A stretch of DNA of 64,000 bases, from assembly GCF_008033235.1 (NCBI RefSeq), contig NZ_CP042432.1, forward strand, positions 62,001 through 126,000, written 5' to 3'. The position numbers and the translations under genes are program-made. Under the pieces are notes generated by a model. The model saw nothing but the letters and a program-made list of their open reading frames with translations. It ran no database searches and was not told the DNA's origin. Shown here one piece after another: positions 1-64,000 of this stretch (the stretch's first letter is position 1; each line of letters begins with the position of its first letter). The stretch comes from Anseongella ginsenosidimutans (GTDB taxonomy: Bacteria > Bacteroidota > Bacteroidia > Sphingobacteriales > Sphingobacteriaceae).

Positions 1-337
1 CGTTCACCAGGTTATAAATACGGGTAAGATTACGCCCACAGATCTTTTCCAGTTTATTATACAGGGTAAGCCGTGTTCCTGTAGCGATAGGGGCACATAA
101 GAAGGCCCAGCTCAATACTGCCAGCAGGTTGCCTACCAGCAGCCCGGTAACCAGATCAACGGCCGTTACCCCGTGAACCACGAACAAGGGGCCGATAACA
201 AACTCGGTTCCCGCGGTATGCTCCCCCGCGTACATGCCGAGAAAACTCTTCCAGCCCTTTAACTTTGAGGCCGGCACCGGCTGGGATTCGTACTCTTCTA
301 TTGAATCAAGATTCGACTTGAATTTTTCCAGTTTCAT
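1..337 (-). CDS. NCS1-like purine/cytosine permease family transporter, N-terminal part
   Basis: This gene runs off the left edge of the window, so only the first 112 codons are present. It starts with ATG at 337 (MKLEKFKSNLDSIEEYES). A charged cytoplasmic N-terminus is followed by a conserved-looking stretch GWKSFLGMYAGEHTAG at about residues 28-43. A hydrophobic segment rich in Gly, Val and Leu follows at about 44-78. This arrangement resembles nucleobase:cation symporter-1 or cytosine-permease-like proteins of the inner membrane. The assignment rests on recalled family resemblance of the N-terminus only, and the substrate cannot be inferred. The gene is divergent from the downstream kinase at 523, leaving about 185 bases in which I see no clear regulatory motif. 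Confidence 0.55.
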   Translation of the reverse strand, partial: MKLEKFKSNLDSIEEYESQPVPASKLKGWKSFLGMYAGEHTAGTEFVIGPLFVVHGVTAVDLVTGLLVGNLLAVLSWAFLCAPIATGTRLTLYNKLEKICGRNLTRIYNLVN

Positions 338-522
338 ATAATGTCCAGGTTAGCGGCCTAAATATAGTTGCATGAAAACGCAGCGCTATCCTGTATTATC
401 CTGCCTGGCCTGGAAAAACATGGAATTTTGTTAACATTCCAATAATAATATCGTGTTTATTTTTTATTATTACCGGCCAAAACCGTCCGGGCATATTTCC
501 GGCAAAAAAATAAAAGAATATT

Positions 523-1386
523 ATGATCATTATTGCAGACGGAGGGTCCACGAAAACCAATTGGTGCCTGATTGATGATAATCAAAAACGGATCAATTTT
601 AATACCGAAGGATACAACCCTTATTTCATCGATACCGAAAGCATTGTCAAATCCTTGCAAACCTCCCTGCCCGCCAACCTGGCCCTGGATAAGATCACCG
701 AGGTGAATTACTACGGAGCCGGCGTTCATAACGAGGAAAAAGCTTCCATTGTGGAAAAGGCCCTGCGTGCTGTTTTCACCCGCGCCCAACTGCATGTAGG
801 ACATGACCTGCTGGCAGCTGCAAGAGCCTTGCTGGGAACTGAAGCCGGTTTTGCCGCCATTTTAGGCACGGGAACAAACAGCTGTTTGTATGACGGAGAC
901 AAGATCACGCTCAACATTGATTCCCTTGGTTATTTCCTGGGAGATGAAGGAAGTGGCTCTTCCATCGGCAAGCGCCTGCTTCGCGATTATATGCGCGGCT
1001 TTATGCCCGGTTCCCTCTCGGAAATATTTTACAATACTTATAAACTCAACAGCGAGGACATCCTGGATAACCTGCTCAACAAGCCGCTTCCCAACCGCTT
1101 CCTGGCCAGCTTCAGCAAATTCATTTACGATAATAACAACTTCGTGGAATATGCCCGCGACGTCGTAAAGGAGTCATTCACACTGTTCTTCCAAAACCTT
1201 GTTTCCAGGTACCCAAATTACCAGCAGTACAGCTTCAACTGCATCGGCTCGGTAGGATACAATTTCCGGGACATCCTGCGCGAGGTCTGCACCGAATACG
1301 GCATGTCCGTAGGAAAAATCATCCGCTCCCCCATCGACGACCTTGTAGAATACCACATTAAAATGGCTGGACAGACGCAGGCTTAG
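523..1386 (+). CDS. N-acetylglucosamine kinase, BadF/BadG/BcrA/BcrD ATPase family
   Basis: A 287-residue sugar kinase of the ASKHA fold. The N-terminal phosphate-binding loop DGGSTKT is at residues 6-12. An HVGHD motif carries a candidate catalytic aspartate at 95, and a second glycine-rich ATP motif GTGTNS is at 115-120. The protein has the length typical of Bacteroidota GlcNAc kinase-like BadF proteins. It probably phosphorylates N-acetylglucosamine or a related amino sugar in the cytoplasm during salvage of cell-wall or chitin-derived sugar, but the exact substrate is inferred. The stop codon TAG at 1384-1386 is itself the start of a run of 7-bp repeats. The gene appears to be monocistronic. 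Confidence 0.8.
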   Translation: MIIIADGGSTKTNWCLIDDNQKRINFNTEGYNPYFIDTESIVKSLQTSLPANLALDKITEVNYYGAGVHNEEKASIVEKALRAVFTRAQLHVGHDLLAAARALLGTEAGFAAILGTGTNSCLYDGDKITLNIDSLGYFLGDEGSGSSIGKRLLRDYMRGFMPGSLSEIFYNTYKLNSEDILDNLLNKPLPNRFLASFSKFIYDNNNFVEYARDVVKESFTLFFQNLVSRYPNYQQYSFNCIGSVGYNFRDILREVCTEYGMSVGKIIRSPIDDLVEYHIKMAGQTQA

Positions 1387-1570
1387 TTTTTAGTTTTTAG
1401 TTTAAAGTTCAAGGTTCAAGGTTTAAGGTTTAAATTTTTTGGGGTTGGGTTTGATGTTTGAAGAGTTTTTAGTTTCGAGTTTTTAGTTTAAAGTTCAAGG
1501 GTTCAAGGTTCAAAGAATTTCGAGTTTTTAGTTTTTAGTTCAAGGTTTAAGGTTCAAAGGGTTTTTGCTG
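1384..1570 (+). repeat. Heptanucleotide repeat cluster A, downstream of the GlcNAc kinase
   Basis: From the kinase stop codon the sequence reads as consecutive 7-mers: TTTTTAG twice, then TTTAAAG, TTCAAGG, TTCAAGG, TTTAAGG. After a short G/T-rich interruption (about 1437-1465) there are more such units, with TTTCGAG variants. The unit has the general form TTYNNRG. The cluster reads in the sense of the upstream gene. Oppositely oriented units lie about 1 kb away at 2531-2609, on the other side of a broken reading frame. Confidence 0.85.
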
Positions 1571-1612
1571 TTTGAAAATGTATTTTGATCTGGGAATTTA
1601 AACTGTTTGACT

Positions 1613-2444
1613 ATGTTCCGTGTCGCGTTGCTGTTTTGCTTTATAGCGGTTGCCCCGGCGGCAAATTCTCAGGGACCTTCCCGGCTAAATAAAGCGTTTG
1701 AAAAAAGATCGGTCAAACTTTTAAAGGAATTCGTTCACCAGGTCGATGGTTTGTCTAAAATACGGCCTTCAAATGATACCATTGCAAATGTTAATGCACT
1801 TCTAAATGCGTTCATCCATCATTTATGCAATGAATCAGAAGCGGTGAATTTCAGAGCATATCGGCACGCATCAAAACAAAGGCCCCAGTATCTTGTCCTC
1901 CAACCAAAGGTGGAAGTCGGCTTTGCAGAAGGTCAGGAATTTGATTTTGCTGCATCGTTTAAGTATAGCGATAAGAGAGGAGGCTTAGCATCTCCAATGT
2001 TCGTTCACAAGGGCGTATTTGGTTATTTCCTTTCGGCAGGATATTATGAATTCGATACCCTATATGCGCGGGACGTGGAACTCTATTTGGTTGGCAAGGG
2101 CCCTGTCGCGAATTTTGTGCCTTGGGTTGCCGATACGGCCATCGTCATCTTCTGAATAAATTTTTAAAGGACAAGGGACAGAGTCACCTGAAAAGGGTGA
2201 AATTTCTTTCGTCCTTTTTGCCGGTCTTTGGTGGTGCCCATCTATCCCGGCTAAACAAATATGGGCAGGAACGCCATCATTTCACCTACTCCTTCTTTAT
2301 AGACCGAATTGTATTTGATCCAAAATGAATAATGCGCTGATGCAGTATTCAACGGAAGACCGGAGTGCCGAAGCCCATTTCCAAAAGCCGGAAGACGGCG
2401 AAGGCTGGAAGAAAGTCAAAGAAATTGACGTAATGAAAATTTAA
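1613..2444 (+). pseudogene. Secreted protein of unknown function, reading frame broken twice
   Basis: Three overlapping open frames follow one another: 1613-2155, about 2122-2328 and 2325-2444. The first begins at ATG 1613 with a signal peptide (MFRVALLFCFIAVAPAANSQ). The last part ends in YSFFIDRIVFDPK followed by MNNALMQYSTEDRSAEAHF and a Gly-Trp-Lys-rich end, which reads as one continuous beta-rich domain. Adding one base in the A run at 2322-2325 joins frames two and three. Another single-base loss between about 2122 and 2155 would join one and two, giving about 277 residues. The function is not recognised. Either this is a decayed gene or sequence errors split an intact one. It lies between two heptamer repeat clusters of opposite orientation. 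Confidence 0.6.
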
Positions 2445-2530
2445 CCCAGCCCGAAACCCTTGAATATCAAGCCGGAACCTCCAAGCCCCAATACCAAAAA
2501 CCTTAACCCCAAACCTGCAAGCCCTTCTCG

Positions 2531-2609
2531 CTAAAAACTAAAAACTAAACTTTAAACTTTGAACTAAAAACTTTAAACTTTGAACTTTAAACGTTAAACT
2601 AAAAAGCGT
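2531..2609 (-). repeat. Heptanucleotide repeat cluster B, downstream of the Nudix regulator
   Basis: On the plus strand this reads CTAAAAA, CTAAAAA, CTTTAAA, CTTTGAA, CTAAAAA, CTTTAAA, CTTTGAA and so on, the exact reverse complement of the units in cluster A. It abuts the stop codon of the minus-strand regulator gene (2610) and reads in that gene's sense. With cluster A it forms a long imperfect inverted repeat around the broken gene at 1613-2444. Confidence 0.85.
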
Positions 2610-3302
2610 TTAAATTTCAAAGTTGAAGCCCATTTTTTTCAGGCTGTTATAGCGGCGTTTGTTGAAGCGATAAAGGCGGGCGGCGCGGTGGGAAACGTTT
2701 TTTTGCTTTTCTCCTGATTCGGTGAGCAGGCCGTAGCTAAGAATCTTTTTGCGGAAATTGCGCTTGTCGATTTCTTTTTCAAGGATTACTTCGTAGAGCT
2801 GCTGGAGCTGCGTGAGGGTAAATTTATCCGGGAGCAGTTCGAAGCCAATGGGTTGATAACGAAGTTTTCGCTGAAGCCGCCGGTAGGCTTTTTCCAGGAT
2901 GACCGAATGGTCAAAGGCGAGCTTGGGCAGCTCGTGGAATGCCCGCCACTCGGCCTTTTTGGCAAAAGGGATCTTCGGGTAAAGCTCGTGACGCTTTACT
3001 TTGATCAGGGAAAAATAGGCTACTGTAATGATCCGGCCCTGGGGGTGGCGGCCGACTTCCCCGAAGGTATGGAGCTGCTCCATGTAAATATTGTTCAGCC
3101 CCGTCAGCTCATTCAGCACGCGGCCTGCGGCGGCATCCAGGTCTTCATCCTCCCCGACGATATTTCCGGGAAGGGCCAGGTGATTGATAAAGGGCTCCTC
3201 CCCGCGTTCAATGAGTAAAATTTTCAGCTCGCCTTTATCAAAACCAAAGATCACGCAATCCACGGAAAATATTGAATGAAATTCTGAATAGGTTTCTTGC
3301 AT
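2610..3302 (-). CDS. NrtR/AraR-type Nudix-domain transcriptional regulator
   Basis: A 230-residue protein with an N-terminal Nudix-like domain (about 10-140) and a C-terminal winged-helix region (about 150-230, TLTQLQQLYEVILEKEIDKR). The Nudix box at about 45-69 is degenerate: the REXXEE core reads RVLNEL, so two metal-binding glutamates are missing. This is the usual state of NrtR-family proteins that use the Nudix fold as a ligand sensor and not as a hydrolase. In Bacteroides a protein of this architecture (AraR) controls arabinose use, and in other phyla NrtR controls NAD synthesis. Here the gene is divergent from pfkA-gapA, with a perfect palindrome between them, so control of glycolysis is a reasonable inference. 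The effector is unknown. Confidence 0.82.
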   Translation of the reverse strand: MQETYSEFHSIFSVDCVIFGFDKGELKILLIERGEEPFINHLALPGNIVGEDEDLDAAAGRVLNELTGLNNIYMEQLHTFGEVGRHPQGRIITVAYFSLIKVKRHELYPKIPFAKKAEWRAFHELPKLAFDHSVILEKAYRRLQRKLRYQPIGFELLPDKFTLTQLQQLYEVILEKEIDKRNFRKKILSYGLLTESGEKQKNVSHRAARLYRFNKRRYNSLKKMGFNFEI

Positions 3303-3345
3303 GATTTTGCAAATCTTTTTGAATATTTGTTAACAAAAGCGACCC

Positions 3346-3368
3346 CTTATTGTAAATTTTACAATAAG
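3346..3368. promoter_or_regulatory. Perfect 11-bp palindrome, candidate operator of the Nudix regulator
   Basis: CTTATTGTAAA (3346-3356) and TTTACAATAAG (3358-3368) are perfect reverse complements around one central T. The site lies 44 bases upstream of the regulator start and 97 bases upstream of pfkA. It has no T-run and sits between divergent genes, so an operator is more likely than a terminator. Confidence 0.7.
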
Positions 3369-3465
3369 CTGTTTTTATTTAATGTCAAAATAAATAATTT
3401 TACACGCTGGCGGAAATCTTTTTGAACAAGTAACCAGAACGTCCGTTATAACAGTAAGAATATCA

Positions 3466-4449
3466 ATGGAAAAAAGTATAAATAAAATCGGCGTCCTTAC
3501 CTCCGGGGGAGATGCTCCCGGGATGAATGCCTGTATCCGGGCCGTTGTCCGGACCGGCATTTATTACAACATTGAAATGGTAGGCGTTATGAAGGGTTAC
3601 CAGGGACTGATCGACAATGAGTTTATTCCCCTGCCTTCGCATGCCGTAAGCAATATTATTCAGCGCGGCGGGACTATTTTAAAGACGGCCCGGTGCATGG
3701 AATTCAAAACAAAGGAAGGCCGGGAAAAGGCGTTCAGAAACTTGCAGGCGCAAGGGATTGACGCCCTCATTGTGATTGGCGGCGACGGCACATTCAGCGG
3801 GGCGGAAGTCTTTTCCAGGGAATTCAACGTGCCGGTGATCGGCATTCCGGGAACCATTGACAATGACCTTTTCGGAACGGACTTTACCATCGGTTTTGAT
3901 ACGGCCAACAATTCCGTGATCCAGGCTATCGACCAGATACGGGATACGGCCGCGTCCCATAACCGCCTGTTCTTCGTGGAAGTGATGGGCAGAGATGCGG
4001 GAGTGATCGCGCTTTGGGCAGGAATTGCGGGAGGATCCGAAGCGATCCTTATTCCGGAAAAGGAAACCGCCATTGAATCGCTGATCAGTAAACTTGCCGA
4101 AGGCGCTGAGAATCAAAAATCATCCAGCATCGTAGTGGTAGCCGAAGGGGAGAAAAGCGGAGGCGCCCTGAAGATCGCCGAGGAAGTAAAGCGACGATTT
4201 GATCATTACGACACGAAAGTGACCGTACTCGGGCATTTACAGCGGGGCGGTAGCCCTACCTGCTTTGACCGGGTACTCGCCAGCAGGATGGGCTATGCGG
4301 CGGTAAAAGCGCTGCTCAATAATGTGGAGGGAAAAATGATCGGCATGGTCAATAACAGGATGCATTTTACCGAGCTTTCCCTGGCCATCAGCAGGCATAG
4401 CCCTTTTGATGAAGAACTGGCGGAAATCGCTGCTGTTTTGTCAATTTAA
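3466..4449 (+). CDS. pfkA: 6-phosphofructokinase, ATP-dependent
   Basis: A 327-residue PfkA-type enzyme that phosphorylates fructose 6-phosphate to fructose 1,6-bisphosphate, the committed step of glycolysis. Diagnostic motifs are the N-terminal nucleotide loop TSGGDAPGMNA, GGDGT (105-109) and PGTIDND with the catalytic aspartate at 132. The effector and substrate-binding GHLQRGG motif is also present. Glycine after GGD (GGDGT) is the ATP-type signature and not the PPi-dependent GGDD. The length matches bacterial tetrameric PfkA. It is followed after 18 bases by the GAPDH gene, forming a glycolytic pair that is probably cotranscribed and possibly controlled from the palindrome at 3346. Confidence 0.96.
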   Translation: MEKSINKIGVLTSGGDAPGMNACIRAVVRTGIYYNIEMVGVMKGYQGLIDNEFIPLPSHAVSNIIQRGGTILKTARCMEFKTKEGREKAFRNLQAQGIDALIVIGGDGTFSGAEVFSREFNVPVIGIPGTIDNDLFGTDFTIGFDTANNSVIQAIDQIRDTAASHNRLFFVEVMGRDAGVIALWAGIAGGSEAILIPEKETAIESLISKLAEGAENQKSSSIVVVAEGEKSGGALKIAEEVKRRFDHYDTKVTVLGHLQRGGSPTCFDRVLASRMGYAAVKALLNNVEGKMIGMVNNRMHFTELSLAISRHSPFDEELAEIAAVLSI

Positions 4450-4458
4450 CACAATTAA

Positions 4459-5475
<1,017 letters not shown>

Positions 5476-5511
5476 GGCTTGCGGGAAACTGCGCCAGCAG
5501 GGCGCGAATAA

Positions 5512-5549
5512 AAAGAGGGCGCCGACCGCAAAAGGTTGGCGCCCTCTTT
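5512..5549. terminator. Bidirectional intrinsic terminator between gapA and the tricorn-type protease gene
   Basis: A 16-bp stem pairs 5512-5527 with 5534-5549, with one G-T wobble, around the loop GCAAAA. It is flanked by A residues on the left and T residues on the right, so it can stop transcription from both convergent genes. The stop codon of the minus-strand gene begins two bases further on. Confidence 0.9.
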
Positions 5550-5550
5550 A

Positions 5551-8500
5551 TTACCTTTTCTCCGGCTGCGGCGGGGCTATATAAGAAGGTTTGGCTGTTT
5601 TCAGCTCTTCCAGTACTACTTCTACCGCTTTCTTCAATTGAGGGTCTATCCCGTTTGCAAGATCTGTGGGGTCTTCGTTCACTTCGATATCAGGCTCAAT
5701 GCCGTGGCCTTCGGCAAACCAGGTGCCATCCGGATTATACATGCGGAAGGTTGGGGCGGTCACTCCTCCCCCGTCGATGAGGCTGGGAGCGCCTGTGATC
5801 CCGATTAATCCTCCCCAGGTACGGGTGCCAATCAGCGGGCCCAGCCCGGCCTTGCGGAAATAATCCGGAAAGGCATCCCCTCCGGAGCCCGACCAGCCGT
5901 TGATCAGCATGGCCTTGGGGCCGAAATGAGCTACCGGCGGCCATGACCAGTTCTTCCCGTCCCGCACATCCCAGTAAGCCAGCGCAGGCCGGTTCAGCAA
6001 TTCAATGAAACGATCGGGGATCTGACCGCCGTTGTTGAAACGTTCGTCAATGATCATCCCGGGCTTATCTGTCTGGGCATAAAACATGCGCACCAGTTCT
6101 TCCTGGCCGTCCGTGGCAGTGCTGGGGACGTACACATACCCGATCTTCCCGCCGGAAGCTTCTTCTACATATTTCCGGTTCTTTTCTATCCATGCCAGGT
6201 TGCGCAGGCGCGTTTCAGAACGCAGTGTTTCCACATAGACCTTGCGCGCGCCCTTTTCTTCCGGCTTACTGTTTACGGTCAGCTCCACGGTTTCTCCAGC
6301 CAGGCCGGCAAAAGCGCCCCAGGGATCAGAATAGGTGGTAAGCGGCACACCGTTCACGGCAAGGATATAATCGCCTACTTCCACTTTTACCCCCGGTATA
6401 TCCAGCGGGGAACGTACTTCCGTATCCCATGGCGCCGCTCTGATAATCTCTTTTACGCGGTATGCTCCATTTTCAAAAGCCCAGTCAATTCCCAGGTAAC
6501 CTACGGAAACATGAGCGGTGCTTTCAAGGTCGCCGCCGCCCCGGTAGGTATGGGAAGCGTTCAATTCACCGATAAGTTCGCCGATGATGTAGTTTACATC
6601 GGTCCGGGTACAGGCATTGGCAATTAGCTGGCCGTAATGTTTGCGCAGTCCTTCCCAATCCACGCCATGCATGGACGGATCATAGAAAAAGTCCCGCTCT
6701 ATTCTCCAGGCGTCGGTAAATACCTGCTGCCATTCTTCGCGGGGCACCAGGCGCATCTGCATATCTGAGAGGGGCACGGTCTTATCCAGGCTTTTGCCGG
6801 AACCCATGTCAATCACTCCCATGCGCTGCCATTTCCCGGTCAGTATCTTTTTTCCATCGGCCGAAAGCTGGAAGAAGGACACTTCCCCGATAATCCTTAC
6901 TTCTTTCTCCTCTTCCAGATCGAAATAATAAAGAGCGGCATCGTCCTCTTCCGAACCGGAATTAGGATAACGCATATAAATCACCTTTCCTTCAACGGCG
7001 GCCAGGTCCCCGATATTCCCGGCATCCACCGGCAGGATCACCACCCGGTTTTCCATTCCTTCCAGGTCAATGATCGTCCGGTCTTTGCCTTCTTCGTCCT
7101 TTTTGCCTTCTTCGCCCTTATCGCCTTTTTTATTGTCCTTGTCTTCCTCTTTCTTTTTGTCCCCCTTCTTTTCATCCTCATCCGTCTTTACCGTTACCGT
7201 ATCGTTCTCCGGCAGCAGCGGCGAAGCAGTCGTATCCGCCAGGGGAATCAGTCCGATCTGCGTGGAATTAGTATATATCCAGGAATTGTCAAAATTACTG
7301 TATAGCGGTTTGAACCGCCTGTTTGTGGTAAAATAGAGGTATTTTCCATCAGGAGAAAAAACGGGGGAATCGTCGCTGTAAAAGCCGGACGTCACCTGGT
7401 GTATTTCCGATTGACGGGTATCAAACAGGAAAATGGCCTGCTGCCGGTTATCCAGTCCGTTGCTGTACGTAAGCCAGCGGCTATCCGGCGACCAGCTTAC
7501 CGAAAAATTATCCAGGCTGCCCTGGTACATCCACCGGCCCTTCCCGGCGGGCGTAACTTTTCCGCTGCTGATATCCAGCACGTTGATTTGCATGGTTTGA
7601 TCAACAAAAGCAACCTTCTTACTGTCCGGCGACCAATAGATATGATAACGGTATCCTTCACCCAGGTTACTCACTTTCTTCGTTTCCCCCGAGACCTGGT
7701 TATAAAGATAGAGTTCGTATTCGCCGCTCTTATCGCTCCACCAGGCAATGTTCTTTCCGTCCGGAGACCAGGCAGGATACCGTTCGGCGGTCCCTGAAGA
7801 CCGGCTGAGATCAATGGTCACCCCCTTTTCGGCCGGCAGGCTAAAGATCTCTCCGCGCGCCCCGGCCAGCACCCGCTGCCCGTCAGGTGAAATACTGACG
7901 TCCGCCAGGTAATCCTGCACATTCACCAGCCGGGGTTTCACGCTCTCCATGTCATCCACGATGCTGATGTTCACTTCTTTATATTCTGCTGTTGCCAGGT
8001 CCAGCAGGTAAATGCTTCCGGCAGCTTCAAATACCAGCTCTTCAGGCCCGATTGCCGGGAAATGCACGTCAAAATCCTTAAAATTAGTAAGCTGGCTGTG
8101 TTCCCGCGTATTTGTGTCGTATTTCCAGATATTATAGCGTTTCTCCGGGCCTTTATCTGAAATATAGTAAATGGAACTCCCGTGCCACATCGGAAGTTCG
8201 TCATTGGCATCGTTGGAAGTAATATTCTCAGCTTCCCGGCTCTGCAGGTCGAACACATAAATATCGGCTGACCATCCGCCGCGGTAGCGCTTCCAGGTCC
8301 GGAACACCCGGCTTTTATAGGTATAAGCCATTTTTTGACCATCCGGAGAAAGGCTTCCGAATTCGGCGATAGTTATAGGAAGCTGCTCGGGCAGGCTGCC
8401 CGTTGCCTTGATCTTATAAAACTGGTTAAAACGCTGTTTGCCGCTGTGCATGGACGAGGCGAAGAAAAGATGTTCTCCGTCAGGGTACCAGTCCTGCACG

Positions 8501-8829
8501 ATCTCACTCATTCCGTGATGAGTAATGCGCCGGGGTACGCCTCCATTGACATCAATCGTATAAATGTCCATGTTCCCGTCATAATTTGCGCTGAAGGCCA
8601 GTGTTTTCCCGTCGGGAGAAAAGCGGGGAAAGAGTTCCGGGCCCGCCGGAGAACTGATCCTGACAGCCTGTCCGCCGGTTTTATTTACCAGCCATAAATT
8701 ATCTGCGAAAGAAAAAACGATCTTGTCCCCGGAAACATCCGGGTAACGGTAAATGCGTTTCTGCGCGAATGCAGTCGTACCGCCGATCAAAAGAAAGACG
8801 AGAATGATCCTTTGTAAAAAACTTAGCAT
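5551..8829 (-). CDS. Tricorn-type S41 peptidase with beta-propeller and PDZ domains, exported
   Basis: A 1092-residue protein with a signal peptide (about 1-22). Two WD40-like/PD40 propeller regions follow, with repeated SPDGKTLAFS-, SPDGQKMAY- and SPDGKYLYF-type blades up to about residue 680. Then come a tricorn core, a PDZ domain (VKVEVGDYILAVNGVPL) and a C-terminal S41 domain. The candidate catalytic serine, in NGWSGSGGD, is at about 980, close to the position in archaeal tricorn. The domain order matches tricorn protease homologues, which trim oligopeptides. Here the signal peptide points to the periplasm. An unusual insertion of about 40 mostly Lys, Asp and Glu residues (about 546-586) interrupts the second propeller. 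The gene is monocistronic. Confidence 0.88.
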   Translation of the reverse strand: MLSFLQRIILVFLLIGGTTAFAQKRIYRYPDVSGDKIVFSFADNLWLVNKTGGQAVRISSPAGPELFPRFSPDGKTLAFSANYDGNMDIYTIDVNGGVPRRITHHGMSEIVQDWYPDGEHLFFASSMHSGKQRFNQFYKIKATGSLPEQLPITIAEFGSLSPDGQKMAYTYKSRVFRTWKRYRGGWSADIYVFDLQSREAENITSNDANDELPMWHGSSIYYISDKGPEKRYNIWKYDTNTREHSQLTNFKDFDVHFPAIGPEELVFEAAGSIYLLDLATAEYKEVNISIVDDMESVKPRLVNVQDYLADVSISPDGQRVLAGARGEIFSLPAEKGVTIDLSRSSGTAERYPAWSPDGKNIAWWSDKSGEYELYLYNQVSGETKKVSNLGEGYRYHIYWSPDSKKVAFVDQTMQINVLDISSGKVTPAGKGRWMYQGSLDNFSVSWSPDSRWLTYSNGLDNRQQAIFLFDTRQSEIHQVTSGFYSDDSPVFSPDGKYLYFTTNRRFKPLYSNFDNSWIYTNSTQIGLIPLADTTASPLLPENDTVTVKTDEDEKKGDKKKEEDKDNKKGDKGEEGKKDEEGKDRTIIDLEGMENRVVILPVDAGNIGDLAAVEGKVIYMRYPNSGSEEDDAALYYFDLEEEKEVRIIGEVSFFQLSADGKKILTGKWQRMGVIDMGSGKSLDKTVPLSDMQMRLVPREEWQQVFTDAWRIERDFFYDPSMHGVDWEGLRKHYGQLIANACTRTDVNYIIGELIGELNASHTYRGGGDLESTAHVSVGYLGIDWAFENGAYRVKEIIRAAPWDTEVRSPLDIPGVKVEVGDYILAVNGVPLTTYSDPWGAFAGLAGETVELTVNSKPEEKGARKVYVETLRSETRLRNLAWIEKNRKYVEEASGGKIGYVYVPSTATDGQEELVRMFYAQTDKPGMIIDERFNNGGQIPDRFIELLNRPALAYWDVRDGKNWSWPPVAHFGPKAMLINGWSGSGGDAFPDYFRKAGLGPLIGTRTWGGLIGITGAPSLIDGGGVTAPTFRMYNPDGTWFAEGHGIEPDIEVNEDPTDLANGIDPQLKKAVEVVLEELKTAKPSYIAPPQPEKR

Positions 8830-8896
8830 ACCAGTTGATTTTACCAGCTAAAGTAAAAAAAACCAGCAGGCGACCATGTAAATATGATGATACAAA

Positions 8897-11635
8897 TCAG
8901 AACACCGAATCGTAGGTTAGCGAGAGGTAATAAACGGCCCCCACCGCAGGATTTCCGAAGGAAGTAAAGTAATACCGGTTAAAAATATTCGAGCCTCCCA
9001 GTTTTACTGTCACGTCCGTTTCCGGAACAGTATAATTCACCTGGGCGTCAAGCGCGCCGAAAGCCGGTACTTCCCCGGCCGAAAAAGTGGAATTCCAGTG
9101 AAAGGTGTCCTGCCAGCGGTAAGCAAGCCTGAACCCGATATTCCTGTACAGGTTCTGCCTGCCCAGGTTCAGGTTGAAACGGTATTTGGGCGTATTAAAA
9201 TCGTTGTAAAGCCCTTCCGCTTTTTCCGTGATCGTATTAAAGGACACATTGCCGCCCAGGCGCCAGCCGCGGAGTGAATAGTCCAGCCCCAGCGCCCAGC
9301 CCTGGGTAACCACATCCGAGGGATTGTTCACCACCGTTGAAAATATGCTCGCATTTCCCAGTTCCATCGGCGTTCCGTCCGGGCTCTGCAGGAGTACCAG
9401 CGCAGAAATGAAATCATTGTAAATGTTATAATAATAATAGGCGTCGACAAGAAGCTTCTTATTGATAAGCCCCCGGTAGCCAATCTCGTAGGCCTGAACC
9501 CTCTCCGGCTTGAAGGAACGGAAGGTATACTGTTCCAGGTCCGCGGGGTTGCCGCTTTGCTGAAAGCGCTGCACACTTTCCTGCGTATAGCCCTTATTCT
9601 CATACAGGTTATATTTCCCCAGTAACTCCGGCAAGCCGCCTATCAGGCGGGTATTAGCGCGCACGAGCAGGTCAATATATTGATTCTGCGTAGTAGGGTT
9701 ACGGAACCCGGTTTGCCAGGAAAGGCGGATATTATTTTCCGGCGTCACGGTAACGACTGCAGAAAGGCGGGGGGTAAACCGTCCTTCAAAATTCTCGTTC
9801 TTATCGTAACGCAGCGAGCCGGTGAATTTCAGGCGCTCTTCCAGGACTTTCTTGCTCACCTGCAGGTAGGCCCCGTATTCGCTGATCCCGATATCCCTGT
9901 CCGCGTCGTCGAAAATAGTTCCGTCGGATCGCAGGGCATAGCGGCGGTAAGATGCCCCGGCGAGCAGTTCCACCACGCGGATATGGCCGGAGAAATTGTA
10001 CATTCCCTCGTAGTGATACAAGTTCGTTTTATCGTTGAACTTAGCGCCGTTCCTGTCCGCACCAAACCCGATGTAGCGGCTTGTAATCTCTTCTTTAGCC
10101 TGTTCAAATTCCCCGCTTCCCGGTTCATACCTTTCCTGGTCCGCAAAGGCCCTGGCGGCTGCGTGCGCCTGCATATCATCAGCGCCGGCGCCTTTGGCCG
10201 TCAAGAATGCGCCCACATATTCAGGGAACCACTGCTGGCTGGGCTTCCAGGTTTCATTCAGAATGCTTCCAAGGGCCGTGGCATTATAGGAATCGCCGGA
10301 GCGCTCCTGCGTGGTATAGGCCCGCAGGAAAAAGTTCCGGCCTCTCAGCTCTGCTTTATACTGGGTCATGATGAAATCTCTCAGCGAATAGCGGTCGGCC
10401 CCCGTATAAACACTGGTACCGCTACCCCGGTTGACCTGCAGAATGCCTTCCAATTCGCTGGTAAAGCGATAATGAAGGGCGCCTCCCAGCTTCAGGTTCC
10501 TGGTGGCATAATCTACCAGGTTTTCTTCCCGGTAACCTGTGCGGGAAACCAGCTGATCGGGAACGAGCGCTACGGCAGCCCCTGGGATCAGCGACATCGC
10601 AGCCATTTGCTGCGCTACCTGCCGGATATTGGTATTGATCTCATCTCCATAGCTGTTTACGCCGTCGTAGTTAGGGTCATCGGCATGGGACGCACCGGGT
10701 TTGGCCTGCACGTTGAGCCGGTCAAAATTCGTGTAATTTTCGGCCTCCCAGTCATTGGCCTGCAGATAGGCGGCGTTGATCTTAAAGGCAAATTTCCCCA
10801 TTGCCCTCGCATAACGAAAGGCCAGGTCCGGTATAAAACCGGCGGAAGAACGCTGCTCCTTTCCCACATGGTTTAGCCCCGCTTTCAGCTGCAGGCTCAG
10901 CCCCTGGTAATCGAAAGGGCTTTTGCTGTTCATCAGCAGCGTCCCGTTGATGCCGCCTGCGCCATACAAGGCCGATGCCGCGCCCGGTAACAGCTCTACG
11001 CTTCCCGCGTCAAGCTCCGTCATTCCAATCATATTGCCCACCGAAAAATTCAGTCCCGGCGCCTGGTTGTCCATTCCGTCAATGAACTGGTTAAAACGGG
11101 TATTTCCGTTCGAGTTAAACCCTCTGGTAGATACGGAACGGAAGGTAAGGCTCTGAATGCTGGACTCCACTCCTTTCAGGTGGGGCAAAGCGTCATAAAA
11201 GCCGGGGGCGGCTACTGCTCTTATCGCCGCCGCATTCATCTTTTCAATAGAAACCGGAGATTCTAGGATGTTTTCTTCCATCCTGGATGCCGCGACCACG
11301 ATTTCACGGCCAAGGATGGAGGTGGCCTGCAAAGTGATCTCCATTCCCGTTCTGTTCCCCTGCACAGTCACTTCCTTTAAAGTATAACCAATATGACTGA
11401 ATACCAGGGTAAATGGGGGAGTTATATCTGCAGTGAGTTCAAATTCACCGTTCCCGCCGGTGGTGGTTCCGAGTGGCCGGCCCTTCACGATAACACTTAC
11501 ATCCTGCAGGGGGGCGGCAGTTTCAGCGTCCAGCACATGGCCGGAGACAACGGTTTCGTCCTGAGCAGACACCTCTGAAGAGGAAACCGCGGTTAAAAAA
11601 GCAGCAAGTGCCAGCTGCTTACAGATCCTTTTCAT
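8897..11635 (-). CDS. TonB-dependent outer-membrane receptor with carboxypeptidase-like domain
   Basis: A 912-residue outer-membrane transporter. A signal peptide (about 1-24) is followed by a CarboxypepD_reg-like domain (about 30-115, VSGHVLDAETAAPLQDVSVIVKG). Next is a plug domain (about 125-235, with AASALYGAGGINGTLLMNSK), then a 22-strand barrel ending in an aromatic F residue. It imports a substrate using TonB energy. There is no SusD-like partner beside it, so it is not a classical glycan-uptake pair, and siderophore, peptide or vitamin uptake are equally possible. It lies divergently from the penicillin-acylase family gene with about 75 bases between the two start codons. Confidence 0.9.
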   Translation of the reverse strand: MKRICKQLALAAFLTAVSSSEVSAQDETVVSGHVLDAETAAPLQDVSVIVKGRPLGTTTGGNGEFELTADITPPFTLVFSHIGYTLKEVTVQGNRTGMEITLQATSILGREIVVAASRMEENILESPVSIEKMNAAAIRAVAAPGFYDALPHLKGVESSIQSLTFRSVSTRGFNSNGNTRFNQFIDGMDNQAPGLNFSVGNMIGMTELDAGSVELLPGAASALYGAGGINGTLLMNSKSPFDYQGLSLQLKAGLNHVGKEQRSSAGFIPDLAFRYARAMGKFAFKINAAYLQANDWEAENYTNFDRLNVQAKPGASHADDPNYDGVNSYGDEINTNIRQVAQQMAAMSLIPGAAVALVPDQLVSRTGYREENLVDYATRNLKLGGALHYRFTSELEGILQVNRGSGTSVYTGADRYSLRDFIMTQYKAELRGRNFFLRAYTTQERSGDSYNATALGSILNETWKPSQQWFPEYVGAFLTAKGAGADDMQAHAAARAFADQERYEPGSGEFEQAKEEITSRYIGFGADRNGAKFNDKTNLYHYEGMYNFSGHIRVVELLAGASYRRYALRSDGTIFDDADRDIGISEYGAYLQVSKKVLEERLKFTGSLRYDKNENFEGRFTPRLSAVVTVTPENNIRLSWQTGFRNPTTQNQYIDLLVRANTRLIGGLPELLGKYNLYENKGYTQESVQRFQQSGNPADLEQYTFRSFKPERVQAYEIGYRGLINKKLLVDAYYYYNIYNDFISALVLLQSPDGTPMELGNASIFSTVVNNPSDVVTQGWALGLDYSLRGWRLGGNVSFNTITEKAEGLYNDFNTPKYRFNLNLGRQNLYRNIGFRLAYRWQDTFHWNSTFSAGEVPAFGALDAQVNYTVPETDVTVKLGGSNIFNRYYFTSFGNPAVGAVYYLSLTYDSVF

Positions 11636-11709
11636 AATAATGGATTTCAGTTAAAGTAAAGTTAATGATAATAATATTCTTCGTTTGCTTTTTATGTTAT
11701 ATTAGAGGC

Positions 11710-14151
11710 ATGAAGTCCTTAAAAGGCATTGCGGCTATCGTACTGGCCGGTCTGTTGTTTGCTGTTCTGCAGATAAAGATCGGAAGCGCTCCGCCGGTTG
11801 GAAACTTCCTCGATCCTTTTACCGGTTTCTGGCAAAATGCGGAGAACGGCGAGCCCAGGGATATAGAATTTAACCTGGATGAACTGGAAGGAAAGGTCAG
11901 CATTTTATATGACACCAGCCGGGTACCCCATATTTTCGCGGAAAACGATAAAGACCTCTATTTTGCCCAGGGATATATAACGGCCAGGGATCGTCTCTGG
12001 CAAATGGAATTCCAGACCATGGCCGCGGCCGGAAGAATCTCGGAGATTGTCGGCCCCGTAGCCGTGAACTTTGATCTGTACCAGCGCCGCATGGGAATGG
12101 TGTACGGAGCCCGGCAATCCCTGGACGTCATGATGTCCGACCCCCGCACTAAAACGATCATTGAAGCCTACACCCGCGGCATCAATGCGTATATCAGCGG
12201 CCTGCAGCCCAGGGATTATCCATTCGAATATAAATTGCTGGGTTACGCTCCCGAAAAATGGACCCCGCTTAAATGCGCGCTGCTGCTGAAGCAAATGACT
12301 AAAACCCTGAACGGGGGCTCCGATGATTATTATCTCAGCAATATTTTGGCTAAATACAACAAGGATATAGTTTATAACCTTTTTCCTGACCGGCCTTTCA
12401 GGGCCAGCCCTGTAATACCGGCGGGAACCGCATGGGATTTCCAGCCGCTTCCGCTCCCTGAACCCCCTAAGGAGGCAGATCCCAAAGCGTTGAGCAGCCT
12501 GGAAGTCAATGGCTATTGGCGCCCCGAAAGAAGCGTACCGGGTATCGGGAGCAATAACTGGGCAATCTCAGGCAGCAAAACAGCATCCGGCCATCCCATT
12601 CTTGCTAATGACCCGCACCTGAACCTTACCCTGCCTTCCCTATGGTACCAGGTGCAATTGAGCAGTCCCGGGGTAAACGTCTGCGGGGTTTCGCTTCCCG
12701 GAGCCCCGGGGGTGATCATCGGCTTTAACCGCAGCATCGCCTGGGGAGTTACCAATGTAGACCCGGATGTACTGGACTTTTACCGTATCCGGTTTAAAGA
12801 TGAAGAAAAAAATGAATACTGGCTGGACAGCGCCTGGATTCCGCTGGAAAAAAAAGTGGAAACGGTAAAGGTACGGGGAGCGGAAGAAGTCAGGGACACG
12901 GTTTTATATACCCGTTTCGGCCCGGTTGTGTATGAAGAAGGCGAAACGCCTTTCGAACAATCGGTTCCGCAGGGATACGCGGCCAAATGGATCGCTCACG
13001 AAGGCGGAAACGAAGTATTGACCTTCTACGAGCTGAACAGGGCCGAAAATTACGAGGAATATGTGATGGCTTTACGTCATTACGTAGCCCCCGCGCAGAA
13101 TTTTGTTTTTGCCAGCGCCGGAAATGACATTGCCATGTGGGTCAACGGCAAATTTCCGCTCAAATGGAAAAACCAGGGCAAATTCCTCCTTGACGGAACG
13201 CGCTCATCCAATGACTGGCAGGGATGGATCCCCCATGCGCATAATCCGCATGTAAAAGATCCGCCCAGGGGCTTCGTAAGTTCCGCGAACCAGTTCAGCG
13301 CGGACACAAGTTATCCATACTACCTGAACTGGGAATATACACAGCCCGGCCGGGCTATCCGGATCAATGAACTGCTGGCGGGAATGCAGAAGGCTACTAC
13401 AGACAGCATTCGCCTGATGCAAAGCGACAGTTATAAAAAGCTGGCGGAATGGGCGTTGCCGGCCATGCTGCAAGCGCTGGACACAACTTCCCTTAAGGCG
13501 GAAGAAAACAAGGCACGGCTGGAGCTTTTAGCCTGGGATTATCGTAACGCTGCTGCCGAAATAGCGCCCTCCCTATTCGAAATATGGTGGGAATTCCTGG
13601 AAAAGGCGATCTGGGGCGACGAATTTGCCAAGGCCGGAGAACGTCCCATGCGTTATCCCGGCCATGACCGCAGCATCCACCTACTGAACCGGGAAAAGGA
13701 GGCCCGCTGGTTTGATAATGTAAACACTGCTGCGAAGGAGGGCCTGCGCGATGCAGCTACCCAAAGTTTCCGCAAAACCATCGACTCGCTGCAGCAGACA
13801 TACGGACAAATGGGTGAAGCATGGCAATGGGGCAATGTAAAAGGCACCCATATAGCACATATCCTGGGGCAGGACGCGCTGGGTTCGGAAAAGCTCTTGA
13901 TGGGCGGCGGTAAAGGCACCATAAATGCGCTGAATGATCATAACGGCCCTTCCTGGCGCATGGTGGTGGAAATGGGCGACACGATCAATGCTTACGGGAT
14001 CTACCCCGGCGGGCAATCGGGAAATCCCGGCAGCCCCTGGTACGACAACATGATAGAGACATGGAGGCAGGGGAAACTGCATAAACTTGTTTTTCTCACA
14101 GAGCCCGATGAAGACGATCCCGGAATCGTTTCAACAATGACATTGCAATGA
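11710..14151 (+). CDS. Penicillin acylase family protein (Ntn hydrolase)
   Basis: An 813-residue precursor. An N-terminal hydrophobic segment (MKSLKGIAAIVLAGLLFAVLQ) directs export. The alpha-chain region runs to about residue 280. The nucleophile motif GSNNW follows, with Ser at 281, which after autocatalytic cleavage would be the N-terminus of the beta chain. Family members hydrolyse amide bonds of penicillins, acyl-homoserine lactones or other acylated compounds, and substrate cannot be told from sequence. An in-frame start 45 bases upstream (11665) would add an implausible hydrophobic extension, so ATG 11710 is chosen. The gene overlaps the next one by an ATGA, so the two are translationally coupled. 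Confidence 0.9.
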   Translation: MKSLKGIAAIVLAGLLFAVLQIKIGSAPPVGNFLDPFTGFWQNAENGEPRDIEFNLDELEGKVSILYDTSRVPHIFAENDKDLYFAQGYITARDRLWQMEFQTMAAAGRISEIVGPVAVNFDLYQRRMGMVYGARQSLDVMMSDPRTKTIIEAYTRGINAYISGLQPRDYPFEYKLLGYAPEKWTPLKCALLLKQMTKTLNGGSDDYYLSNILAKYNKDIVYNLFPDRPFRASPVIPAGTAWDFQPLPLPEPPKEADPKALSSLEVNGYWRPERSVPGIGSNNWAISGSKTASGHPILANDPHLNLTLPSLWYQVQLSSPGVNVCGVSLPGAPGVIIGFNRSIAWGVTNVDPDVLDFYRIRFKDEEKNEYWLDSAWIPLEKKVETVKVRGAEEVRDTVLYTRFGPVVYEEGETPFEQSVPQGYAAKWIAHEGGNEVLTFYELNRAENYEEYVMALRHYVAPAQNFVFASAGNDIAMWVNGKFPLKWKNQGKFLLDGTRSSNDWQGWIPHAHNPHVKDPPRGFVSSANQFSADTSYPYYLNWEYTQPGRAIRINELLAGMQKATTDSIRLMQSDSYKKLAEWALPAMLQALDTTSLKAEENKARLELLAWDYRNAAAEIAPSLFEIWWEFLEKAIWGDEFAKAGERPMRYPGHDRSIHLLNREKEARWFDNVNTAAKEGLRDAATQSFRKTIDSLQQTYGQMGEAWQWGNVKGTHIAHILGQDALGSEKLLMGGGKGTINALNDHNGPSWRMVVEMGDTINAYGIYPGGQSGNPGSPWYDNMIETWRQGKLHKLVFLTEPDEDDPGIVSTMTLQ

Positions 14152-14489
14152 GATTATTTTCCCTCATACTATTTACCTCCCTGCTGCTACAACTGTGGAT
14201 GCCCTGGTGGACCATCATGGCCGTTCCCTTTGTTTTTTGCCTCTGGAAATGCCGCACACCCGGCAGGGCATTTCTGATGAGTTTCCTGGCTGTTTTCCTT
14301 TTATGGGGTTTGGCCAGCCTGTTCATCCATATCCGCTCCGGAGGCATACTCAGCGAGCGGGTAAGCATTCTGCTTGGCATAGGCAATCCCCTGCTGCTTA
14401 TCCTTATTACCGCATTTACAGGCGGACTTGCCGCTGGTTTAGCGGGCTGGGCCGGATGGGAATGCCGTAAATTATTCCGCCAGCGGTAA
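14148..14489 (+). CDS. Small integral membrane protein of unknown function
   Basis: A 113-residue very hydrophobic protein with about four predicted membrane segments (roughly 3-20, 20-35, 42-60 and 75-105) and a basic C-terminus (CRKLFRQR). I do not recognise a family. Its start codon overlaps the stop of the penicillin-acylase family gene (ATGA), which suggests co-expression and possibly a membrane partner role, but this is inference from position only. Confidence 0.7.
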   Translation: MRLFSLILFTSLLLQLWMPWWTIMAVPFVFCLWKCRTPGRAFLMSFLAVFLLWGLASLFIHIRSGGILSERVSILLGIGNPLLLILITAFTGGLAAGLAGWAGWECRKLFRQR

Positions 14490-14538
14490 AGTACAGCGTT
14501 TAAGCCCTGAAATCAAGAATTATTCCGGAACTGCGCCT

Positions 14539-14546
14539 TATCTTTG
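14539..14546 (+). promoter_or_regulatory. Candidate Bacteroidota -7 promoter element
   Basis: TATCTTTG matches the Bacteroidota -7 consensus TAnnTTTG. It ends only four bases before the GTG start codon at 14551, so transcription from it would give a nearly leaderless mRNA. No convincing TTG -33 box lies 19-21 bases upstream, so the site is only a candidate. Confidence 0.4.
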
Positions 14547-14550
14547 CAGG

Positions 14551-15531
14551 GTGATTACAGCTTCCGGCATCTTTGGTATTTCTTCCGCCCGGGAATTCAG
14601 GGAAAAAGCCCTGGACATCTTCCGGTATCAGGCACGGGCCAACCCGGTATATCGTGAATTTACCGGCTTGCTGGGGATTGACCCCGAGAAAACGAACAGT
14701 TTGGAAGCTATCCCTTTTTTACCGATCGGCTTTTTCAAGACGCACCGGGTAATTACTGAAAAGCACCGGGAAGAGATGATCTTTACCAGTTCAGGAACTA
14801 CCGGCGCAGCGGCCAGCCGCCACCTGGTAGCTAAGCTGGAGGTTTACAGGGAAAGTTTCCGGAAAGGATTTGAGTATTTCTATGGAAATATTCCGCATTA
14901 CCGTATTCTCGCTTTGCTGCCCGGTTACCTTGAACGAAGCGGATCCTCCCTGGTGCTTATGGCGGACGAATTAATAAAGTTAAGCGGCCACCCTGAAAGC
15001 GGTTTCTTCCTTCACGATCACGATCATTTGCTAAAGACGCTGCTTGACCTGGAAGAAAAACAGCTCCCTGCGCTGCTGATCGGTGTATCCCATGCCTTAC
15101 TTGACTTTGCGGAAAAACACCGGCTTCAGTTAAAGCATACCATTATTATGGAAACCGGTGGCATGAAAGGCAGAAGGAAGGAGCTGGTCAGGGAGGAGTT
15201 GCACGGGATCCTTAAAGAGCGCCTGGGCGTTTCGGCTATTCATTCGGAATACGGGATGACCGAACTGCTTTCCCAGGCTTATTCCCGGGGGAAAGGGCGT
15301 TTTGCATGCCCTCCCTGGATGCAAATCAGCATCCGGGAACTGAACGACCCTTTCACAATGGTTTCGCAGGGGCGCACCGGCGCCATCAATATCATTGACC
15401 TGGCCAATATTTATTCCTGTTCGTTTATTGCCACGGACGACCTGGGGAAAATTCACCCGGACGGCTCTTTCGAGGTGCTGGGCCGCTTTGACAACAGCGA
15501 TATCCGGGGCTGTAACCTTTTGATAAACTGA
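14551..15531 (+). CDS. LuxE-like acyl-protein synthetase / adenylate-forming family protein
   Basis: A 326-residue protein resembling LuxE acyl-protein synthetases and the phenylacetate-CoA ligase branch of adenylating enzymes. Visible features are the phosphate-loop-like FTSSGTTGAAASRH at about 85-98, the SEYGMTELLSQAYS block near 230 (adenylate-forming motif A5-like) and an ATDDLGKI stretch near 297 (A7-like). It is shorter than full acyl-CoA ligases and lacks their mobile C-terminal domain. Family members activate a fatty or aromatic acid with ATP. No luciferase or reductase genes are nearby, so bioluminescence is not implied; proteins of this type occur alone in many Bacteroidota. Translation seems to start at GTG 14551, since no ATG lies close by. 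Confidence 0.72.
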   Translation: MITASGIFGISSAREFREKALDIFRYQARANPVYREFTGLLGIDPEKTNSLEAIPFLPIGFFKTHRVITEKHREEMIFTSSGTTGAAASRHLVAKLEVYRESFRKGFEYFYGNIPHYRILALLPGYLERSGSSLVLMADELIKLSGHPESGFFLHDHDHLLKTLLDLEEKQLPALLIGVSHALLDFAEKHRLQLKHTIIMETGGMKGRRKELVREELHGILKERLGVSAIHSEYGMTELLSQAYSRGKGRFACPPWMQISIRELNDPFTMVSQGRTGAINIIDLANIYSCSFIATDDLGKIHPDGSFEVLGRFDNSDIRGCNLLIN

Positions 15532-15593
15532 CCGCATTAAAGGGCAACCTGTAAAATCTCCCTGCAGGAACTCCCCTGGCGTCAATAAAATAA

Positions 15594-16987
15594 TTAAGCG
15601 TTCTTCTCTCTCATATTCTTTGCATCCCAGTGGACTACCCTGTTATTGAAGTAGCTTTCATTACAAGCCAGGGCCGGGCCGGCCGCGCGAAGGCCAAAGG
15701 CGGCATCTTCCACCACAGGTTTCTCCGTACGAACCGATTCAAAGAAATTCACAAAATGATCGTAGCGGTCATCGTACCCTTCGGGAGCGGCAAACTGGAT
15801 ATCTTCCGGCTGGGCCACCTTGCGGCTTTCCGGCGGATATTTTTTATCGTATTGTGCCACAAAGGATTTCTTTACGTCGTCGGGGAAGGTCCCGTACAAA
15901 TCCCACCCCCGTAGCCCGGCGCTTCCGGAAGCAGGTGCTTTTTCAGGACGAAATCATTCCAGCCCAGGTTGATCACCCCTTCCGTACCCACGATCCGGGT
16001 ACGCTGCCCGCCGCCTGAACCGTCCGCAAAGTTGACCCGGAGCTGCACCTGGAAGGCGGCATGGTGGTCGGTTTTAGGATATTCCAGGATGGCCGTCATC
16101 ACGTCGGGCACATCGCGGCCATCCTTCCAGTAACTCAAATCGCCGGTAGCAAAGATCCGTTCCGGGCCCAGCGCCCCCGTAATAAAATGATATCCTGAAA
16201 TAAGGTGAACGAAGAGGTCGCCGGCCACGCCGGTGCCGTAATCCCTGTAATTCCTCCAGCGGAAAAACCGCTTAGCATCGTAAGCATGCGCCGGGGCATC
16301 TCCTACATAACGCTGCCAGTCAACCGTTTCAGGGGAGGCATCCGGCGGGATGGAATATTGCCAGGCGCCTATTGCGTCATGGCGGTCGTAAAAACCTTCG
16401 ATAATATTAATATCCCCGATTTCTCCCTGCCGGAACAATTCCTGTGCTTTAGCAAAGGCAACGCTGCTGACACGCTGGCTGCCCACCTGGAATGCCTTGC
16501 CGGACGCTCTGGCCGCTTCTATAACGGCATGGCCCTCGTCCAGGTGCTGCACCATGGGCTTTTCGCAGTATACGTGCTTTCCCGCCTGCAAAGCATCGAT
16601 GGAAATATGATCGTGCCAGTGGTCCGGCACCGCGATGATCACCGCATCCACGTCTTTCCGGTCCAGGATTTGCTTATAATCCCGCGTAGTGAATATTTTA
16701 CTGCCATATACCTCTTTTGCATGCTCCAGGTGCCCGTCATAAAGGTCGCAAACGCCGATGAGTTCTACCCCCGGTACTTTCATTGCCGTTTCCAGGTCTC
16801 CGAAACCCATGATGCCCATACCAATGCAGGCAATCCGGACTTTTTCCTGCGAAGTAACTTTTGCTGCCGGAGTCAGCACTTCCCTGCGGGCGGTACAGGC
16901 CACATTGCCCAAAGACCCCGTTGCCACCAATGCGGAAGCCCCGCTTAACTGCTTCAGAAATTTCCTTCTGTCGTTCTTAAATGCCAT
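15594..16987 (-). CDS. Gfo/Idh/MocA family oxidoreductase, Tat-exported, frameshifted in this sequence
   Basis: Two overlapping frames (15872-16987 and 15594-15899) make one 464-residue protein once a base is added to the C run at 15906-15910. The joined text reads GYGGWDLYGTFPDD, where the uncorrected frame ends in CTGPSPTT. The N-terminus carries a twin-arginine signal (DRRKFLKQL, residues 6-14) followed by a possible lipobox (GNVAC31). The Rossmann motif IGMGIMG (55-61) and the EKP motif of the family follow. Such secreted Gfo/Idh/MocA proteins are common in Bacteroidota and are thought to act on sugars or glycosides in the periplasm. The precise substrate is unknown. The gene is divergent from the HTCS at 17129. 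Confidence 0.85.
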
Positions 16988-17097
16988 TTCTGCCCGATTT
17001 AAGTATTGTTTGATTTGAACCCGCTAATAATACAAAAAGCCCATGTCTATTGCAAATTCTCCCCTTATAACCATCCGCTCCTTTAGCTGATTTTTCC

Positions 17098-17124
17098 TAA
17101 CTTAGTATGGCCATCACTAAGTTA
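17098..17124. promoter_or_regulatory. Perfect 9-bp inverted repeat just upstream of the HTCS start
   Basis: TAACTTAGT (17098-17106) and ACTAAGTTA (17116-17124) flank a 9-base spacer that itself contains the palindrome ATGGCCAT. The right arm ends four bases before the GTG start codon. It could be an autoregulatory operator or an RNA hairpin that hides the ribosome site. It falls in the HTCS-oxidoreductase divergent region. Confidence 0.6.
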
Positions 17125-17128
17125 AAGG

Positions 17129-20071
17129 GTGAAGAAGTTATTGCCTATACTGATCGTCTCAATCCTTTTCAGCGCCGCTGCACGTTGCCAGGACACAAGC
17201 GTTACAGACAGCCTCCTCCGGCAGCTGGAACTTAGCGAGGCAGACAGCTCCCGGGTTAACACATACCTGGCTCTCTGGTACCAGTATTACCGGAGCGATA
17301 ATATGAAAGCGCTTGAATACGCGGGAAAGGCAAAACAGCTGGCAGAAAAGATCGGCTATACCCAGGGACAAGCGGTAGCTGCTTACCGGCTGGGCAGCCA
17401 ATACAACCGGCTCCGGGAGTTTGACAAAGCGAAAATTGAATTCAACATATCTATTGCCCTGGCAAAGTCTGTAAATGACAGCAATGCGTTGGCTTCCGCT
17501 CTCGCGGGCCTGGCCAGGATCCACCGTGAAAATACGGCCATTGACAGCGCAACGGCTGCATACCTGGAAGCGATGGCCATTTTTGAAAGCTCCGGCGACC
17601 GGAATGCAGTTGCTATGATCCATAATGACCTTGGGAATCTTTACAAGCGCCAGCGCCTGTTCGGCAAAGCGCTGAGCCATTACAAAAAAGCGCTCGAAAT
17701 CGTCCGGAAGCTCGGTTTTTTACCTGGCATTTCGGCCTGCCTTACCAATATCGGGGCAGTTTACCAGGAACAGGGAAAACATGATGAAGCCCTTTCTTTC
17801 CAGGAAGAAGCCCTGGGTATCAAAAGAGAAATGGGCGATAAGCTGGGAGAAGCCCGGGTGCTGCATGAACTTGGAAATATTCACCGCCTGTCAGAAGATT
17901 ATGAGAAGGCGAGCGACCATTTTCGGAGCGCCCTGGAACTGGCCGAAGAACTATCCCAGCAAGACCTTATCGCGATGGCACGGTACAGCCTCGGATTCAA
18001 TGAATTTCAAAGAGGAAATTACCGGGAAGCCATCCATTACGGCGAATTAGTGGCCGCCCAGGAAAACAAAAACCTAGCTACAATGGCTGAAAATCATGAA
18101 ATGCTGGCAGGCGCTTACGCGGCATTGAATGATTTTGAACAAGGGTACGGGCATTCGGTACTTGCTAAAAAATACGATGACAGCCTGTACAATGAACAGC
18201 GCATAACGCTTAGCAGCGAACTGGAAGCAAAATATCAAAACGAAAAGAACCAGAAGGAAATTGCCTCCCTGAACGCAGCCCGTGAAATCAATATCCTGAA
18301 ACTTCAAAAACAGCGAAGCGAACGAATTTACCTTATTGGCGGGGCCATACTGGTCTTCCTGCTGGGAATCGTGATCTGGAACCGCTACCGCATTAAAGCC
18401 CGGACCAATAAGAAATTAAGGGAAATGGACCAGGTAAAATCCCGCTTCTTTGCCAATATCTCGCACGAATTCCGCACTCCGCTGACCCTCATACTGGGCC
18501 CGTTGCAGGAGTTGCAGAAAAAAGACTTCCATGGCGACAAACAATCCCTTTACCAGGTTATGCAGCGCAACAGCCGGGGCCTGCTGCACATGGTGGACCA
18601 ACTCCTGGACCTTTCCAAGATCGAATCAGATAAGATGGTTTTGCAGGCAGTCAAAACCGATCTCCGGACGTTCCTGAAACCCGTTACAGCTGCTTACGAA
18701 TCGCTGGCGCAAAGCCGGGAAATCCGCTTTGATTTTAAAATGGAAGACGATATTGACCTGTATATTGATCCTGAGAAAATGGAAAAGATCCTGCACAATA
18801 TCCTTTCGAATGCCTTTAAATTTACAGGAAAAGGCGGCAGCATTACCCTTTCGGCAGGAGTGAGCGATTTCACCCAAAAACAGCAGGCACAGGTCAGCAT
18901 AAAAGATACCGGCATCGGCATCGCCCCCCAGGAACTGTCCAGGATATTTGACCGTTTTTTCCAGGCGGGAAACGGTTCTGCCCAACAATACAAGGGCACG
19001 GGCATTGGCCTGGCCCTGACCAAAGAACTGGTAACGCTTCATCACGGCGAAATCGATGTCAGCAGCGTAAGCGGGCAAGGCTCCTGCTTCACCATTCTTC
19101 TGCCCATGGGAAAAGCACATTTATCCCGGAGCGAACTATTCGTGCCGGCAAACTCCCCTGCTCCCGCCGAACCCGGAATAATAAGCGGCTCCTCTTTTCC
19201 TGCTACCGAAAGCCGGCATTCCGGAAGCACAATTTCCCGAAGCACAATTTCCGGCAGGAAGAAAAGCCCCGCGGGAGAAACAAGGACACCCGAAGGCGCC
19301 GAAACAGAACACGGCCTGCCTCAATTATTGATCGTAGAAGACAATATTGATATGCAGGCTTTCCTCGGACAGATCCTTAAACCGCACTACCGGGTCAGCG
19401 CCGCTTCCAACGGCCTGGAAGGCCTGGAAAAAGCCCGGGAACTGCAGCCAGACCTGTTACTGAGCGATGTAATGATGCCTGAAATGGATGGCATAGAGCT
19501 TTGTCGAAGGCTGAAGCTCGACGAAAACACCAGCCATATCCCAGTAATCCTTCTCACCGCCAGGTCCGGCAAGATTCCCAGGATCGAGGGCCTGGAAACC
19601 GGCGCAGACGATTACCTGACCAAGCCTTTTGACGCAGACGAACTGCTGGTCCTGCTAAAGAACCGCATACGCCAGCGCGCCCTGTTACGGGAACGCTTTT
19701 CAAGGGAAATCACGCTGCAGCCAAAAGATATTACTATTACCAGCGCCGACGAACGCTTTCTCCAAAAGGCAATGGACATTGTGGAAAGCAATATGGGCAA
19801 TTTTGAGTTTAACGTACAAGCCTTTATTGAACAAATTGGACTGGGGCGCACCCAGGTAGAACGCAAGCTCAAAGCCCTTACCGGCCAGACGCCCGTTGAA
19901 TTCATCCGGCTCCTCCGCCTGAAAAGGGCCGCACAAAAAATAGCCGGCAAAGAAGATAGCATTTCGCAAATCGCCTACAGCGTCGGTTTCAACAACCTCT
20001 CCTATTTCGCCAAATGCTTTAAGGAACAGTTCGGCGAGTCCCCTTCAGCCTGGTCAAAGCAACCGGCATAA
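17129..20071 (+). CDS. Hybrid two-component system protein: TPR sensor, histidine kinase, receiver, AraC-type HTH
   Basis: A 980-residue one-protein signalling system. Domains in order: signal peptide (1-20), six or more TPR repeats in the periplasm (about 60-350), a coiled coil, one membrane helix (about 399-417), HisKA with H-box ISHEFRTPL near 445, and HATPase_c with the TGIGLAL G-box near 630. A Ser-rich linker leads to a receiver domain with phospho-acceptor Asp near 778 (SDVMMPEMDG) and a C-terminal AraC/XylS HTH (about 870-980). In most HTCS proteins the sensor is a propeller. The TPR sensor here suggests a different ligand. Translation starts at GTG. No polysaccharide-utilisation genes adjoin it, so its target genes are unknown; the divergent oxidoreductase is one candidate. 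Confidence 0.93.
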   Translation: MKKLLPILIVSILFSAAARCQDTSVTDSLLRQLELSEADSSRVNTYLALWYQYYRSDNMKALEYAGKAKQLAEKIGYTQGQAVAAYRLGSQYNRLREFDKAKIEFNISIALAKSVNDSNALASALAGLARIHRENTAIDSATAAYLEAMAIFESSGDRNAVAMIHNDLGNLYKRQRLFGKALSHYKKALEIVRKLGFLPGISACLTNIGAVYQEQGKHDEALSFQEEALGIKREMGDKLGEARVLHELGNIHRLSEDYEKASDHFRSALELAEELSQQDLIAMARYSLGFNEFQRGNYREAIHYGELVAAQENKNLATMAENHEMLAGAYAALNDFEQGYGHSVLAKKYDDSLYNEQRITLSSELEAKYQNEKNQKEIASLNAAREINILKLQKQRSERIYLIGGAILVFLLGIVIWNRYRIKARTNKKLREMDQVKSRFFANISHEFRTPLTLILGPLQELQKKDFHGDKQSLYQVMQRNSRGLLHMVDQLLDLSKIESDKMVLQAVKTDLRTFLKPVTAAYESLAQSREIRFDFKMEDDIDLYIDPEKMEKILHNILSNAFKFTGKGGSITLSAGVSDFTQKQQAQVSIKDTGIGIAPQELSRIFDRFFQAGNGSAQQYKGTGIGLALTKELVTLHHGEIDVSSVSGQGSCFTILLPMGKAHLSRSELFVPANSPAPAEPGIISGSSFPATESRHSGSTISRSTISGRKKSPAGETRTPEGAETEHGLPQLLIVEDNIDMQAFLGQILKPHYRVSAASNGLEGLEKARELQPDLLLSDVMMPEMDGIELCRRLKLDENTSHIPVILLTARSGKIPRIEGLETGADDYLTKPFDADELLVLLKNRIRQRALLRERFSREITLQPKDITITSADERFLQKAMDIVESNMGNFEFNVQAFIEQIGLGRTQVERKLKALTGQTPVEFIRLLRLKRAAQKIAGKEDSISQIAYSVGFNNLSYFAKCFKEQFGESPSAWSKQPA

Positions 20072-20102
20072 CGCCGCCCTACTGCTTTTCTACTGTTAAA
20101 GC

Positions 20103-20135
20103 CAATATTCATCCTTATTTCAAGGACGAATATTG
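20103..20135. terminator. Hairpin downstream of the HTCS gene, possible terminator
   Basis: CAATATTCATCCTT (20103-20116) pairs with 20122-20135 with a single mismatch around the 5-base loop ATTTC. It lies 31 bases after the HTCS stop. No T-run follows, so it may be a weak or factor-assisted terminator or a 3' stability element. Confidence 0.5.
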
Positions 20136-20284
20136 ACTTACCTTCTCTTAATGTGGGAGCTGATGCATCAGGCGCCATACGGGAATCTCTGTTAAGGAAA
20201 ACGAAATATCTGTTAGCGAAAGGCTTTCATTAGGCGGAGCTTTGACTAACAAATGACATAAACGCGCCACTAAACTAATTTGTA

Positions 20285-20911
20285 ATGAAAAATTTAAAAC
20301 TGATCTCTGCAGCGCTTTTGATTTCAGCTGCCGCGCTTTCCTGTGAAAAGGAAGCATTTATTGACGGAGCGGGTACAACCGGCTCCCTTGCTTCCGAAAA
20401 CCGGGCCGGGCAGCTTTCCGGAAACGAACAGGCTTCCACGGACACCGCGAATAAGGAAATACTTTTTAACCCGCAGCCCGAGCCGCCTGCGCAGGTCTTT
20501 AAATTCGACGCCACAATAAGGCAGGGTGGCAGCTGGTCCGGTGAATTCCATAACACCGCCCTTAAAGGAAGGCTGGAAGTGAAAACCCTTTCATCCCTGA
20601 AAAGAGGAAAGACCCTGCACCTGGTTCAGTCATGGACTTTTTATCCCGAGCCTATCCACCCGCCCGAGCCGGTACACCCTCCTGAACCGGTACATCCGCC
20701 CGAGCCGGTCATTCCGCCGACACCAATGAGGCCGGTAACCGTCATGCTCGAGGGAATCCACGATACCGTTAACGGGATGCTCGTACTGAACGGCAAGTAC
20801 GCCCATATAAAAGGCAGGTTCGTAAACAGCGATGGCGGCTTGACATCGCTTGGCGGCGAACTGATGTTTAATCCACAACCTGACCCTCCGGTGGAGCGGA
20901 GCAGAGAGTAA
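20285..20911 (+). CDS. Lipoprotein with proline-rich repeats and paired FNPQPEPP motifs, function unknown
   Basis: A 208-residue protein with a lipoprotein signal (cleavage before Cys20 in AAALSCEKE). A flexible region follows, then the motif FNPQPEPP (61-68), a beta-rich segment (70-118), a proline-rich stretch with four tandem HPPEPV-like units (121-147) and a second beta-rich segment. The C-terminal copy of the motif is FNPQPDPP (195-202). I recognise no domain. The Pro-rich units may form a rigid spacer holding the protein away from the outer membrane. The signal sequence and SCEKE start are shared with the collagen-like lipoprotein at 21117, suggesting a small surface-lipoprotein cluster that arose by duplication of the leader. 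Confidence 0.75.
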   Translation: MKNLKLISAALLISAAALSCEKEAFIDGAGTTGSLASENRAGQLSGNEQASTDTANKEILFNPQPEPPAQVFKFDATIRQGGSWSGEFHNTALKGRLEVKTLSSLKRGKTLHLVQSWTFYPEPIHPPEPVHPPEPVHPPEPVIPPTPMRPVTVMLEGIHDTVNGMLVLNGKYAHIKGRFVNSDGGLTSLGGELMFNPQPDPPVERSRE

Positions 20912-21116
20912 TAGGCCACCGGCCGGAGGTTCCGCGGCTCCTTGAATTGCTGTTAACCTTATGACCATCCCTGACGATCCGGCAATGCGGAATATTGCCG
21001 GGTCGTTCTCAATGAAAAAACCAATCAACTCGATAAAACTACGCTGTGCGCTGCCCAGATGAACGCCTTTGTTCATAATTAACTAATGCCACAAAAACCG
21101 AAAATCAAACTCAATC

Positions 21117-21790
21117 ATGAAACCGATCAAATTAATCCTGTCTGCCTTGTTTCTGGCCGCTCTAATGCTATCCTGCGAAAAAGAAGGCCCTCCCGGCCCG
21201 GCAGGCGCACAGGGAGAACAGGGAGTTTCCGGACCAAAAGGCGATAAGGGCGATACCGGGAATACCGGTCCGAGAGGCGCTGCCGGCGCAACAGGCCCAC
21301 GGGGAGCCGCCGGGCCGGCCGGACCGAAAGGCGACAAGGGTGATAAAGGTGACCCGGGAACGGCCAATGTTATTTATTCAGAATGGATGGACCCGGTGTG
21401 GAACTTGTCGAACCAAAGCACTTACAAAACCATGAGAGTTACTGAAAACAGGTTAACCAACGATTACAATGAAAGCGGGGGATTATTCTGACATTTTTCA
21501 GGTTCCAGGATAACGTTGTTTTCCAGATGCCCTATACCCGGCACAATGACAATAACGAGCGCATCGGCTACGCCGTTTACTTTACCAATCATGGCGAAGT
21601 ACGGTTCTCAATTAAAAGCACAGATGGGACTGCGCTCACCCACGATGAGATCATGGGTACCGGCCCGGGGGTGTCATTGCAGTTCAGGTACGTACTCATT
21701 CCGGGCGGAGTGTCCGCTGCCACGAGACTGGAAAACGTAAACATGAAGGATTATAACGCAGTTGCGAATGCCCTAAACATACCCCATTGA
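21117..21790 (+). CDS. Collagen-like lipoprotein 1, frameshifted in this sequence
   Basis: Two frames (21117-21491 and about 21490-21790) join into a 224-residue protein when one G is added to the G run at 21477-21481. The lipobox is LMLSCEKE (Cys20). A collagen-type Gly-X-Y tract follows (about 24-80, units such as GPP, GPA, GDK, GPR), with charged GDKGDK units. Next is the linker [12 protein letters not shown], then a beta-rich C-terminal domain. Collagen-like tracts in bacteria usually form trimeric stalks on the surface, so this is probably an exposed trimeric lipoprotein. The C-terminal domain is not recognised. Confidence 0.75.
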
Positions 21791-21809
21791 CCAGCCAAAA
21801 CAAAAGCTC

Positions 21810-22201
21810 ATGAAACCATCAAGAATTTTTAAGAAAACAGCAAGAGTGTTCACCCCAGCGCTAGCACTGTTCATGCTGTTGACATTCAATTCCTGCAAAA
21901 AGAAGGCCCTCCCGGCCCGGATGGCGCTGTCGGCGAACAAGGCCCCAAAGGTGAACCGGGAGCCACGGGACCCACGGGCGATAAAGGCGCTTCCGGACCC
22001 AAAGGAGCAACGGGTCCAAAGGGACCAAAGGGCGACCCCGGACCACAGGGACTCAAAGGTGAGAAGGGAACGGCCAACGTCATCTATTCGGACTGGATGG
22101 ACATTGAGCGGGACCTGGACACTCAATTAAAGAACGAAATGTACGTGACCGTTCCCCAGCTAACCAGGGAGTTTTTGAACGTAGGAGTCGTACCCCGTTA
22201 A
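21810..22201 (+). CDS. Collagen-like lipoprotein 2, frameshifted and shortened
   Basis: Adding one A to the run at 21897-21901 turns an implausible Arg-rich frame into a 130-residue collagen-like lipoprotein: [12 protein letters not shown], then Gly-X-Y units ([11 protein letters not shown] and so on), then [12 protein letters not shown]. The leader, collagen tract and ANVIYS-WMD junction match those of the gene just upstream. This copy stops about 40 residues after the junction ([12 protein letters not shown]), so most of the C-terminal domain present in its neighbour is missing. It ends 12 bases before the convergent porin gene. It appears to be a truncated tandem duplicate. Confidence 0.7.
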
Positions 22202-22213
22202 CTCTGGCAAATA

Positions 22214-23275
22214 CTAGAAAGCATACACTGCCGCCAGGACAAACTGGGAGGCCTGGCCTGTGAAGTTCATATCCGAATCCATGAATTCATCCGCCGAACT
22301 GGAATCAAACCTGACTTCAGGGATTAGCGTTAAGGGGCCCGCCTTCACATTTCCTGAAAGGGTAAAAGAAAAATAGCGATTGCCTTCTATTTGCATTCCG
22401 GGATTATCCGGATCGGCCGTATCCTTGAACTGAAATATTTCCCCTCTTGCGCCCAGTGCAAAAACTTCGGATAAACCGTACTGGGCGTAAAGGGCGCCTC
22501 CCTGGAAGCCACCGGCATCGTCCGGGGCCGAGAAGTCGGCAGCATTAAGGCCTATTTTCAAGGCATTGGTCACCTGGTAAGCAGTTGTGAGGTCGATTTC
22601 GGTACCGGAAGGACTTCCGGTGATAAAGTTAATGTAGGCATTCCAGCCTTCTAACGGCGCTACTGAAAGCTGAGCGCCAAAATCAGATACGCCGTTAAAA
22701 TCCTGGTACAGGTTCCAGTCGTTAAAAAGCCCCACCATCAGGCCGACCTTCTCAGAGAAGGCATAATTTGCTTTGATACCTGCGTTCTGGAAAGGCCCGT
22801 AAGAAAACAAACGCGAAGTGGAATAATTGAAATTACCCTTGGGAGAGATCACCTCATACCCGATAAAGGTCCCCATGAAACCTGCCGTCATGGAGAACTG
22901 CTCAGTAAAAGCATAACTTACGTACAGGTTTTGGATATGAAAGGAATTGGCGCTCTCGTCTCCGTATTCACCGGCTGCGTTCACCAGCGATTGTCCCTGC
23001 CCCCTGGGTCCAAAGGACACTTCGCCCACAAAGGAAGCCTTTCCCGCCTGTTTACTGAGTGCGAGGTCCACCATGCCCAGGGAAATGGAGTTTTGTTCAT
23101 TAGCGAAGGCCGTTTGAATGTTGGAGGTTCCGTTCTCCGCCCGATAGTCCGAAAGATCGTACTTGTAGTACGCATCCACTGAACCTGAGATAAGCAGAGG
23201 ACTCTCTTCATCCTGTGCCCTGGCAATAAACCCTGCGGCCATAAGGCCGGCAAAAAGCAATACTGTTTTTTTCAT
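22214..23275 (-). CDS. Outer-membrane beta-barrel porin, OmpL-like (porin-2 family)
   Basis: A 353-residue protein with a signal peptide (MKKTVLLFAGLMAAGFIARAQ) and alternating beta-strand pattern throughout. The start LLISGSVDAYYKYD and the terminal aromatic residue (AAVYAF) are typical of the putative porin OmpL-like family in Bacteroidota. It probably forms a general or solute-specific channel. It starts 21 bases after the ammonium transporter stop on the same strand, so the two are likely cotranscribed. That suggests it admits ammonium or small nitrogen compounds across the outer membrane. Confidence 0.8.
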   Translation of the reverse strand: MKKTVLLFAGLMAAGFIARAQDEESPLLISGSVDAYYKYDLSDYRAENGTSNIQTAFANEQNSISLGMVDLALSKQAGKASFVGEVSFGPRGQGQSLVNAAGEYGDESANSFHIQNLYVSYAFTEQFSMTAGFMGTFIGYEVISPKGNFNYSTSRLFSYGPFQNAGIKANYAFSEKVGLMVGLFNDWNLYQDFNGVSDFGAQLSVAPLEGWNAYINFITGSPSGTEIDLTTAYQVTNALKIGLNAADFSAPDDAGGFQGGALYAQYGLSEVFALGARGEIFQFKDTADPDNPGMQIEGNRYFSFTLSGNVKAGPLTLIPEVRFDSSSADEFMDSDMNFTGQASQFVLAAVYAF

Positions 23276-23296
23276 ATTTTGATTCTTAAAATTCCT

Positions 23297-24508
23297 TTAT
23301 TCCAGGATGATCGTATATCCTCGTATTCCATGCTCATGACTGTCAAGGCCTTCCAGCTCATGCTGCCGGGAAACCCGGATGCCCATGGTCAGTTGCAATA
23401 TTTTAAATATGACCAGGGCCGAAAGAAATGCGCCTGCCCCGCAGATAAGTACGCCGTATAACTGGGGAAAGAAGGCTACTCCTTCGCCGAATATCCCGGC
23501 TGCGAGCGTCCCCCAGATACCACAGGTAAGATGAACCGAAACCGCCCCTACGCAGTCATCCAGCTTCATCCTGTCCAGGCTTACTACCGAAAGCACCACC
23601 AGCACGCCCGCAGTCAGACCAATGATGACCGCTTCCCCGGGTGTGATCACATCCGCGCCGGCGGTAATACCTACCAGCCCGGCGAGAATGCCGTTCAGCA
23701 CCATGCCAAAATCCATTCGCTTAAAAATGACCATCCCACCGAAAAAGCCCCCGATTGCGCCGCCACAAGCCCCCAGGCAGGTGGTCACGAGTACGATCGA
23801 CGTCAGCCCGGGATCCGCCGAAAGCACGGATCCGCCGTTAAAACCAAACCAGCCCAGCCAAAGAAGGAATACGCCGATAGTGGCCAGGGGAACCGAAGAG
23901 CCGGGAAAGGCCTTCACTTTGCCTTTATCATATTTTCCGATGCGGGCGCCTAACAGCATAATACCTGCAAGCGCGCCCCAACCGCCCACGGAATGTACCA
24001 GCGTAGAGCCCGCAAAATCATGGAAACCCCAGGCATCCAGCATGCCGCCGCCCCATTTCCAGCTGCCGATCACGGGATATACTAATCCGACGAAGAGCAG
24101 CGTGAAAACCAGATAGGCGCTCAGCTTGACCCGCTCGGCTACTGCCCCGGAAACGATAGTCGCCGCGGTAGCAGCAAACATGGCCTGGAAAAGAAAATCG
24201 GTCCAGTACGTGTACCCACCCCCGGCATAAGCGGCGGTATTCCCTCCTTCCGGAAGGGATACACCAAAACCGGCAAAGCCAAACCATCCCGGCTCTTCAA
24301 AACCCGGGTACATCAGGTGAAAACCAAGAAGGCCGTAGGTAAGTATTCCGATAACAGGGGTGAGCGTGTTCTTAAATAAAATGTTTACTGTGTTCTTTGC
24401 CTGTGAAAATCCGGCCTCCACGCTGGCAAAACCTAAGTGCATAATGAATACCAGGACCGTTGCAAGCATCATCCAGATGTTATTGGCCGTAAAAACCGCG
24501 TTTTCCAT
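23297..24508 (-). CDS. amtB: Ammonium transporter
   Basis: A 403-residue Amt/MEP/Rh protein with about eleven membrane helices. Recognisable signatures are the N-terminal WMMLATVLVFIMHLGFASVEAG, the DFAGSTLVHSVGGWGAL block with the first pore histidine, and VHLTCGIWGTLA with the second. It conducts ammonium into the cytoplasm. Most bacteria pair amt with the PII regulator glnK; no glnK is present here and a porin follows instead. No signal-peptide-like extension is visible. A 377-base AT-rich region lies upstream and presumably contains the promoter. Confidence 0.94.
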   Translation of the reverse strand: MENAVFTANNIWMMLATVLVFIMHLGFASVEAGFSQAKNTVNILFKNTLTPVIGILTYGLLGFHLMYPGFEEPGWFGFAGFGVSLPEGGNTAAYAGGGYTYWTDFLFQAMFAATAATIVSGAVAERVKLSAYLVFTLLFVGLVYPVIGSWKWGGGMLDAWGFHDFAGSTLVHSVGGWGALAGIMLLGARIGKYDKGKVKAFPGSSVPLATIGVFLLWLGWFGFNGGSVLSADPGLTSIVLVTTCLGACGGAIGGFFGGMVIFKRMDFGMVLNGILAGLVGITAGADVITPGEAVIIGLTAGVLVVLSVVSLDRMKLDDCVGAVSVHLTCGIWGTLAAGIFGEGVAFFPQLYGVLICGAGAFLSALVIFKILQLTMGIRVSRQHELEGLDSHEHGIRGYTIILE

Positions 24509-24885
24509 ATTATTTTATCTAATATTTATAGAAACTGTATAAAATATGCCCAAAAATGGCCTGTAATTCAGATAAAAATTGAAATTCTATTTAAGTTCAG
24601 CACAATTATCGATATATTTTTGATTAAATAAAATAAAATGCCAAAAATAATCTACAATTGTTCGCTATATAAGTGGAAAATGCAGAAATACATTCATAAA
24701 AGAGGGCAATAAAAACGTAGAAAAGCAAAATAAACAGGTAAACCACATATAAATTCCTATAAATGCGATAAAAATCACATGGAATACAAGATTTTCTAAT
24801 AAAAAATGATGGGAAATAATTATTTCAGCCCGTTATAAAACAGGCAGGCAATTTCAAGCCAAAAACAACGCTGGAATTCGGCTTT
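24509..24885. other. AT-rich intergenic region upstream of amtB
   Basis: These 377 bases hold no credible gene on either strand. They are strongly A/T rich with many short A and T runs. The amtB promoter must lie here, but I see neither a good TAnnTTTG box nor a sigma-54 GG-N10-GC pair. A weak AAGCC/GGCTT inverted repeat followed by T residues near 24857-24890 might end tyrS transcription only if read on the opposite strand, so I do not call it. Confidence 0.5.
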
Positions 24886-26181
24886 TTATTTAACTACGAT
24901 GAGGTAATAGTTCTTTTTTCCTCGTTGGGCAAGGAAATACCGTCCGTTAATAAGAGATCCCGGACTAATTTGCTGATCAGCGGATGTAATCTTATTCTTG
25001 TTAATACTTACCCCGCCGCCCTGGATCATTTTCCTGGCTTCGGATTTGGAAGGAAAAACAGCCGCCTTTTCGGTGAGCAGTTCAACGATGCCGATGCCGG
25101 GATCCAGTTCTGTTCTGGACACCTCAAAACGGGGAACCCCTTCCAGTACGCTGAGCAGCAGGCTTTCAGGAAGCTCGTTCAATGCCTGTGAGGTGGCATT
25201 GCCGAAAAGGATTTCAGAAGCTTTTACGGACGTCTCATAATCTTCCGGGCTATGCACCCGGGAAGTGATGTCCTTCGCCAGGAATTTTTGAAGCAGGCGC
25301 AGGTGCGGGGCCTTATCATGCTCGGCTTCCAGGGATACTATTTCATCCTGCCCGGCCAGTGTGAAGATACGAACGTACTTCTTCACGTCCTCATCGGAAG
25401 CGTTCAGCCAGAACTGATAGAATTTATAGGGAGAAGTAAGGGACGGATCAAGCCAAACATTCCCCCCTTCGGTCTTCCCGAACTTGGTACCGTCTGCTTT
25501 AGTAATAAGGCGGGTGGTAATGGCAAAAGCCTCTCCGCCTTCCATTCTGCGGATAAGCTCGGTTCCGGTAACAATGTTACCCCATTGGTCGGACCCCCCC
25601 ATCTGCACCAGGCAGTTCCTGTGCTTCCAAAGGTGAAAAAAATCATAGCCCTGCAATAGCTGATAACTGAACTCAGTAAAGGAAAGACCGCTGTCACCTT
25701 CCAGCCGCTTCTTCACGGAATCCTTCGCCATCATATAATTCACCGTGATATGCTTGCCGATATCTCTTATGAATTCCAGGAAAGAATAATTTTTCAGCCA
25801 GTCATAGTTATTCACCATTTCGGCCGCGTTAGCTCCCTTTCCAAATTCCAGGAATTTCTCCAGCTGCCGCCGTATACCTTCTATATTATGACGGAGCGCT
25901 TCCTCGGTCAGCAATTTCCGCTCTGCGGCCTTGAAGGAGGGATCGCCCACCATGCCGGTCGCTCCACCTACCAAAGCGATAGGCTTATGGCCGGCGCGCT
26001 GGAAATGAATGAGGGTCATTACCTGGGTAAGGTGGCCCACATGCAGGGAATCAGCGGTAGGATCAAAACCAATATAACCAGAAACGACTCCTTGCTGAAG
26101 TTTGTCTTCGGTTCCCGGCATGATATCATGCAGCATGCCCCTCCAGCGGAGCTCTTCAACGAAATTTTTATTCCTGGCCAT
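24886..26181 (-). CDS. tyrS: Tyrosyl-tRNA synthetase
   Basis: A 431-residue class I aminoacyl-tRNA synthetase that charges tRNA-Tyr. The HIGH-type motif is HVGHL (47-51) and the KMSKS-type motif is KFGKT near 232. The tyrosine-binding core ([24 protein letters not shown]) is intact. A C-terminal S4 RNA-binding domain (about 365-430, [18 protein letters not shown]) completes the TyrRS-Z form. The gene stands alone on the minus strand. Confidence 0.96.
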
Positions 26182-26595
26182 ACGGGTGGCAAAGATAGCG
26201 TTTCGTCGAGAAAATTCATGGATTCAATGGATACCCACCGTAAGGCTCATCGCTTTCATAAAGCGCCGCGAAAGCGTGGAAAAGCCTTTATCTTGTTGCT
26301 GGAGTAGATTTTTTTTATTTTTTTTTATCCTTTCCGAACCGAAATTCCCGAACCGCCATTTGCAGGCCCTATAGCGAATATGGTAGTTATAACAAATTGA
26401 AAAACAGCCAGTTATAGCTTAATCTAAAAATTTCCTTAAAAGATAGTTGGGCCGAAAAAGTCCTTGTCCTGTGAAAAAGTGGAAAAAAAGCATGTTAGGA
26501 GGGTTTTTTAATTTTGTTTTTCGAAGAAAAAGGTATTAGATTAGCTATAGAATGATTTTAATTCAGATTTCTAAACATTAAAAAAAAGGTGTAAG
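26182..26595. other. Intergenic region between tyrS and the histone gene
   Basis: About 410 bases without a convincing gene. The part near 26310-26330 is nearly pure T, and the rest is AT-rich. It must hold the divergent promoters of tyrS and the histone gene. A purine-rich AAAAAAAAGG tract just before the histone ATG may help ribosome binding. Open frames here are shadows extending from tyrS. Confidence 0.5.
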
Positions 26596-26811
26596 ATGAA
26601 AAAGTTTAATGAATTCAAACAAATTGTTGCCGACCTTGAAGGGGACGCTGATAAGTTCTATAACAAGGGGAACAATGCGGCTGGTACTCGTGTACGTAAA
26701 GGTATGCAGGATCTAAAAAACCTGGCCCAGACCATCCGTATGGAAGTTCAGGAAAGCAAGAATAAAGCTGCTGCCAAGGCGCCTGCTAAAAAGCCTGCAA
26801 AGAAGAAATAA
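26596..26811 (+). CDS. Histone H1-like protein Hc1 (nucleoid-associated)
   Basis: A 71-residue basic protein. The N-terminal half (MKKFNEFKQIVADLEGDADKF) is a helix typical of the Hc1/histone H1 family in Bacteroidota. The C-terminal tail (about 53-71) is built from Lys, Ala and Pro (AAAKAPAKKPAKKK), as in eukaryotic H1 and chlamydial Hc1. It should bind and compact DNA non-specifically. The gene has its own long upstream region and a strong terminator, consistent with high, independent expression. Confidence 0.9.
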   Translation: MKKFNEFKQIVADLEGDADKFYNKGNNAAGTRVRKGMQDLKNLAQTIRMEVQESKNKAAAKAPAKKPAKKK

Positions 26812-26828
26812 TTTCCCCAATGGAATGA

Positions 26829-26866
26829 GAAAGCCGTCCCGCAGCTGCCGGACGGCTTTCTTTTTT
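26829..26866 (+). terminator. Intrinsic terminator of the histone gene
   Basis: GAAAGCCGTCC (26829-26839) pairs perfectly with GGACGGCTTTC (26850-26860), with a 10-base loop, followed by a T6 run (26861-26866). It begins 17 bases after the stop codon. Confidence 0.92.
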
Positions 26867-26889
26867 ATAAGCCCTCGTTCCAGGCTTCC

Positions 26890-27761
26890 TTAATAATTTT
26901 CAACTGCCTTGCTGATTTTCTCCCTCAGTACATTTCCGGGCCTGACCAGGGGAAGGCGTAGTGTATCGCCGCAAATGCTCAATTCACGGAGAAAAGCCTT
27001 TATTCCTGCCGGGTTCCCCTCTTCGAATAATAAGGGAATTAAGGCGGCCAGCTTGTAATGCAGCTTGCGGGCTTCGGCAAAATCTCCCCTGAGGCAATGC
27101 CGCACCATATCCGAAACATCTTTGGGGAAAGCGTTGCCAGCCACGGAGATAACTCCATGCCCCCCAAGCGCGATTATCGGCAAGGCTAAACCGTCGTCTC
27201 CCGAAAGAAAACAAAAATCCGGCGGCATATGCCTGATAATTTCCATGAACTGCTCGAAATTTGCCGAAGCTTCTTTCACTCCCGAAATATTGGGAACTTC
27301 TGCCAGGCGCAGCGTCGTTTCCGCCGTAATATTACTGCCAGTTCTGCCGGGAATATTATAAATGATCAGGGGAAGGGGGGACTCGCTTGCCAGCATTTTA
27401 AAATGCTGGAACAGCCCTTCCTGCGAGGGCTTATTATAGTACGGGCTTACCGAAAGAATGGCCGTATAAGCGGTATGGTCGAATGCCCGCAGGCAATCAA
27501 GCAGCTCCGCGGTATTATTTCCGCCAATCCCCGCAACAAGGGGGGCCCTTCCAGCGGTCACTTCGGCTACAAAATCAAAAACACGCTTCTTTTCTTCTTT
27601 GCTAAGGGTTGCAGATTCTCCGGTAGTTCCCAGCGGAACCAGGAATTCCGCCTGGTTGTCAATAATATGATTGATCAGTTTTCTGAGACTGTCAAAGTCA
27701 ATGTTTCCATCCTGGTCGAAGGGGGTAACAAGGGCAACGCCTGTTCCTTTCAGTTGTTCGG

Positions 27762-27765
<4 letters not shown>
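26890..27765 (-). CDS. dapA: 4-hydroxy-tetrahydrodipicolinate synthase
   Basis: A 291-residue DapA that condenses pyruvate with aspartate semialdehyde, the first step of the diaminopimelate and lysine pathway. The Schiff-base lysine is K164 (SGVKEAS). Y136 and R141 lie in IYNIPGRTG, and the substrate loop is GTTGES (46-51). It is the last gene of a four-gene block, each joined to the next by an ATGA overlap. The meso-diaminopimelate made here is the residue added by MurE in this window. Confidence 0.96.
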
Positions 27766-30999
<3,234 letters not shown>

Positions 31000-31045
31000 A
31001 GCCCCTGTTTTATCGCATGAAAATACGAAAAATCCCGGGGCGGGT

Positions 31046-32659
31046 TCATTGCTTTCCGCGGTTTAACCTCCTCGCCGAAAGTTTCTTCCAAATGTTATGA
31101 GCTAAATTGATCTCTTTTTTTGTCAATCCGTAATGCTGCTTTAGAATTATTTCATTCGTAATTTTCAAAACATCGTCTATATCGCCCTTACTACGCATGA
31201 GTTGGTCGATTTGCGGAAGCAATCTGGCGCAATCTTTATGATAAGGAAGCAATATTTTTTTTGCTTCATTTGGCATCAACTCCAAAACTCCTCCCCCGTG
31301 ACTCCTACCGCATACTTCCGTAAATGCAAGGGACAGCGAATTATAATAGCTCGCTGTAAACGCTTCTATATTCGTTTCAGCCTTTACGAAAACTCGGTGC
31401 ATTGTATCAGTGGTGTATGCCTGCGCTTGGTTAATTATCAATCTAGGATACAGATTGTTCCTTCGAATGAAAAGTGCATCCGAAATTTTCAGGGATGGGA
31501 CCACAAACCAGTCATCACGAATACTTGTTTTATAGCCCTTATGAATTCCCATGTTTTCACCTTGAGCGATATATTTTACTGCGCCGTTCTTTTTGTTCAG
31601 ACTTTTGCTGTCAGGGAAGACGAGTAAATGCGCCTTGGCTTTTGAAAACTTGTTTCTCTTCCAATCGCTTTCAGTGAAGACGACACTGTTTACCTGAACA
31701 CTTCGACCGACCATTGGCTTTGCATAATCGTGCAAGTCATATTCTTCAATAGTCGTCAATGGAACAGTAAAGAAGCTGTTGGCGCCAGTGGTAATCCCTA
31801 CTTCAACATTTGCATATTTTCCAAGTAACGGAATGTCCCTGCGCTCAGCAATACTTTCTAAAAAGTCAATCTCTTCCTGTTCTAAAAAATAAAATGTCCA
31901 TTTATTACCCCTAAAATCAATCTTCTTTTTTGGACTTTTCAAACGAGCGACGTCAAGGGCCTTTAATTCACTCGCATTATGCAATTCAATATGTTCAATA
32001 TTGTGTTCTTTTGATCCGTTCTTTTCACATAATAACAAAACAACTTCCTGCTGAATGTCGGGGAATACCAACTTTTCAAATGAGATGATATTAATCTTAT
32101 TGTAAAAATGAGCGATAAAATTCCTCAATTGCTGAGCATATGAAACCTGTAAAATTTCTGCAGGTAAGACGAAACCAATCTTCCCTCCCTTATCTTTCAA
32201 TAGAAGCGATGAACCAATAACGAAGGAAACCCATGCATTTGTAAGCTTTGAATAAGTCAGTCCTGCTTTGATAAAAATGTCACCCGCTTCAACTTGTTGC
32301 ATTTTATCAAAGAACTGATACCGGATATAAGGGGGATTCCCCACAATCAAATCAAATCGTTGTAGCGTATTATTGCAGTAGGCATGAAAATCCGCGTTAA
32401 TAACTTGTTTACTATGCAGATCAGTTTTGTTTGCCTTTATAGCTTCGGCTTCGTCAAATTCAATCGCAGTGATTGATTTGTATTTCAGTTGATGCTTTTG
32501 TAACTGTTCCAAAAAAACGCCATCGCCACAACTTGGCTCTAGAATGTCATAGTCATTGCTACCATTAACGCCCCAGCGCAAAATAAATTCTGCTATCGGT
32601 TCAGGCGTGTAAAAGCCGCCTCTTAATTTTTCAGCCGATGCTTCTGTGATCAACTTCAT
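31046..32659 (-). CDS. Adenine-N6 DNA methyltransferase of a restriction-modification system
   Basis: A 537-residue gamma-type methylase similar to M.TaqI/Eco57I-like enzymes. Motif X lies at 14-26 (GGFYTPEPIAEFI), motif I for AdoMet at 40-50 (LEPSCGDGVFL) and motif IV NPPY at 108-111. The C-terminal half (about 260-510) is the likely target-recognition domain, with WKRNKFSKAKAHLLVFPDSKS-type stretches. It would methylate adenine in the recognition site to protect it from the nuclease encoded upstream. Start ATG is at 32659, two bases after the HTH gene. Codon use is AT-rich compared with the flanking housekeeping genes, as expected for acquired DNA. Confidence 0.88.
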   Translation of the reverse strand: MKLITEASAEKLRGGFYTPEPIAEFILRWGVNGSNDYDILEPSCGDGVFLEQLQKHQLKYKSITAIEFDEAEAIKANKTDLHSKQVINADFHAYCNNTLQRFDLIVGNPPYIRYQFFDKMQQVEAGDIFIKAGLTYSKLTNAWVSFVIGSSLLLKDKGGKIGFVLPAEILQVSYAQQLRNFIAHFYNKINIISFEKLVFPDIQQEVVLLLCEKNGSKEHNIEHIELHNASELKALDVARLKSPKKKIDFRGNKWTFYFLEQEEIDFLESIAERRDIPLLGKYANVEVGITTGANSFFTVPLTTIEEYDLHDYAKPMVGRSVQVNSVVFTESDWKRNKFSKAKAHLLVFPDSKSLNKKNGAVKYIAQGENMGIHKGYKTSIRDDWFVVPSLKISDALFIRRNNLYPRLIINQAQAYTTDTMHRVFVKAETNIEAFTASYYNSLSLAFTEVCGRSHGGGVLELMPNEAKKILLPYHKDCARLLPQIDQLMRSKGDIDDVLKITNEIILKQHYGLTKKEINLAHNIWKKLSARRLNRGKQ

Positions 32660-32661
32660 TA

Positions 32662-32976
32662 TCAGAGATTACTTCGGTTTAAATACTTGATTTTTTGTTC
32701 TGCGGCTTTTAAAACCTCAATTGATAAATCTTCCTCATCCATCACCTGATAAACCACTTTGTCGCTCAGAAATGCTATAAGTAGTTCCTTCTCGCTCGCT
32801 TTAAAATACCTGGCAAATTTGTCAATCAACTGCTTTGTTGGTTTACGATTATTTTTCTCAATCTTACCCAGTGTAGATGTATCAATATTTAGTGCCTCCG
32901 CCACCGCTCGTAACGGAAGATTTTTCTTTTCTCGAAGTCTCTTTACGGTTTCACCAAAGGATTGCTCGAGTTTCAT
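32662..32976 (-). CDS. XRE-family HTH regulator, controller protein of the R-M system
   Basis: A 104-residue protein starting at ATG 32976 (MKLEQSFGETVKRLREKKNLPLRAVAEALN). It has a helix-turn-helix at about 20-42 (LRAVAEALNIDTSTLGKIEKNNRKP) and a short helical tail. An upstream TTG (32997) would place the start inside the palindrome, so ATG 32976 is preferred. It precedes the methyltransferase by two bases and the palindrome directly precedes it. This is the arrangement of autoregulating controller (C) proteins in type II R-M systems. Unusually it leads the methylase and not the nuclease. Confidence 0.85.
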   Translation of the reverse strand: MKLEQSFGETVKRLREKKNLPLRAVAEALNIDTSTLGKIEKNNRKPTKQLIDKFARYFKASEKELLIAFLSDKVVYQVMDEEDLSIEVLKAAEQKIKYLNRSNL

Positions 32977-32999
32977 ATTTGGACTACTTTTGTCCAAAT
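32977..32999. promoter_or_regulatory. Operator-like inverted repeat (C-box) at the controller gene start
   Basis: ATTTGGAC (32977-32984) and GTCCAAAT (32992-32999) are perfect reverse complements separated by TACTTTT. On the minus strand the repeat ends at the base immediately before the ATG of the controller gene. Binding there would block transcription or translation start of the controller-methyltransferase pair. Confidence 0.72.
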
Positions 33000-33068
33000 A
33001 TAAACACTATAAATGAGATACCAACATTTATAAAAGGAAGAGTTCTCAACAAATTAACATTGTTCCAA

Positions 33069-34253
33069 CTATTCAATCTTAAGAGTGAATTCGTTTTTCT
33101 TTTTCGTTGTAAACAGAAGCGCATGTTTTCCAATCAAGCTATTTTTTGCGATCACTTGTTTGGCTACTCCCCAGCTAAGATGGGTCACGAAATTATTCTG
33201 AGTATAGGTTCTAGTATTCGTTCGGGTATCATGTGAAATCATTAGTTCAAATTTCCCCATATCTTTCCCGTTAATTATGATATTGAAGAAAGCCTTTGCC
33301 CTTTCATAATGTGACGAAGTAGGGCTGGTATCCTTTTTCCATTTCAACCTGGAGAACACTCTATCTCTGAAATAATGTCGTTTGTCAATACCGCGTGTTT
33401 TTCCTTTTTTAAAACCCATGGAGCCGGTTGGGTTTGTTTTTAGTCCCTCAGGAATATTTAGATCCCTTTTAGTTAGTTTACCACTTTCCCAAACCAACTC
33501 GCCCTTTAAAGTAATTTTATCACTAGCACTGATTTTGGCTTTCGTCACTGCAGGTTGTCGTTTTTTTGTCCCCCTAAACGCCGTTGGAATTTTTGCAGTT
33601 GCTCGGTTTGGAAAAATCTTGGAGATTACACGTTGAACTTCCGGTGTTTTTGCATCTCCGCTTTTATCTTGTGCAGCTCTCCGTTCTTCTTCCGTTGGAA
33701 CAATCCCGGCTTTAATTAAGTCAGCTATAACCTTCTTCGACAACTTCTTTACGTTGGGGTCCTTAAAGTTAAAGAGACCCTTAAAATATTCTTTCAGTTG
33801 CTTAACAATCTCCCTTTCGACTTTTTTTGAATTATCAATACTTATTAGCAAAGATGTTTCAACATTTGTAAAAAGCCCCTGAGAGGTTAGATTTGAAGAG
33901 CCTACAATCAGTTCAGTTCTTCTTTTACCTTCAAATAGGTAAATTTTTGGATGAAAAATTGTCACACTCGGCTGATAGAAGATGTAGGCCCTGATTCCCA
34001 AGCCCAAAAGTTCTTCCAACGCCTCTTTAGACGTTCCTTTCTGATCAACTCCTGTAACTATTGTAATAGTCTTAAGATGCTTCTTGGCTGCTTGTATATC
34101 CTTCGAAAGTCCCCCTATACCAGCTTGGCTTGCAAACGCAGAAATGCCAGTAAAAGAATGAAAATCTTCATCGGCAAAAAATTTTATAAGTTGGTATCCG
34201 ACCGAAAACTCCGATTTTACTTCAAACCCCTGGCCGAGTAACCTTATACTCAT
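33069..34253 (-). CDS. PLD-family restriction endonuclease (BfiI/NgoFVII-like)
   Basis: A 394-residue protein. The N-terminal half (about 15-135) has a single phospholipase D-type active site: H101-P-K103 in IFHPKIYLFEGK and the later GSSN at 118-121, with GLFTNVE following. Single-site PLD nucleases such as BfiI act as dimers, need no metal ion, and cut beside their site. The C-terminal region (about 215-390) is basic, with FNIIINGKDMGKFELMISH near 330, and may be a DNA-binding domain comparable in role to the B3-like domain of BfiI. I see no sequence proof of that fold. The gene lies upstream of the controller-methylase pair on the same strand with its own promoter region. Confidence 0.82.
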   Translation of the reverse strand: MSIRLLGQGFEVKSEFSVGYQLIKFFADEDFHSFTGISAFASQAGIGGLSKDIQAAKKHLKTITIVTGVDQKGTSKEALEELLGLGIRAYIFYQPSVTIFHPKIYLFEGKRRTELIVGSSNLTSQGLFTNVETSLLISIDNSKKVEREIVKQLKEYFKGLFNFKDPNVKKLSKKVIADLIKAGIVPTEEERRAAQDKSGDAKTPEVQRVISKIFPNRATAKIPTAFRGTKKRQPAVTKAKISASDKITLKGELVWESGKLTKRDLNIPEGLKTNPTGSMGFKKGKTRGIDKRHYFRDRVFSRLKWKKDTSPTSSHYERAKAFFNIIINGKDMGKFELMISHDTRTNTRTYTQNNFVTHLSWGVAKQVIAKNSLIGKHALLFTTKKKNEFTLKIE

Positions 34254-34267
34254 AAGCTACACCTTCC

Positions 34268-35508
34268 TCAGGCCATTGCCAGTTTCTCGCTGTCGTAATG
34301 GCCTTCGCTCAGCTTGCGGGCTACGGCGCTGAAAGCTTCCAGCGTTTCATTCACGTCTTCCAGCGTGTGTACGGAAGTAGGAATAAGGCGAAGCATCAAT
34401 TGTCCTTTTGGAATGACCGGATAGGTAACAATAGAACAGAAAATGCGATAGTTCTCCCGAAGGTCAATGATCATATTCAGCGCCTCATGAAGAGAGCCCT
34501 TCATGAAAACAGGCGTAACACAACTATTTGTATTGCCAATATCAAATCCCTTTTCCCGGAGGCCGCTCTGCAGGGCATTCACAATGTCCCATAGCTGGTC
34601 CTTGAATTCGGGATGGTTCCGCAGCAATTCGAGCCTTTTATGCAGGCCTGATACCATGGGCATGGGAAGCGCCTTGGCAAAGGTCTGCGAGCGCATATTG
34701 TAGCGCAGGTATTCAACGACGTATTCATCAGCGGCAACAAAGGCGCCGATCCCGGCCATTGATTTTGCAAAGGTTCCGAAATATACATCAATACCTTCTA
34801 TACATTCCTGCTCTTCACCGGTACCGGAACCCGTTTTCCCCAGGGTGCCGAAGCCATGGGCGTCATCCACCAGCAGACGGAAATTATACTTTTTCTTTAG
34901 TTCAATGATCTCTTTCAGCTTACCCTGGACACCGGACATGCCGAAAACACCTTCGGTAATCACCAGGATACCGCCCTGCGTACCTTCAATTAACTTCTCC
35001 GCACGCTCAAGCTGCTTCTCAAGGCTTTCGATATCATTATGTTTGTACATGAAACGTTTACCCTGGTGCAGGCGCACACCGTCCACGATGCAGGCGTGTG
35101 ACTCCCCGTCATAGACGGCCACATCATGGCGACTCAACAAGGTATCTATGATGGAAACCATTCCCTGGTACCCGTAATTCAGCAGAAAAGCATCCGTTTT
35201 ACCAACGAAATCCGCCAGGGCTTTCTCCAGGCTTTCATGATTACTGGTATTCCCCGACATCATACGGGCCCCATGGGATAAGCCAGGCCGTGTTCCCGGG
35301 CGCCTTCTTCGTCCGCCTTTCGCACTTCCGGATGATTGGCCAGGCCCAGGTAATTATTAAGGCTCCACACGATGTGTTCCTTCCCCCGGAACATCATCCT
35401 GTTGGCTATTGCTCCCTCCAGCTTAGGAAATGCAAAATAGCCATGAGCGAATGTTGAATGCTGGCCAATGGGGCCTCGGTCCCGCCTGATCTTCTCGAAG
35501 ATATCCAA
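34268..35508 (-). CDS. Alpha-oxoamine synthase (serine palmitoyltransferase/KBL-like), frameshifted in this sequence
   Basis: Frames 35260-35508 and 34268-35263 join into a 413-residue PLP enzyme if one G is added in the run whose plus-strand complement is C 35269-35272. The junction then reads AYPMGARMMSGN where the uncorrected frame stops after AYPMGPV. Features are the glycine-rich NNYLGLANHPEV near the N-terminus, VDDAHGFGTLG with the PLP-pairing aspartate, and FGTFAKSMAGIGAF with the Schiff-base lysine. The family condenses an amino acid with an acyl-CoA. In sphingolipid-making Bacteroidota this type is often serine palmitoyltransferase, while 2-amino-3-ketobutyrate CoA ligase is the main alternative. 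It lies just downstream of ftsZ but behind a terminator hairpin. Confidence 0.82.
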
Positions 35509-35601
35509 TATGGTAAAAATTAAATTCTACAATTATTAATCACCCCCAAAAATAAGTTTTATTCCCTGCTTGACAAAATAACCGCGACAGGATGATAAAC
35601 A

Positions 35602-35632
35602 AATAGCCCCCCGCCTCAGGCGAAGAGCTATT
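35602..35632 (-). terminator. Hairpin terminator after ftsZ, end of the dcw cluster
   Basis: Read on the minus strand, a 14-bp stem (AATAGCTCTTCGCC with GGCGGGGGGCTATT, several G-T pairs) closes a TGA loop and is followed by TGTTTATC. It lies 22 bases after the ftsZ stop and before the alpha-oxoamine synthase. Confidence 0.7.
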
Positions 35633-35653
35633 ATCACAATAATTGTGTAAGCG

Positions 35654-37294
35654 CTAATCTACATTATCATGCAGAAAAGAATTGTTCGGCCTGATCTCGC
35701 CGTCATCATCAGAAACGGTAAACCTTGACAGCTGTGTTTCTGAGGAATGAGGCACTTTATTAAGATTCATATTCCTTCTTTTGTAAGCAGGCTCGTTCTC
35801 CAGCTCAGAAAGGCCGTTGGATGAGCGCAATTTAAGGCTCAGGTCTTTCAGCCGCATCACTCTTTCCCTGGAGCGCTGCAATTGTTCCTCTATATCCCCT
35901 TCTCCAGCATTAGCTTCCGGCTCCATATCCGGCGCCTTTGCCTGTACGGGTTCAATGGTCACGGTCACATCATTGCTCACCGTAACTTCTTCCTCTTTCT
36001 TTTCCCAGGTGGCATCGTCAAAAATACTTCCCTGCCGGGGAGATTCCGTCTTGCGGAAAGGTTGCAGGGAGGACTCAGGAGCGCCCTTCAGATAGGGCTC
36101 CCCGATCTTGAATGAATTGTCCATCAGCGGGGTTGAAGCAGGTCCGGCTGTATTAGGATTTTCCATGCCGAATGCATCCCCTGTTTTAAGGCGAGGCTCG
36201 CTTTCCGCGGGTTCCGCACTTCCCTTGCCGGTTGCCGGGGCCAGCATGGCGGCTGCATCTTCTTCTGCAATAAGCGACATTTTCTTGGGCTCCTTCTTGT
36301 CGTATTCTCCCGGTTTGCGTTCCATTTCCTTTTGGGAACGGGTTTTAAAGCCAGTAGCAATGATTGTCACCGAGATAGCATCTCCCAGGCTCTCGTCATA
36401 GCAGTGGCCCCAGATCATATCGGCCATAGACCCGGACTGCTCCTGGATATAGTCGGTAATTTCGGTAAGTTCTTCCAGCAATACTTCCTGGTTGCCTGAG
36501 GTAATATTCAGCAGAATATAGCGGGCCCCCGATATAAAGCTGTCATTCAGCAGCGGCGAATTAAGGGCGCCTTCCGCGGCACGGCGGGCACGGTTCTGGC
36601 CTTCGGTAGCGGAGGAGCCCATAATGGCCACGCCGCCGTCAGTCATTACCGTCTTCACATCTTCAAAATCCACGTTGATATATCCCGGCAGTGTAATGAT
36701 CTCCGCAATACCTTTGGCAGCCGTAGTAAGAATATTGTCCGCTTCTGCAAATGCGTTGGACAGGGAAAGGTTCCCGTACATTTCCCGAAGGCGGTCATTG
36801 GAGATCACCAGCAGGGTGTCCACATGTTCCTTTAGTTCTGAAAGGCCTTCTTCCGCCTGCTGGCGACGACGCTTTCCTTCAAAAGAAAAAGGTGTCGTCA
36901 CGATCCCTACCGTCAGAATTCCCAGTTCCTTTGCGGCCTGGGCAATAATGGGGCTTGCACCGGTGCCGGTGCCGCCGCCCATTCCGGCGGTAATAAAAAC
37001 CATTTTAGTATTCGAACCCAGGAAATCCTTGATCTGCTCTATATTCTCGATGGCGGAATTCTTTCCCACTTCCGGAATGGAGCCTGCGCCCCTTCCTTCG
37101 GTAAGGCTTGAGCCCAACTGTACCTTATTCGGCACAGGGCTCATTTCCAGCGCCTGTGAATCAGTATTACAAACGACGAAATCAACCCCATTTATCCCCT
37201 GATTGAACATATGATTAACGGCGTTTCCTCCCCCGCCTCCTACACCAATCACCTTGATGATCGACGCCTTATCTTTTAACATTTCGAATTTCAT
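35654..37294 (-). CDS. ftsZ: Cell division protein FtsZ
   Basis: A 546-residue tubulin-like GTPase that forms the division ring. The GTP-binding signature is GGGTGTGASP. The T1 loop VGVGGGGGNAVNHM, the synergy-loop region and the C-terminal domain (about 210-320) are complete. The remaining 200 residues or so are a long, acidic and Ser/Pro-rich linker. They end in RFTVSDDDGEIRPNNSFLHDNVD in place of the classical conserved tail. Such long linkers are usual in Bacteroidota. It is the last gene of the dcw cluster, 106 bases after ftsA. Confidence 0.97.
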   Translation of the reverse strand: MKFEMLKDKASIIKVIGVGGGGGNAVNHMFNQGINGVDFVVCNTDSQALEMSPVPNKVQLGSSLTEGRGAGSIPEVGKNSAIENIEQIKDFLGSNTKMVFITAGMGGGTGTGASPIIAQAAKELGILTVGIVTTPFSFEGKRRRQQAEEGLSELKEHVDTLLVISNDRLREMYGNLSLSNAFAEADNILTTAAKGIAEIITLPGYINVDFEDVKTVMTDGGVAIMGSSATEGQNRARRAAEGALNSPLLNDSFISGARYILLNITSGNQEVLLEELTEITDYIQEQSGSMADMIWGHCYDESLGDAISVTIIATGFKTRSQKEMERKPGEYDKKEPKKMSLIAEEDAAAMLAPATGKGSAEPAESEPRLKTGDAFGMENPNTAGPASTPLMDNSFKIGEPYLKGAPESSLQPFRKTESPRQGSIFDDATWEKKEEEVTVSNDVTVTIEPVQAKAPDMEPEANAGEGDIEEQLQRSRERVMRLKDLSLKLRSSNGLSELENEPAYKRRNMNLNKVPHSSETQLSRFTVSDDDGEIRPNNSFLHDNVD

Positions 37295-37400
37295 GACTAT
37301 TAGGGTTTTACTATGTAATAATACTTATTTAACATCATTTTATTATTCCGTCCAAAGCGCTATGTGGAAAACTACGGGCATTGTTGAAAATTATGAGCGC

Positions 37401-38693
37401 TTACCGTAAATAATCGCTGTCCTCGATATCATTTTCCAGCCAATTCCTGCCTTTTTGAAGAATTTTATCGAACAGGCCCTGGGTTCGCTGCTGCTTTTGC
37501 TGAGGCCTGGCGTCCGCCTGCTGCGGCTGCCGTTCCTTATTCATGGCATGCAGGGCTTTAATTACTAAACCGATACCTGTCGCATACATCGGGCTCTTTA
37601 TCTCTTCTACCGTACTGCGGGCAATATGCTCGTTCGGGTAGCCGATCCGGGCGTCCATGCCGGTGACGTATTCCACCAGCTGGGTCAGGTGTTTCAGCTG
37701 GGCTCCGCCGCCGGTCAGCACAATGCCGGCGATCAGCTTTTTCTCATAGCCCGAACTTTTTATTTCATAATAAACATGTTCAATGATCTCTTCCATTCGC
37801 GCCTGGATAATATAAGCCAGGTTACGAACCGAAATTTCCTTGGGTTCGCGGCCCCGGAGCCCCGGAATGGAAATGATTTCGCTGTCCTTGTTCTCATCGG
37901 CAAGGGCCGAACCAAACTTCAGCTTCAGCAGTTCCGCCTGGTTCTTCATGACCATACAGCCTTCCCGGATATCCTCGGTGACGATATTCCCTCCCAGGGG
38001 TATCACGGCCGTATGACGAATAATATTATTATGGAAGATCGCGATATCGGTAGTACCCCCGCCGATATCTACCAGCACCACGCCGGCCTCCTTCTCTTCC
38101 GCGCTTAAAACCGCTTCGGAAGAAGCCAGGGGCTCCAGGATCAGATCCTGGGTTTTGAGGCCTGCCTTCGTTACACATTTATAGATATTGCTGATGGCGT
38201 TTACCTGTCCGGAAATAATATGAAAATTGGCTTCCAGGCGCACCCCTGCCATACCGATCGGATCGGTGATCCCCGGCTCGTTGTCTACCGTAAATTCCTG
38301 CGGCAGCACATGGATGATCTCTTCTCCCGGAGGCATCATGAGCCGCTGCATATCCTGGATCAGCCGGTCGATATCCGCTTTGCTGATCTCTGTGTTCGTG
38401 TTATTCCTGGTGAGGATACCTCTGTGCTGCAGGCTTCGGATGTGCTGCCCCGCTATACCCACGTTTACCACGCGAATATCTACGTTCGCCTTATCCCCGG
38501 CAACCTGGGCCGCTTCCAGGATGCCATTAACGGTCTTATCAATATTTGTGACTACCCCGCGCATGACGCCGGCCGATTCAGCCTTCCCCATGCCCAGTAT
38601 TTCAAGCTTCCCGGTTTCGGTCCGGCAACCAATAATAGCGCAAATCTTGGTAGTCCCAATATCTAATCCGACAACTATTTCCGGTTTTTCCAT
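37401..38693 (-). CDS. ftsA: Cell division protein FtsA
   Basis: A 430-residue actin-like ATPase that anchors FtsZ to the membrane and recruits later division proteins. The phosphate-1 motif GLDIGTTKICAIIG is at the N-terminus and DIGGGTTDIAIF is the second phosphate loop. The adenosine motif is VLTGGGAQL. The end (FDKILQKGRNWLEND) is the amphipathic membrane-targeting helix. It sits between ftsQ and ftsZ as in most bacteria. Confidence 0.96.
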   Translation of the reverse strand: MEKPEIVVGLDIGTTKICAIIGCRTETGKLEILGMGKAESAGVMRGVVTNIDKTVNGILEAAQVAGDKANVDIRVVNVGIAGQHIRSLQHRGILTRNNTNTEISKADIDRLIQDMQRLMMPPGEEIIHVLPQEFTVDNEPGITDPIGMAGVRLEANFHIISGQVNAISNIYKCVTKAGLKTQDLILEPLASSEAVLSAEEKEAGVVLVDIGGGTTDIAIFHNNIIRHTAVIPLGGNIVTEDIREGCMVMKNQAELLKLKFGSALADENKDSEIISIPGLRGREPKEISVRNLAYIIQARMEEIIEHVYYEIKSSGYEKKLIAGIVLTGGGAQLKHLTQLVEYVTGMDARIGYPNEHIARSTVEEIKSPMYATGIGLVIKALHAMNKERQPQQADARPQQKQQRTQGLFDKILQKGRNWLENDIEDSDYLR

Positions 38694-38728
38694 GCTTTGT
38701 ATTATTTAAAGTTCAATTATAGTATTAG

Positions 38729-39514
38729 CTACTGAGGCCCCTGGCTGTCCGCCTCAGGCCGCGTTGCAACAATCTGATTCTCATATTTGAGGTTGATCAC
38801 CTCGTAAGTATCCCACCCCACCCTTGGCATTGCTTTCCGATAGAAGATCAGCAGCTTTTCCAGCTTTGCTTCCAGGTTATCCGCATTGCCCAGGAGAATG
38901 CGGTGGTTACCCACGCGGGGAATCAGTTCTATTTCCGATTCCTGGTTCACATATACCTGCCCGATCTGCGCTTTCCAGAACTCGTCCTTGCTGATGAATC
39001 TTGCCAGTGTCAGAATATCTTCCGCCAGGCCGGTTTCCAGGGTATCCCCGCCGGAACCGGAAGATTCCGGGATATTGCCGCTGGCTACCAGCACGCGCGG
39101 AGTATAGTTTGCCGAAAGCGGCATTTTATTCCCTTTTGCATCGACGTAAAAATGGTCGTTATGCTCATTGATAATCCTTACCAGCGGCTCGCGCTGCACT
39201 ACTTCAATTTTTAATACACCGTCCACGTCGGCATAGACCGAAGCGTCTTCCACGTAGGGGGATTCCCTGATGGCCTTTTCAAGGCTGCGAAGCCGGGCAT
39301 AGTTAATGGGATACCAGAGAATGCTGGAATCCGCCTGGTTGACCAACGCCTTTATTTCTTCCCTGGTAACCAGGAATTTCTCGCCGGGTATCACGATCTC
39401 CATGCTTTTGCACATTACCTTCGCCTGCTTTTTATGTACAAAGCCCATCAGCACGGCCAGGCCGGCTGCCAGCAGGATCGCTCCGAATACTTTAAGCAGT
39501 GTTCTTCCTTTCAT
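38729..39514 (-). CDS. ftsQ: Cell division protein FtsQ/DivIB
   Basis: A 261-residue single-pass membrane protein. A short cytoplasmic start and one membrane helix (about 8-26) are followed by a POTRA-like region (KSMEIVIPGEKFLVTREEIKALV) and the beta domain (LEKAIRESPYVEDASVYADVDGVLKIEVVQREPLVRI), matching FtsQ. It links early and late divisome parts through FtsB/FtsL in the periplasm. Its start overlaps the murC stop by four bases (ATGA). Confidence 0.9.
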   Translation of the reverse strand: MKGRTLLKVFGAILLAAGLAVLMGFVHKKQAKVMCKSMEIVIPGEKFLVTREEIKALVNQADSSILWYPINYARLRSLEKAIRESPYVEDASVYADVDGVLKIEVVQREPLVRIINEHNDHFYVDAKGNKMPLSANYTPRVLVASGNIPESSGSGGDTLETGLAEDILTLARFISKDEFWKAQIGQVYVNQESEIELIPRVGNHRILLGNADNLEAKLEKLLIFYRKAMPRVGWDTYEVINLKYENQIVATRPEADSQGPQ

Positions 39515-40881
39515 AAGAGCAAGTGTTTTTTTAACGGCGTCACCAGGCGATCGATATCGCCGGCCCCGGCCGTTACCAATACATCTGTTTCCATCCTGTT
39601 TACATGACTAAAAATTTCTTCCCGGGAACTCAGCCGTTTATTCTTTAGTGGGATTTTATCAAGAAGCATGGACGAATTAACGCCTTCGATCGGCTTTTCC
39701 CTCGCCGGATAAATATCCAGCAGTATCAGTTCATCCACCTTCCCAAGGCTCGCGGCAAATTCATCGGCAAAATCGCGCGTTCTTGAAAACAGGTGAGGCT
39801 GAAAGATCATCGTCAGCTTCCTTCCCGGATATAACTGGCGCACCGAATTGATGCAAGCGTCCAGCTCGCGCGGATGATGAGCATAATCATCAATGAATAC
39901 CAGCTCCGGTTCGCGGATCACATACTCAAAACGCCGTTTTATTCCCCGGAAGGCTTCCAGTGCTAACTTTATTCTTCCCGGGGCAATATCCAGCTGCAAG
40001 GCAGCTGTTATCGCCGCAACCGCATTTTCGACATTATGGCTGCCGGGAAATATCATTCGGATATTTTCGATCAGCACATTCCCGTCATAGTCAAAAACAT
40101 AGTCCCCGTTTTCAATCCGGATATTCCCGGCCGCCGCATCAATGCCTTTCCCGGGATGAAGTGCGTATATCAACGCAGGCTGCGACAGGGGCAGGCCCGA
40201 TTTTCTGATCAGCACGCCCGAGCGGTGCAGCTGTCCGGCAAACAGGCTGAACGATTCTTCCAGCCGGCTCTTATCTCCGTAAATATCCAGGTGATCGGCA
40301 TCCATAGAGGTGATCACCGCGATATCGGGATGAAGGGCCAGGAAGGAGCGGTCAAATTCGTCGGCTTCCGCCACCAGGGTATTTTGCCGCCCGAAAAGCA
40401 CATTGCTTTTGTAGTTCGTCATGATACCGCCGATGAAAGCCGAGCAATCATGTCCGGAATGTTTCAGGATATGGGCAATCATTGCGCTGGTGGAAGTCTT
40501 CCCGTGTGTTCCGGCCACCGCGATAGTATGCATATCCTTACTCAGAAGGCCCAATACACCCGACCGCTTGTGCAGCTGGTAGCCGGCTTCCCGGAAAAAC
40601 CGAATGATCTCACTCTCTGCGGGAACGGCGGGCGTGTAAATGATAAGGGTATCTTCCCGAGCATTTTCCCCGTCGAACGGAGGTACGATCAGGGTGCTGT
40701 CATCATCGTAAATAATGGAAATGCCTTCCGCCTCCAATTCCCGCGTCAAGGGGCCGGGCGTTTTATCATATCCCGCCACCTCGCATCCCTTACGCTTAAA
40801 GTAGCGCGCCAGCCCGCTCATACCTATGCCGCCGATCCCGACGAGGTACACATTGTTTATATGTGATAATACAGCATTCAC
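39511..40881 (-). CDS. murC: UDP-N-acetylmuramate-L-alanine ligase
   Basis: A 456-residue Mur ligase that adds L-alanine to UDP-MurNAc. The N-terminal NAD-like fold is VGIGGIGMSGLARYFKRKG. The ATP loop is VAGTHGKTSTSAMIAH, where GTHGKTS is diagnostic of MurC as against MurD, MurE or MurF. The C-terminal domain includes FQPHLFSRT. The start overlaps the murG stop by four bases. Confidence 0.96.
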   Translation of the reverse strand: MNAVLSHINNVYLVGIGGIGMSGLARYFKRKGCEVAGYDKTPGPLTRELEAEGISIIYDDDSTLIVPPFDGENAREDTLIIYTPAVPAESEIIRFFREAGYQLHKRSGVLGLLSKDMHTIAVAGTHGKTSTSAMIAHILKHSGHDCSAFIGGIMTNYKSNVLFGRQNTLVAEADEFDRSFLALHPDIAVITSMDADHLDIYGDKSRLEESFSLFAGQLHRSGVLIRKSGLPLSQPALIYALHPGKGIDAAAGNIRIENGDYVFDYDGNVLIENIRMIFPGSHNVENAVAAITAALQLDIAPGRIKLALEAFRGIKRRFEYVIREPELVFIDDYAHHPRELDACINSVRQLYPGRKLTMIFQPHLFSRTRDFADEFAASLGKVDELILLDIYPAREKPIEGVNSSMLLDKIPLKNKRLSSREEIFSHVNRMETDVLVTAGAGDIDRLVTPLKKHLLL

Positions 40882-41992
40882 GATGCCTGTGCAATTTTTA
40901 TTATTTCCGCTGCTATTTCCCGTGCAGCTTCCGGTTTCGCCAGGCGACGGATATTCCTTGCCAGCATATCTTGTTTCTCTGTATTTCCGAGCAGCTGAAG
41001 CGCCGCCGGAATAAGTTCCTTTGTTGCTGTTTCATCCCTGACCAGCAGGGCTGCCTCTTGCTTCGCCAGCGCCAGCGCATTCTTAGTTTGATGGTCTTCC
41101 GCCACGTTAGGAGAAGGCACCAGGATAGCTGGCTTACCTACCACACAGAGTTCCGAAATGGTTCCCGCACCTGCACGGGCGATGATCAGGTCCGCCGCCG
41201 CATAAGCAAGGTCCACACGGCTGATGAATTCCATTATCCTGATTCCCGGGTACTCCTTTTCGCTGAATTCCTTTTTTATATCATGGTAGTAGAACTTGCC
41301 GGTTTGCCATATGACCTGCACCTGGTTCGCCCTCAGCAGGTCAAGATGCGCTTTGACGCTCCGATTCAGGGTGCCGGCACCTAAACTGCCTCCCGTTAAA
41401 AAAATCGTCTTCTTCCCTTCTTCCAATTCAAAATGCTGCAAACCCTCCGCTTTCTTCCGCCCGGTTTCCAGCAGCCCTTCCCGAACAGGGTTTCCCGTAA
41501 GTCGAACCTTTCCAGCGCCAAAAAAGCGTTCCATCCCTTCGTAAGCAACAAATACCCTTTGCGCCTTTTTAGCAAGGTTTTTATTGGTGATACCGGGATA
41601 AGAATTCTGCTCCTGCACCACCGTAGGGATTCCCTTACGGGAAGCCGCCAGCAGCAGTGGCCCGGAAGCATAGCCGCCAACGCCAACGGCGATACCCGGC
41701 CTGAATTCCTTTATGATCTTATTTGACTTCAAAATGCTTTTGATAAGTTTAACCGGAAACAACAGGTTGCTCCAGGTAAGCCGGCGCTGCAACCCCTGAA
41801 TATCCAGCCCAATGATCCGGTAACCGGCCTTCGGCACCCGGTCCATTTCTATCCTGCCCCTCGCCCCCACAAAAAGCAGCTCCAGGGAAGGCTCCAGCTC
41901 CTTCAGTGCATCCGCAATAGCCAGCGCCGGGAACAAATGCCCCCGGTCCCGCCACCGCTAATAATCACCCGTATTTGCCGTCCCTGTTCCAC
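40878..41992 (-). CDS. murG: UDP-GlcNAc:lipid I transferase MurG, frameshifted near its start in this sequence
   Basis: The continuous frame begins only at FPALAIADALKELEP (41936). Adding one G to the run at 41940-41944 (C on the plus strand) links it to an upstream frame reading RVIISGGGTGGHLFPALA. This gives a 371-residue MurG with the essential N-terminal GGGTGGH loop; a GTG at 41992 is the likely start. MurG adds N-acetylglucosamine to lipid I to make lipid II at the inner face of the membrane. The C-terminal donor-binding region (AYAAADLIIARAGAGTISEL) is intact. Confidence 0.92.
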
Positions 41993-42002
41993 GTTGTTAG
42001 CT

Positions 42003-42126
42003 CTTTAAATGTTGCGAAGCAACTAAAAACTTTAAACCTAAACTGTCGCGAAGCAACTAAAAACCTTAAACCTTAAACTTTAAACTGTTGCGAAGCAACT
42101 AAAAACTGTTGCGAAGCAACTTTAAA
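42003..42126 (-). repeat. Heptamer repeat cluster C with four GTTGC-N3-GCAAC palindromes
   Basis: Between murG and the ftsW stop lie CTAAAAA, CTTTAAA and CCTTAAA units in the sense of ftsW. They are interleaved with palindromes GTTGCGAAGCAAC at 42011-42023, 42087-42099 and 42108-42120 and a variant GTCGCGAAGCAAC at 42044-42056. Each palindrome can form a 5-bp hairpin with a GAA loop. Confidence 0.88.
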
Positions 42127-43253
42127 CCATTTCCCCTTCTTCAACATCCCGGCTTACGCTCAATATAATGCCGAAGGCCAGGCTGGTGAACAAAATCGAC
42201 GTCCCCCCATGCTCACCAGCGGCAGGGATACCCCTGTTACAGGAAAAAGATTCGTGGCTACCGCCATATTTGCAAAGGCCTGGATCACCAGGCTAAAGCT
42301 CAGTGCGGCCGCCAGCAACGCCCCAAATGCCTTGGGGCTTTTCACCACTATTTTGACCGATCTGAACAAAAAAATCAGGTATAAAATAATTACGCCTACC
42401 CCCCGATCAGCAAACCATATTCTTCGATAATGACCGCATAAATAAAATCCGCATATGGAGAAGGCAGAAAATTCCGCTGCGTGCTGTTGCCCGGGCCTTT
42501 CCCGAAGGTCCCGCCCGAGGCAATGGCAATTTTCGCCTGGTCTATCTGGTAAGTATCATCCGCGTGCGCCGTTTCCGGATGCAGAAAGGAATTCACCCTC
42601 GCTTTGTAAACGCCACGCCGGGGACCCAGGAAAACAACGGCAGCTACCAGAACGCCGCCCGCCAGGCAGACAATGGCAATCTGCCGGGTACTGACGCGGC
42701 CAATGAGCAAGAGCAATACGCTGGTCCCGAAGATCATCAGCGCCGTGGATAAATTAGCGGGAGCGATCAGCCCGCACACCGCCAGGATAGACACGAAAAT
42801 CGGCAGAAAGCCTTCTTTAAAGTTCTTGATCTTTTCCTGTCTTTTGGTCAGTTCCCTGGCCAGGAACATGTACAAGGCCAGTTTGGCAAGGTCGGAAGTT
42901 TGAAATGTCTCGTTTATCACCGGTATCATGATCCACCGGCTGGCCTGGTTAATACTAGAGCCGAAAAACAGGGTGTAAAGCAGCAGCGGTATGGAAACAT
43001 ACAAGAGAACCTGCGCAATGCGCGAATAATACCGGTGATTGATCAAATGGGCAACATACATAAGTACCAGGCCGGCAACAATCACCGAGCCGTGCCGGAA
43101 CAGGTAAGCAAAAGTAAATCCGTCATTGGCCGAAAGATAAGCCAGCGTTCCGGTTGAACTGTACACAGCCAGAATGGAAAACACCGACAATAAAATGGCC
43201 ACCAGCCAGATCCACCGGTCACCTCTTATCTTTTGAAATAACAAATTCACCAT
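42122..43253 (-). CDS. ftsW: Lipid II polymerase FtsW (SEDS family), frameshifted twice in this sequence
   Basis: The frame 42396-43253 stops in GLLIGG, then 42160-42369 carries FRSVKIVVKSPKAFGALLAAAL to VSMGG, then a third frame finishes TSILFTSLAFGIILSVSRDVEEGEMV. Each junction sits in a six-base C run on the plus strand (42399-42404 and 42203-42208). Adding one base to each gives 377 residues with ten membrane helices, the usual FtsW size. It polymerises glycan strands at the septum with FtsI. SLPLVSMGG is the conserved extracellular-loop motif. Heptamer repeat clusters adjoin it on both sides. Confidence 0.92.
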
Positions 43254-43269
43254 AAAAAATCCTTCTTTT

Positions 43270-43489
43270 CGAATTCAAAGTTCAAGGTTCAAAGTTCAAG
43301 GTTCAAAGCCCCCCGGAAACACTAACCCCAAAACCAACTTCCTTAACTAACTCGCAACATGACCCCATTTCCCGATTTTAACTACTCAAACCTGAAACTT
43401 TAAACTTTAAACAGTTGCTTCGCAACTTGAAACTTTGAACTTTAAACTTTAAACGGTTGCGCAGCAACTTTAAACTGTTGCGAAGCAAC
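43270..43489. repeat. Heptamer repeat cluster D with three palindromes between murD and ftsW
   Basis: The part at 43276-43310 reads TTCAAAG and TTCAAGG units on the plus strand. The part at 43390-43489 reads CTTTAAA and CTTTGAA units in the opposite sense. Palindromes GTTGCTTCGCAAC (43414-43426), GTTGCGCAGCAAC (43456-43468) and GTTGCGAAGCAAC (43477-43489) lie in the second part. The last one overlaps the final base of the murD stop codon. Confidence 0.87.
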
Positions 43490-44832
43490 TAAAGCTGTTT
43501 AACCGCTTCTTTAAACTGGTTTCCCCGGTCTTCGTAATTTTTAAAAAGGTCAAAGCTGGCGCAGGCGGGGGACAGCAGTACGGTATCCCCTTTGGCCGCC
43601 AGGTGATATGCAACTCCTACAGCTTCCCGGGCGCTAAGCGTATTGACGATGATCTCTGCATCTTCTTCAAATGCTTCGTGTATTTTGCCGTTATCTTTAC
43701 CCAGGCAAACAATCGCTTTTACCTTTTCCCGGACAACGGGCTTCAGCATGCTGTAGTCATTGCCTTTGTCTACTCCTCCCGCTATCCAGATGACCGGCGA
43801 AGTCATGCTTTCAAGGGCATACCAGGTCGCGTTGACATTGGTCGCCTTGGAATCGTTGATAAATTCGATGCCCTGTATTTTTCCAACCTGTTCAAGGCGG
43901 TGTTCCACGTTCTTGAAATCTCCAAGGCTTTCCCGCACCACCTCGTTGCGCAGATCCAGTACCTTCGCCGCGATTGCCGCAGCCATTGAATTGTATAAAT
44001 TGTGTTTCCCCTGCAAGGCCAGTTCTGCGATTGTCATATTAAAAGTATTATGTGCTGTTTTAACGGTTAGTTCATTATTATCAAGAAAAGCCCCCTGATC
44101 TACCTTTTCATTGATCGAAAAAGGATATTGTTTTGCCACGGGGCGGTGGGACGCTAGTCCCCTGCGGGTGCCTTCATCGTCCAGGCAGTAAATAAAGCTG
44201 TCACTTTCCTGCTGATTCTGCAGGATCCTGAACTTGGAATCAATATAATTCTCAAAGCGATGCTCGTACCGGTCCAGGTGATCGGGTGTGATATTTGTCA
44301 GGATAGCAATATGCGTCCTGAAACGGTACATATCGTCTAACTGAAAGCTGCTCAGTTCCAGGACGTAGTAATCGTGATCACCCGCAGCGACCTGCCGGGC
44401 AAAGCTTTTGCCTACATTGCCTCCCAAGCCTACCTTCAGGCCGGCACGCTCCAGGAGGTGATGCGTAAGAAGCGTGGTAGTCGTTTTGCCGTTGCTTCCC
44501 GTGATCCCGATCATGCGCGCATCCGTATAGCGGCCGGCAAACTCTATTTCAGCGATCAGGGGAAGGCCTGCTTCCTTCAGGCGCTGTACAACCGGCGCCG
44601 TCGGCGGGATCCCGGGGCTTTTTATTACTTCAGCGGCCCCGGTCAGCCGGTCAAGGGAATGGCCGCCTTCTTCGAAAACAATCCCCTGTTCCTGCAGTTC
44701 CTCCCGGTATTTTTCAGGGATCTTCCCGGCATCGGATACGAATACCTCATAGCCCATTTTCTGAGCAAGCAGCGCGCTGCCAGTTCCGCTTTCGCCGGCT
44801 CCGAGTATCGCTATTTTCTTTCCGTCTGCCAT
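43489..44832 (-). CDS. murD: UDP-N-acetylmuramoyl-L-alanine-D-glutamate ligase
   Basis: A 447-residue Mur ligase that adds D-glutamate. The N-terminal fold is AILGAGESGTGSALLAQKMG. The ATP loop GITGSNGKTTTTLLTHHLL is typical of MurD, and the IWIAGGVDKGNDYSML stretch follows in the C-terminal half. The gene is complete in one frame. It lies between mraY and ftsW, and short degenerate repeats separate it from mraY. Confidence 0.96.
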   Translation of the reverse strand: MADGKKIAILGAGESGTGSALLAQKMGYEVFVSDAGKIPEKYREELQEQGIVFEEGGHSLDRLTGAAEVIKSPGIPPTAPVVQRLKEAGLPLIAEIEFAGRYTDARMIGITGSNGKTTTTLLTHHLLERAGLKVGLGGNVGKSFARQVAAGDHDYYVLELSSFQLDDMYRFRTHIAILTNITPDHLDRYEHRFENYIDSKFRILQNQQESDSFIYCLDDEGTRRGLASHRPVAKQYPFSINEKVDQGAFLDNNELTVKTAHNTFNMTIAELALQGKHNLYNSMAAAIAAKVLDLRNEVVRESLGDFKNVEHRLEQVGKIQGIEFINDSKATNVNATWYALESMTSPVIWIAGGVDKGNDYSMLKPVVREKVKAIVCLGKDNGKIHEAFEEDAEIIVNTLSAREAVGVAYHLAAKGDTVLLSPACASFDLFKNYEDRGNQFKEAVKQL

Positions 44833-44879
44833 TCTTTGTTTGAACGTTAAACTTTGCCCCTTTTAAAAAACTATAAACT

Positions 44880-46133
44880 CTACCTGATTTTTAATGTAAC
44901 AATCGTGACCACGGCCAGGATAATTCCAACGATCCAGAAACGCGTGACGATCTTGGACTCATGGTATCCCAGCATTTGATAATGGTGATGCAGGGGCGAC
45001 ATTTTGAAAATGCGCCTTCCTTCGCCGTATTTTTTCCGGGTATATTTAAACCAGCTCACCTGCATGATCACGGACAGGTTCTCAATAAGGAAAATCCCAC
45101 ATAACACCGGTATCAGCAATTCCTTCCTGATCAGGATCGCAAAAGCGGCAATAATACCCCCTATGGCCAGGCTGCCGGTATCGCCCATGAATACCTGGGC
45201 GGGAAAGGCATTGTACCAAAGAAAACCGATGCAGGAACCGATGAAGGCGCCCATAAATACCATCAGCTCGCCCGAATTAGGGATATACATAATGCTCAGG
45301 TAATCGGCGAATACCAGGTTACCCGAAACATAAGCCAGCAGGCCCAGCGCTCCGCCGATAATGGCCGAAGAGCCTGTTGCCAACCCGTCGATGCCGTCTG
45401 TAATATTGGCCCCGTTTGAAACGGCGGTAATAATGATGATCACCGCCAGGACAAAAACAATGGGTATCAGCAACCCGGAACTCCCTTCGCCGAGAAAGGC
45501 TACGATACTTCCATAATCGAACTCGTTATCCTTAATAAAAGGTACGTTGGTTTTCGTCGACTTCACATCCACCCCGTAATGCAGGGGATTGTTCTCCAGG
45601 CTGGCGTCATAGGTGGCATAATCCCTTTCCGGCATAGAAAGCCCCGCAGGCACTTCCCTGACCACAATGTCCTGGTGATAATACATGGTAAGCCCGATAA
45701 AAAGGCCCAGTCCTATCTGCGCCATTACCTTGAACTTTCCCTGCAGGCCTTCCTTGTCTTTTTTGAAAACCTTGATATAGTCGTCAATAAAACCGATAAT
45801 GCCCATCCAGACGGTAGCTACCAGCATCAGGATGATATAGATGTTGTCGATTTTCGCAAAAAGTATCGTTGTCAGCAGCACGCCCAGGAGTATAATAAGC
45901 CCGCCCATCGTGGGCGTTCCCTGCTTTTTCATCTGCCCTTCCAGCCCCAGGTCCCGGATAGTTTCCCCTACTTGTTTCCGGCGGAGGTAAGCGATCAGGT
46001 TCTTCCCAAATACAGTAGTGATCAGCAGGGAAAGAATAAAAGCTGCTCCCGCCCGGAACGAAATATATCCGAACAGCCCTGCACCGGGGAAGTCAAACTG
46101 GTTATCCAGGTATGTAAACAAATAGTAAAGCAT
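44880..46133 (-). CDS. mraY: Phospho-N-acetylmuramoyl-pentapeptide transferase MraY
   Basis: A 417-residue integral membrane enzyme that couples UDP-MurNAc-pentapeptide to undecaprenyl phosphate to make lipid I. Active-site signatures are FIDDYIKV (DDxxK, with the Mg-binding aspartates), [15 protein letters not shown] and [12 protein letters not shown] near the third catalytic region, and the HHHYQ histidine cluster. About ten membrane helices are visible. A long extracytoplasmic loop (about 175-220) is an extra stretch found in Bacteroidota MraY. The start overlaps the murE stop by one base. Confidence 0.96.
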
Positions 46134-47596
46134 TAATTCTCCGGGTTTTCGAACTGCTTAATTAATTCCTCCTTATCGTCAAAGGGAAACCGCTCCCCTT
46201 TTATCTCCTGGTATTTTTCATGCCCCTTACCCGCCAGCAGGATAATATCCCCGGGTTTTGCCAGATGACATGCTGTTTTAATCGCTTCACGCCGGTCGGT
46301 AATGGAAATGGTCTTGCGCCTGTTCACCGGGCTTACCCCTTCCTCCATATCCCGGATGATGTCCTGCGGATCTTCCGAACGCGGATTATCTGCCGTCAGG
46401 ATCACTTTTTCGCTCCAGTCACAGGCTACCTGGGCCATTAGCGGCCGCTTGGCCTTATCCCGGTCTCCTCCGCAGCCGATCACCGTAATGATCTGCTCCT
46501 TCCTGGTTCGTATCTCGTGAATAGTTTCCAGTACATTTTGTACGGCATCCGGCGTGTGTGCGTAATCCACGATCCCGATAACGCCGTTCGGTGCGGTTAT
46601 ATAATCAAACCGCCCCTCCGCGCCTTTTAGCCGGCTGAGTATCGTCAGCACCTTTAGCTTATCCTGGTCCAGCAGCATGGCGGCAGCATATACAGAGAGC
46701 AGGTTGTAGGCGTTGAACCGCCCTACCAGCCTGAACCATACCTCTTCTCCGTCAATATGCAGGAGCATGCCGGAAAAGTGGTCTTCCACCAGCCTGGCCT
46801 TGAAATCGGCCATTTTCTTAAGGCTGTACGTTTTACGATGGGCCCGGGTATTCTGAAGCATCACCGCTCCCCGTTTATCATCGGCGTTGCTCAGAGCAAA
46901 CGCGTTGGAAGGAAGGCCGTCAAAAAAAGATTTCTTGACTTTCAGGTAGGCCTCGAAGGTTTTATGATAATCAAGATGATCGTGACTGATATTTGTGAAA
47001 ATGCCCCCGGAAAATGTAAGTCCGGTAATCCGCTGCTGTGCAATGGCATGAGAACTTACTTCCATAAAGGCATAGTCACAACCTTTTTCCACCATCTGCG
47101 CCAGCATTGCATTCAGATGAATGCTGTCAGGGGTAGTATGTGTGGCGGGCAGAGGTTTGTCCCCGATCACATTCTTTACTGTGGAAAGCAGGCCGCAATG
47201 GTACCCTAACTCCGTAAAAAGCTTGTATAGCAGGGTAGCGCAGGTTGTTTTACCATTTGTGCCGGTTATTCCAACAAGTTTCAGCTTTCCGGATGGATTA
47301 CCGTAAAAATTACCGGCTACGATGCCGAGTGCAAGCGCGCTGTCATTTACCCGCAGATAAGTAACCCCTTCGCGGAGAACGGCAGGAAATTCTTCGCAGA
47401 GAACGGCAGTAGCTCCGGCAATGATTGCCTGGGAGATAAACAAGTGCCCGTCTGCGCGCGTTCCCCTGAGGGCCGCGAAGAGCATTCCCTCTTTTACCTC
47501 GCGGGAATCTATGGCGAGACCGCTCACCGCCCTTCCCACAGGACCGGAAAGCTCCTGCAGCGACACCTTATACAATATATCCTGCAATTCCTGCAT
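46133..47596 (-). CDS. murE: UDP-MurNAc-L-Ala-D-Glu ligase, probably meso-diaminopimelate-adding
   Basis: A 487-residue MurE. The ATP loop is [18 protein letters not shown], the carbamylated-lysine region follows and the C-terminal domain carries DNPR ([10 protein letters not shown]), the motif for meso-diaminopimelate specificity as against lysine. This agrees with dapA in the same window. It lies directly between ftsI (no gap) and mraY (one-base overlap). No murF follows at the position used in Proteobacteria. Confidence 0.95.
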
Positions 47597-49699
47597 TTAA
47601 TTCAATTTCAATATAATGGGACTTCCCTTTTTAATTTTTTCACCTGCTTTCAACGATTGTCCCGACACTTTTCCGTTGCCGGTAACAATCGGCTTCAGGC
47701 CTGCATTTTCCGCGAGGAACAAAGCATCCTGCAAACCCATTCCTTTGAGGTCCGGAACGAAGCCCGCCTTGAAACTCTTTGCCTGGACGGACAGGGAAGC
47801 CTCCCCGGGGCGCGCCGCCACCCAAACGCCTTCCTCTTCCACGGAAAAAGGAATTTGAAGCTTCCGGTAAACAGTCAACAGTTCATTGCCAGCCGCACCG
47901 GCTACAGGCGGCAGCACACCGGCTACCTGCGGATACTGCTCCCTGATATCCGGCTGCATGTCCGGCCGGGTGGAATACACTTTATCAGCGATTTCTTTGA
48001 AAACGGGCGCAGCAATAGCAGACCCATAGTAACCTCCTTTTGAAGGGGAACTTACGATCACCAGCATGGAGTACTGCGGATTATCCGCCGGAAAATACCC
48101 GCAGAAGGATGCCTGGTATTGTTTCTTGCCCTGGCGGTAGCCGTTTGCGCCGTCAGCGATCACGGCCGTCCCGGTTTTTCCGGCTATTTTATAGACCGTG
48201 GAGAACAACCGCTTTGCAGTCCCTTCTTCGACAACCGCTTTCAGCAGCTCCTGCGCTTTTTCAATCGTTTCCGGGGAAGCGATCTGGTCATTGATCACCT
48301 CCGGTTCTATGACCTTTACCGGCTGGCCGTTTTGCTGTATTTCGGAGACAAAAAGCGGCTTTACCATTTTCCCGTCGTTAGCCACAGCGTTATAAAAAGT
48401 GAGCAATTGCAGGGGAGTAAGCAGAACCTCGTAGCCGTGTGCCATCCAGGGAAGGGTGGTCCCGTACCAGTCCTTGTCATCCGGGTCCTTGATCCGCGTG
48501 CGGCCTTCGCCCGGAATTTGCAGGCCAAGCTGCTGCCCCAGCCCCATACTTCTAAGCTGGTCGGTAAAATCATCGGGATCGCTTTTATAGGCCTGGTTAA
48601 TAGCTTTTGCGATAGCCACGTTGGAAGACTCCTCAAAGGCCCGCTTCATGGTGATCGTTTCAGGGATGGTATGGGAATCCCTGATGGTGAGGCCATGGAA
48701 GACGGCATATCCCTTGCTCACGTCAATAGGGGTGGCAAGGTTGAATTTCCCGTCTTCAATGCCGGCCATAAAGGTGGCGAGTTTAAAGGTAGAGCCCGGT
48801 TCGGAGGAATAGCTGATCGCATAATTGTAGTTTTCGCCGTACACCCCCTCGCTGACCCTTGAAAGGTTCACGACAGCACGAATAGCGCCCGTTTTCACTT
48901 CCATGAGAATGGCGGTACCCCATTTGGAATTAGTCGCGATCAGTTGCTTTTTAAGCGCGTTATGGGCAACGTCCTGTATATTGATGTTAAGGGTGGATAT
49001 AATATCGCAGCCGTCCACCGGGGCGATCTCTTCTTCTTCATTTACCGGTATCCAGACACCGCCGGCTATGCGCCGCATCAGCCGTTTGCCTGACTCCCCG
49101 TCAATATATTCATCATACACGCCCTCCAGCCCCACGGGCTGTACGGTAGGCAGTTTATAACCAATGGTACGGCGGGCAAGCTCCCGGAAAGGATAGATGC
49201 GCTCGTTATGCCGAACGGCGATAAGCCCGCCTCCGAACTGGCCCCTTCGGAAAATAGGGAAGTCCTTCAATTTCTTCAGTTGATGGAAGCTTATGTCGCG
49301 TTTAACGAGGAAATATCTTTCGCCATTTTCTCTTGCATTGCGCAGCACGCTGGCGTAGCGGGCGGCGGAACGGTCCTTGAATAAATTGGAAAGATGCCAG
49401 GCAAGGGAATCAAGCTGGCTGTAAAAAAGTTCCTTGGCAAGGCCGTCGGCACGGGTATCCATGCGGATGTCGTACTGGGGGATGGAGGTAGCCATCAGCC
49501 GTCCGTCTTCGGAATAAATATTCCCCCTCACCGCATCAACGGTCACGTAAGCCGTGGAAAGGCTGTCAGCCATTGCCCTCCATTTCTCCCCTTCTACCTG
49601 TTGTATCTTCCAAATCTGGAAAACAATGGCCAGGGCGAATACAAGGAGGATGGCATATGCCAGGTACACACGCAGGATGATGTCGGTCCGTATCCTCAT
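47597..49699 (-). CDS. ftsI: Septal transpeptidase FtsI/PBP3 with one PASTA domain
   Basis: A 700-residue class B penicillin-binding protein that cross-links septal peptidoglycan. An N-terminal membrane helix (about 8-28) is followed by the dimerisation region. The transpeptidase domain has SxxK (EPGSTFK), SxN (EESSN) and KTG (IAGKTGTAV). A single PASTA domain ends the protein (about 640-700, VPDLKGMGLQDALFLAENAGLKP). The PASTA tail, more familiar from spore and Gram-positive PBPs, is common in Bacteroidota FtsI. It acts with the FtsW encoded downstream. Confidence 0.95.
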   Translation of the reverse strand: MRIRTDIILRVYLAYAILLVFALAIVFQIWKIQQVEGEKWRAMADSLSTAYVTVDAVRGNIYSEDGRLMATSIPQYDIRMDTRADGLAKELFYSQLDSLAWHLSNLFKDRSAARYASVLRNARENGERYFLVKRDISFHQLKKLKDFPIFRRGQFGGGLIAVRHNERIYPFRELARRTIGYKLPTVQPVGLEGVYDEYIDGESGKRLMRRIAGGVWIPVNEEEEIAPVDGCDIISTLNINIQDVAHNALKKQLIATNSKWGTAILMEVKTGAIRAVVNLSRVSEGVYGENYNYAISYSSEPGSTFKLATFMAGIEDGKFNLATPIDVSKGYAVFHGLTIRDSHTIPETITMKRAFEESSNVAIAKAINQAYKSDPDDFTDQLRSMGLGQQLGLQIPGEGRTRIKDPDDKDWYGTTLPWMAHGYEVLLTPLQLLTFYNAVANDGKMVKPLFVSEIQQNGQPVKVIEPEVINDQIASPETIEKAQELLKAVVEEGTAKRLFSTVYKIAGKTGTAVIADGANGYRQGKKQYQASFCGYFPADNPQYSMLVIVSSPSKGGYYGSAIAAPVFKEIADKVYSTRPDMQPDIREQYPQVAGVLPPVAGAAGNELLTVYRKLQIPFSVEEEGVWVAARPGEASLSVQAKSFKAGFVPDLKGMGLQDALFLAENAGLKPIVTGNGKVSGQSLKAGEKIKKGSPIILKLN

Positions 49700-49704
49700 C
49701 TTTC

Positions 49705-50103
49705 TTACCGCTTCAATATGCTGTCAAGCAGCTCTTTACTTACTTTAATCTTCACCGGGGGGGTAACGGATTCCTTCAAGGCCAGTTCCCCGGCGCGTTC
49801 CGCCACCTCGGACTGCTGGCTCAGGTGCATTAATTCCGCCTTGGCTGTAATATACTCCCAACGCAGTTCCTTGAGTTCGGTCCCCCCTTTGTTGATATCC
49901 CGCGCCACATCCTCGGCAAAGTGCCTGTCTGATATATAGATCAGAGCAAGTAATGCCAGAAACAGAAAAAAGGGCAAAATTTCCATTGCCCGCTCCCTGC
50001 TGACCCATTCTCCCGAAAAAAGAATGGTAAGAAAATTCCGGCCGAAGCGTTTGTCTTCCCTGCTCTGCTGCCTTCCTTCTTTTTCTTCCCTGACCTTGTT
50101 CAT
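49705..50103 (-). CDS. ftsL: FtsL-like cell division protein
   Basis: A 132-residue bitopic protein. A basic cytoplasmic start (MNKVREEKEGRQQSREDKRF) is followed by one membrane helix (about 42-58, ILPFFLFLALLALIYISD) and a periplasmic coiled coil (RDINKGGTELKELRWEYITAKAELMHL). This fits the FtsL-like proteins found between rsmH and ftsI in Bacteroidota. The sequence is weakly conserved, so position is the main evidence. The start overlaps the rsmH stop (ATGA). Confidence 0.85.
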   Translation of the reverse strand: MNKVREEKEGRQQSREDKRFGRNFLTILFSGEWVSRERAMEILPFFLFLALLALIYISDRHFAEDVARDINKGGTELKELRWEYITAKAELMHLSQQSEVAERAGELALKESVTPPVKIKVSKELLDSILKR

Positions 50104-51013
50104 TTCGCGGAACGTTTAACTGCTATCCTGAGCCTGGCGCTTCTGGCCCGGCTGTTATTGCTGATCTCCTCCGCACCGGGGCGCAAAGGTTTTTTATTTA
50201 CTCCTTCAAACGGTTTTAGCTCATTCCCATACAGATCCTTCTCGACTTCGCCGCTGAATTTGCCTTTGTTGATGAAATTCTTTACCAGGCGGTCTTCCAG
50301 GGAGTGATAAGAAATCACTACAAGGCGCCCCCCTGTCCCAGGACTTCACTACTCTGCTGCAACAGTTCCCGCAGCGCATCCATTTCCTCGTTTACTTCAA
50401 TGCGCAGGGCCTGGAATACCTGGGCATAGTATTTATTTTCACTTCCCCGCCGCGCGAGCGGCGTCAATACATTTTTTAATTCCTCAACCGTATCAAGCGC
50501 TTTATTCACCCTGGCCACGACAATGTTCCGGGCAAGCGTTCTTGCATTCGGCACTTCGCCATACATGCCGAATATCCGGTGCAGGGCTTCTTCAGGATAA
50601 GTATTCAGCACGTCGCGGGCATTGCTTTCCAGCTGCCGGTCCATGCGCATATCCAGCATGGCGTTGTGACGGGTGGAAAAGCCCCGGCCGGGACTGTCGA
50701 ACTGGTGAGAAGAAACCCCAAGGTCGGCAAGGATACCGCTGGCCGGGATCGCATTGTGCAGCCGGCAATATTTTTTCAAATACCGGAAATTCTGTGGCAC
50801 AAATGTGAACCGCTTATCGTCACGCGGAACGTTTCCCGCCGCATCCTCGTCCTGGTCAAAGGCAATCAGCCGACCCTTATCGCTAAGGCGGCTCAGTATC
50901 GCCCGGGAGTGCCCGCCGCCGCCGAATGTGACATCGATATAGGTACCTTCCGGGTTGATATTCAGCCCTTCCACGCTTTCCTCCAGCAAAACCGGTTTAT
51001 GATAATCCGTCAT
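50100..51013 (-). CDS. rsmH: 16S rRNA (cytosine-1402-N4) methyltransferase, frameshifted in this sequence
   Basis: The frame 50318-51013 ends in LGQGGAL and the next begins with [12 protein letters not shown]. Adding one G to the run at 50328-50333 (C on the plus strand) gives [23 protein letters not shown] and a 304-residue RsmH, the normal size. The AdoMet motif is TYIDVTFGGGGHS and the insertion domain with GRGFSTRHNAMLDMRMD is complete. It methylates C1402 of 16S rRNA. The start overlaps mraZ by 17 bases, as is usual for this pair. Confidence 0.93.
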
Positions 51014-51470
51014 TCCCGCGTTCAGTTGTTCTGCCCATTACCTCCTCTGCCAGGGCTGAAAAATCTTCCGGCTCATCGGTCAGCAAGTTATCATACAACT
51101 GCTTATCCCAGATCTCTATCCTGTTGGAATAGGCAAACAAGACCAGTTCGGTCTTGACACCTGCATATTCCAGCAAGGGTTTCGGCATCAGGATCCTCCC
51201 GTTGCCGTCCAGCGAGAGTTCTGTGGCGCCCCGGAAAAAATATCTTGCGAAATCCCTGTTCTTTTTATTGTACAGATTCAGCTTATTTACCTCGCTGCTT
51301 ATCTTTTGCCATTCATCATAAGGGTAGAGCGCCAGGCATTGTTCAAAGCCACGGTTGACGACAAAACGCTCCTGGGCCTCAGGCGATACCTGTTTCCTTA
51401 ATCCCACGGGCAGCATGATACGGCCCTTGGCATCAATCTTACATTCATATTCCCCTAAAAACTGCGTCAT
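50997..51470 (-). CDS. mraZ: Transcriptional regulator MraZ
   Basis: A 157-residue AbrB-fold DNA-binding protein that represses the dcw operon it leads. It contains two SpoVT-AbrB-like repeats, with the conserved DAKGRIMLP (about 14-22) and SLDGNGRILMP (about 88-98). An upstream in-frame start at 51530 would add 20 residues without homology, so ATG 51470 (MTQFLGEYECKIDAKGR) is chosen. The GTGG repeats upstream fit its known binding sites. Confidence 0.95.
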   Translation of the reverse strand: MTQFLGEYECKIDAKGRIMLPVGLRKQVSPEAQERFVVNRGFEQCLALYPYDEWQKISSEVNKLNLYNKKNRDFARYFFRGATELSLDGNGRILMPKPLLEYAGVKTELVLFAYSNRIEIWDKQLYDNLLTDEPEDFSALAEEVMGRTTERGNDGLS

Positions 51471-51510
51471 TACTACACCATCTGCCCAAAAATGTAATGT
51501 AAAAGTAAAG

Positions 51511-51554
51511 GATTTTCCACTTTTTACCACATTTTACCACAAAAAGTTTTCCAC
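51511..51554 (-). promoter_or_regulatory. MraZ box array upstream of mraZ
   Basis: On the minus strand GTGG recurs at 51554, 51540, 51530 and 51520. The last three are spaced by exactly 10 bases with AT-rich spacers (GTGGTAAAAT, GTGGTAAAAA, GTGGAAAATC), and the first is 14 bases away. MraZ boxes in other bacteria are short G-rich repeats with about 10-bp spacing, so this is the expected dcw operator. The gene start is about 47 bases downstream. Confidence 0.85.
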
Positions 51555-51568
51555 AGCTCCCGGAGGCT

Positions 51569-51611
51569 AAAAAAAGAGCGGTTCCCGGGGGACGGGAACC
51601 GCTCTTTTTTT
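51569..51611. terminator. Strong bidirectional hairpin upstream of the dcw promoter
   Basis: GAGCGGTTCCCG (51576-51587) pairs perfectly with CGGGAACCGCTC (51593-51604) around a GGGGA loop. An A7 run lies before and a T7 run after, so it can end transcription in both directions. It insulates the mraZ promoter from the skp operon. Confidence 0.9.
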
Positions 51612-51684
51612 ATGATCGCAGTAAGGAAACCAGGAAGGTTCGCGTCGCTGAAAAGGGGCCTGGAGCTGCCGGAATGCGCAAAAA

Positions 51685-51717
51685 AAAATCTGCACAGGAT
51701 GTTCCTATGCAGATTTT
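51685..51717 (-). terminator. Intrinsic terminator of the bamA-skp operon
   Basis: Read on the minus strand, AAAATCTGCATAGGA pairs with TCCTGTGCAGATTTT (one mismatch, 3-base loop) and runs into a series of T residues. It begins 22 bases after the stop of the last skp gene. Confidence 0.88.
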
Positions 51718-51738
51718 ATAATGTGTTAGCGGCGGGTA

Positions 51739-52251
51739 TTATAAGCCCAGCTTCTTTTTTACCAGCGGTAATATATTGTCGCCATCGGGCTTTACCAGCA
51801 GGCCGGTATTACTCGTGTCGAATACGTAAGTGAACTTGCTTTCGGCGGCGACGGCTTTAATGGCATCTTCGGCCTTCTTCAGGATAGGCGCCATCAGCTC
51901 ATTCTGCTTTTTCAGGTAATCCTGCTGAGATTTCACCTGGAATTGCTGAATGCGCTGGTTGAGATCCTGCAGCTCGCGTTCCCGGGTTTGCTTGATCGCG
52001 TCCGCCATCGTAGCCTGGTTTTCACGATACTCGGTCAGCTTCTCGTCAAAACTCTCCTGCATGGTCTGCAGGTTTTTTTCCAGGTCCCGGGCAAAAGTAG
52101 TTAACTGCGAATCCACTTCCGTGGTTTCAGGCATTAACTCAATCAGTTCTGCTGAATTAATATATCCGATCTTTAGTTGCGCTTTTGCCGGGCTTGCCGC
52201 AATTGTCAATGCTCCTAAAAGCACTAAAGACTTAACAATGTAATTCATCAT
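51739..52251 (-). CDS. Skp/OmpH-family periplasmic chaperone, copy 3
   Basis: A 170-residue protein with a signal peptide (about 1-24, SPAKAQ) and a long coiled-coil body (about 50-130, QTMQESFDEKLTEYRENQATMADAIKQTRERELQDLNQRI). This is the tentacle region of the trimeric Skp chaperone that carries unfolded outer-membrane proteins. It is closely similar to copy 2 immediately upstream (LKIGYINSAELIELMPETTEVDSQ), so the two arose by tandem duplication. The C-terminal part (SKFTYVFDTSNTGLLVKPDGDNILPLVKKKLGL) is also shared. Confidence 0.88.
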   Translation of the reverse strand: MMNYIVKSLVLLGALTIAASPAKAQLKIGYINSAELIELMPETTEVDSQLTTFARDLEKNLQTMQESFDEKLTEYRENQATMADAIKQTRERELQDLNQRIQQFQVKSQQDYLKKQNELMAPILKKAEDAIKAVAAESKFTYVFDTSNTGLLVKPDGDNILPLVKKKLGL

Positions 52252-52256
52252 ACTAC

Positions 52257-52763
52257 TTAATTAATTCCAAGCTCCTTTTTTACAAGGGGTAACACATTAT
52301 CACCCTCCGGGCCATGGAGAATGGCGTTGCTGTCCAGAATGTAAGTGAACTTGCTGGAAGCGGCTACTGCCTTGATAGCCGTCTGCACCTTTTCGAGGAT
52401 GGGGCCCATCAGTTCCTCGCGCTTCTTTTGCATGTCCTGCTGTGACTTGAGCTGGAACTGGTCTATCCGCTCGTTAAGGTCCTGCAGTTCTTTTTCCTTA
52501 CTTTCCTTTACCGCGTCAGCCATGGTTGCCTGCTGCTCCTGGTATTCGGCGAACTTGGTTTGCAGGTCCTGCTGCATGGGCTGCAGGGTTTGCTGCAGCT
52601 TTTGCGCGAAAGCGTTAAACTGTGAATCGGCTGCCTTTGTTTCAGGCATGAGAGCAATAAGTTCTGAGGTATTCAGGTAACCTATTTTTATTTGCGCCTG
52701 GGCCACGTTCCCTATCAGCAAACAGCATGCTGCCACTCCCAAACATTTGATTAGATACTTCAT
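52257..52763 (-). CDS. Skp/OmpH-family periplasmic chaperone, copy 2
   Basis: A 168-residue protein with a signal peptide (about 1-23, GNVAQA), the IKIGYLNTSELIALMPETKAADSQ core and the coiled coil QPMQQDLQTKFAEYQEQQATMADAVKESKEKEL. It lies five bases before copy 3 and is its near twin. It should act as a holdase for outer-membrane proteins delivered to BamA, encoded in the same operon. Differences between the twins are spread over the coiled coil, suggesting neutral drift or partial specialisation for clients. Confidence 0.88.
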   Translation of the reverse strand: MKYLIKCLGVAACCLLIGNVAQAQIKIGYLNTSELIALMPETKAADSQFNAFAQKLQQTLQPMQQDLQTKFAEYQEQQATMADAVKESKEKELQDLNERIDQFQLKSQQDMQKKREELMGPILEKVQTAIKAVAASSKFTYILDSNAILHGPEGDNVLPLVKKELGIN

Positions 52764-52828
52764 GATTTTTTTCTATCTTTTTTTAACTCTTTATTTGATA
52801 CTCTCTACTATATATATTGCTAAGCATA

Positions 52829-53359
52829 TTATTCCACGAATTCCCCCGGGTTAAGGCCCAGGGCTTCCAGTACGTCGTCGCTTTTATCAAAGCGCTCATC
52901 GGCGTAAAGCATAATCAGCTCGCTGGTCCGGTCAAAGATCACGGCATATAAGCCTTCCTTGGCCACCTCTTCGACAGCTTTATATATTTTATCCTGGATG
53001 GGTTTTACCAGTTCCTTTCGCTTCTGGTAAAGTTCTCCTTCAAAGCCAAACTTGCCCCGTTGATAATCCCGCAGCGCTTGTTCCTTTTCCACGATCTCCT
53101 CTTCGCGCTTCTGACGCATCTCCGGAGTCAGCAATACCTGTTCCGACTGGTAGGCCTTGTACATTTGCTCAATCTCCGCCTGCCGCCGTTCAATGTCCTG
53201 CTGCCATTGCCCGGATAAAGCATCCAGCTGCTGTTGCGCCTCTGCATATTCGGGCATATGCCGCAAAATATATTCCGAATCAATATACCCGAATTTTTGA
53301 GCATGCGAAGAAAGCACTCCTCCGCAAATAATCAAAACTAAAAACAGTAATTTTTTCAT
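52829..53359 (-). CDS. Skp/OmpH-family periplasmic chaperone, copy 1
   Basis: A 176-residue protein with a signal peptide (MKKLLFLVLIICGGVLSSHAQ) and the start KFGYIDSEYILRHMPEYAEAQQQLD. A long coiled coil (QDIERRQAEIEQMYKAYQSEQVLLTPEMRQKREEEIVEKEQAL) follows. It is more distant from copies 2 and 3 than they are from each other. It is the copy nearest to bamA, as is usual in Bacteroidota, and probably the ancestral one. The acidic end (EALGLNPGEFVE) is distinct. Confidence 0.9.
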   Translation of the reverse strand: MKKLLFLVLIICGGVLSSHAQKFGYIDSEYILRHMPEYAEAQQQLDALSGQWQQDIERRQAEIEQMYKAYQSEQVLLTPEMRQKREEEIVEKEQALRDYQRGKFGFEGELYQKRKELVKPIQDKIYKAVEEVAKEGLYAVIFDRTSELIMLYADERFDKSDDVLEALGLNPGEFVE

Positions 53360-53401
53360 AAAATACCCGATCTTAACAAAGCCCGCCTAAAAGCCTGCAG
53401 T

Positions 53402-53470
53402 TACAAGCTCTTTAAGCGTTGAACCTTGAATTTAAACCATTGCAAAGCTTCATCTAAAAACTAAAACTGT
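53402..53470 (-). repeat. Short degenerate heptamer cluster E after bamA
   Basis: CTTTAAG, GTTGAAC, CTTGAAT, TTAAACC and CTAAAAA-type units, in the sense of bamA, run from just after the bamA stop towards skp copy 1. The CATTGCAAAG segment at about 53438-53448 looks like a decayed palindrome of the ftsW type. Confidence 0.6.
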
Positions 53471-55954
53471 TTAAAACGCCTGGTTAATGGTAAACTGGAA
53501 TGGCTGCTTGGCATCCGGGTTGCCCGGTATTTCATCAAACGCCACACCATAATCCAATCCCAGTAATCCAAAAATAGGTAAAAAGATACGAACACCCACA
53601 CCGGCCGAACGTTTAACATTAAAGGGGTTAAAATGTCCGAAAGTTGGCCAGGTATTACCTCCTTCAGCAAATGCCAGTACAAAAATATTGGCGGAAGAGG
53701 CAACACTGATTGGATAACGCAGCTCCATCACATACTTATTGTATATAGGGCTTCCTACCCGCTCGCTGCCCCCCGGCGGGATCACCGCCGCATCCGAATA
53801 CCCTCTGAGCCCCACAATTTCGGCCGCATTCAGGTTGTAGAACTGCTGCATACCGCTGCCACCCAGCAGGAACCTTTCAAAGAAGGTAAGGCCAAGATCG
53901 CGGTTGTAGGTTCCTACAAAACCAAAATCCGCCTGGGTCTTCAGCACCAGTTTACCCACTACCGGTGTAAACCACTGGCTGTTAAATTTCCATTTATGGA
54001 ACTCTGTTAGCCGGTATTTTTCCTGCAGGGACATATTCGGGTCGCTGTAGTCCTTGTTATTGAACAGGGAGTACGGCGGCGTAAACTGTACGCTCAGCGC
54101 TATGTTCGAACCGGAGGTCGGGAAGATCGGGTGGTTCAGTGAAGTCCTTGAGAACTGCTCTGTTAAACTGAACGTATAGGATTTACCTGTATCATAAATA
54201 AAAGCGTTCGAATACCAGTCATTAAGCTTGTACCTTTCAAAACTCAGCACGGACGACAGTTTAAAATAGTTATCCGGCCATTTCAGGTCCTTTTCCAGCC
54301 CGACATTCACCCCGTTCATCGCCAGGAGTTCATCAGGATCGGTATTGTAGTAGCTATAGCTGGTTTGCCTTGAACTGAAGAAACCAACCGTCAGGCGCTG
54401 CGGCTTGCGCCCGCCCAGCCAGGGTTCCGAAAACGTAAAGGAGAAGTTCTGGTAATACCGGCCGTTCGTTTGCATCGCAATGGAGAGCCGCTGACCGTCG
54501 CCGCTGGGTAACAGACCTCCCCAATTTCCTGAAAACAGTTTCTTTACCGAGAAATTATTGAAGGTAAGCCCAAGCGTCCCGATAATACGCCCGCCGCCGA
54601 AACCGCCGGAAAGCTGGATCTGGTCGGAAGGCCGTTCCTCTACCGTATATTCAATATCAACCGTGCCGTTCCCCGGGTCGGGAATAGGCCGCACATTCAG
54701 TTTCTCCTCGTTAAAATAGCCGAGTCCGCGAAGTTCGTTAATGGTTCTGACGACTTCGGCCTGGCTGTAGGTTTCCCCGGGGATGGTATAGATCTCCCGG
54801 TAAATCACCTTATCGTTCGTACGGTCGTTTCCTTTAACGAAGACTTCGTCAATAGTCGCTTGTTCCCCTTCAAAAACCCTGAGTTCCAGGTTGATCGTAT
54901 CCCCTTCCACCCCAACGGTCACCGGCGTGATATTGGAAAAGAGATAGCCGTTATTAAGGTAAAGGGACGCCACATCATCACTATTGAGGGCTCCGCCGGT
55001 AAGCCGCTTGTTAAGCCTTTCCTCGTCATAGATATCGCCCTTTTCTATTTTAAGAAGCTGGTTGAGCTGCCGGTCGGTATATTTGGCATTCCCCACCCAG
55101 GTCATGTCGCCGAAATAATATTTCTTTCCCTCGCTGAGGGTAATATCCACGTTTACGGAACGGTCATCAAAACGGTAAACGCTATCGGATACAATAGCTA
55201 TGTCGCGAAATCCTCTTTTCATGTACTCGGCAAGGAGCTTATCCTTATCTTCCTCGTACTTGGCCGGTACAAACTTCTTGGAACCGAAGATCTTATAGAA
55301 TTTCTTCTCTTTTGTATTCTTCATGAACTTCTTCAGCTTCCCGTTGGAAATGCTTTCATTTCCATAAAAAGTGATCTCGTTCACTTTAATTTTCCCTTTT
55401 TTATCCACGGTGATCACTACATCGGAGTATCCCGCCCTGGTACTGTCGGCGCGCGGAAACGCGCTGACCTCGGTAAAAAGGTAGCCCTTTTCGGTAAAAT
55501 GCTCCCTGGCTATGTTTTTCAGCCGGTTGAGCAAGTTTTGGTTCACCGGCCGGTTGGTGTACCTTTCAAATTTTTCTTTCAGGTCGGATGTCGCAGACTT
55601 TTTCACCCCCCGGAATACCAGGTTTGACATCCGCGAGGCTTCTTCCAGATCAATATTCAGAAAAACGGTATCGCCGCTGAACTTTACCGGCTCGATAGCC
55701 ACGTCGTTGAACAATCCCTGGCCCCAGAGATTCCTGATAGCTCCTGTAATCTGATCACCCGGGATCCGAATGCGCTGTCCCGGCCGGAGCTTCGAGATCG
55801 TGATCAGGATATCCTTTTCCAGCTTTTTGGTGCCCGAAACCGTGATACCGCCGATTATGTATTCCTTAGGTTCACTGTAATTAATCTCCTGGGCGCTCAG
55901 ATTAAAGCCTGCAAGAATTCCAACAAAAAGTAAGAGATTCCTGATCTTTTTCAT
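53471..55954 (-). CDS. bamA: Outer-membrane protein assembly factor BamA (Omp85 family)
   Basis: An 827-residue protein that inserts beta-barrels into the outer membrane. A signal peptide (MKKIRNLLLFVGILAGFNLSAQ) is followed by five POTRA domains (about 25-430). The C-terminal 16-strand barrel contains VGLRGYSDAAVIPPGGSERVG, which includes the conserved VRGF-like lid motif (here LRGY). An in-frame extension of 53 residues to 56113 has no signal-peptide character, so ATG 55954 is used. It lies between uppS and the three skp genes. Confidence 0.95.
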   Translation of the reverse strand: MKKIRNLLLFVGILAGFNLSAQEINYSEPKEYIIGGITVSGTKKLEKDILITISKLRPGQRIRIPGDQITGAIRNLWGQGLFNDVAIEPVKFSGDTVFLNIDLEEASRMSNLVFRGVKKSATSDLKEKFERYTNRPVNQNLLNRLKNIAREHFTEKGYLFTEVSAFPRADSTRAGYSDVVITVDKKGKIKVNEITFYGNESISNGKLKKFMKNTKEKKFYKIFGSKKFVPAKYEEDKDKLLAEYMKRGFRDIAIVSDSVYRFDDRSVNVDITLSEGKKYYFGDMTWVGNAKYTDRQLNQLLKIEKGDIYDEERLNKRLTGGALNSDDVASLYLNNGYLFSNITPVTVGVEGDTINLELRVFEGEQATIDEVFVKGNDRTNDKVIYREIYTIPGETYSQAEVVRTINELRGLGYFNEEKLNVRPIPDPGNGTVDIEYTVEERPSDQIQLSGGFGGGRIIGTLGLTFNNFSVKKLFSGNWGGLLPSGDGQRLSIAMQTNGRYYQNFSFTFSEPWLGGRKPQRLTVGFFSSRQTSYSYYNTDPDELLAMNGVNVGLEKDLKWPDNYFKLSSVLSFERYKLNDWYSNAFIYDTGKSYTFSLTEQFSRTSLNHPIFPTSGSNIALSVQFTPPYSLFNNKDYSDPNMSLQEKYRLTEFHKWKFNSQWFTPVVGKLVLKTQADFGFVGTYNRDLGLTFFERFLLGGSGMQQFYNLNAAEIVGLRGYSDAAVIPPGGSERVGSPIYNKYVMELRYPISVASSANIFVLAFAEGGNTWPTFGHFNPFNVKRSAGVGVRIFLPIFGLLGLDYGVAFDEIPGNPDAKQPFQFTINQAF

Positions 55955-55979
55955 GCAATTGGTGTTATAGTACTTAAAA

Positions 55980-56723
55980 TTAATGCACGATTTGTTCACT
56001 CGTCTGACCAAATCGGCGTTCGCGGCCCTGGAAACTGATAATGGCGTCGTAAAAATCGTCGCGCCGGAAATCAGGCCAGAATTTTTCCGTAAAGTAAAGT
56101 TCTGCGTAAGCAATTTGCCAGAGCAGGAAATTACTAATGCGGTGTTCGCCGCTGGTACGTATCATAAGCTCGGGATCAGGCATATCAGCAGTGCAAAGCA
56201 GGGAGCTAACGTATTCCTCGGTAATATCATCGGGCTGCACCCTGCCTTCCGCTGCCATAGCTGCTGCTTTTTTCATTGCCTGGGTAATTTCCCAGCGCGC
56301 GCTGTAACTAAGGGCAAGGTTAAGGGTCATCCGCGTATTCTTCCTGGTCAGCTCAATTGCTTCCATAAGTTCTGTATAGCAATTCTTTGGTAATTCGCCC
56401 AGGTTACCAATGGTTCCCAGGCGAATTTCGTTTTTCATTAACGTTTTTACTTCCTTATGTATTGTAGAAACCAATAATTCCATTAAAGCATTTACCTCAT
56501 ATTGAGGGCGTTTCCAATTTTCCGTGGAAAAAGCATACAATGTTACATACTTTATTCCAAGTTCCGCAGCGGCCTCAACTGTATCGCGTACAGCCTTTAC
56601 GCCGTTCTGATGCCCCAGCACTCTTCTCAGTCCCTTCTTCTTCGCCCAGCGCCCGTTCCCGTCCATAATAATTGCCACATGACGGGGCAACCTTGCTTTG
56701 TCAATTTGGTCCTGTTTACTCAT
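55980..56723 (-). CDS. uppS: Undecaprenyl diphosphate synthase (isoprenyl transferase)
   Basis: A 247-residue cis-prenyltransferase that makes the C55 lipid carrier for peptidoglycan and O-antigen. The diagnostic IMDGNGRWAKKKGLRRVLGHQNG is at about 18-40, with the catalytic Asp21. FSTENWKRP and the C-terminal ELYFTEKFWPDF complete the family. It starts within the porG stop codon (TAATG) and is followed by bamA, an order common in Bacteroidota. Confidence 0.96.
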   Translation of the reverse strand: MSKQDQIDKARLPRHVAIIMDGNGRWAKKKGLRRVLGHQNGVKAVRDTVEAAAELGIKYVTLYAFSTENWKRPQYEVNALMELLVSTIHKEVKTLMKNEIRLGTIGNLGELPKNCYTELMEAIELTRKNTRMTLNLALSYSARWEITQAMKKAAAMAAEGRVQPDDITEEYVSSLLCTADMPDPELMIRTSGEHRISNFLLWQIAYAELYFTEKFWPDFRRDDFYDAIISFQGRERRFGQTSEQIVH

Positions 56724-57583
56724 TATTCTCTACCCCAATCTGAAAACGCAGGGCACCACGAAGATACAAAGGTATAGGATATGCCGATAACCGCAAAGAG
56801 ATACGTATCTTTTTTCAGTAAATCGCCCCGCTGAAGGCCGGAAGGGTTCTCCGGCGCCCGGTTAAGACGCCTGTCTGAGAAATATTTCGAAAGCGGGGCG
56901 GGCGGATCCGTCGTTTCAAAGACCGCCGGATCGGGATAATAACCGCTCACGTCGTCCAGGAAGTCGGTAAAAGTAGGGCGATAACCCATTTCGCCGGTCA
57001 GGTTCCAGTTGCGCCCCAGATTGAACTTTACGCCGATCCCAATGGGAATAGCCATTTGGGCGAGTTTATATTTATCGGGGTATCCGGGCAATCCCTGGCC
57101 TTCGGTACCAAGATCGCGTAAACGGTACCATTCTTCACTGCCACTGCCGGAAGGTGTGCCCTTCGCTTCAGGGTCAAAACTAAAGACAGAAATGCCCGTG
57201 AAAAGATAGGGACTGAACTTTTCATTCCCCCACAGCGGGTTATAGCGGAAAAAATTAAACTCGAACTGGACGGAAAATTCGTTTAACGGTGATCGGAAAT
57301 ATAAGTTTCGCGACTCCTGGTAAGGATTACCGGAAGTAGCGTCGCTTCCCTGCAGGGTACCGTGAAGAAATGAGAATTTAACCGAATTACGGGGATTTAT
57401 GTTCCAGCGAAGAAGGGCTCCCAGCGCTGGATGAGAGTACCGCTGGTAATTATGCGTATTCAGATCTCCCATATATCCGGACCCGCCTGCCAGCAGGCCT
57501 ACTTCAATTTTCTGAGCCCCCGCCTCCCCGAAGGAAAGCAGGAGAATTAATACGATTCCTGTGATCTTTACTATCCCCGGCAT
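56723..57583 (-). CDS. porG: PorG-like outer-membrane protein (DUF6089), type IX secretion
   Basis: A 286-residue protein from ATG 57583 with a signal peptide (about 1-24, SFGEAGAQ). It is a small beta-barrel with KIEVGLLAGGSGYMGDLN at its start and GVKFNLGRNWNLTGEMGYRPTFTDFLDDVSG near the end. This pattern is that of DUF6089/PorG, an outer-membrane part of the T9SS core that contacts the PorK-PorN ring. A TTG nine bases upstream could also start it. The nadK-porG-uppS-bamA order agrees with other Bacteroidota. Further T9SS genes are not in the window except porT. Confidence 0.8.
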   Translation of the reverse strand: MPGIVKITGIVLILLLSFGEAGAQKIEVGLLAGGSGYMGDLNTHNYQRYSHPALGALLRWNINPRNSVKFSFLHGTLQGSDATSGNPYQESRNLYFRSPLNEFSVQFEFNFFRYNPLWGNEKFSPYLFTGISVFSFDPEAKGTPSGSGSEEWYRLRDLGTEGQGLPGYPDKYKLAQMAIPIGIGVKFNLGRNWNLTGEMGYRPTFTDFLDDVSGYYPDPAVFETTDPPAPLSKYFSDRRLNRAPENPSGLQRGDLLKKDTYLFAVIGISYTFVSSWCPAFSDWGRE

Positions 57584-57588
57584 GAATT

Positions 57589-58473
57589 TCAATAATTACG
57601 GGTATCCAGGCCCCACATCAATTTGTTTCTTAACGTGCCGAAATAGCTTTCATTGTTCAGGCGAACCAGATTAATAGAAAAGCGCTCCTTCCTTATGCTG
57701 AGCCTCGTACCTATATCAACGGTCTCCTTCCGCGAGTCCATGAATACCTGGAACCGGCATCCTCTGCTGTCCACCTCGAAAGAAAGTTCGCTCATGTCAT
57801 TCACTACAACCGGACGCACGCTGAGATTATGGGGGCAAATAGGTGTGATCAGGAAATTATTGCTGCCGGGAAGAATAATAGGGCCTCCGCAACTTAGCGA
57901 GTAGGCCGTGGACCCGGTAGGGGTTGCTACAATAAGGCCGTCCGCCCAGTAAGAATTCAGGAATTCGCCGTTCAGGTAGGAATGTATAATGATCATGGAA
58001 GCGTCCTCGCCCCTGTAAATGGTCATTTCATTCAGGGCATAATTGAGACCCCCAAAAAGCTGATCATCGGTTCTCAGCTGCAGGAGGCTTCGCTCGTCAA
58101 AAGTAAACTCTCCCTGGAAAAGGCTTTCAATAGCTTTCTCGATATCTATTTTATTAATACTTGCCAGGAACCCGAGCCGCCCCAGGTTGATCCCCAGCAC
58201 CGGCAGCCCCGAATCGCGGATAAGCGTAACCGTATCAAGCAGGGTTCCGTCACCACCCAGGCTTAAAAGGAAACTTGCATCCCGGGGCAGGTCTTCGTGC
58301 GAGCTGAATACCCCCGTTCGAGCGGCTTCGCCTATCTGCTGCTCCAGGATAAAATTGCGAAAAGGTTCATAAATGGAAACTTCAGCATCGTACTTCTCCA
58401 GGATCTGCAGCACTTCTTGTATATAGGGGAAAGAATGTTCGCCGAACTGCCTGCCGTAAATAGCTATCCTCAT
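57589..58473 (-). CDS. nadK: NAD kinase
   Basis: A 294-residue enzyme that phosphorylates NAD to NADP. The catalytic GGDGT motif is at 73-77 (SLGGDGTLLDTV). The conserved GINLGRLGFLAS follows, as does the tetramerisation and substrate-binding NEMTIYRGEDASMI (with the NE pair) and TPTGSTAYSLSCGGPI. All parts are present. It is the first gene after the CBS protein on the minus strand and is followed by porG. Confidence 0.96.
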   Translation of the reverse strand: MRIAIYGRQFGEHSFPYIQEVLQILEKYDAEVSIYEPFRNFILEQQIGEAARTGVFSSHEDLPRDASFLLSLGGDGTLLDTVTLIRDSGLPVLGINLGRLGFLASINKIDIEKAIESLFQGEFTFDERSLLQLRTDDQLFGGLNYALNEMTIYRGEDASMIIIHSYLNGEFLNSYWADGLIVATPTGSTAYSLSCGGPIILPGSNNFLITPICPHNLSVRPVVVNDMSELSFEVDSRGCRFQVFMDSRKETVDIGTRLSIRKERFSINLVRLNNESYFGTLRNKLMWGLDTRNY

Positions 58474-58486
58474 AGCCCAAATCTAC

Positions 58487-59143
58487 TCATATATTTAAAT
58501 AATGCATGAACGAATCAAAACGGTCCATGGTATCATCCCTATGAGAAGCCTGGTGAAAACTTGCCTTTACCAGGTAATTAAAGCGTTCAAAGGAAGCGAT
58601 TATATGGGTAAGGTCTGTTTTACTGATCTTCATGGTCAGTTCCAGTTTCGTGGAGCCGGAGAACGACCGGATATAAGAGCTGAGAACAAAGGCATCGTTC
58701 GCCTCGACAATCCGCGCAATCTCCGATAGCTGAAAATCCCGCGCGCCAAGCTCCAGTACAACGATCCCTCCCGGATGATCCACAGCGGTAAGCTGCGCAA
58801 AATAGGTCACCAGCGAATTCATGGATATAAGCCCAAGGTATTTCTTTTTTTCATCCACCACGGGAACCGCCGTAAGCTGCAGCTCATGGACCATCCTGAT
58901 CACATCGTATACATGCTGGGAATCCTGAACGGACTGATAAAGAGGAAGGCTGGTACCGATTGGCTGGGAATGATCGGCAATTTCAATCAGGTCCTGGTCG
59001 GAAACCAGCCCGAGGAAATCCATCCCGTTCACCACCGGCAAATGACTTACCCGAAATTCGTCCATGCGGTCGAATGCCGTCTGAACACTGTTTGAAGTTT
59101 TCAGGGCTGGAATATAATCGCTTAATAACTCGACCGCTAGCAT
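58487..59143 (-). CDS. Tandem CBS-domain protein with C-terminal ACT-like domain
   Basis: A 218-residue cytoplasmic protein. Two CBS motifs (about 1-60 and 70-125, with LPVVNGMDFLGLVSDQDL and VPVVDEKKKYLGLISMNSL) form a nucleotide-binding pair. The C-terminal part (about 130-205, GGIVVLELGARDFQLSEIARIVEANDA) looks like an ACT domain. The architecture suggests an adenine-nucleotide and ligand sensor, but what it regulates is unknown. It sits 14 bases upstream of nadK, as in other Bacteroidota. Confidence 0.8.
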   Translation of the reverse strand: MLAVELLSDYIPALKTSNSVQTAFDRMDEFRVSHLPVVNGMDFLGLVSDQDLIEIADHSQPIGTSLPLYQSVQDSQHVYDVIRMVHELQLTAVPVVDEKKKYLGLISMNSLVTYFAQLTAVDHPGGIVVLELGARDFQLSEIARIVEANDAFVLSSYIRSFSGSTKLELTMKISKTDLTHIIASFERFNYLVKASFHQASHRDDTMDRFDSFMHYLNI

Positions 59144-59153
59144 TTCCTTCGTT

Positions 59154-59633
59154 TCAAGTTCAAACTTTTCAGTTTGTAGTTTTTAGTTTATAGTTTCCCA
59201 AGGCCAAAGTTCAAAGTTCAAAGTTCAAAGTTCAAAGTTTCAAGTTTTTAGTTTCTAGTCCAAGGCCAAAGTTTCAAGTTTATAGTTTTTAGTTTCCAGT
59301 CCTAAGGCCAAAGTTCAAAGTTTCCAGTTTCCAGTTTATAGTTTCTAGTCCAAGGCCACAGTTTCAAGTTTATAGTTTTTAGTTTCCAGTCCCAAGGCCA
59401 CAGTTTCAAGTTTATAGTTTATAGTTTCGAGTTCAAAGTTTCAGTTTCCAGTTTTTTTGAAGGAACGAATAAGTTTCAGGTCTTTAGTTTCCAGTTTTTA
59501 GTTTTAGAAGGCCTGTCTCGGGGCCTGGAACCTTAAAACGGAAAGGGTTCGCACGTTGATTCCCGAAACTCTAAACCAAAAACTACAAACTACAAACCAA
59601 AAACTACAAACTACAAACTATAAACAATAAAAA
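59154..59633. repeat. Large heptamer repeat cluster F, 480 bases
   Basis: This gene-free stretch is almost wholly 7-bp units (TTTATAG, TTTTTAG, TTTCCAG, TTTCAAG, TTCAAAG, TTTCTAG) in plus orientation to about 59500. Opposite units (CTACAAA, CCAAAAA, CTATAAA) run from about 59571 to 59633, up to the hydrolase stop. AAGGCCA spacers recur at 59200, 59262, 59304, 59352 and 59394. A block of about 56 bases (59255-59310) is repeated almost exactly 90 bases later (59345-59400). Confidence 0.88.
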
Positions 59634-60416
59634 CTATTTCAAATCCGAAGCTTCCTTCGCGTACACTTTTTTAAGAAAGGCCGAAAGATGATCGTTGAAT
59701 TCATTGGGCTTTTCCATCATTGGCGCATGACCGCACTTATCAATCCAGCTCAATTCCGAGTTGGGCAGCAGCGCGTGAAACTCCTCCGCTACTTCCGGGG
59801 GAGTTACCCGGTCTTCCCGCCCCCAAATAAGGGATACCGGAACATGTATGTGCTGCAGATCTTTACTCATGTTGTGACGGATCGCTGATTTGGCCATTGC
59901 CAGGATCTTCATTACCCGGTTACGGTCATTGACGATGGCAAATACCTCATCCACCAGTTCCTTTGTAGCCGTGGCCGGGTCACAAAAGGTGAATTCCACC
60001 CTTTCCTTAATGAAATCATAACTTTCCCTTTTTGGAAAAGAACCGCCAAAAGAATTTTCATATAAGCCTGAACTGCCCGTCAGCACCATTGAATGTACTC
60101 TTTCCTGGTGTTCAAGCGCATAAATAAGGGCCACATGACCGCCCAGGGAATTACCCAGGAGAGTAAAACGATCCAGCTTTTTATATACGACGAATTTATG
60201 AATAAACCGTGCCAGACTTTTCGCACTGGTCTTGATCAGCGGCATCTGGTAAATGGGCATCAGGGGGATAATAACCTTGTAATCAGATCTGAATCGTTCA
60301 ATTACCATTTCCCAATTGCTGAGAGCGCCAAAAAGGCCATGCAGCAGCAACAGCACCTGGCCCTTTCCTTCCTCCACATAGCTAAATCCGTTCTCTTCCC
60401 TTATCTGGTAATTCAT
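59634..60416 (-). CDS. Alpha/beta hydrolase
   Basis: A 260-residue alpha/beta-fold hydrolase with the oxyanion region LLLHGLFGALSNW (23-35). The nucleophile elbow GNSLGGH carries Ser90, the acid is D202 (WGREDRVTPP) and the base is H230 (KCGHAPMMEKP), so the triad is complete. The cap region (about 115-175) is helical. The substrate is not identifiable; such proteins hydrolyse esters or C-C bonds. There is no signal peptide. It is separated from its upstream CBS neighbour by the largest repeat cluster. Confidence 0.85.
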   Translation of the reverse strand: MNYQIREENGFSYVEEGKGQVLLLLHGLFGALSNWEMVIERFRSDYKVIIPLMPIYQMPLIKTSAKSLARFIHKFVVYKKLDRFTLLGNSLGGHVALIYALEHQERVHSMVLTGSSGLYENSFGGSFPKRESYDFIKERVEFTFCDPATATKELVDEVFAIVNDRNRVMKILAMAKSAIRHNMSKDLQHIHVPVSLIWGREDRVTPPEVAEEFHALLPNSELSWIDKCGHAPMMEKPNEFNDHLSAFLKKVYAKEASDLK

Positions 60417-60445
60417 ATATCTCTGCTATAACTTCCTCAAATATA

Positions 60446-61017
60446 TTATAAAAATACGCAATTATTTATCCAGTTGCCGATCATTCGATATCCGCCCGGG
60501 GTCAGAATGGACTCCGGATGGAACTGAAACCCCACAGGGGTAAGCGATGATGGGCCATTGCCATAATTTCACCGCTATCGGAAGTAGCGGTAACTTCCCA
60601 TTCCGGGGCCCGTACGTCTTCCAGGATCAGGGAATGATAGCGCATAACCCTTGTACTTGAGGGTATGCCTTTAAACGCCGCATGGTTATTATGCCTGATG
60701 AGGCTGGTTTTCCCATGCATGGGCACCCGTGCATGTACCAGCCGTGCGCCGAAATAGGCGCCAAGCGCCTGGTGCCCCAGGCAAACCCCAAGTATAGGGC
60801 ATTTATCATGAAAATAATGGATCAGTTCCATCATGGCGCCGCTTTCTCCAGGCCTGCTTGGGCCAGGTGAAAGCACGATCCCACTGGGGTTCATCCGGGC
60901 AATCTGAGTTGGTGTTTCCTGATCATTACGGATAACGCTTACTTCCAGGCCATGCTGCAGCAGGTAATGCAGCAGGTTATAGGTAAAGGAATCGTAATTA
61001 TCATACAAGATCACCAT
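60446..61017 (-). CDS. pabA: Glutamine amidotransferase of anthranilate/aminodeoxychorismate synthase, frameshifted in this sequence
   Basis: The uncorrected frame (60502-61017) ends LPLWGFSSIRSPF. Adding one G to the run at 60530-60533 gives LPLWGFQFHPESILTPGGYRMIGNWINNC, a full 190-residue class I amidotransferase with the triad His and Glu in FHPES restored. The nucleophile is C79 (GVCLGHQALG). The enzyme supplies ammonia for anthranilate or 4-amino-4-deoxychorismate. No trpE or pabB is adjacent, so TrpG and PabA cannot be separated here. Confidence 0.87.
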
Positions 61018-61023
61018 GACCGT

Positions 61024-61473
61024 TCATGACAACAACCTTTTAACTGTTTCAGAAACAGTTTTTCCATCGGCACGGCCTGCAAATTGCTTGCTGGCCTGCC
61101 CCATTACCCTTCCCATATCCTTCATAGAGGCTGCTCCGCTTGACTCAATGATCTTTTTTATTTCCGCTTCCAGTTCGGCAGGGTCCATTTGTTTGGGAAG
61201 ATAGCTTTCAATCACCTCCAGTTCTTCCGTTTCGGTCTGCTCCAGGTCGGGACGTTGCTGCTCCCGGTATATTTCAGCCGATTCCTTTCGCTGCTTTGCC
61301 AGCTTCTGCAGGACTTTCAATTCTGTCTCGGGGCTAATTGTCCCGGACGCGCCTTCTTCTGTTTTCGCCAGCAGCAGGGCCGCCTTGATACTTCTCAAAC
61401 CCCTCAGGCGAGCTGCATCCCTGGCCAGCATCGCCTCTTTAATATCCGAATCAATAGTTGTGATGAGTTCCAT
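61024..61473 (-). CDS. yqeY: GatB/YqeY-domain protein
   Basis: A 149-residue cytoplasmic protein of the YqeY family, related to the tail domain of the tRNA amidotransferase GatB. An N-terminal helical domain (DIKEAMLARDAARLRGLRSIKAALL) and a C-terminal three-helix domain (ELEAEIKKIIESSGAASMKDMGRVMG ... GRADGKTVSETVKRLL) are visible. YqeY proteins are thought to bind tRNA or assist translation, but the exact role is not settled. It lies six bases upstream of pabA on the same strand and is probably cotranscribed. Confidence 0.88.
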   Translation of the reverse strand: MELITTIDSDIKEAMLARDAARLRGLRSIKAALLLAKTEEGASGTISPETELKVLQKLAKQRKESAEIYREQQRPDLEQTETEELEVIESYLPKQMDPAELEAEIKKIIESSGAASMKDMGRVMGQASKQFAGRADGKTVSETVKRLLS

Positions 61474-61496
61474 ATATGATTTATTTTTCCCTGGAA

Positions 61497-62258
61497 TTAG
61501 TCATTCCTGTTGAAGCGTGTGGCGCCGGCCTGTGCGGCAGGCATAACGGTTATGTCATCGATATTGACATGAGGAGGCCGGCTTGCCGCAAAATAGACAG
61601 TTTCTGCAATGTCTTCCGCCGCCAGCGGTTCAAACCCTTTATACACGGATTTGGCGCGCCCGGCATCACCTTTAAAACGCACAATTGAAAATTCTGTTTC
61701 AACCGCCCCCGGGTTGACAGCCGTTACTTTTACCCTGTACGGGAGCAAATCGATACGCATGGCCCTACTAAGCGCATCTACGGCATGCTTTGTGGCGCAG
61801 TAGACGCCGCCGTCAGGATACACTTCTTTCCCTGCGATGGAGCCTATATTAATGATATGCCCCCGTTCGGAAGCGCGCATCATAGAAGCTACGGCTTTGC
61901 TCACGTACAGCAGCCCGCGGATATTGGTGTCAATCATGGTATCCCAATCGTCCGCATCGCCGTCAGGCAAAGGCGCCAGCCCCAGGGCCAGGCCCGCGTT
62001 ATTTATCAGCAGGTCAATTTGCTTCCACTCTTGCGGAAGGCTTTCCACGGCCGCGTTTACCGCGGCGCGATCCCGAACATCAAAAGGAAGAAGATGGGAT
62101 ACCGTTCCGTAACGCCCCGCAAGCTGCTCCGCCAGCTCCGTTAACCGGTCTTCCCTTCTGCCATTCAAGATCAGGTTATACTTGTTGCGGGCAAAGATCG
62201 AAGCACAGGCTTTCCCTATGCCTGAAGTGGCCCCTGTTATCAATACAATCATTGGCAT
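61497..62258 (-). CDS. Short-chain dehydrogenase, YdfG-like
   Basis: A 253-residue classical SDR. The NADP-binding GATSGIG is at 9-15 and NNAG at 86-89. The catalytic Ser140, Tyr153 and Lys157 (YCATK) are present. RR at 34-35 (NGRRED) favours NADP. The sequence is closest to YdfG-type 3-hydroxy acid dehydrogenases (VTAVNPGAVETEFSIVRFKGD), which oxidise serine or related 3-hydroxy acids and reduce malonic semialdehyde in vitro. The substrate here is inferred from family only. Confidence 0.85.
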   Translation of the reverse strand: MPMIVLITGATSGIGKACASIFARNKYNLILNGRREDRLTELAEQLAGRYGTVSHLLPFDVRDRAAVNAAVESLPQEWKQIDLLINNAGLALGLAPLPDGDADDWDTMIDTNIRGLLYVSKAVASMMRASERGHIINIGSIAGKEVYPDGGVYCATKHAVDALSRAMRIDLLPYRVKVTAVNPGAVETEFSIVRFKGDAGRAKSVYKGFEPLAAEDIAETVYFAASRPPHVNIDDITVMPAAQAGATRFNRND

Positions 62259-62267
62259 AGGGCGAAT

Positions 62268-63074
62268 TTATTCAAAATGAATCGTAAACTGAACCAGTTC
62301 GGCAAATAAACCCGCCAAAGGACGGCTGTACAAATTGTCGTCGTTATTAAGTACGTTCCCGAAAGAACGGGATATTTTCAGTTCCGGAGAGCATTTGAAA
62401 AATTCATAATACAAGTCCATGCCAATGCCGGCTTCCCAGGCAAAGTAATTCCGGTCAATAAAAAGCGAGTTCTCCGCATCTGCGGGAAACTCATCCGCAT
62501 TGCTCATGGCTTCGTCATACTTTTTCCGAGAGGTCACGTCCATGCAGAATTTAGCTCCGCCGATCACGTAAGCACGTACATTTCCCTGCCGGTTGGATTT
62601 GAATTTCAATAGCAGGGGATACTGCAGGTTTGTAAAACGAATATTCAGCCGCCGGTCCTCGGGCACAAGTACATCGGCCGGAGGCTCATTATTGCCGGGC
62701 TGCCCGCCGGCTTCTTCCCGCTGGTAGATATACTCGATATCCCTGTCCACGAAAATAATATTCGGCGTGAACCGCAAATCAAAATTACGGTGCAAATTCA
62801 GATTCGCCAGCAGTCCCAGGCTGAAGCCAGGCTTTCCTATGGATTTAATTGCTGCCAGTGGCGGGACAGTCGTAGTTTCTTCGTTTACATTGGTGTATTG
62901 AAATTCTTCCATGTAATCACTTCGCTTGATCACATTGAAGCTGCCGTAATTTAATGCCAGGGAAAATCCGAAATTATACGGCTGCTGATCAATATTCCCG
63001 CCGTCATTGATAAACTGGGCCACGCATGGAAGCCACAGGAATATACTCAGGACAAGGACGCAGCATTTTTTCAT
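62268..63074 (-). CDS. porT: PorT-family outer-membrane protein, type IX secretion
   Basis: A 268-residue protein from ATG 63074 with a signal peptide (MKKCCVLVLSIFLWLPCVAQ) and an eight-strand barrel pattern. The end (SRPLAGLFAELVQFTIHFE) carries a terminal beta-signal. The order ubiE-porT with an ATGA overlap matches other Bacteroidota. PorT is needed for T9SS export of CTD proteins such as gingipains in Porphyromonas gingivalis. An upstream in-frame start at 63098 would lie inside ubiE and is not used. Confidence 0.85.
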   Translation of the reverse strand: MKKCCVLVLSIFLWLPCVAQFINDGGNIDQQPYNFGFSLALNYGSFNVIKRSDYMEEFQYTNVNEETTTVPPLAAIKSIGKPGFSLGLLANLNLHRNFDLRFTPNIIFVDRDIEYIYQREEAGGQPGNNEPPADVLVPEDRRLNIRFTNLQYPLLLKFKSNRQGNVRAYVIGGAKFCMDVTSRKKYDEAMSNADEFPADAENSLFIDRNYFAWEAGIGMDLYYEFFKCSPELKISRSFGNVLNNDDNLYSRPLAGLFAELVQFTIHFE

Positions 63075-63799
63075 TTCTTTCCTGTATAGATGGCGCAAAT
63101 CCCAAGCGTCAGATGCCGTACCTTTGTTTCCCGGAAACCGCCCTTCTCCATCAGCAAAGCGAAATCTTTCCCGTCGGGAAATGCAGCTACTGATTCCGGG
63201 AGGTAAGAATAGGCCTTTTTATCCCTGGAAAACAAACGCCCGAAGAAAGGTAATATTTTAAACGAATAAAAACTATACAGCTGCTTTACGGGAAACGCCC
63301 TGGGTTTTGAAAACTCCAGTACGACCAGCTTCCCTCCCGGCCGCAATACGCGGTACATATCCGCCAGTCCGTTCTCCAGGTTTTCGAAATTACGCACCCC
63401 AAAGCCCACGGTTACCGCATCAAAGGAATTGTCGGAAAAAGGCAGCTTCTCCGAATCGGCCTTGCGAAGCTGCACTATCTGCTCCACCCCGCGTTTCAGC
63501 GCTTTTTCCCGGGCAATCGCCAGCATCCCTTCAGAGATATCCACCCCGGTGATCTTCCCAGGCTTCAAACGCAGGGCTTCAAAAGCAAGATCGCCCGTTC
63601 CGGTAGCCACATCCAGGATGCGCCGCGGATGTATTTCCTTCAATTCGTCAATTGCCTTCCTGCGCCAGGAACGATCAATTCCCGCGGAAAGAAAATGGTT
63701 CAGAAAATCATATTTTCCCGCAATGTTATTGAACATTTGGGCCACCTGCTCCTTTTTTCCGGTGGCAAGTTCTTTATAAGGTTTCACAGTCCGGGACAT
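63071..63799 (-). CDS. ubiE: Demethylmenaquinone methyltransferase UbiE/MenG
   Basis: A 242-residue AdoMet methyltransferase that makes menaquinone from demethylmenaquinone, the quinone used by Bacteroidota. The AdoMet motif is LDVATGTGDLAFEAL. FSDNSFDAVTVGFGVRNFENLENGLADMYRVLRPGGKLVVLEFSKP is the family signature. The start ATG 63799 (MSRTVKPYKEL) is preferred over an upstream one at 63859 that would add 20 unrelated residues. Its stop overlaps the porT start. Confidence 0.95.
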   Translation of the reverse strand: MSRTVKPYKELATGKKEQVAQMFNNIAGKYDFLNHFLSAGIDRSWRRKAIDELKEIHPRRILDVATGTGDLAFEALRLKPGKITGVDISEGMLAIAREKALKRGVEQIVQLRKADSEKLPFSDNSFDAVTVGFGVRNFENLENGLADMYRVLRPGGKLVVLEFSKPRAFPVKQLYSFYSFKILPFFGRLFSRDKKAYSYLPESVAAFPDGKDFALLMEKGGFRETKVRHLTLGICAIYTGKK

Positions 63800-63928
63800 G
63801 CGGTAAAGATAGGGGCAAAATTCCAGCCAGGCAACAGATCCGTTGTCAGGCGGGCGCATACCGGCCCGGCATCGCTGTCATAGGGCTGTCAGTGATCGTA
63901 TTTTTCTTTGGGAAAAATTTAAAAGAAA

Positions 63929-64000
63929 ATGCAAAAAACAGATCTGACCAAACTGTACAAATCCTATTACTCAGCTAAAAACACACCCGAGCTGGTGGAA
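63929..64000 (+). CDS. Start of a gene, possibly a GyrI-like small-molecule-binding protein
   Basis: The last 72 bases encode the start MQKTDLTKLYKSYYSAKN, followed by TPELVE, and run off the window. This resembles the N-terminus of GyrI-like domain proteins, but with only 24 residues the family is a guess. It is divergent from ubiE. Confidence 0.35.
   Translation, partial: MQKTDLTKLYKSYYSAKNTPELVE

Follow-up and report, generated by a model that had tools for sequence, protein, structure and literature searches.

What kind of restriction system is encoded by the nuclease gene, small regulator gene and methyltransferase gene that lie together in a 64,000-nucleotide stretch of Anseongella ginsenosidimutans DNA (the window), and which of them does the regulator control? 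The reading favored here, at a probability of about 0.8, is that these genes, called R, C and M below, form a complete type II restriction-modification cassette that was gained by horizontal transfer, that encodes a BfiI-type PLD nuclease and in which R lies outside the control of C.

An inserted block of three genes

All three frames are open and intact and lie on the minus strand of the window: R (33069..34253), a PLD-superfamily restriction endonuclease of 394 aa; C (32662..32976), an XRE/HTH_3 regulator of 104 aa with an ATG start; and M (31046..32659), a gamma-class N6-adenine DNA methyltransferase of 537 aa. The stop codon of C is 2 bp ahead of the start of M. Upstream, the cassette is flanked by the gene for an alpha-oxoamine synthase (34268-35508, minus strand) and on the other side by acpH-ligA (28307-30999). 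The first-pass annotation, which was made from the letters and their open reading frames, had given the same frames, strands and coordinates. It had also described an AT-rich island between these flanks, and base composition, ORF coordinates and an empty site in a same-genus genome (G401) agree on this. Here, the GC content is 0.36-0.41 across the block and ~0.50 on either side. At the corresponding locus of G401 (L053), acpH starts at 2021 and the synthase gene ends at 2086, about 64 bp apart with no gene between them, and this empty site sets the extent of the inserted block at 31040..34267 (strand-neutral). Because of the GC dip, the empty site and the lack of any match to M in 30 related genomes, the block is concluded to be an insertion. 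Neither target-site duplications nor direct repeats were found at its borders, where the longest common word is 8 nt. A phage origin was considered and rejected: there was a single weak phage match to R, and viral contigs gave 0 matches to the R of locus L017 and three weak ones to C.

The active site of R

R matches PF13091 PLDc_2 (7.8e-10, above cut-off) and carries H101-P-K103 together with GSSN at residues 118-121. The catalytic domain comprises about residues 1-170 and includes H101, K103, N121 and E132, which are invariant in an alignment of 21 R sequences. The catalytic residues of BfiI are His105, Lys107, Asn125 and Glu136 (PMC4081073), and their spacing (0, +2, +20, +31) is the same as in R. 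Purely by homology to BfiI, we infer that R probably dimerizes via its PLD domains to form one metal-independent HxK active site per dimer, and that it would cut outside its site in the type IIS manner.

The remainder of the protein includes a putative DNA-recognition domain (about residues 250-394), through which R would read its target. This half has invariant residues of its own in the 21 sequences, namely W255, G277, F295, R296, F300, W305, E317, G333, H341, Q352, N354, T357 and W361.

Expression of R in the window

The start of R is separated from the stop codon of the synthase gene by only 14 bp (34254..34267, minus strand), and the sequence just upstream of this gap is synthase coding sequence. 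In 10 of 15 relatives, R has its own TAnnTTTG box, which is free of operator. With a gap of just 14 bp behind the synthase gene, the window has no space for the promoter found in most relatives. R is without a recognizable promoter of its own here, a feature absent from the earlier description of the locus, and is probably expressed by read-through from the upstream oxoamine synthase unit.

The missing promoter could also mean that R is silent in this genome, leaving a cassette that consists of a methylase and an autorepressor. The synthase gene on which read-through would depend is itself frameshifted: one base is missing from a GGGGCCC run near 35260, ~1 kb upstream of R, and this splits the gene. 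This frameshift may be a real pseudogene or a sequencing or assembly error; the synthase gene of G401 (L053) is in frame and does not have the deletion. A silent R is nevertheless unlikely, as its frame is intact, the catalytic and the invariant C-terminal residues have all been kept and an SD-like AGGAAGG sits 5' of its start.

The controller and its operator

C matches PF01381 HTH_3 (7e-11), as expected of the XRE controller that had been proposed. Its start is the ATG at 32974-32976 and not the upstream TTG at 32997; in an alignment of 15 orthologues, the relatives begin at the homologous ATG. At this start lies a perfect 10-bp inverted repeat, ATATTTGGAC-N7-GTCCAAATAT (32975-33001), which includes the putative operator TTTGGAC-N7-GTCCAAA (32978..32998), a single dimer site. 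An equally good palindrome occurred in 70 of 20000 shuffles of the local region. A search of the whole genome, allowing up to 1 mismatch, found no operator copy besides the one at C, which argues against C regulating a broader set of genes here. The TTTGGAC-N7-GTCCAAA sequence is also present 0-5 nt before the start of C, free of mismatches and once per locus, in all 15 R-C-M loci, the window included. The palindrome is therefore not a chance occurrence, being both unique in the genome and mismatch-free in every one of these loci, and the operator that the first-pass annotation placed at the ATG of C holds.

The housekeeping promoter of Bacteroidota has TAnnTTTG as its -7 element and TTTG as its -33 element (PMC7366714). 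A C-M promoter of this form is predicted at 32995..33024 on the minus strand (TTG - 19 nt - TATATTTG), and its -7 box shares TTTG with one arm of the operator. A TAnnTTTG box overlaps the operator in 15/15 loci, and in 11 of these TTG is found exactly 19 nt further upstream. Since a bound dimer would cover both the -7 box and the presumed start region, repression would be the natural outcome, and since C and M are only a few bases apart or overlap, the two genes are expected to be throttled together. In addition, the R-C gap of most relatives has an extra conserved block ahead of the C-M promoter's -33 box; in the window this block is at ~33036-33051 (about TTTGTTGAtAAnT).

C would then act as an autorepressor whose dimer binds one palindrome in front of C and M. 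On entry into a new host, M would be made strongly, and the build-up of C would subsequently throttle it. The earlier proposal that C may repress M thus gains comparative support from the position of the operator over the -7 box in 15/15 loci. No operator was found upstream of R in the 15 R-C-M loci, and R would stay outside C control throughout. Most likely, as judged from these sequences, C acts as a repressor of the C-M unit and has no control over R, a logic that is close to that of Kpn2I. In that system, C represses M from a controller site located where the C gene begins, and R is read from a C-independent promoter (PMC6237814). The pairing of a controller with the methylase is consequently unusual, as had been noted, but with Kpn2I it has a precedent. 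The predicted likeness lies in a methylase that is strong early and limited later, with R outside the C loop. The difference lies in the layout: Kpn2I has divergent C and M genes and a site within C, where it works as a roadblock, whereas in the cassette the two genes are collinear and the site is over the -7 region of their promoter. In principle, C could also affect R via antisense or read-through transcription.

Classical controllers such as those of PvuII and EcoRV activate restriction, or activate and then repress it. If C were of this kind, R would be delayed until C had accumulated. C resembles these regulators in being a small XRE/HTH protein in a restriction-modification cassette, adjoining R and with a palindrome at its own gene, and the operator core in most relatives is similar to GACT...AGTC. 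In contrast, classical C-boxes use two dimer sites (PMC6237814) and lie upstream of the promoter, whereas C has one palindrome, situated over the C-M -7 box and start region, and the 90 nt upstream did not yield the second dimer site that an activating C-box would have. Furthermore, C follows R in all 15 loci and is without a site near R; the C-before-R operon of classical controllers was not seen. An activating role for C is thus improbable, and repression of C-M by C, with R independent, remains the preferred reading.

The fold of R and comparison to known nucleases

The solved structures nearest to R in sequence are those of BfiI (2c1l) and SauUSI. BfiI matches R in a phmmer search (2.5e-5), with similarity detectable in the PLD domain only. 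An AF2 model of R, made using the 21-sequence alignment, has a pLDDT of 81.9, while single-sequence prediction gave 37. The best Foldseek match of this model is BfiI, and VIA gives Z values of 20.3 for SauUSI, 17.2 for BfiI and 12.7 for NgoAVII. Here, the alignment to SauUSI is over the PLD domain, and those to BfiI and NgoAVII are along the entire chain. Together, the PF13091 match, the BfiI-spaced catalytic set and the PLD fold of the model substantiate the PLD nuclease with a single HxK and GSSN that had been described from the sequence. Both Foldseek and VIA reach R residue 394 against BfiI and NgoAVII, but with an rmsd of 15-17 A over two domains, and a B3 sequence model found no match in R. 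The position of the C-terminal half and the whole-chain match, with its poor superposition, suggest that this half is a B3-like recognition domain.

It is very unlikely that R is instead an accessory PLD nuclease (compare DrmC of DISARM or the type IV enzyme SauUSI) acting with M or another factor, because the PADLOC DrmC, ZacB, PbeA and SauUSI-type models, which match the PLD part of R about as well as the type II REase models do, match mainly over the common PLD domain, while R has a conserved C-terminal domain of its own and a full-length alignment with BfiI and NgoAVII, and no helicase or other neighbor is common to the relatives beyond R-C-M.

BfiI and BmrI are type IIS systems that recognize ACTGGG and have a PLD nuclease. 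R, taken as a BfiI-type nuclease, resembles BfiI in its N-terminal PLD domain, whose four catalytic residues and their spacing are identical, in its size, in having a putative C-terminal recognition half and in its modeled structure over the whole chain. The BfiI system has two strand-specific methylases, whereas there is one M.Eco57I-type adenine methylase and a C gene here. NgoAVII and CglI combine a PLD + B3 nuclease with an m5C methylase and an ATPase N-protein. R shares with NgoAVII the architecture of a PLD domain followed by a C-terminal domain, and its structural match to NgoAVII has the Z of 12.7. In contrast to both systems, the methylase is an adenine and not a cytosine enzyme, and no ATPase or helicase adjoins the cassette, which in the window is flanked by the oxoamine synthase and acpH-ligA genes.

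The methylase

M would methylate adenine in the R target on host DNA. It matches M_Eco57I_C PF22837 (2.2e-33; 116 bits against a curated cut-off of 27), Eco57I PF07669 (2.8e-13) and N6_Mtase, as well as the PADLOC type II MTase PDLC03267 over its full length (3.2e-197). Its motifs are in the gamma order, with X as FYTPEPIAEF, I as EPSCGDG and IV as NPPY, followed by the C-terminal M_Eco57I_C domain, and they are invariant in 16 sequences. Consistent with these matches and this order, M is a gamma-class adenine methylase, as had been assigned. By its domains M is, more specifically, of the M.Eco57I kind, which had not been pointed out. In E. coli, Rhizobium and Neorhizobium, relatives of M on plasmids adjoin large type IIG enzymes; in the cassette, the PLD nuclease stands in place of such an enzyme.

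M.Eco57I is a companion methylase that reads a degenerate sequence, CTNNAG, so that an asymmetric site can be modified on both strands by one enzyme (PMC3874165). BfiI uses two methylases, one per strand (PMC4267653), and each cassette, in the window and in relatives, has one methylase gene. By analogy, a degeneracy like that of M.Eco57I could explain how a single adenine methylase serves a BfiI-like nuclease. Three known parts, a PLD nuclease, an Eco57I-type companion methylase and a putative methylase-repressing controller, are joined in one compact cassette, with a circuit that is legible from sequence as one operator, one promoter and an R outside the loop.

Relatives in other genomes

The cassette is a member of a small family that is conserved in Bacteroidota. 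The R-C-M order and strand are the same in 14 other loci, 13 of which (all Bacteroidota records) came from scanning a single genome for each species and one (L002) from a sample of the window's phylum. One further R is at a contig end (L009). In the phylum sample, an R relative with E < 1e-8 was present in 5 of 395 genomes, including the window's own. The relatives are mostly metagenome assemblies. Burkholderia, Acidovorax, Chitinibacter, Roseobacter and two other sampled genomes of the phylum have R and M adjacent and convergent, and no C homologue was found next to these pairs.

Distances covary within the cassette, with r 0.89 for the R N-domain against M and r 0.89 for C against M, as expected of partners inherited together. 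For M, C and the R N-domain, close relatives show dN/dS values of 0.03-0.12, a sign of purifying selection. These values argue that the genes have been kept as a working unit. The genes that flank the cassette in the scanned relatives are unrelated and differ by locus. In two of them, a gene for a TIR-dynamin protein (L008, 9223-11895) and one for a DUF5682 protein (L014, 9233-11521) adjoin the cassette, hinting at defense islands.

Replacement of the C-terminal half of R

Type II enzymes are normally thought to be blocked from changing specificity, as R and M must change together. Here, the comparison of three loci, each represented by one assembled contig, is relevant. Between L007 and L017, identity is 98% for M, 93% for C and 91% for the R N-domain, but just 34% for the C-terminal domain of R. 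Nucleotide identity falls from ~75-95% to ~33-53% between L007:6756 and 7196 and is back to 92-95% at 7254, and dS is 2.3 in the R C-terminal domain versus 0.4-0.6 elsewhere. L019 has a third, equally distant version of this domain, and its M is about 86-90% identical to that of L007. Relative to L007, the replaced stretch is at about 6760-7190 in L017 and about 6750-7150 in L019. The distance of the R C-terminal domain correlates with that of M at r 0.79 without these two loci and at r 0.05 when both are included. These breaks in identity, dS and correlation indicate that R has exchanged its putative recognition half in L017 and L019 under a nearly unchanged M.

The new halves may recognize the same site, in keeping with the invariant C-terminal residues that they have in common, or R in L017 and L019 may no longer be matched to M. 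More speculatively, the recognition domain may be a module that can be swapped while M stays constant and, being M.Eco57I-like and degenerate, protects a broad set of sites; this is possible but doubtful. If true, R could gain different recognition domains within the M-protected set without killing the host, and L017 and L019 would be natural cases in which R alone has switched specificity. In any case, replacement of the putative recognition domain under an almost constant M provides a testable case for type II specificity change.

The two halves of R also occur in other settings. A plasmid of Lysinibacillus capsici encodes a free-standing 144-aa protein (L062, 3995-4429) that corresponds to the R C-terminal domain alone, and its gene is divergent from an M relative and adjoins an integrase gene. 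On alphaproteobacterial plasmids, proteins with a stretch that weakly resembles the R C-terminal domain are encoded next to type IIG systems (L083, 5173-6327, which matches no Pfam family, and L084, 3887-4297). Finally, in another genome of the phylum sample (L086, 3841-5700), a related PLD N-terminal domain is fused to repeated helicase-associated (HA) domains.
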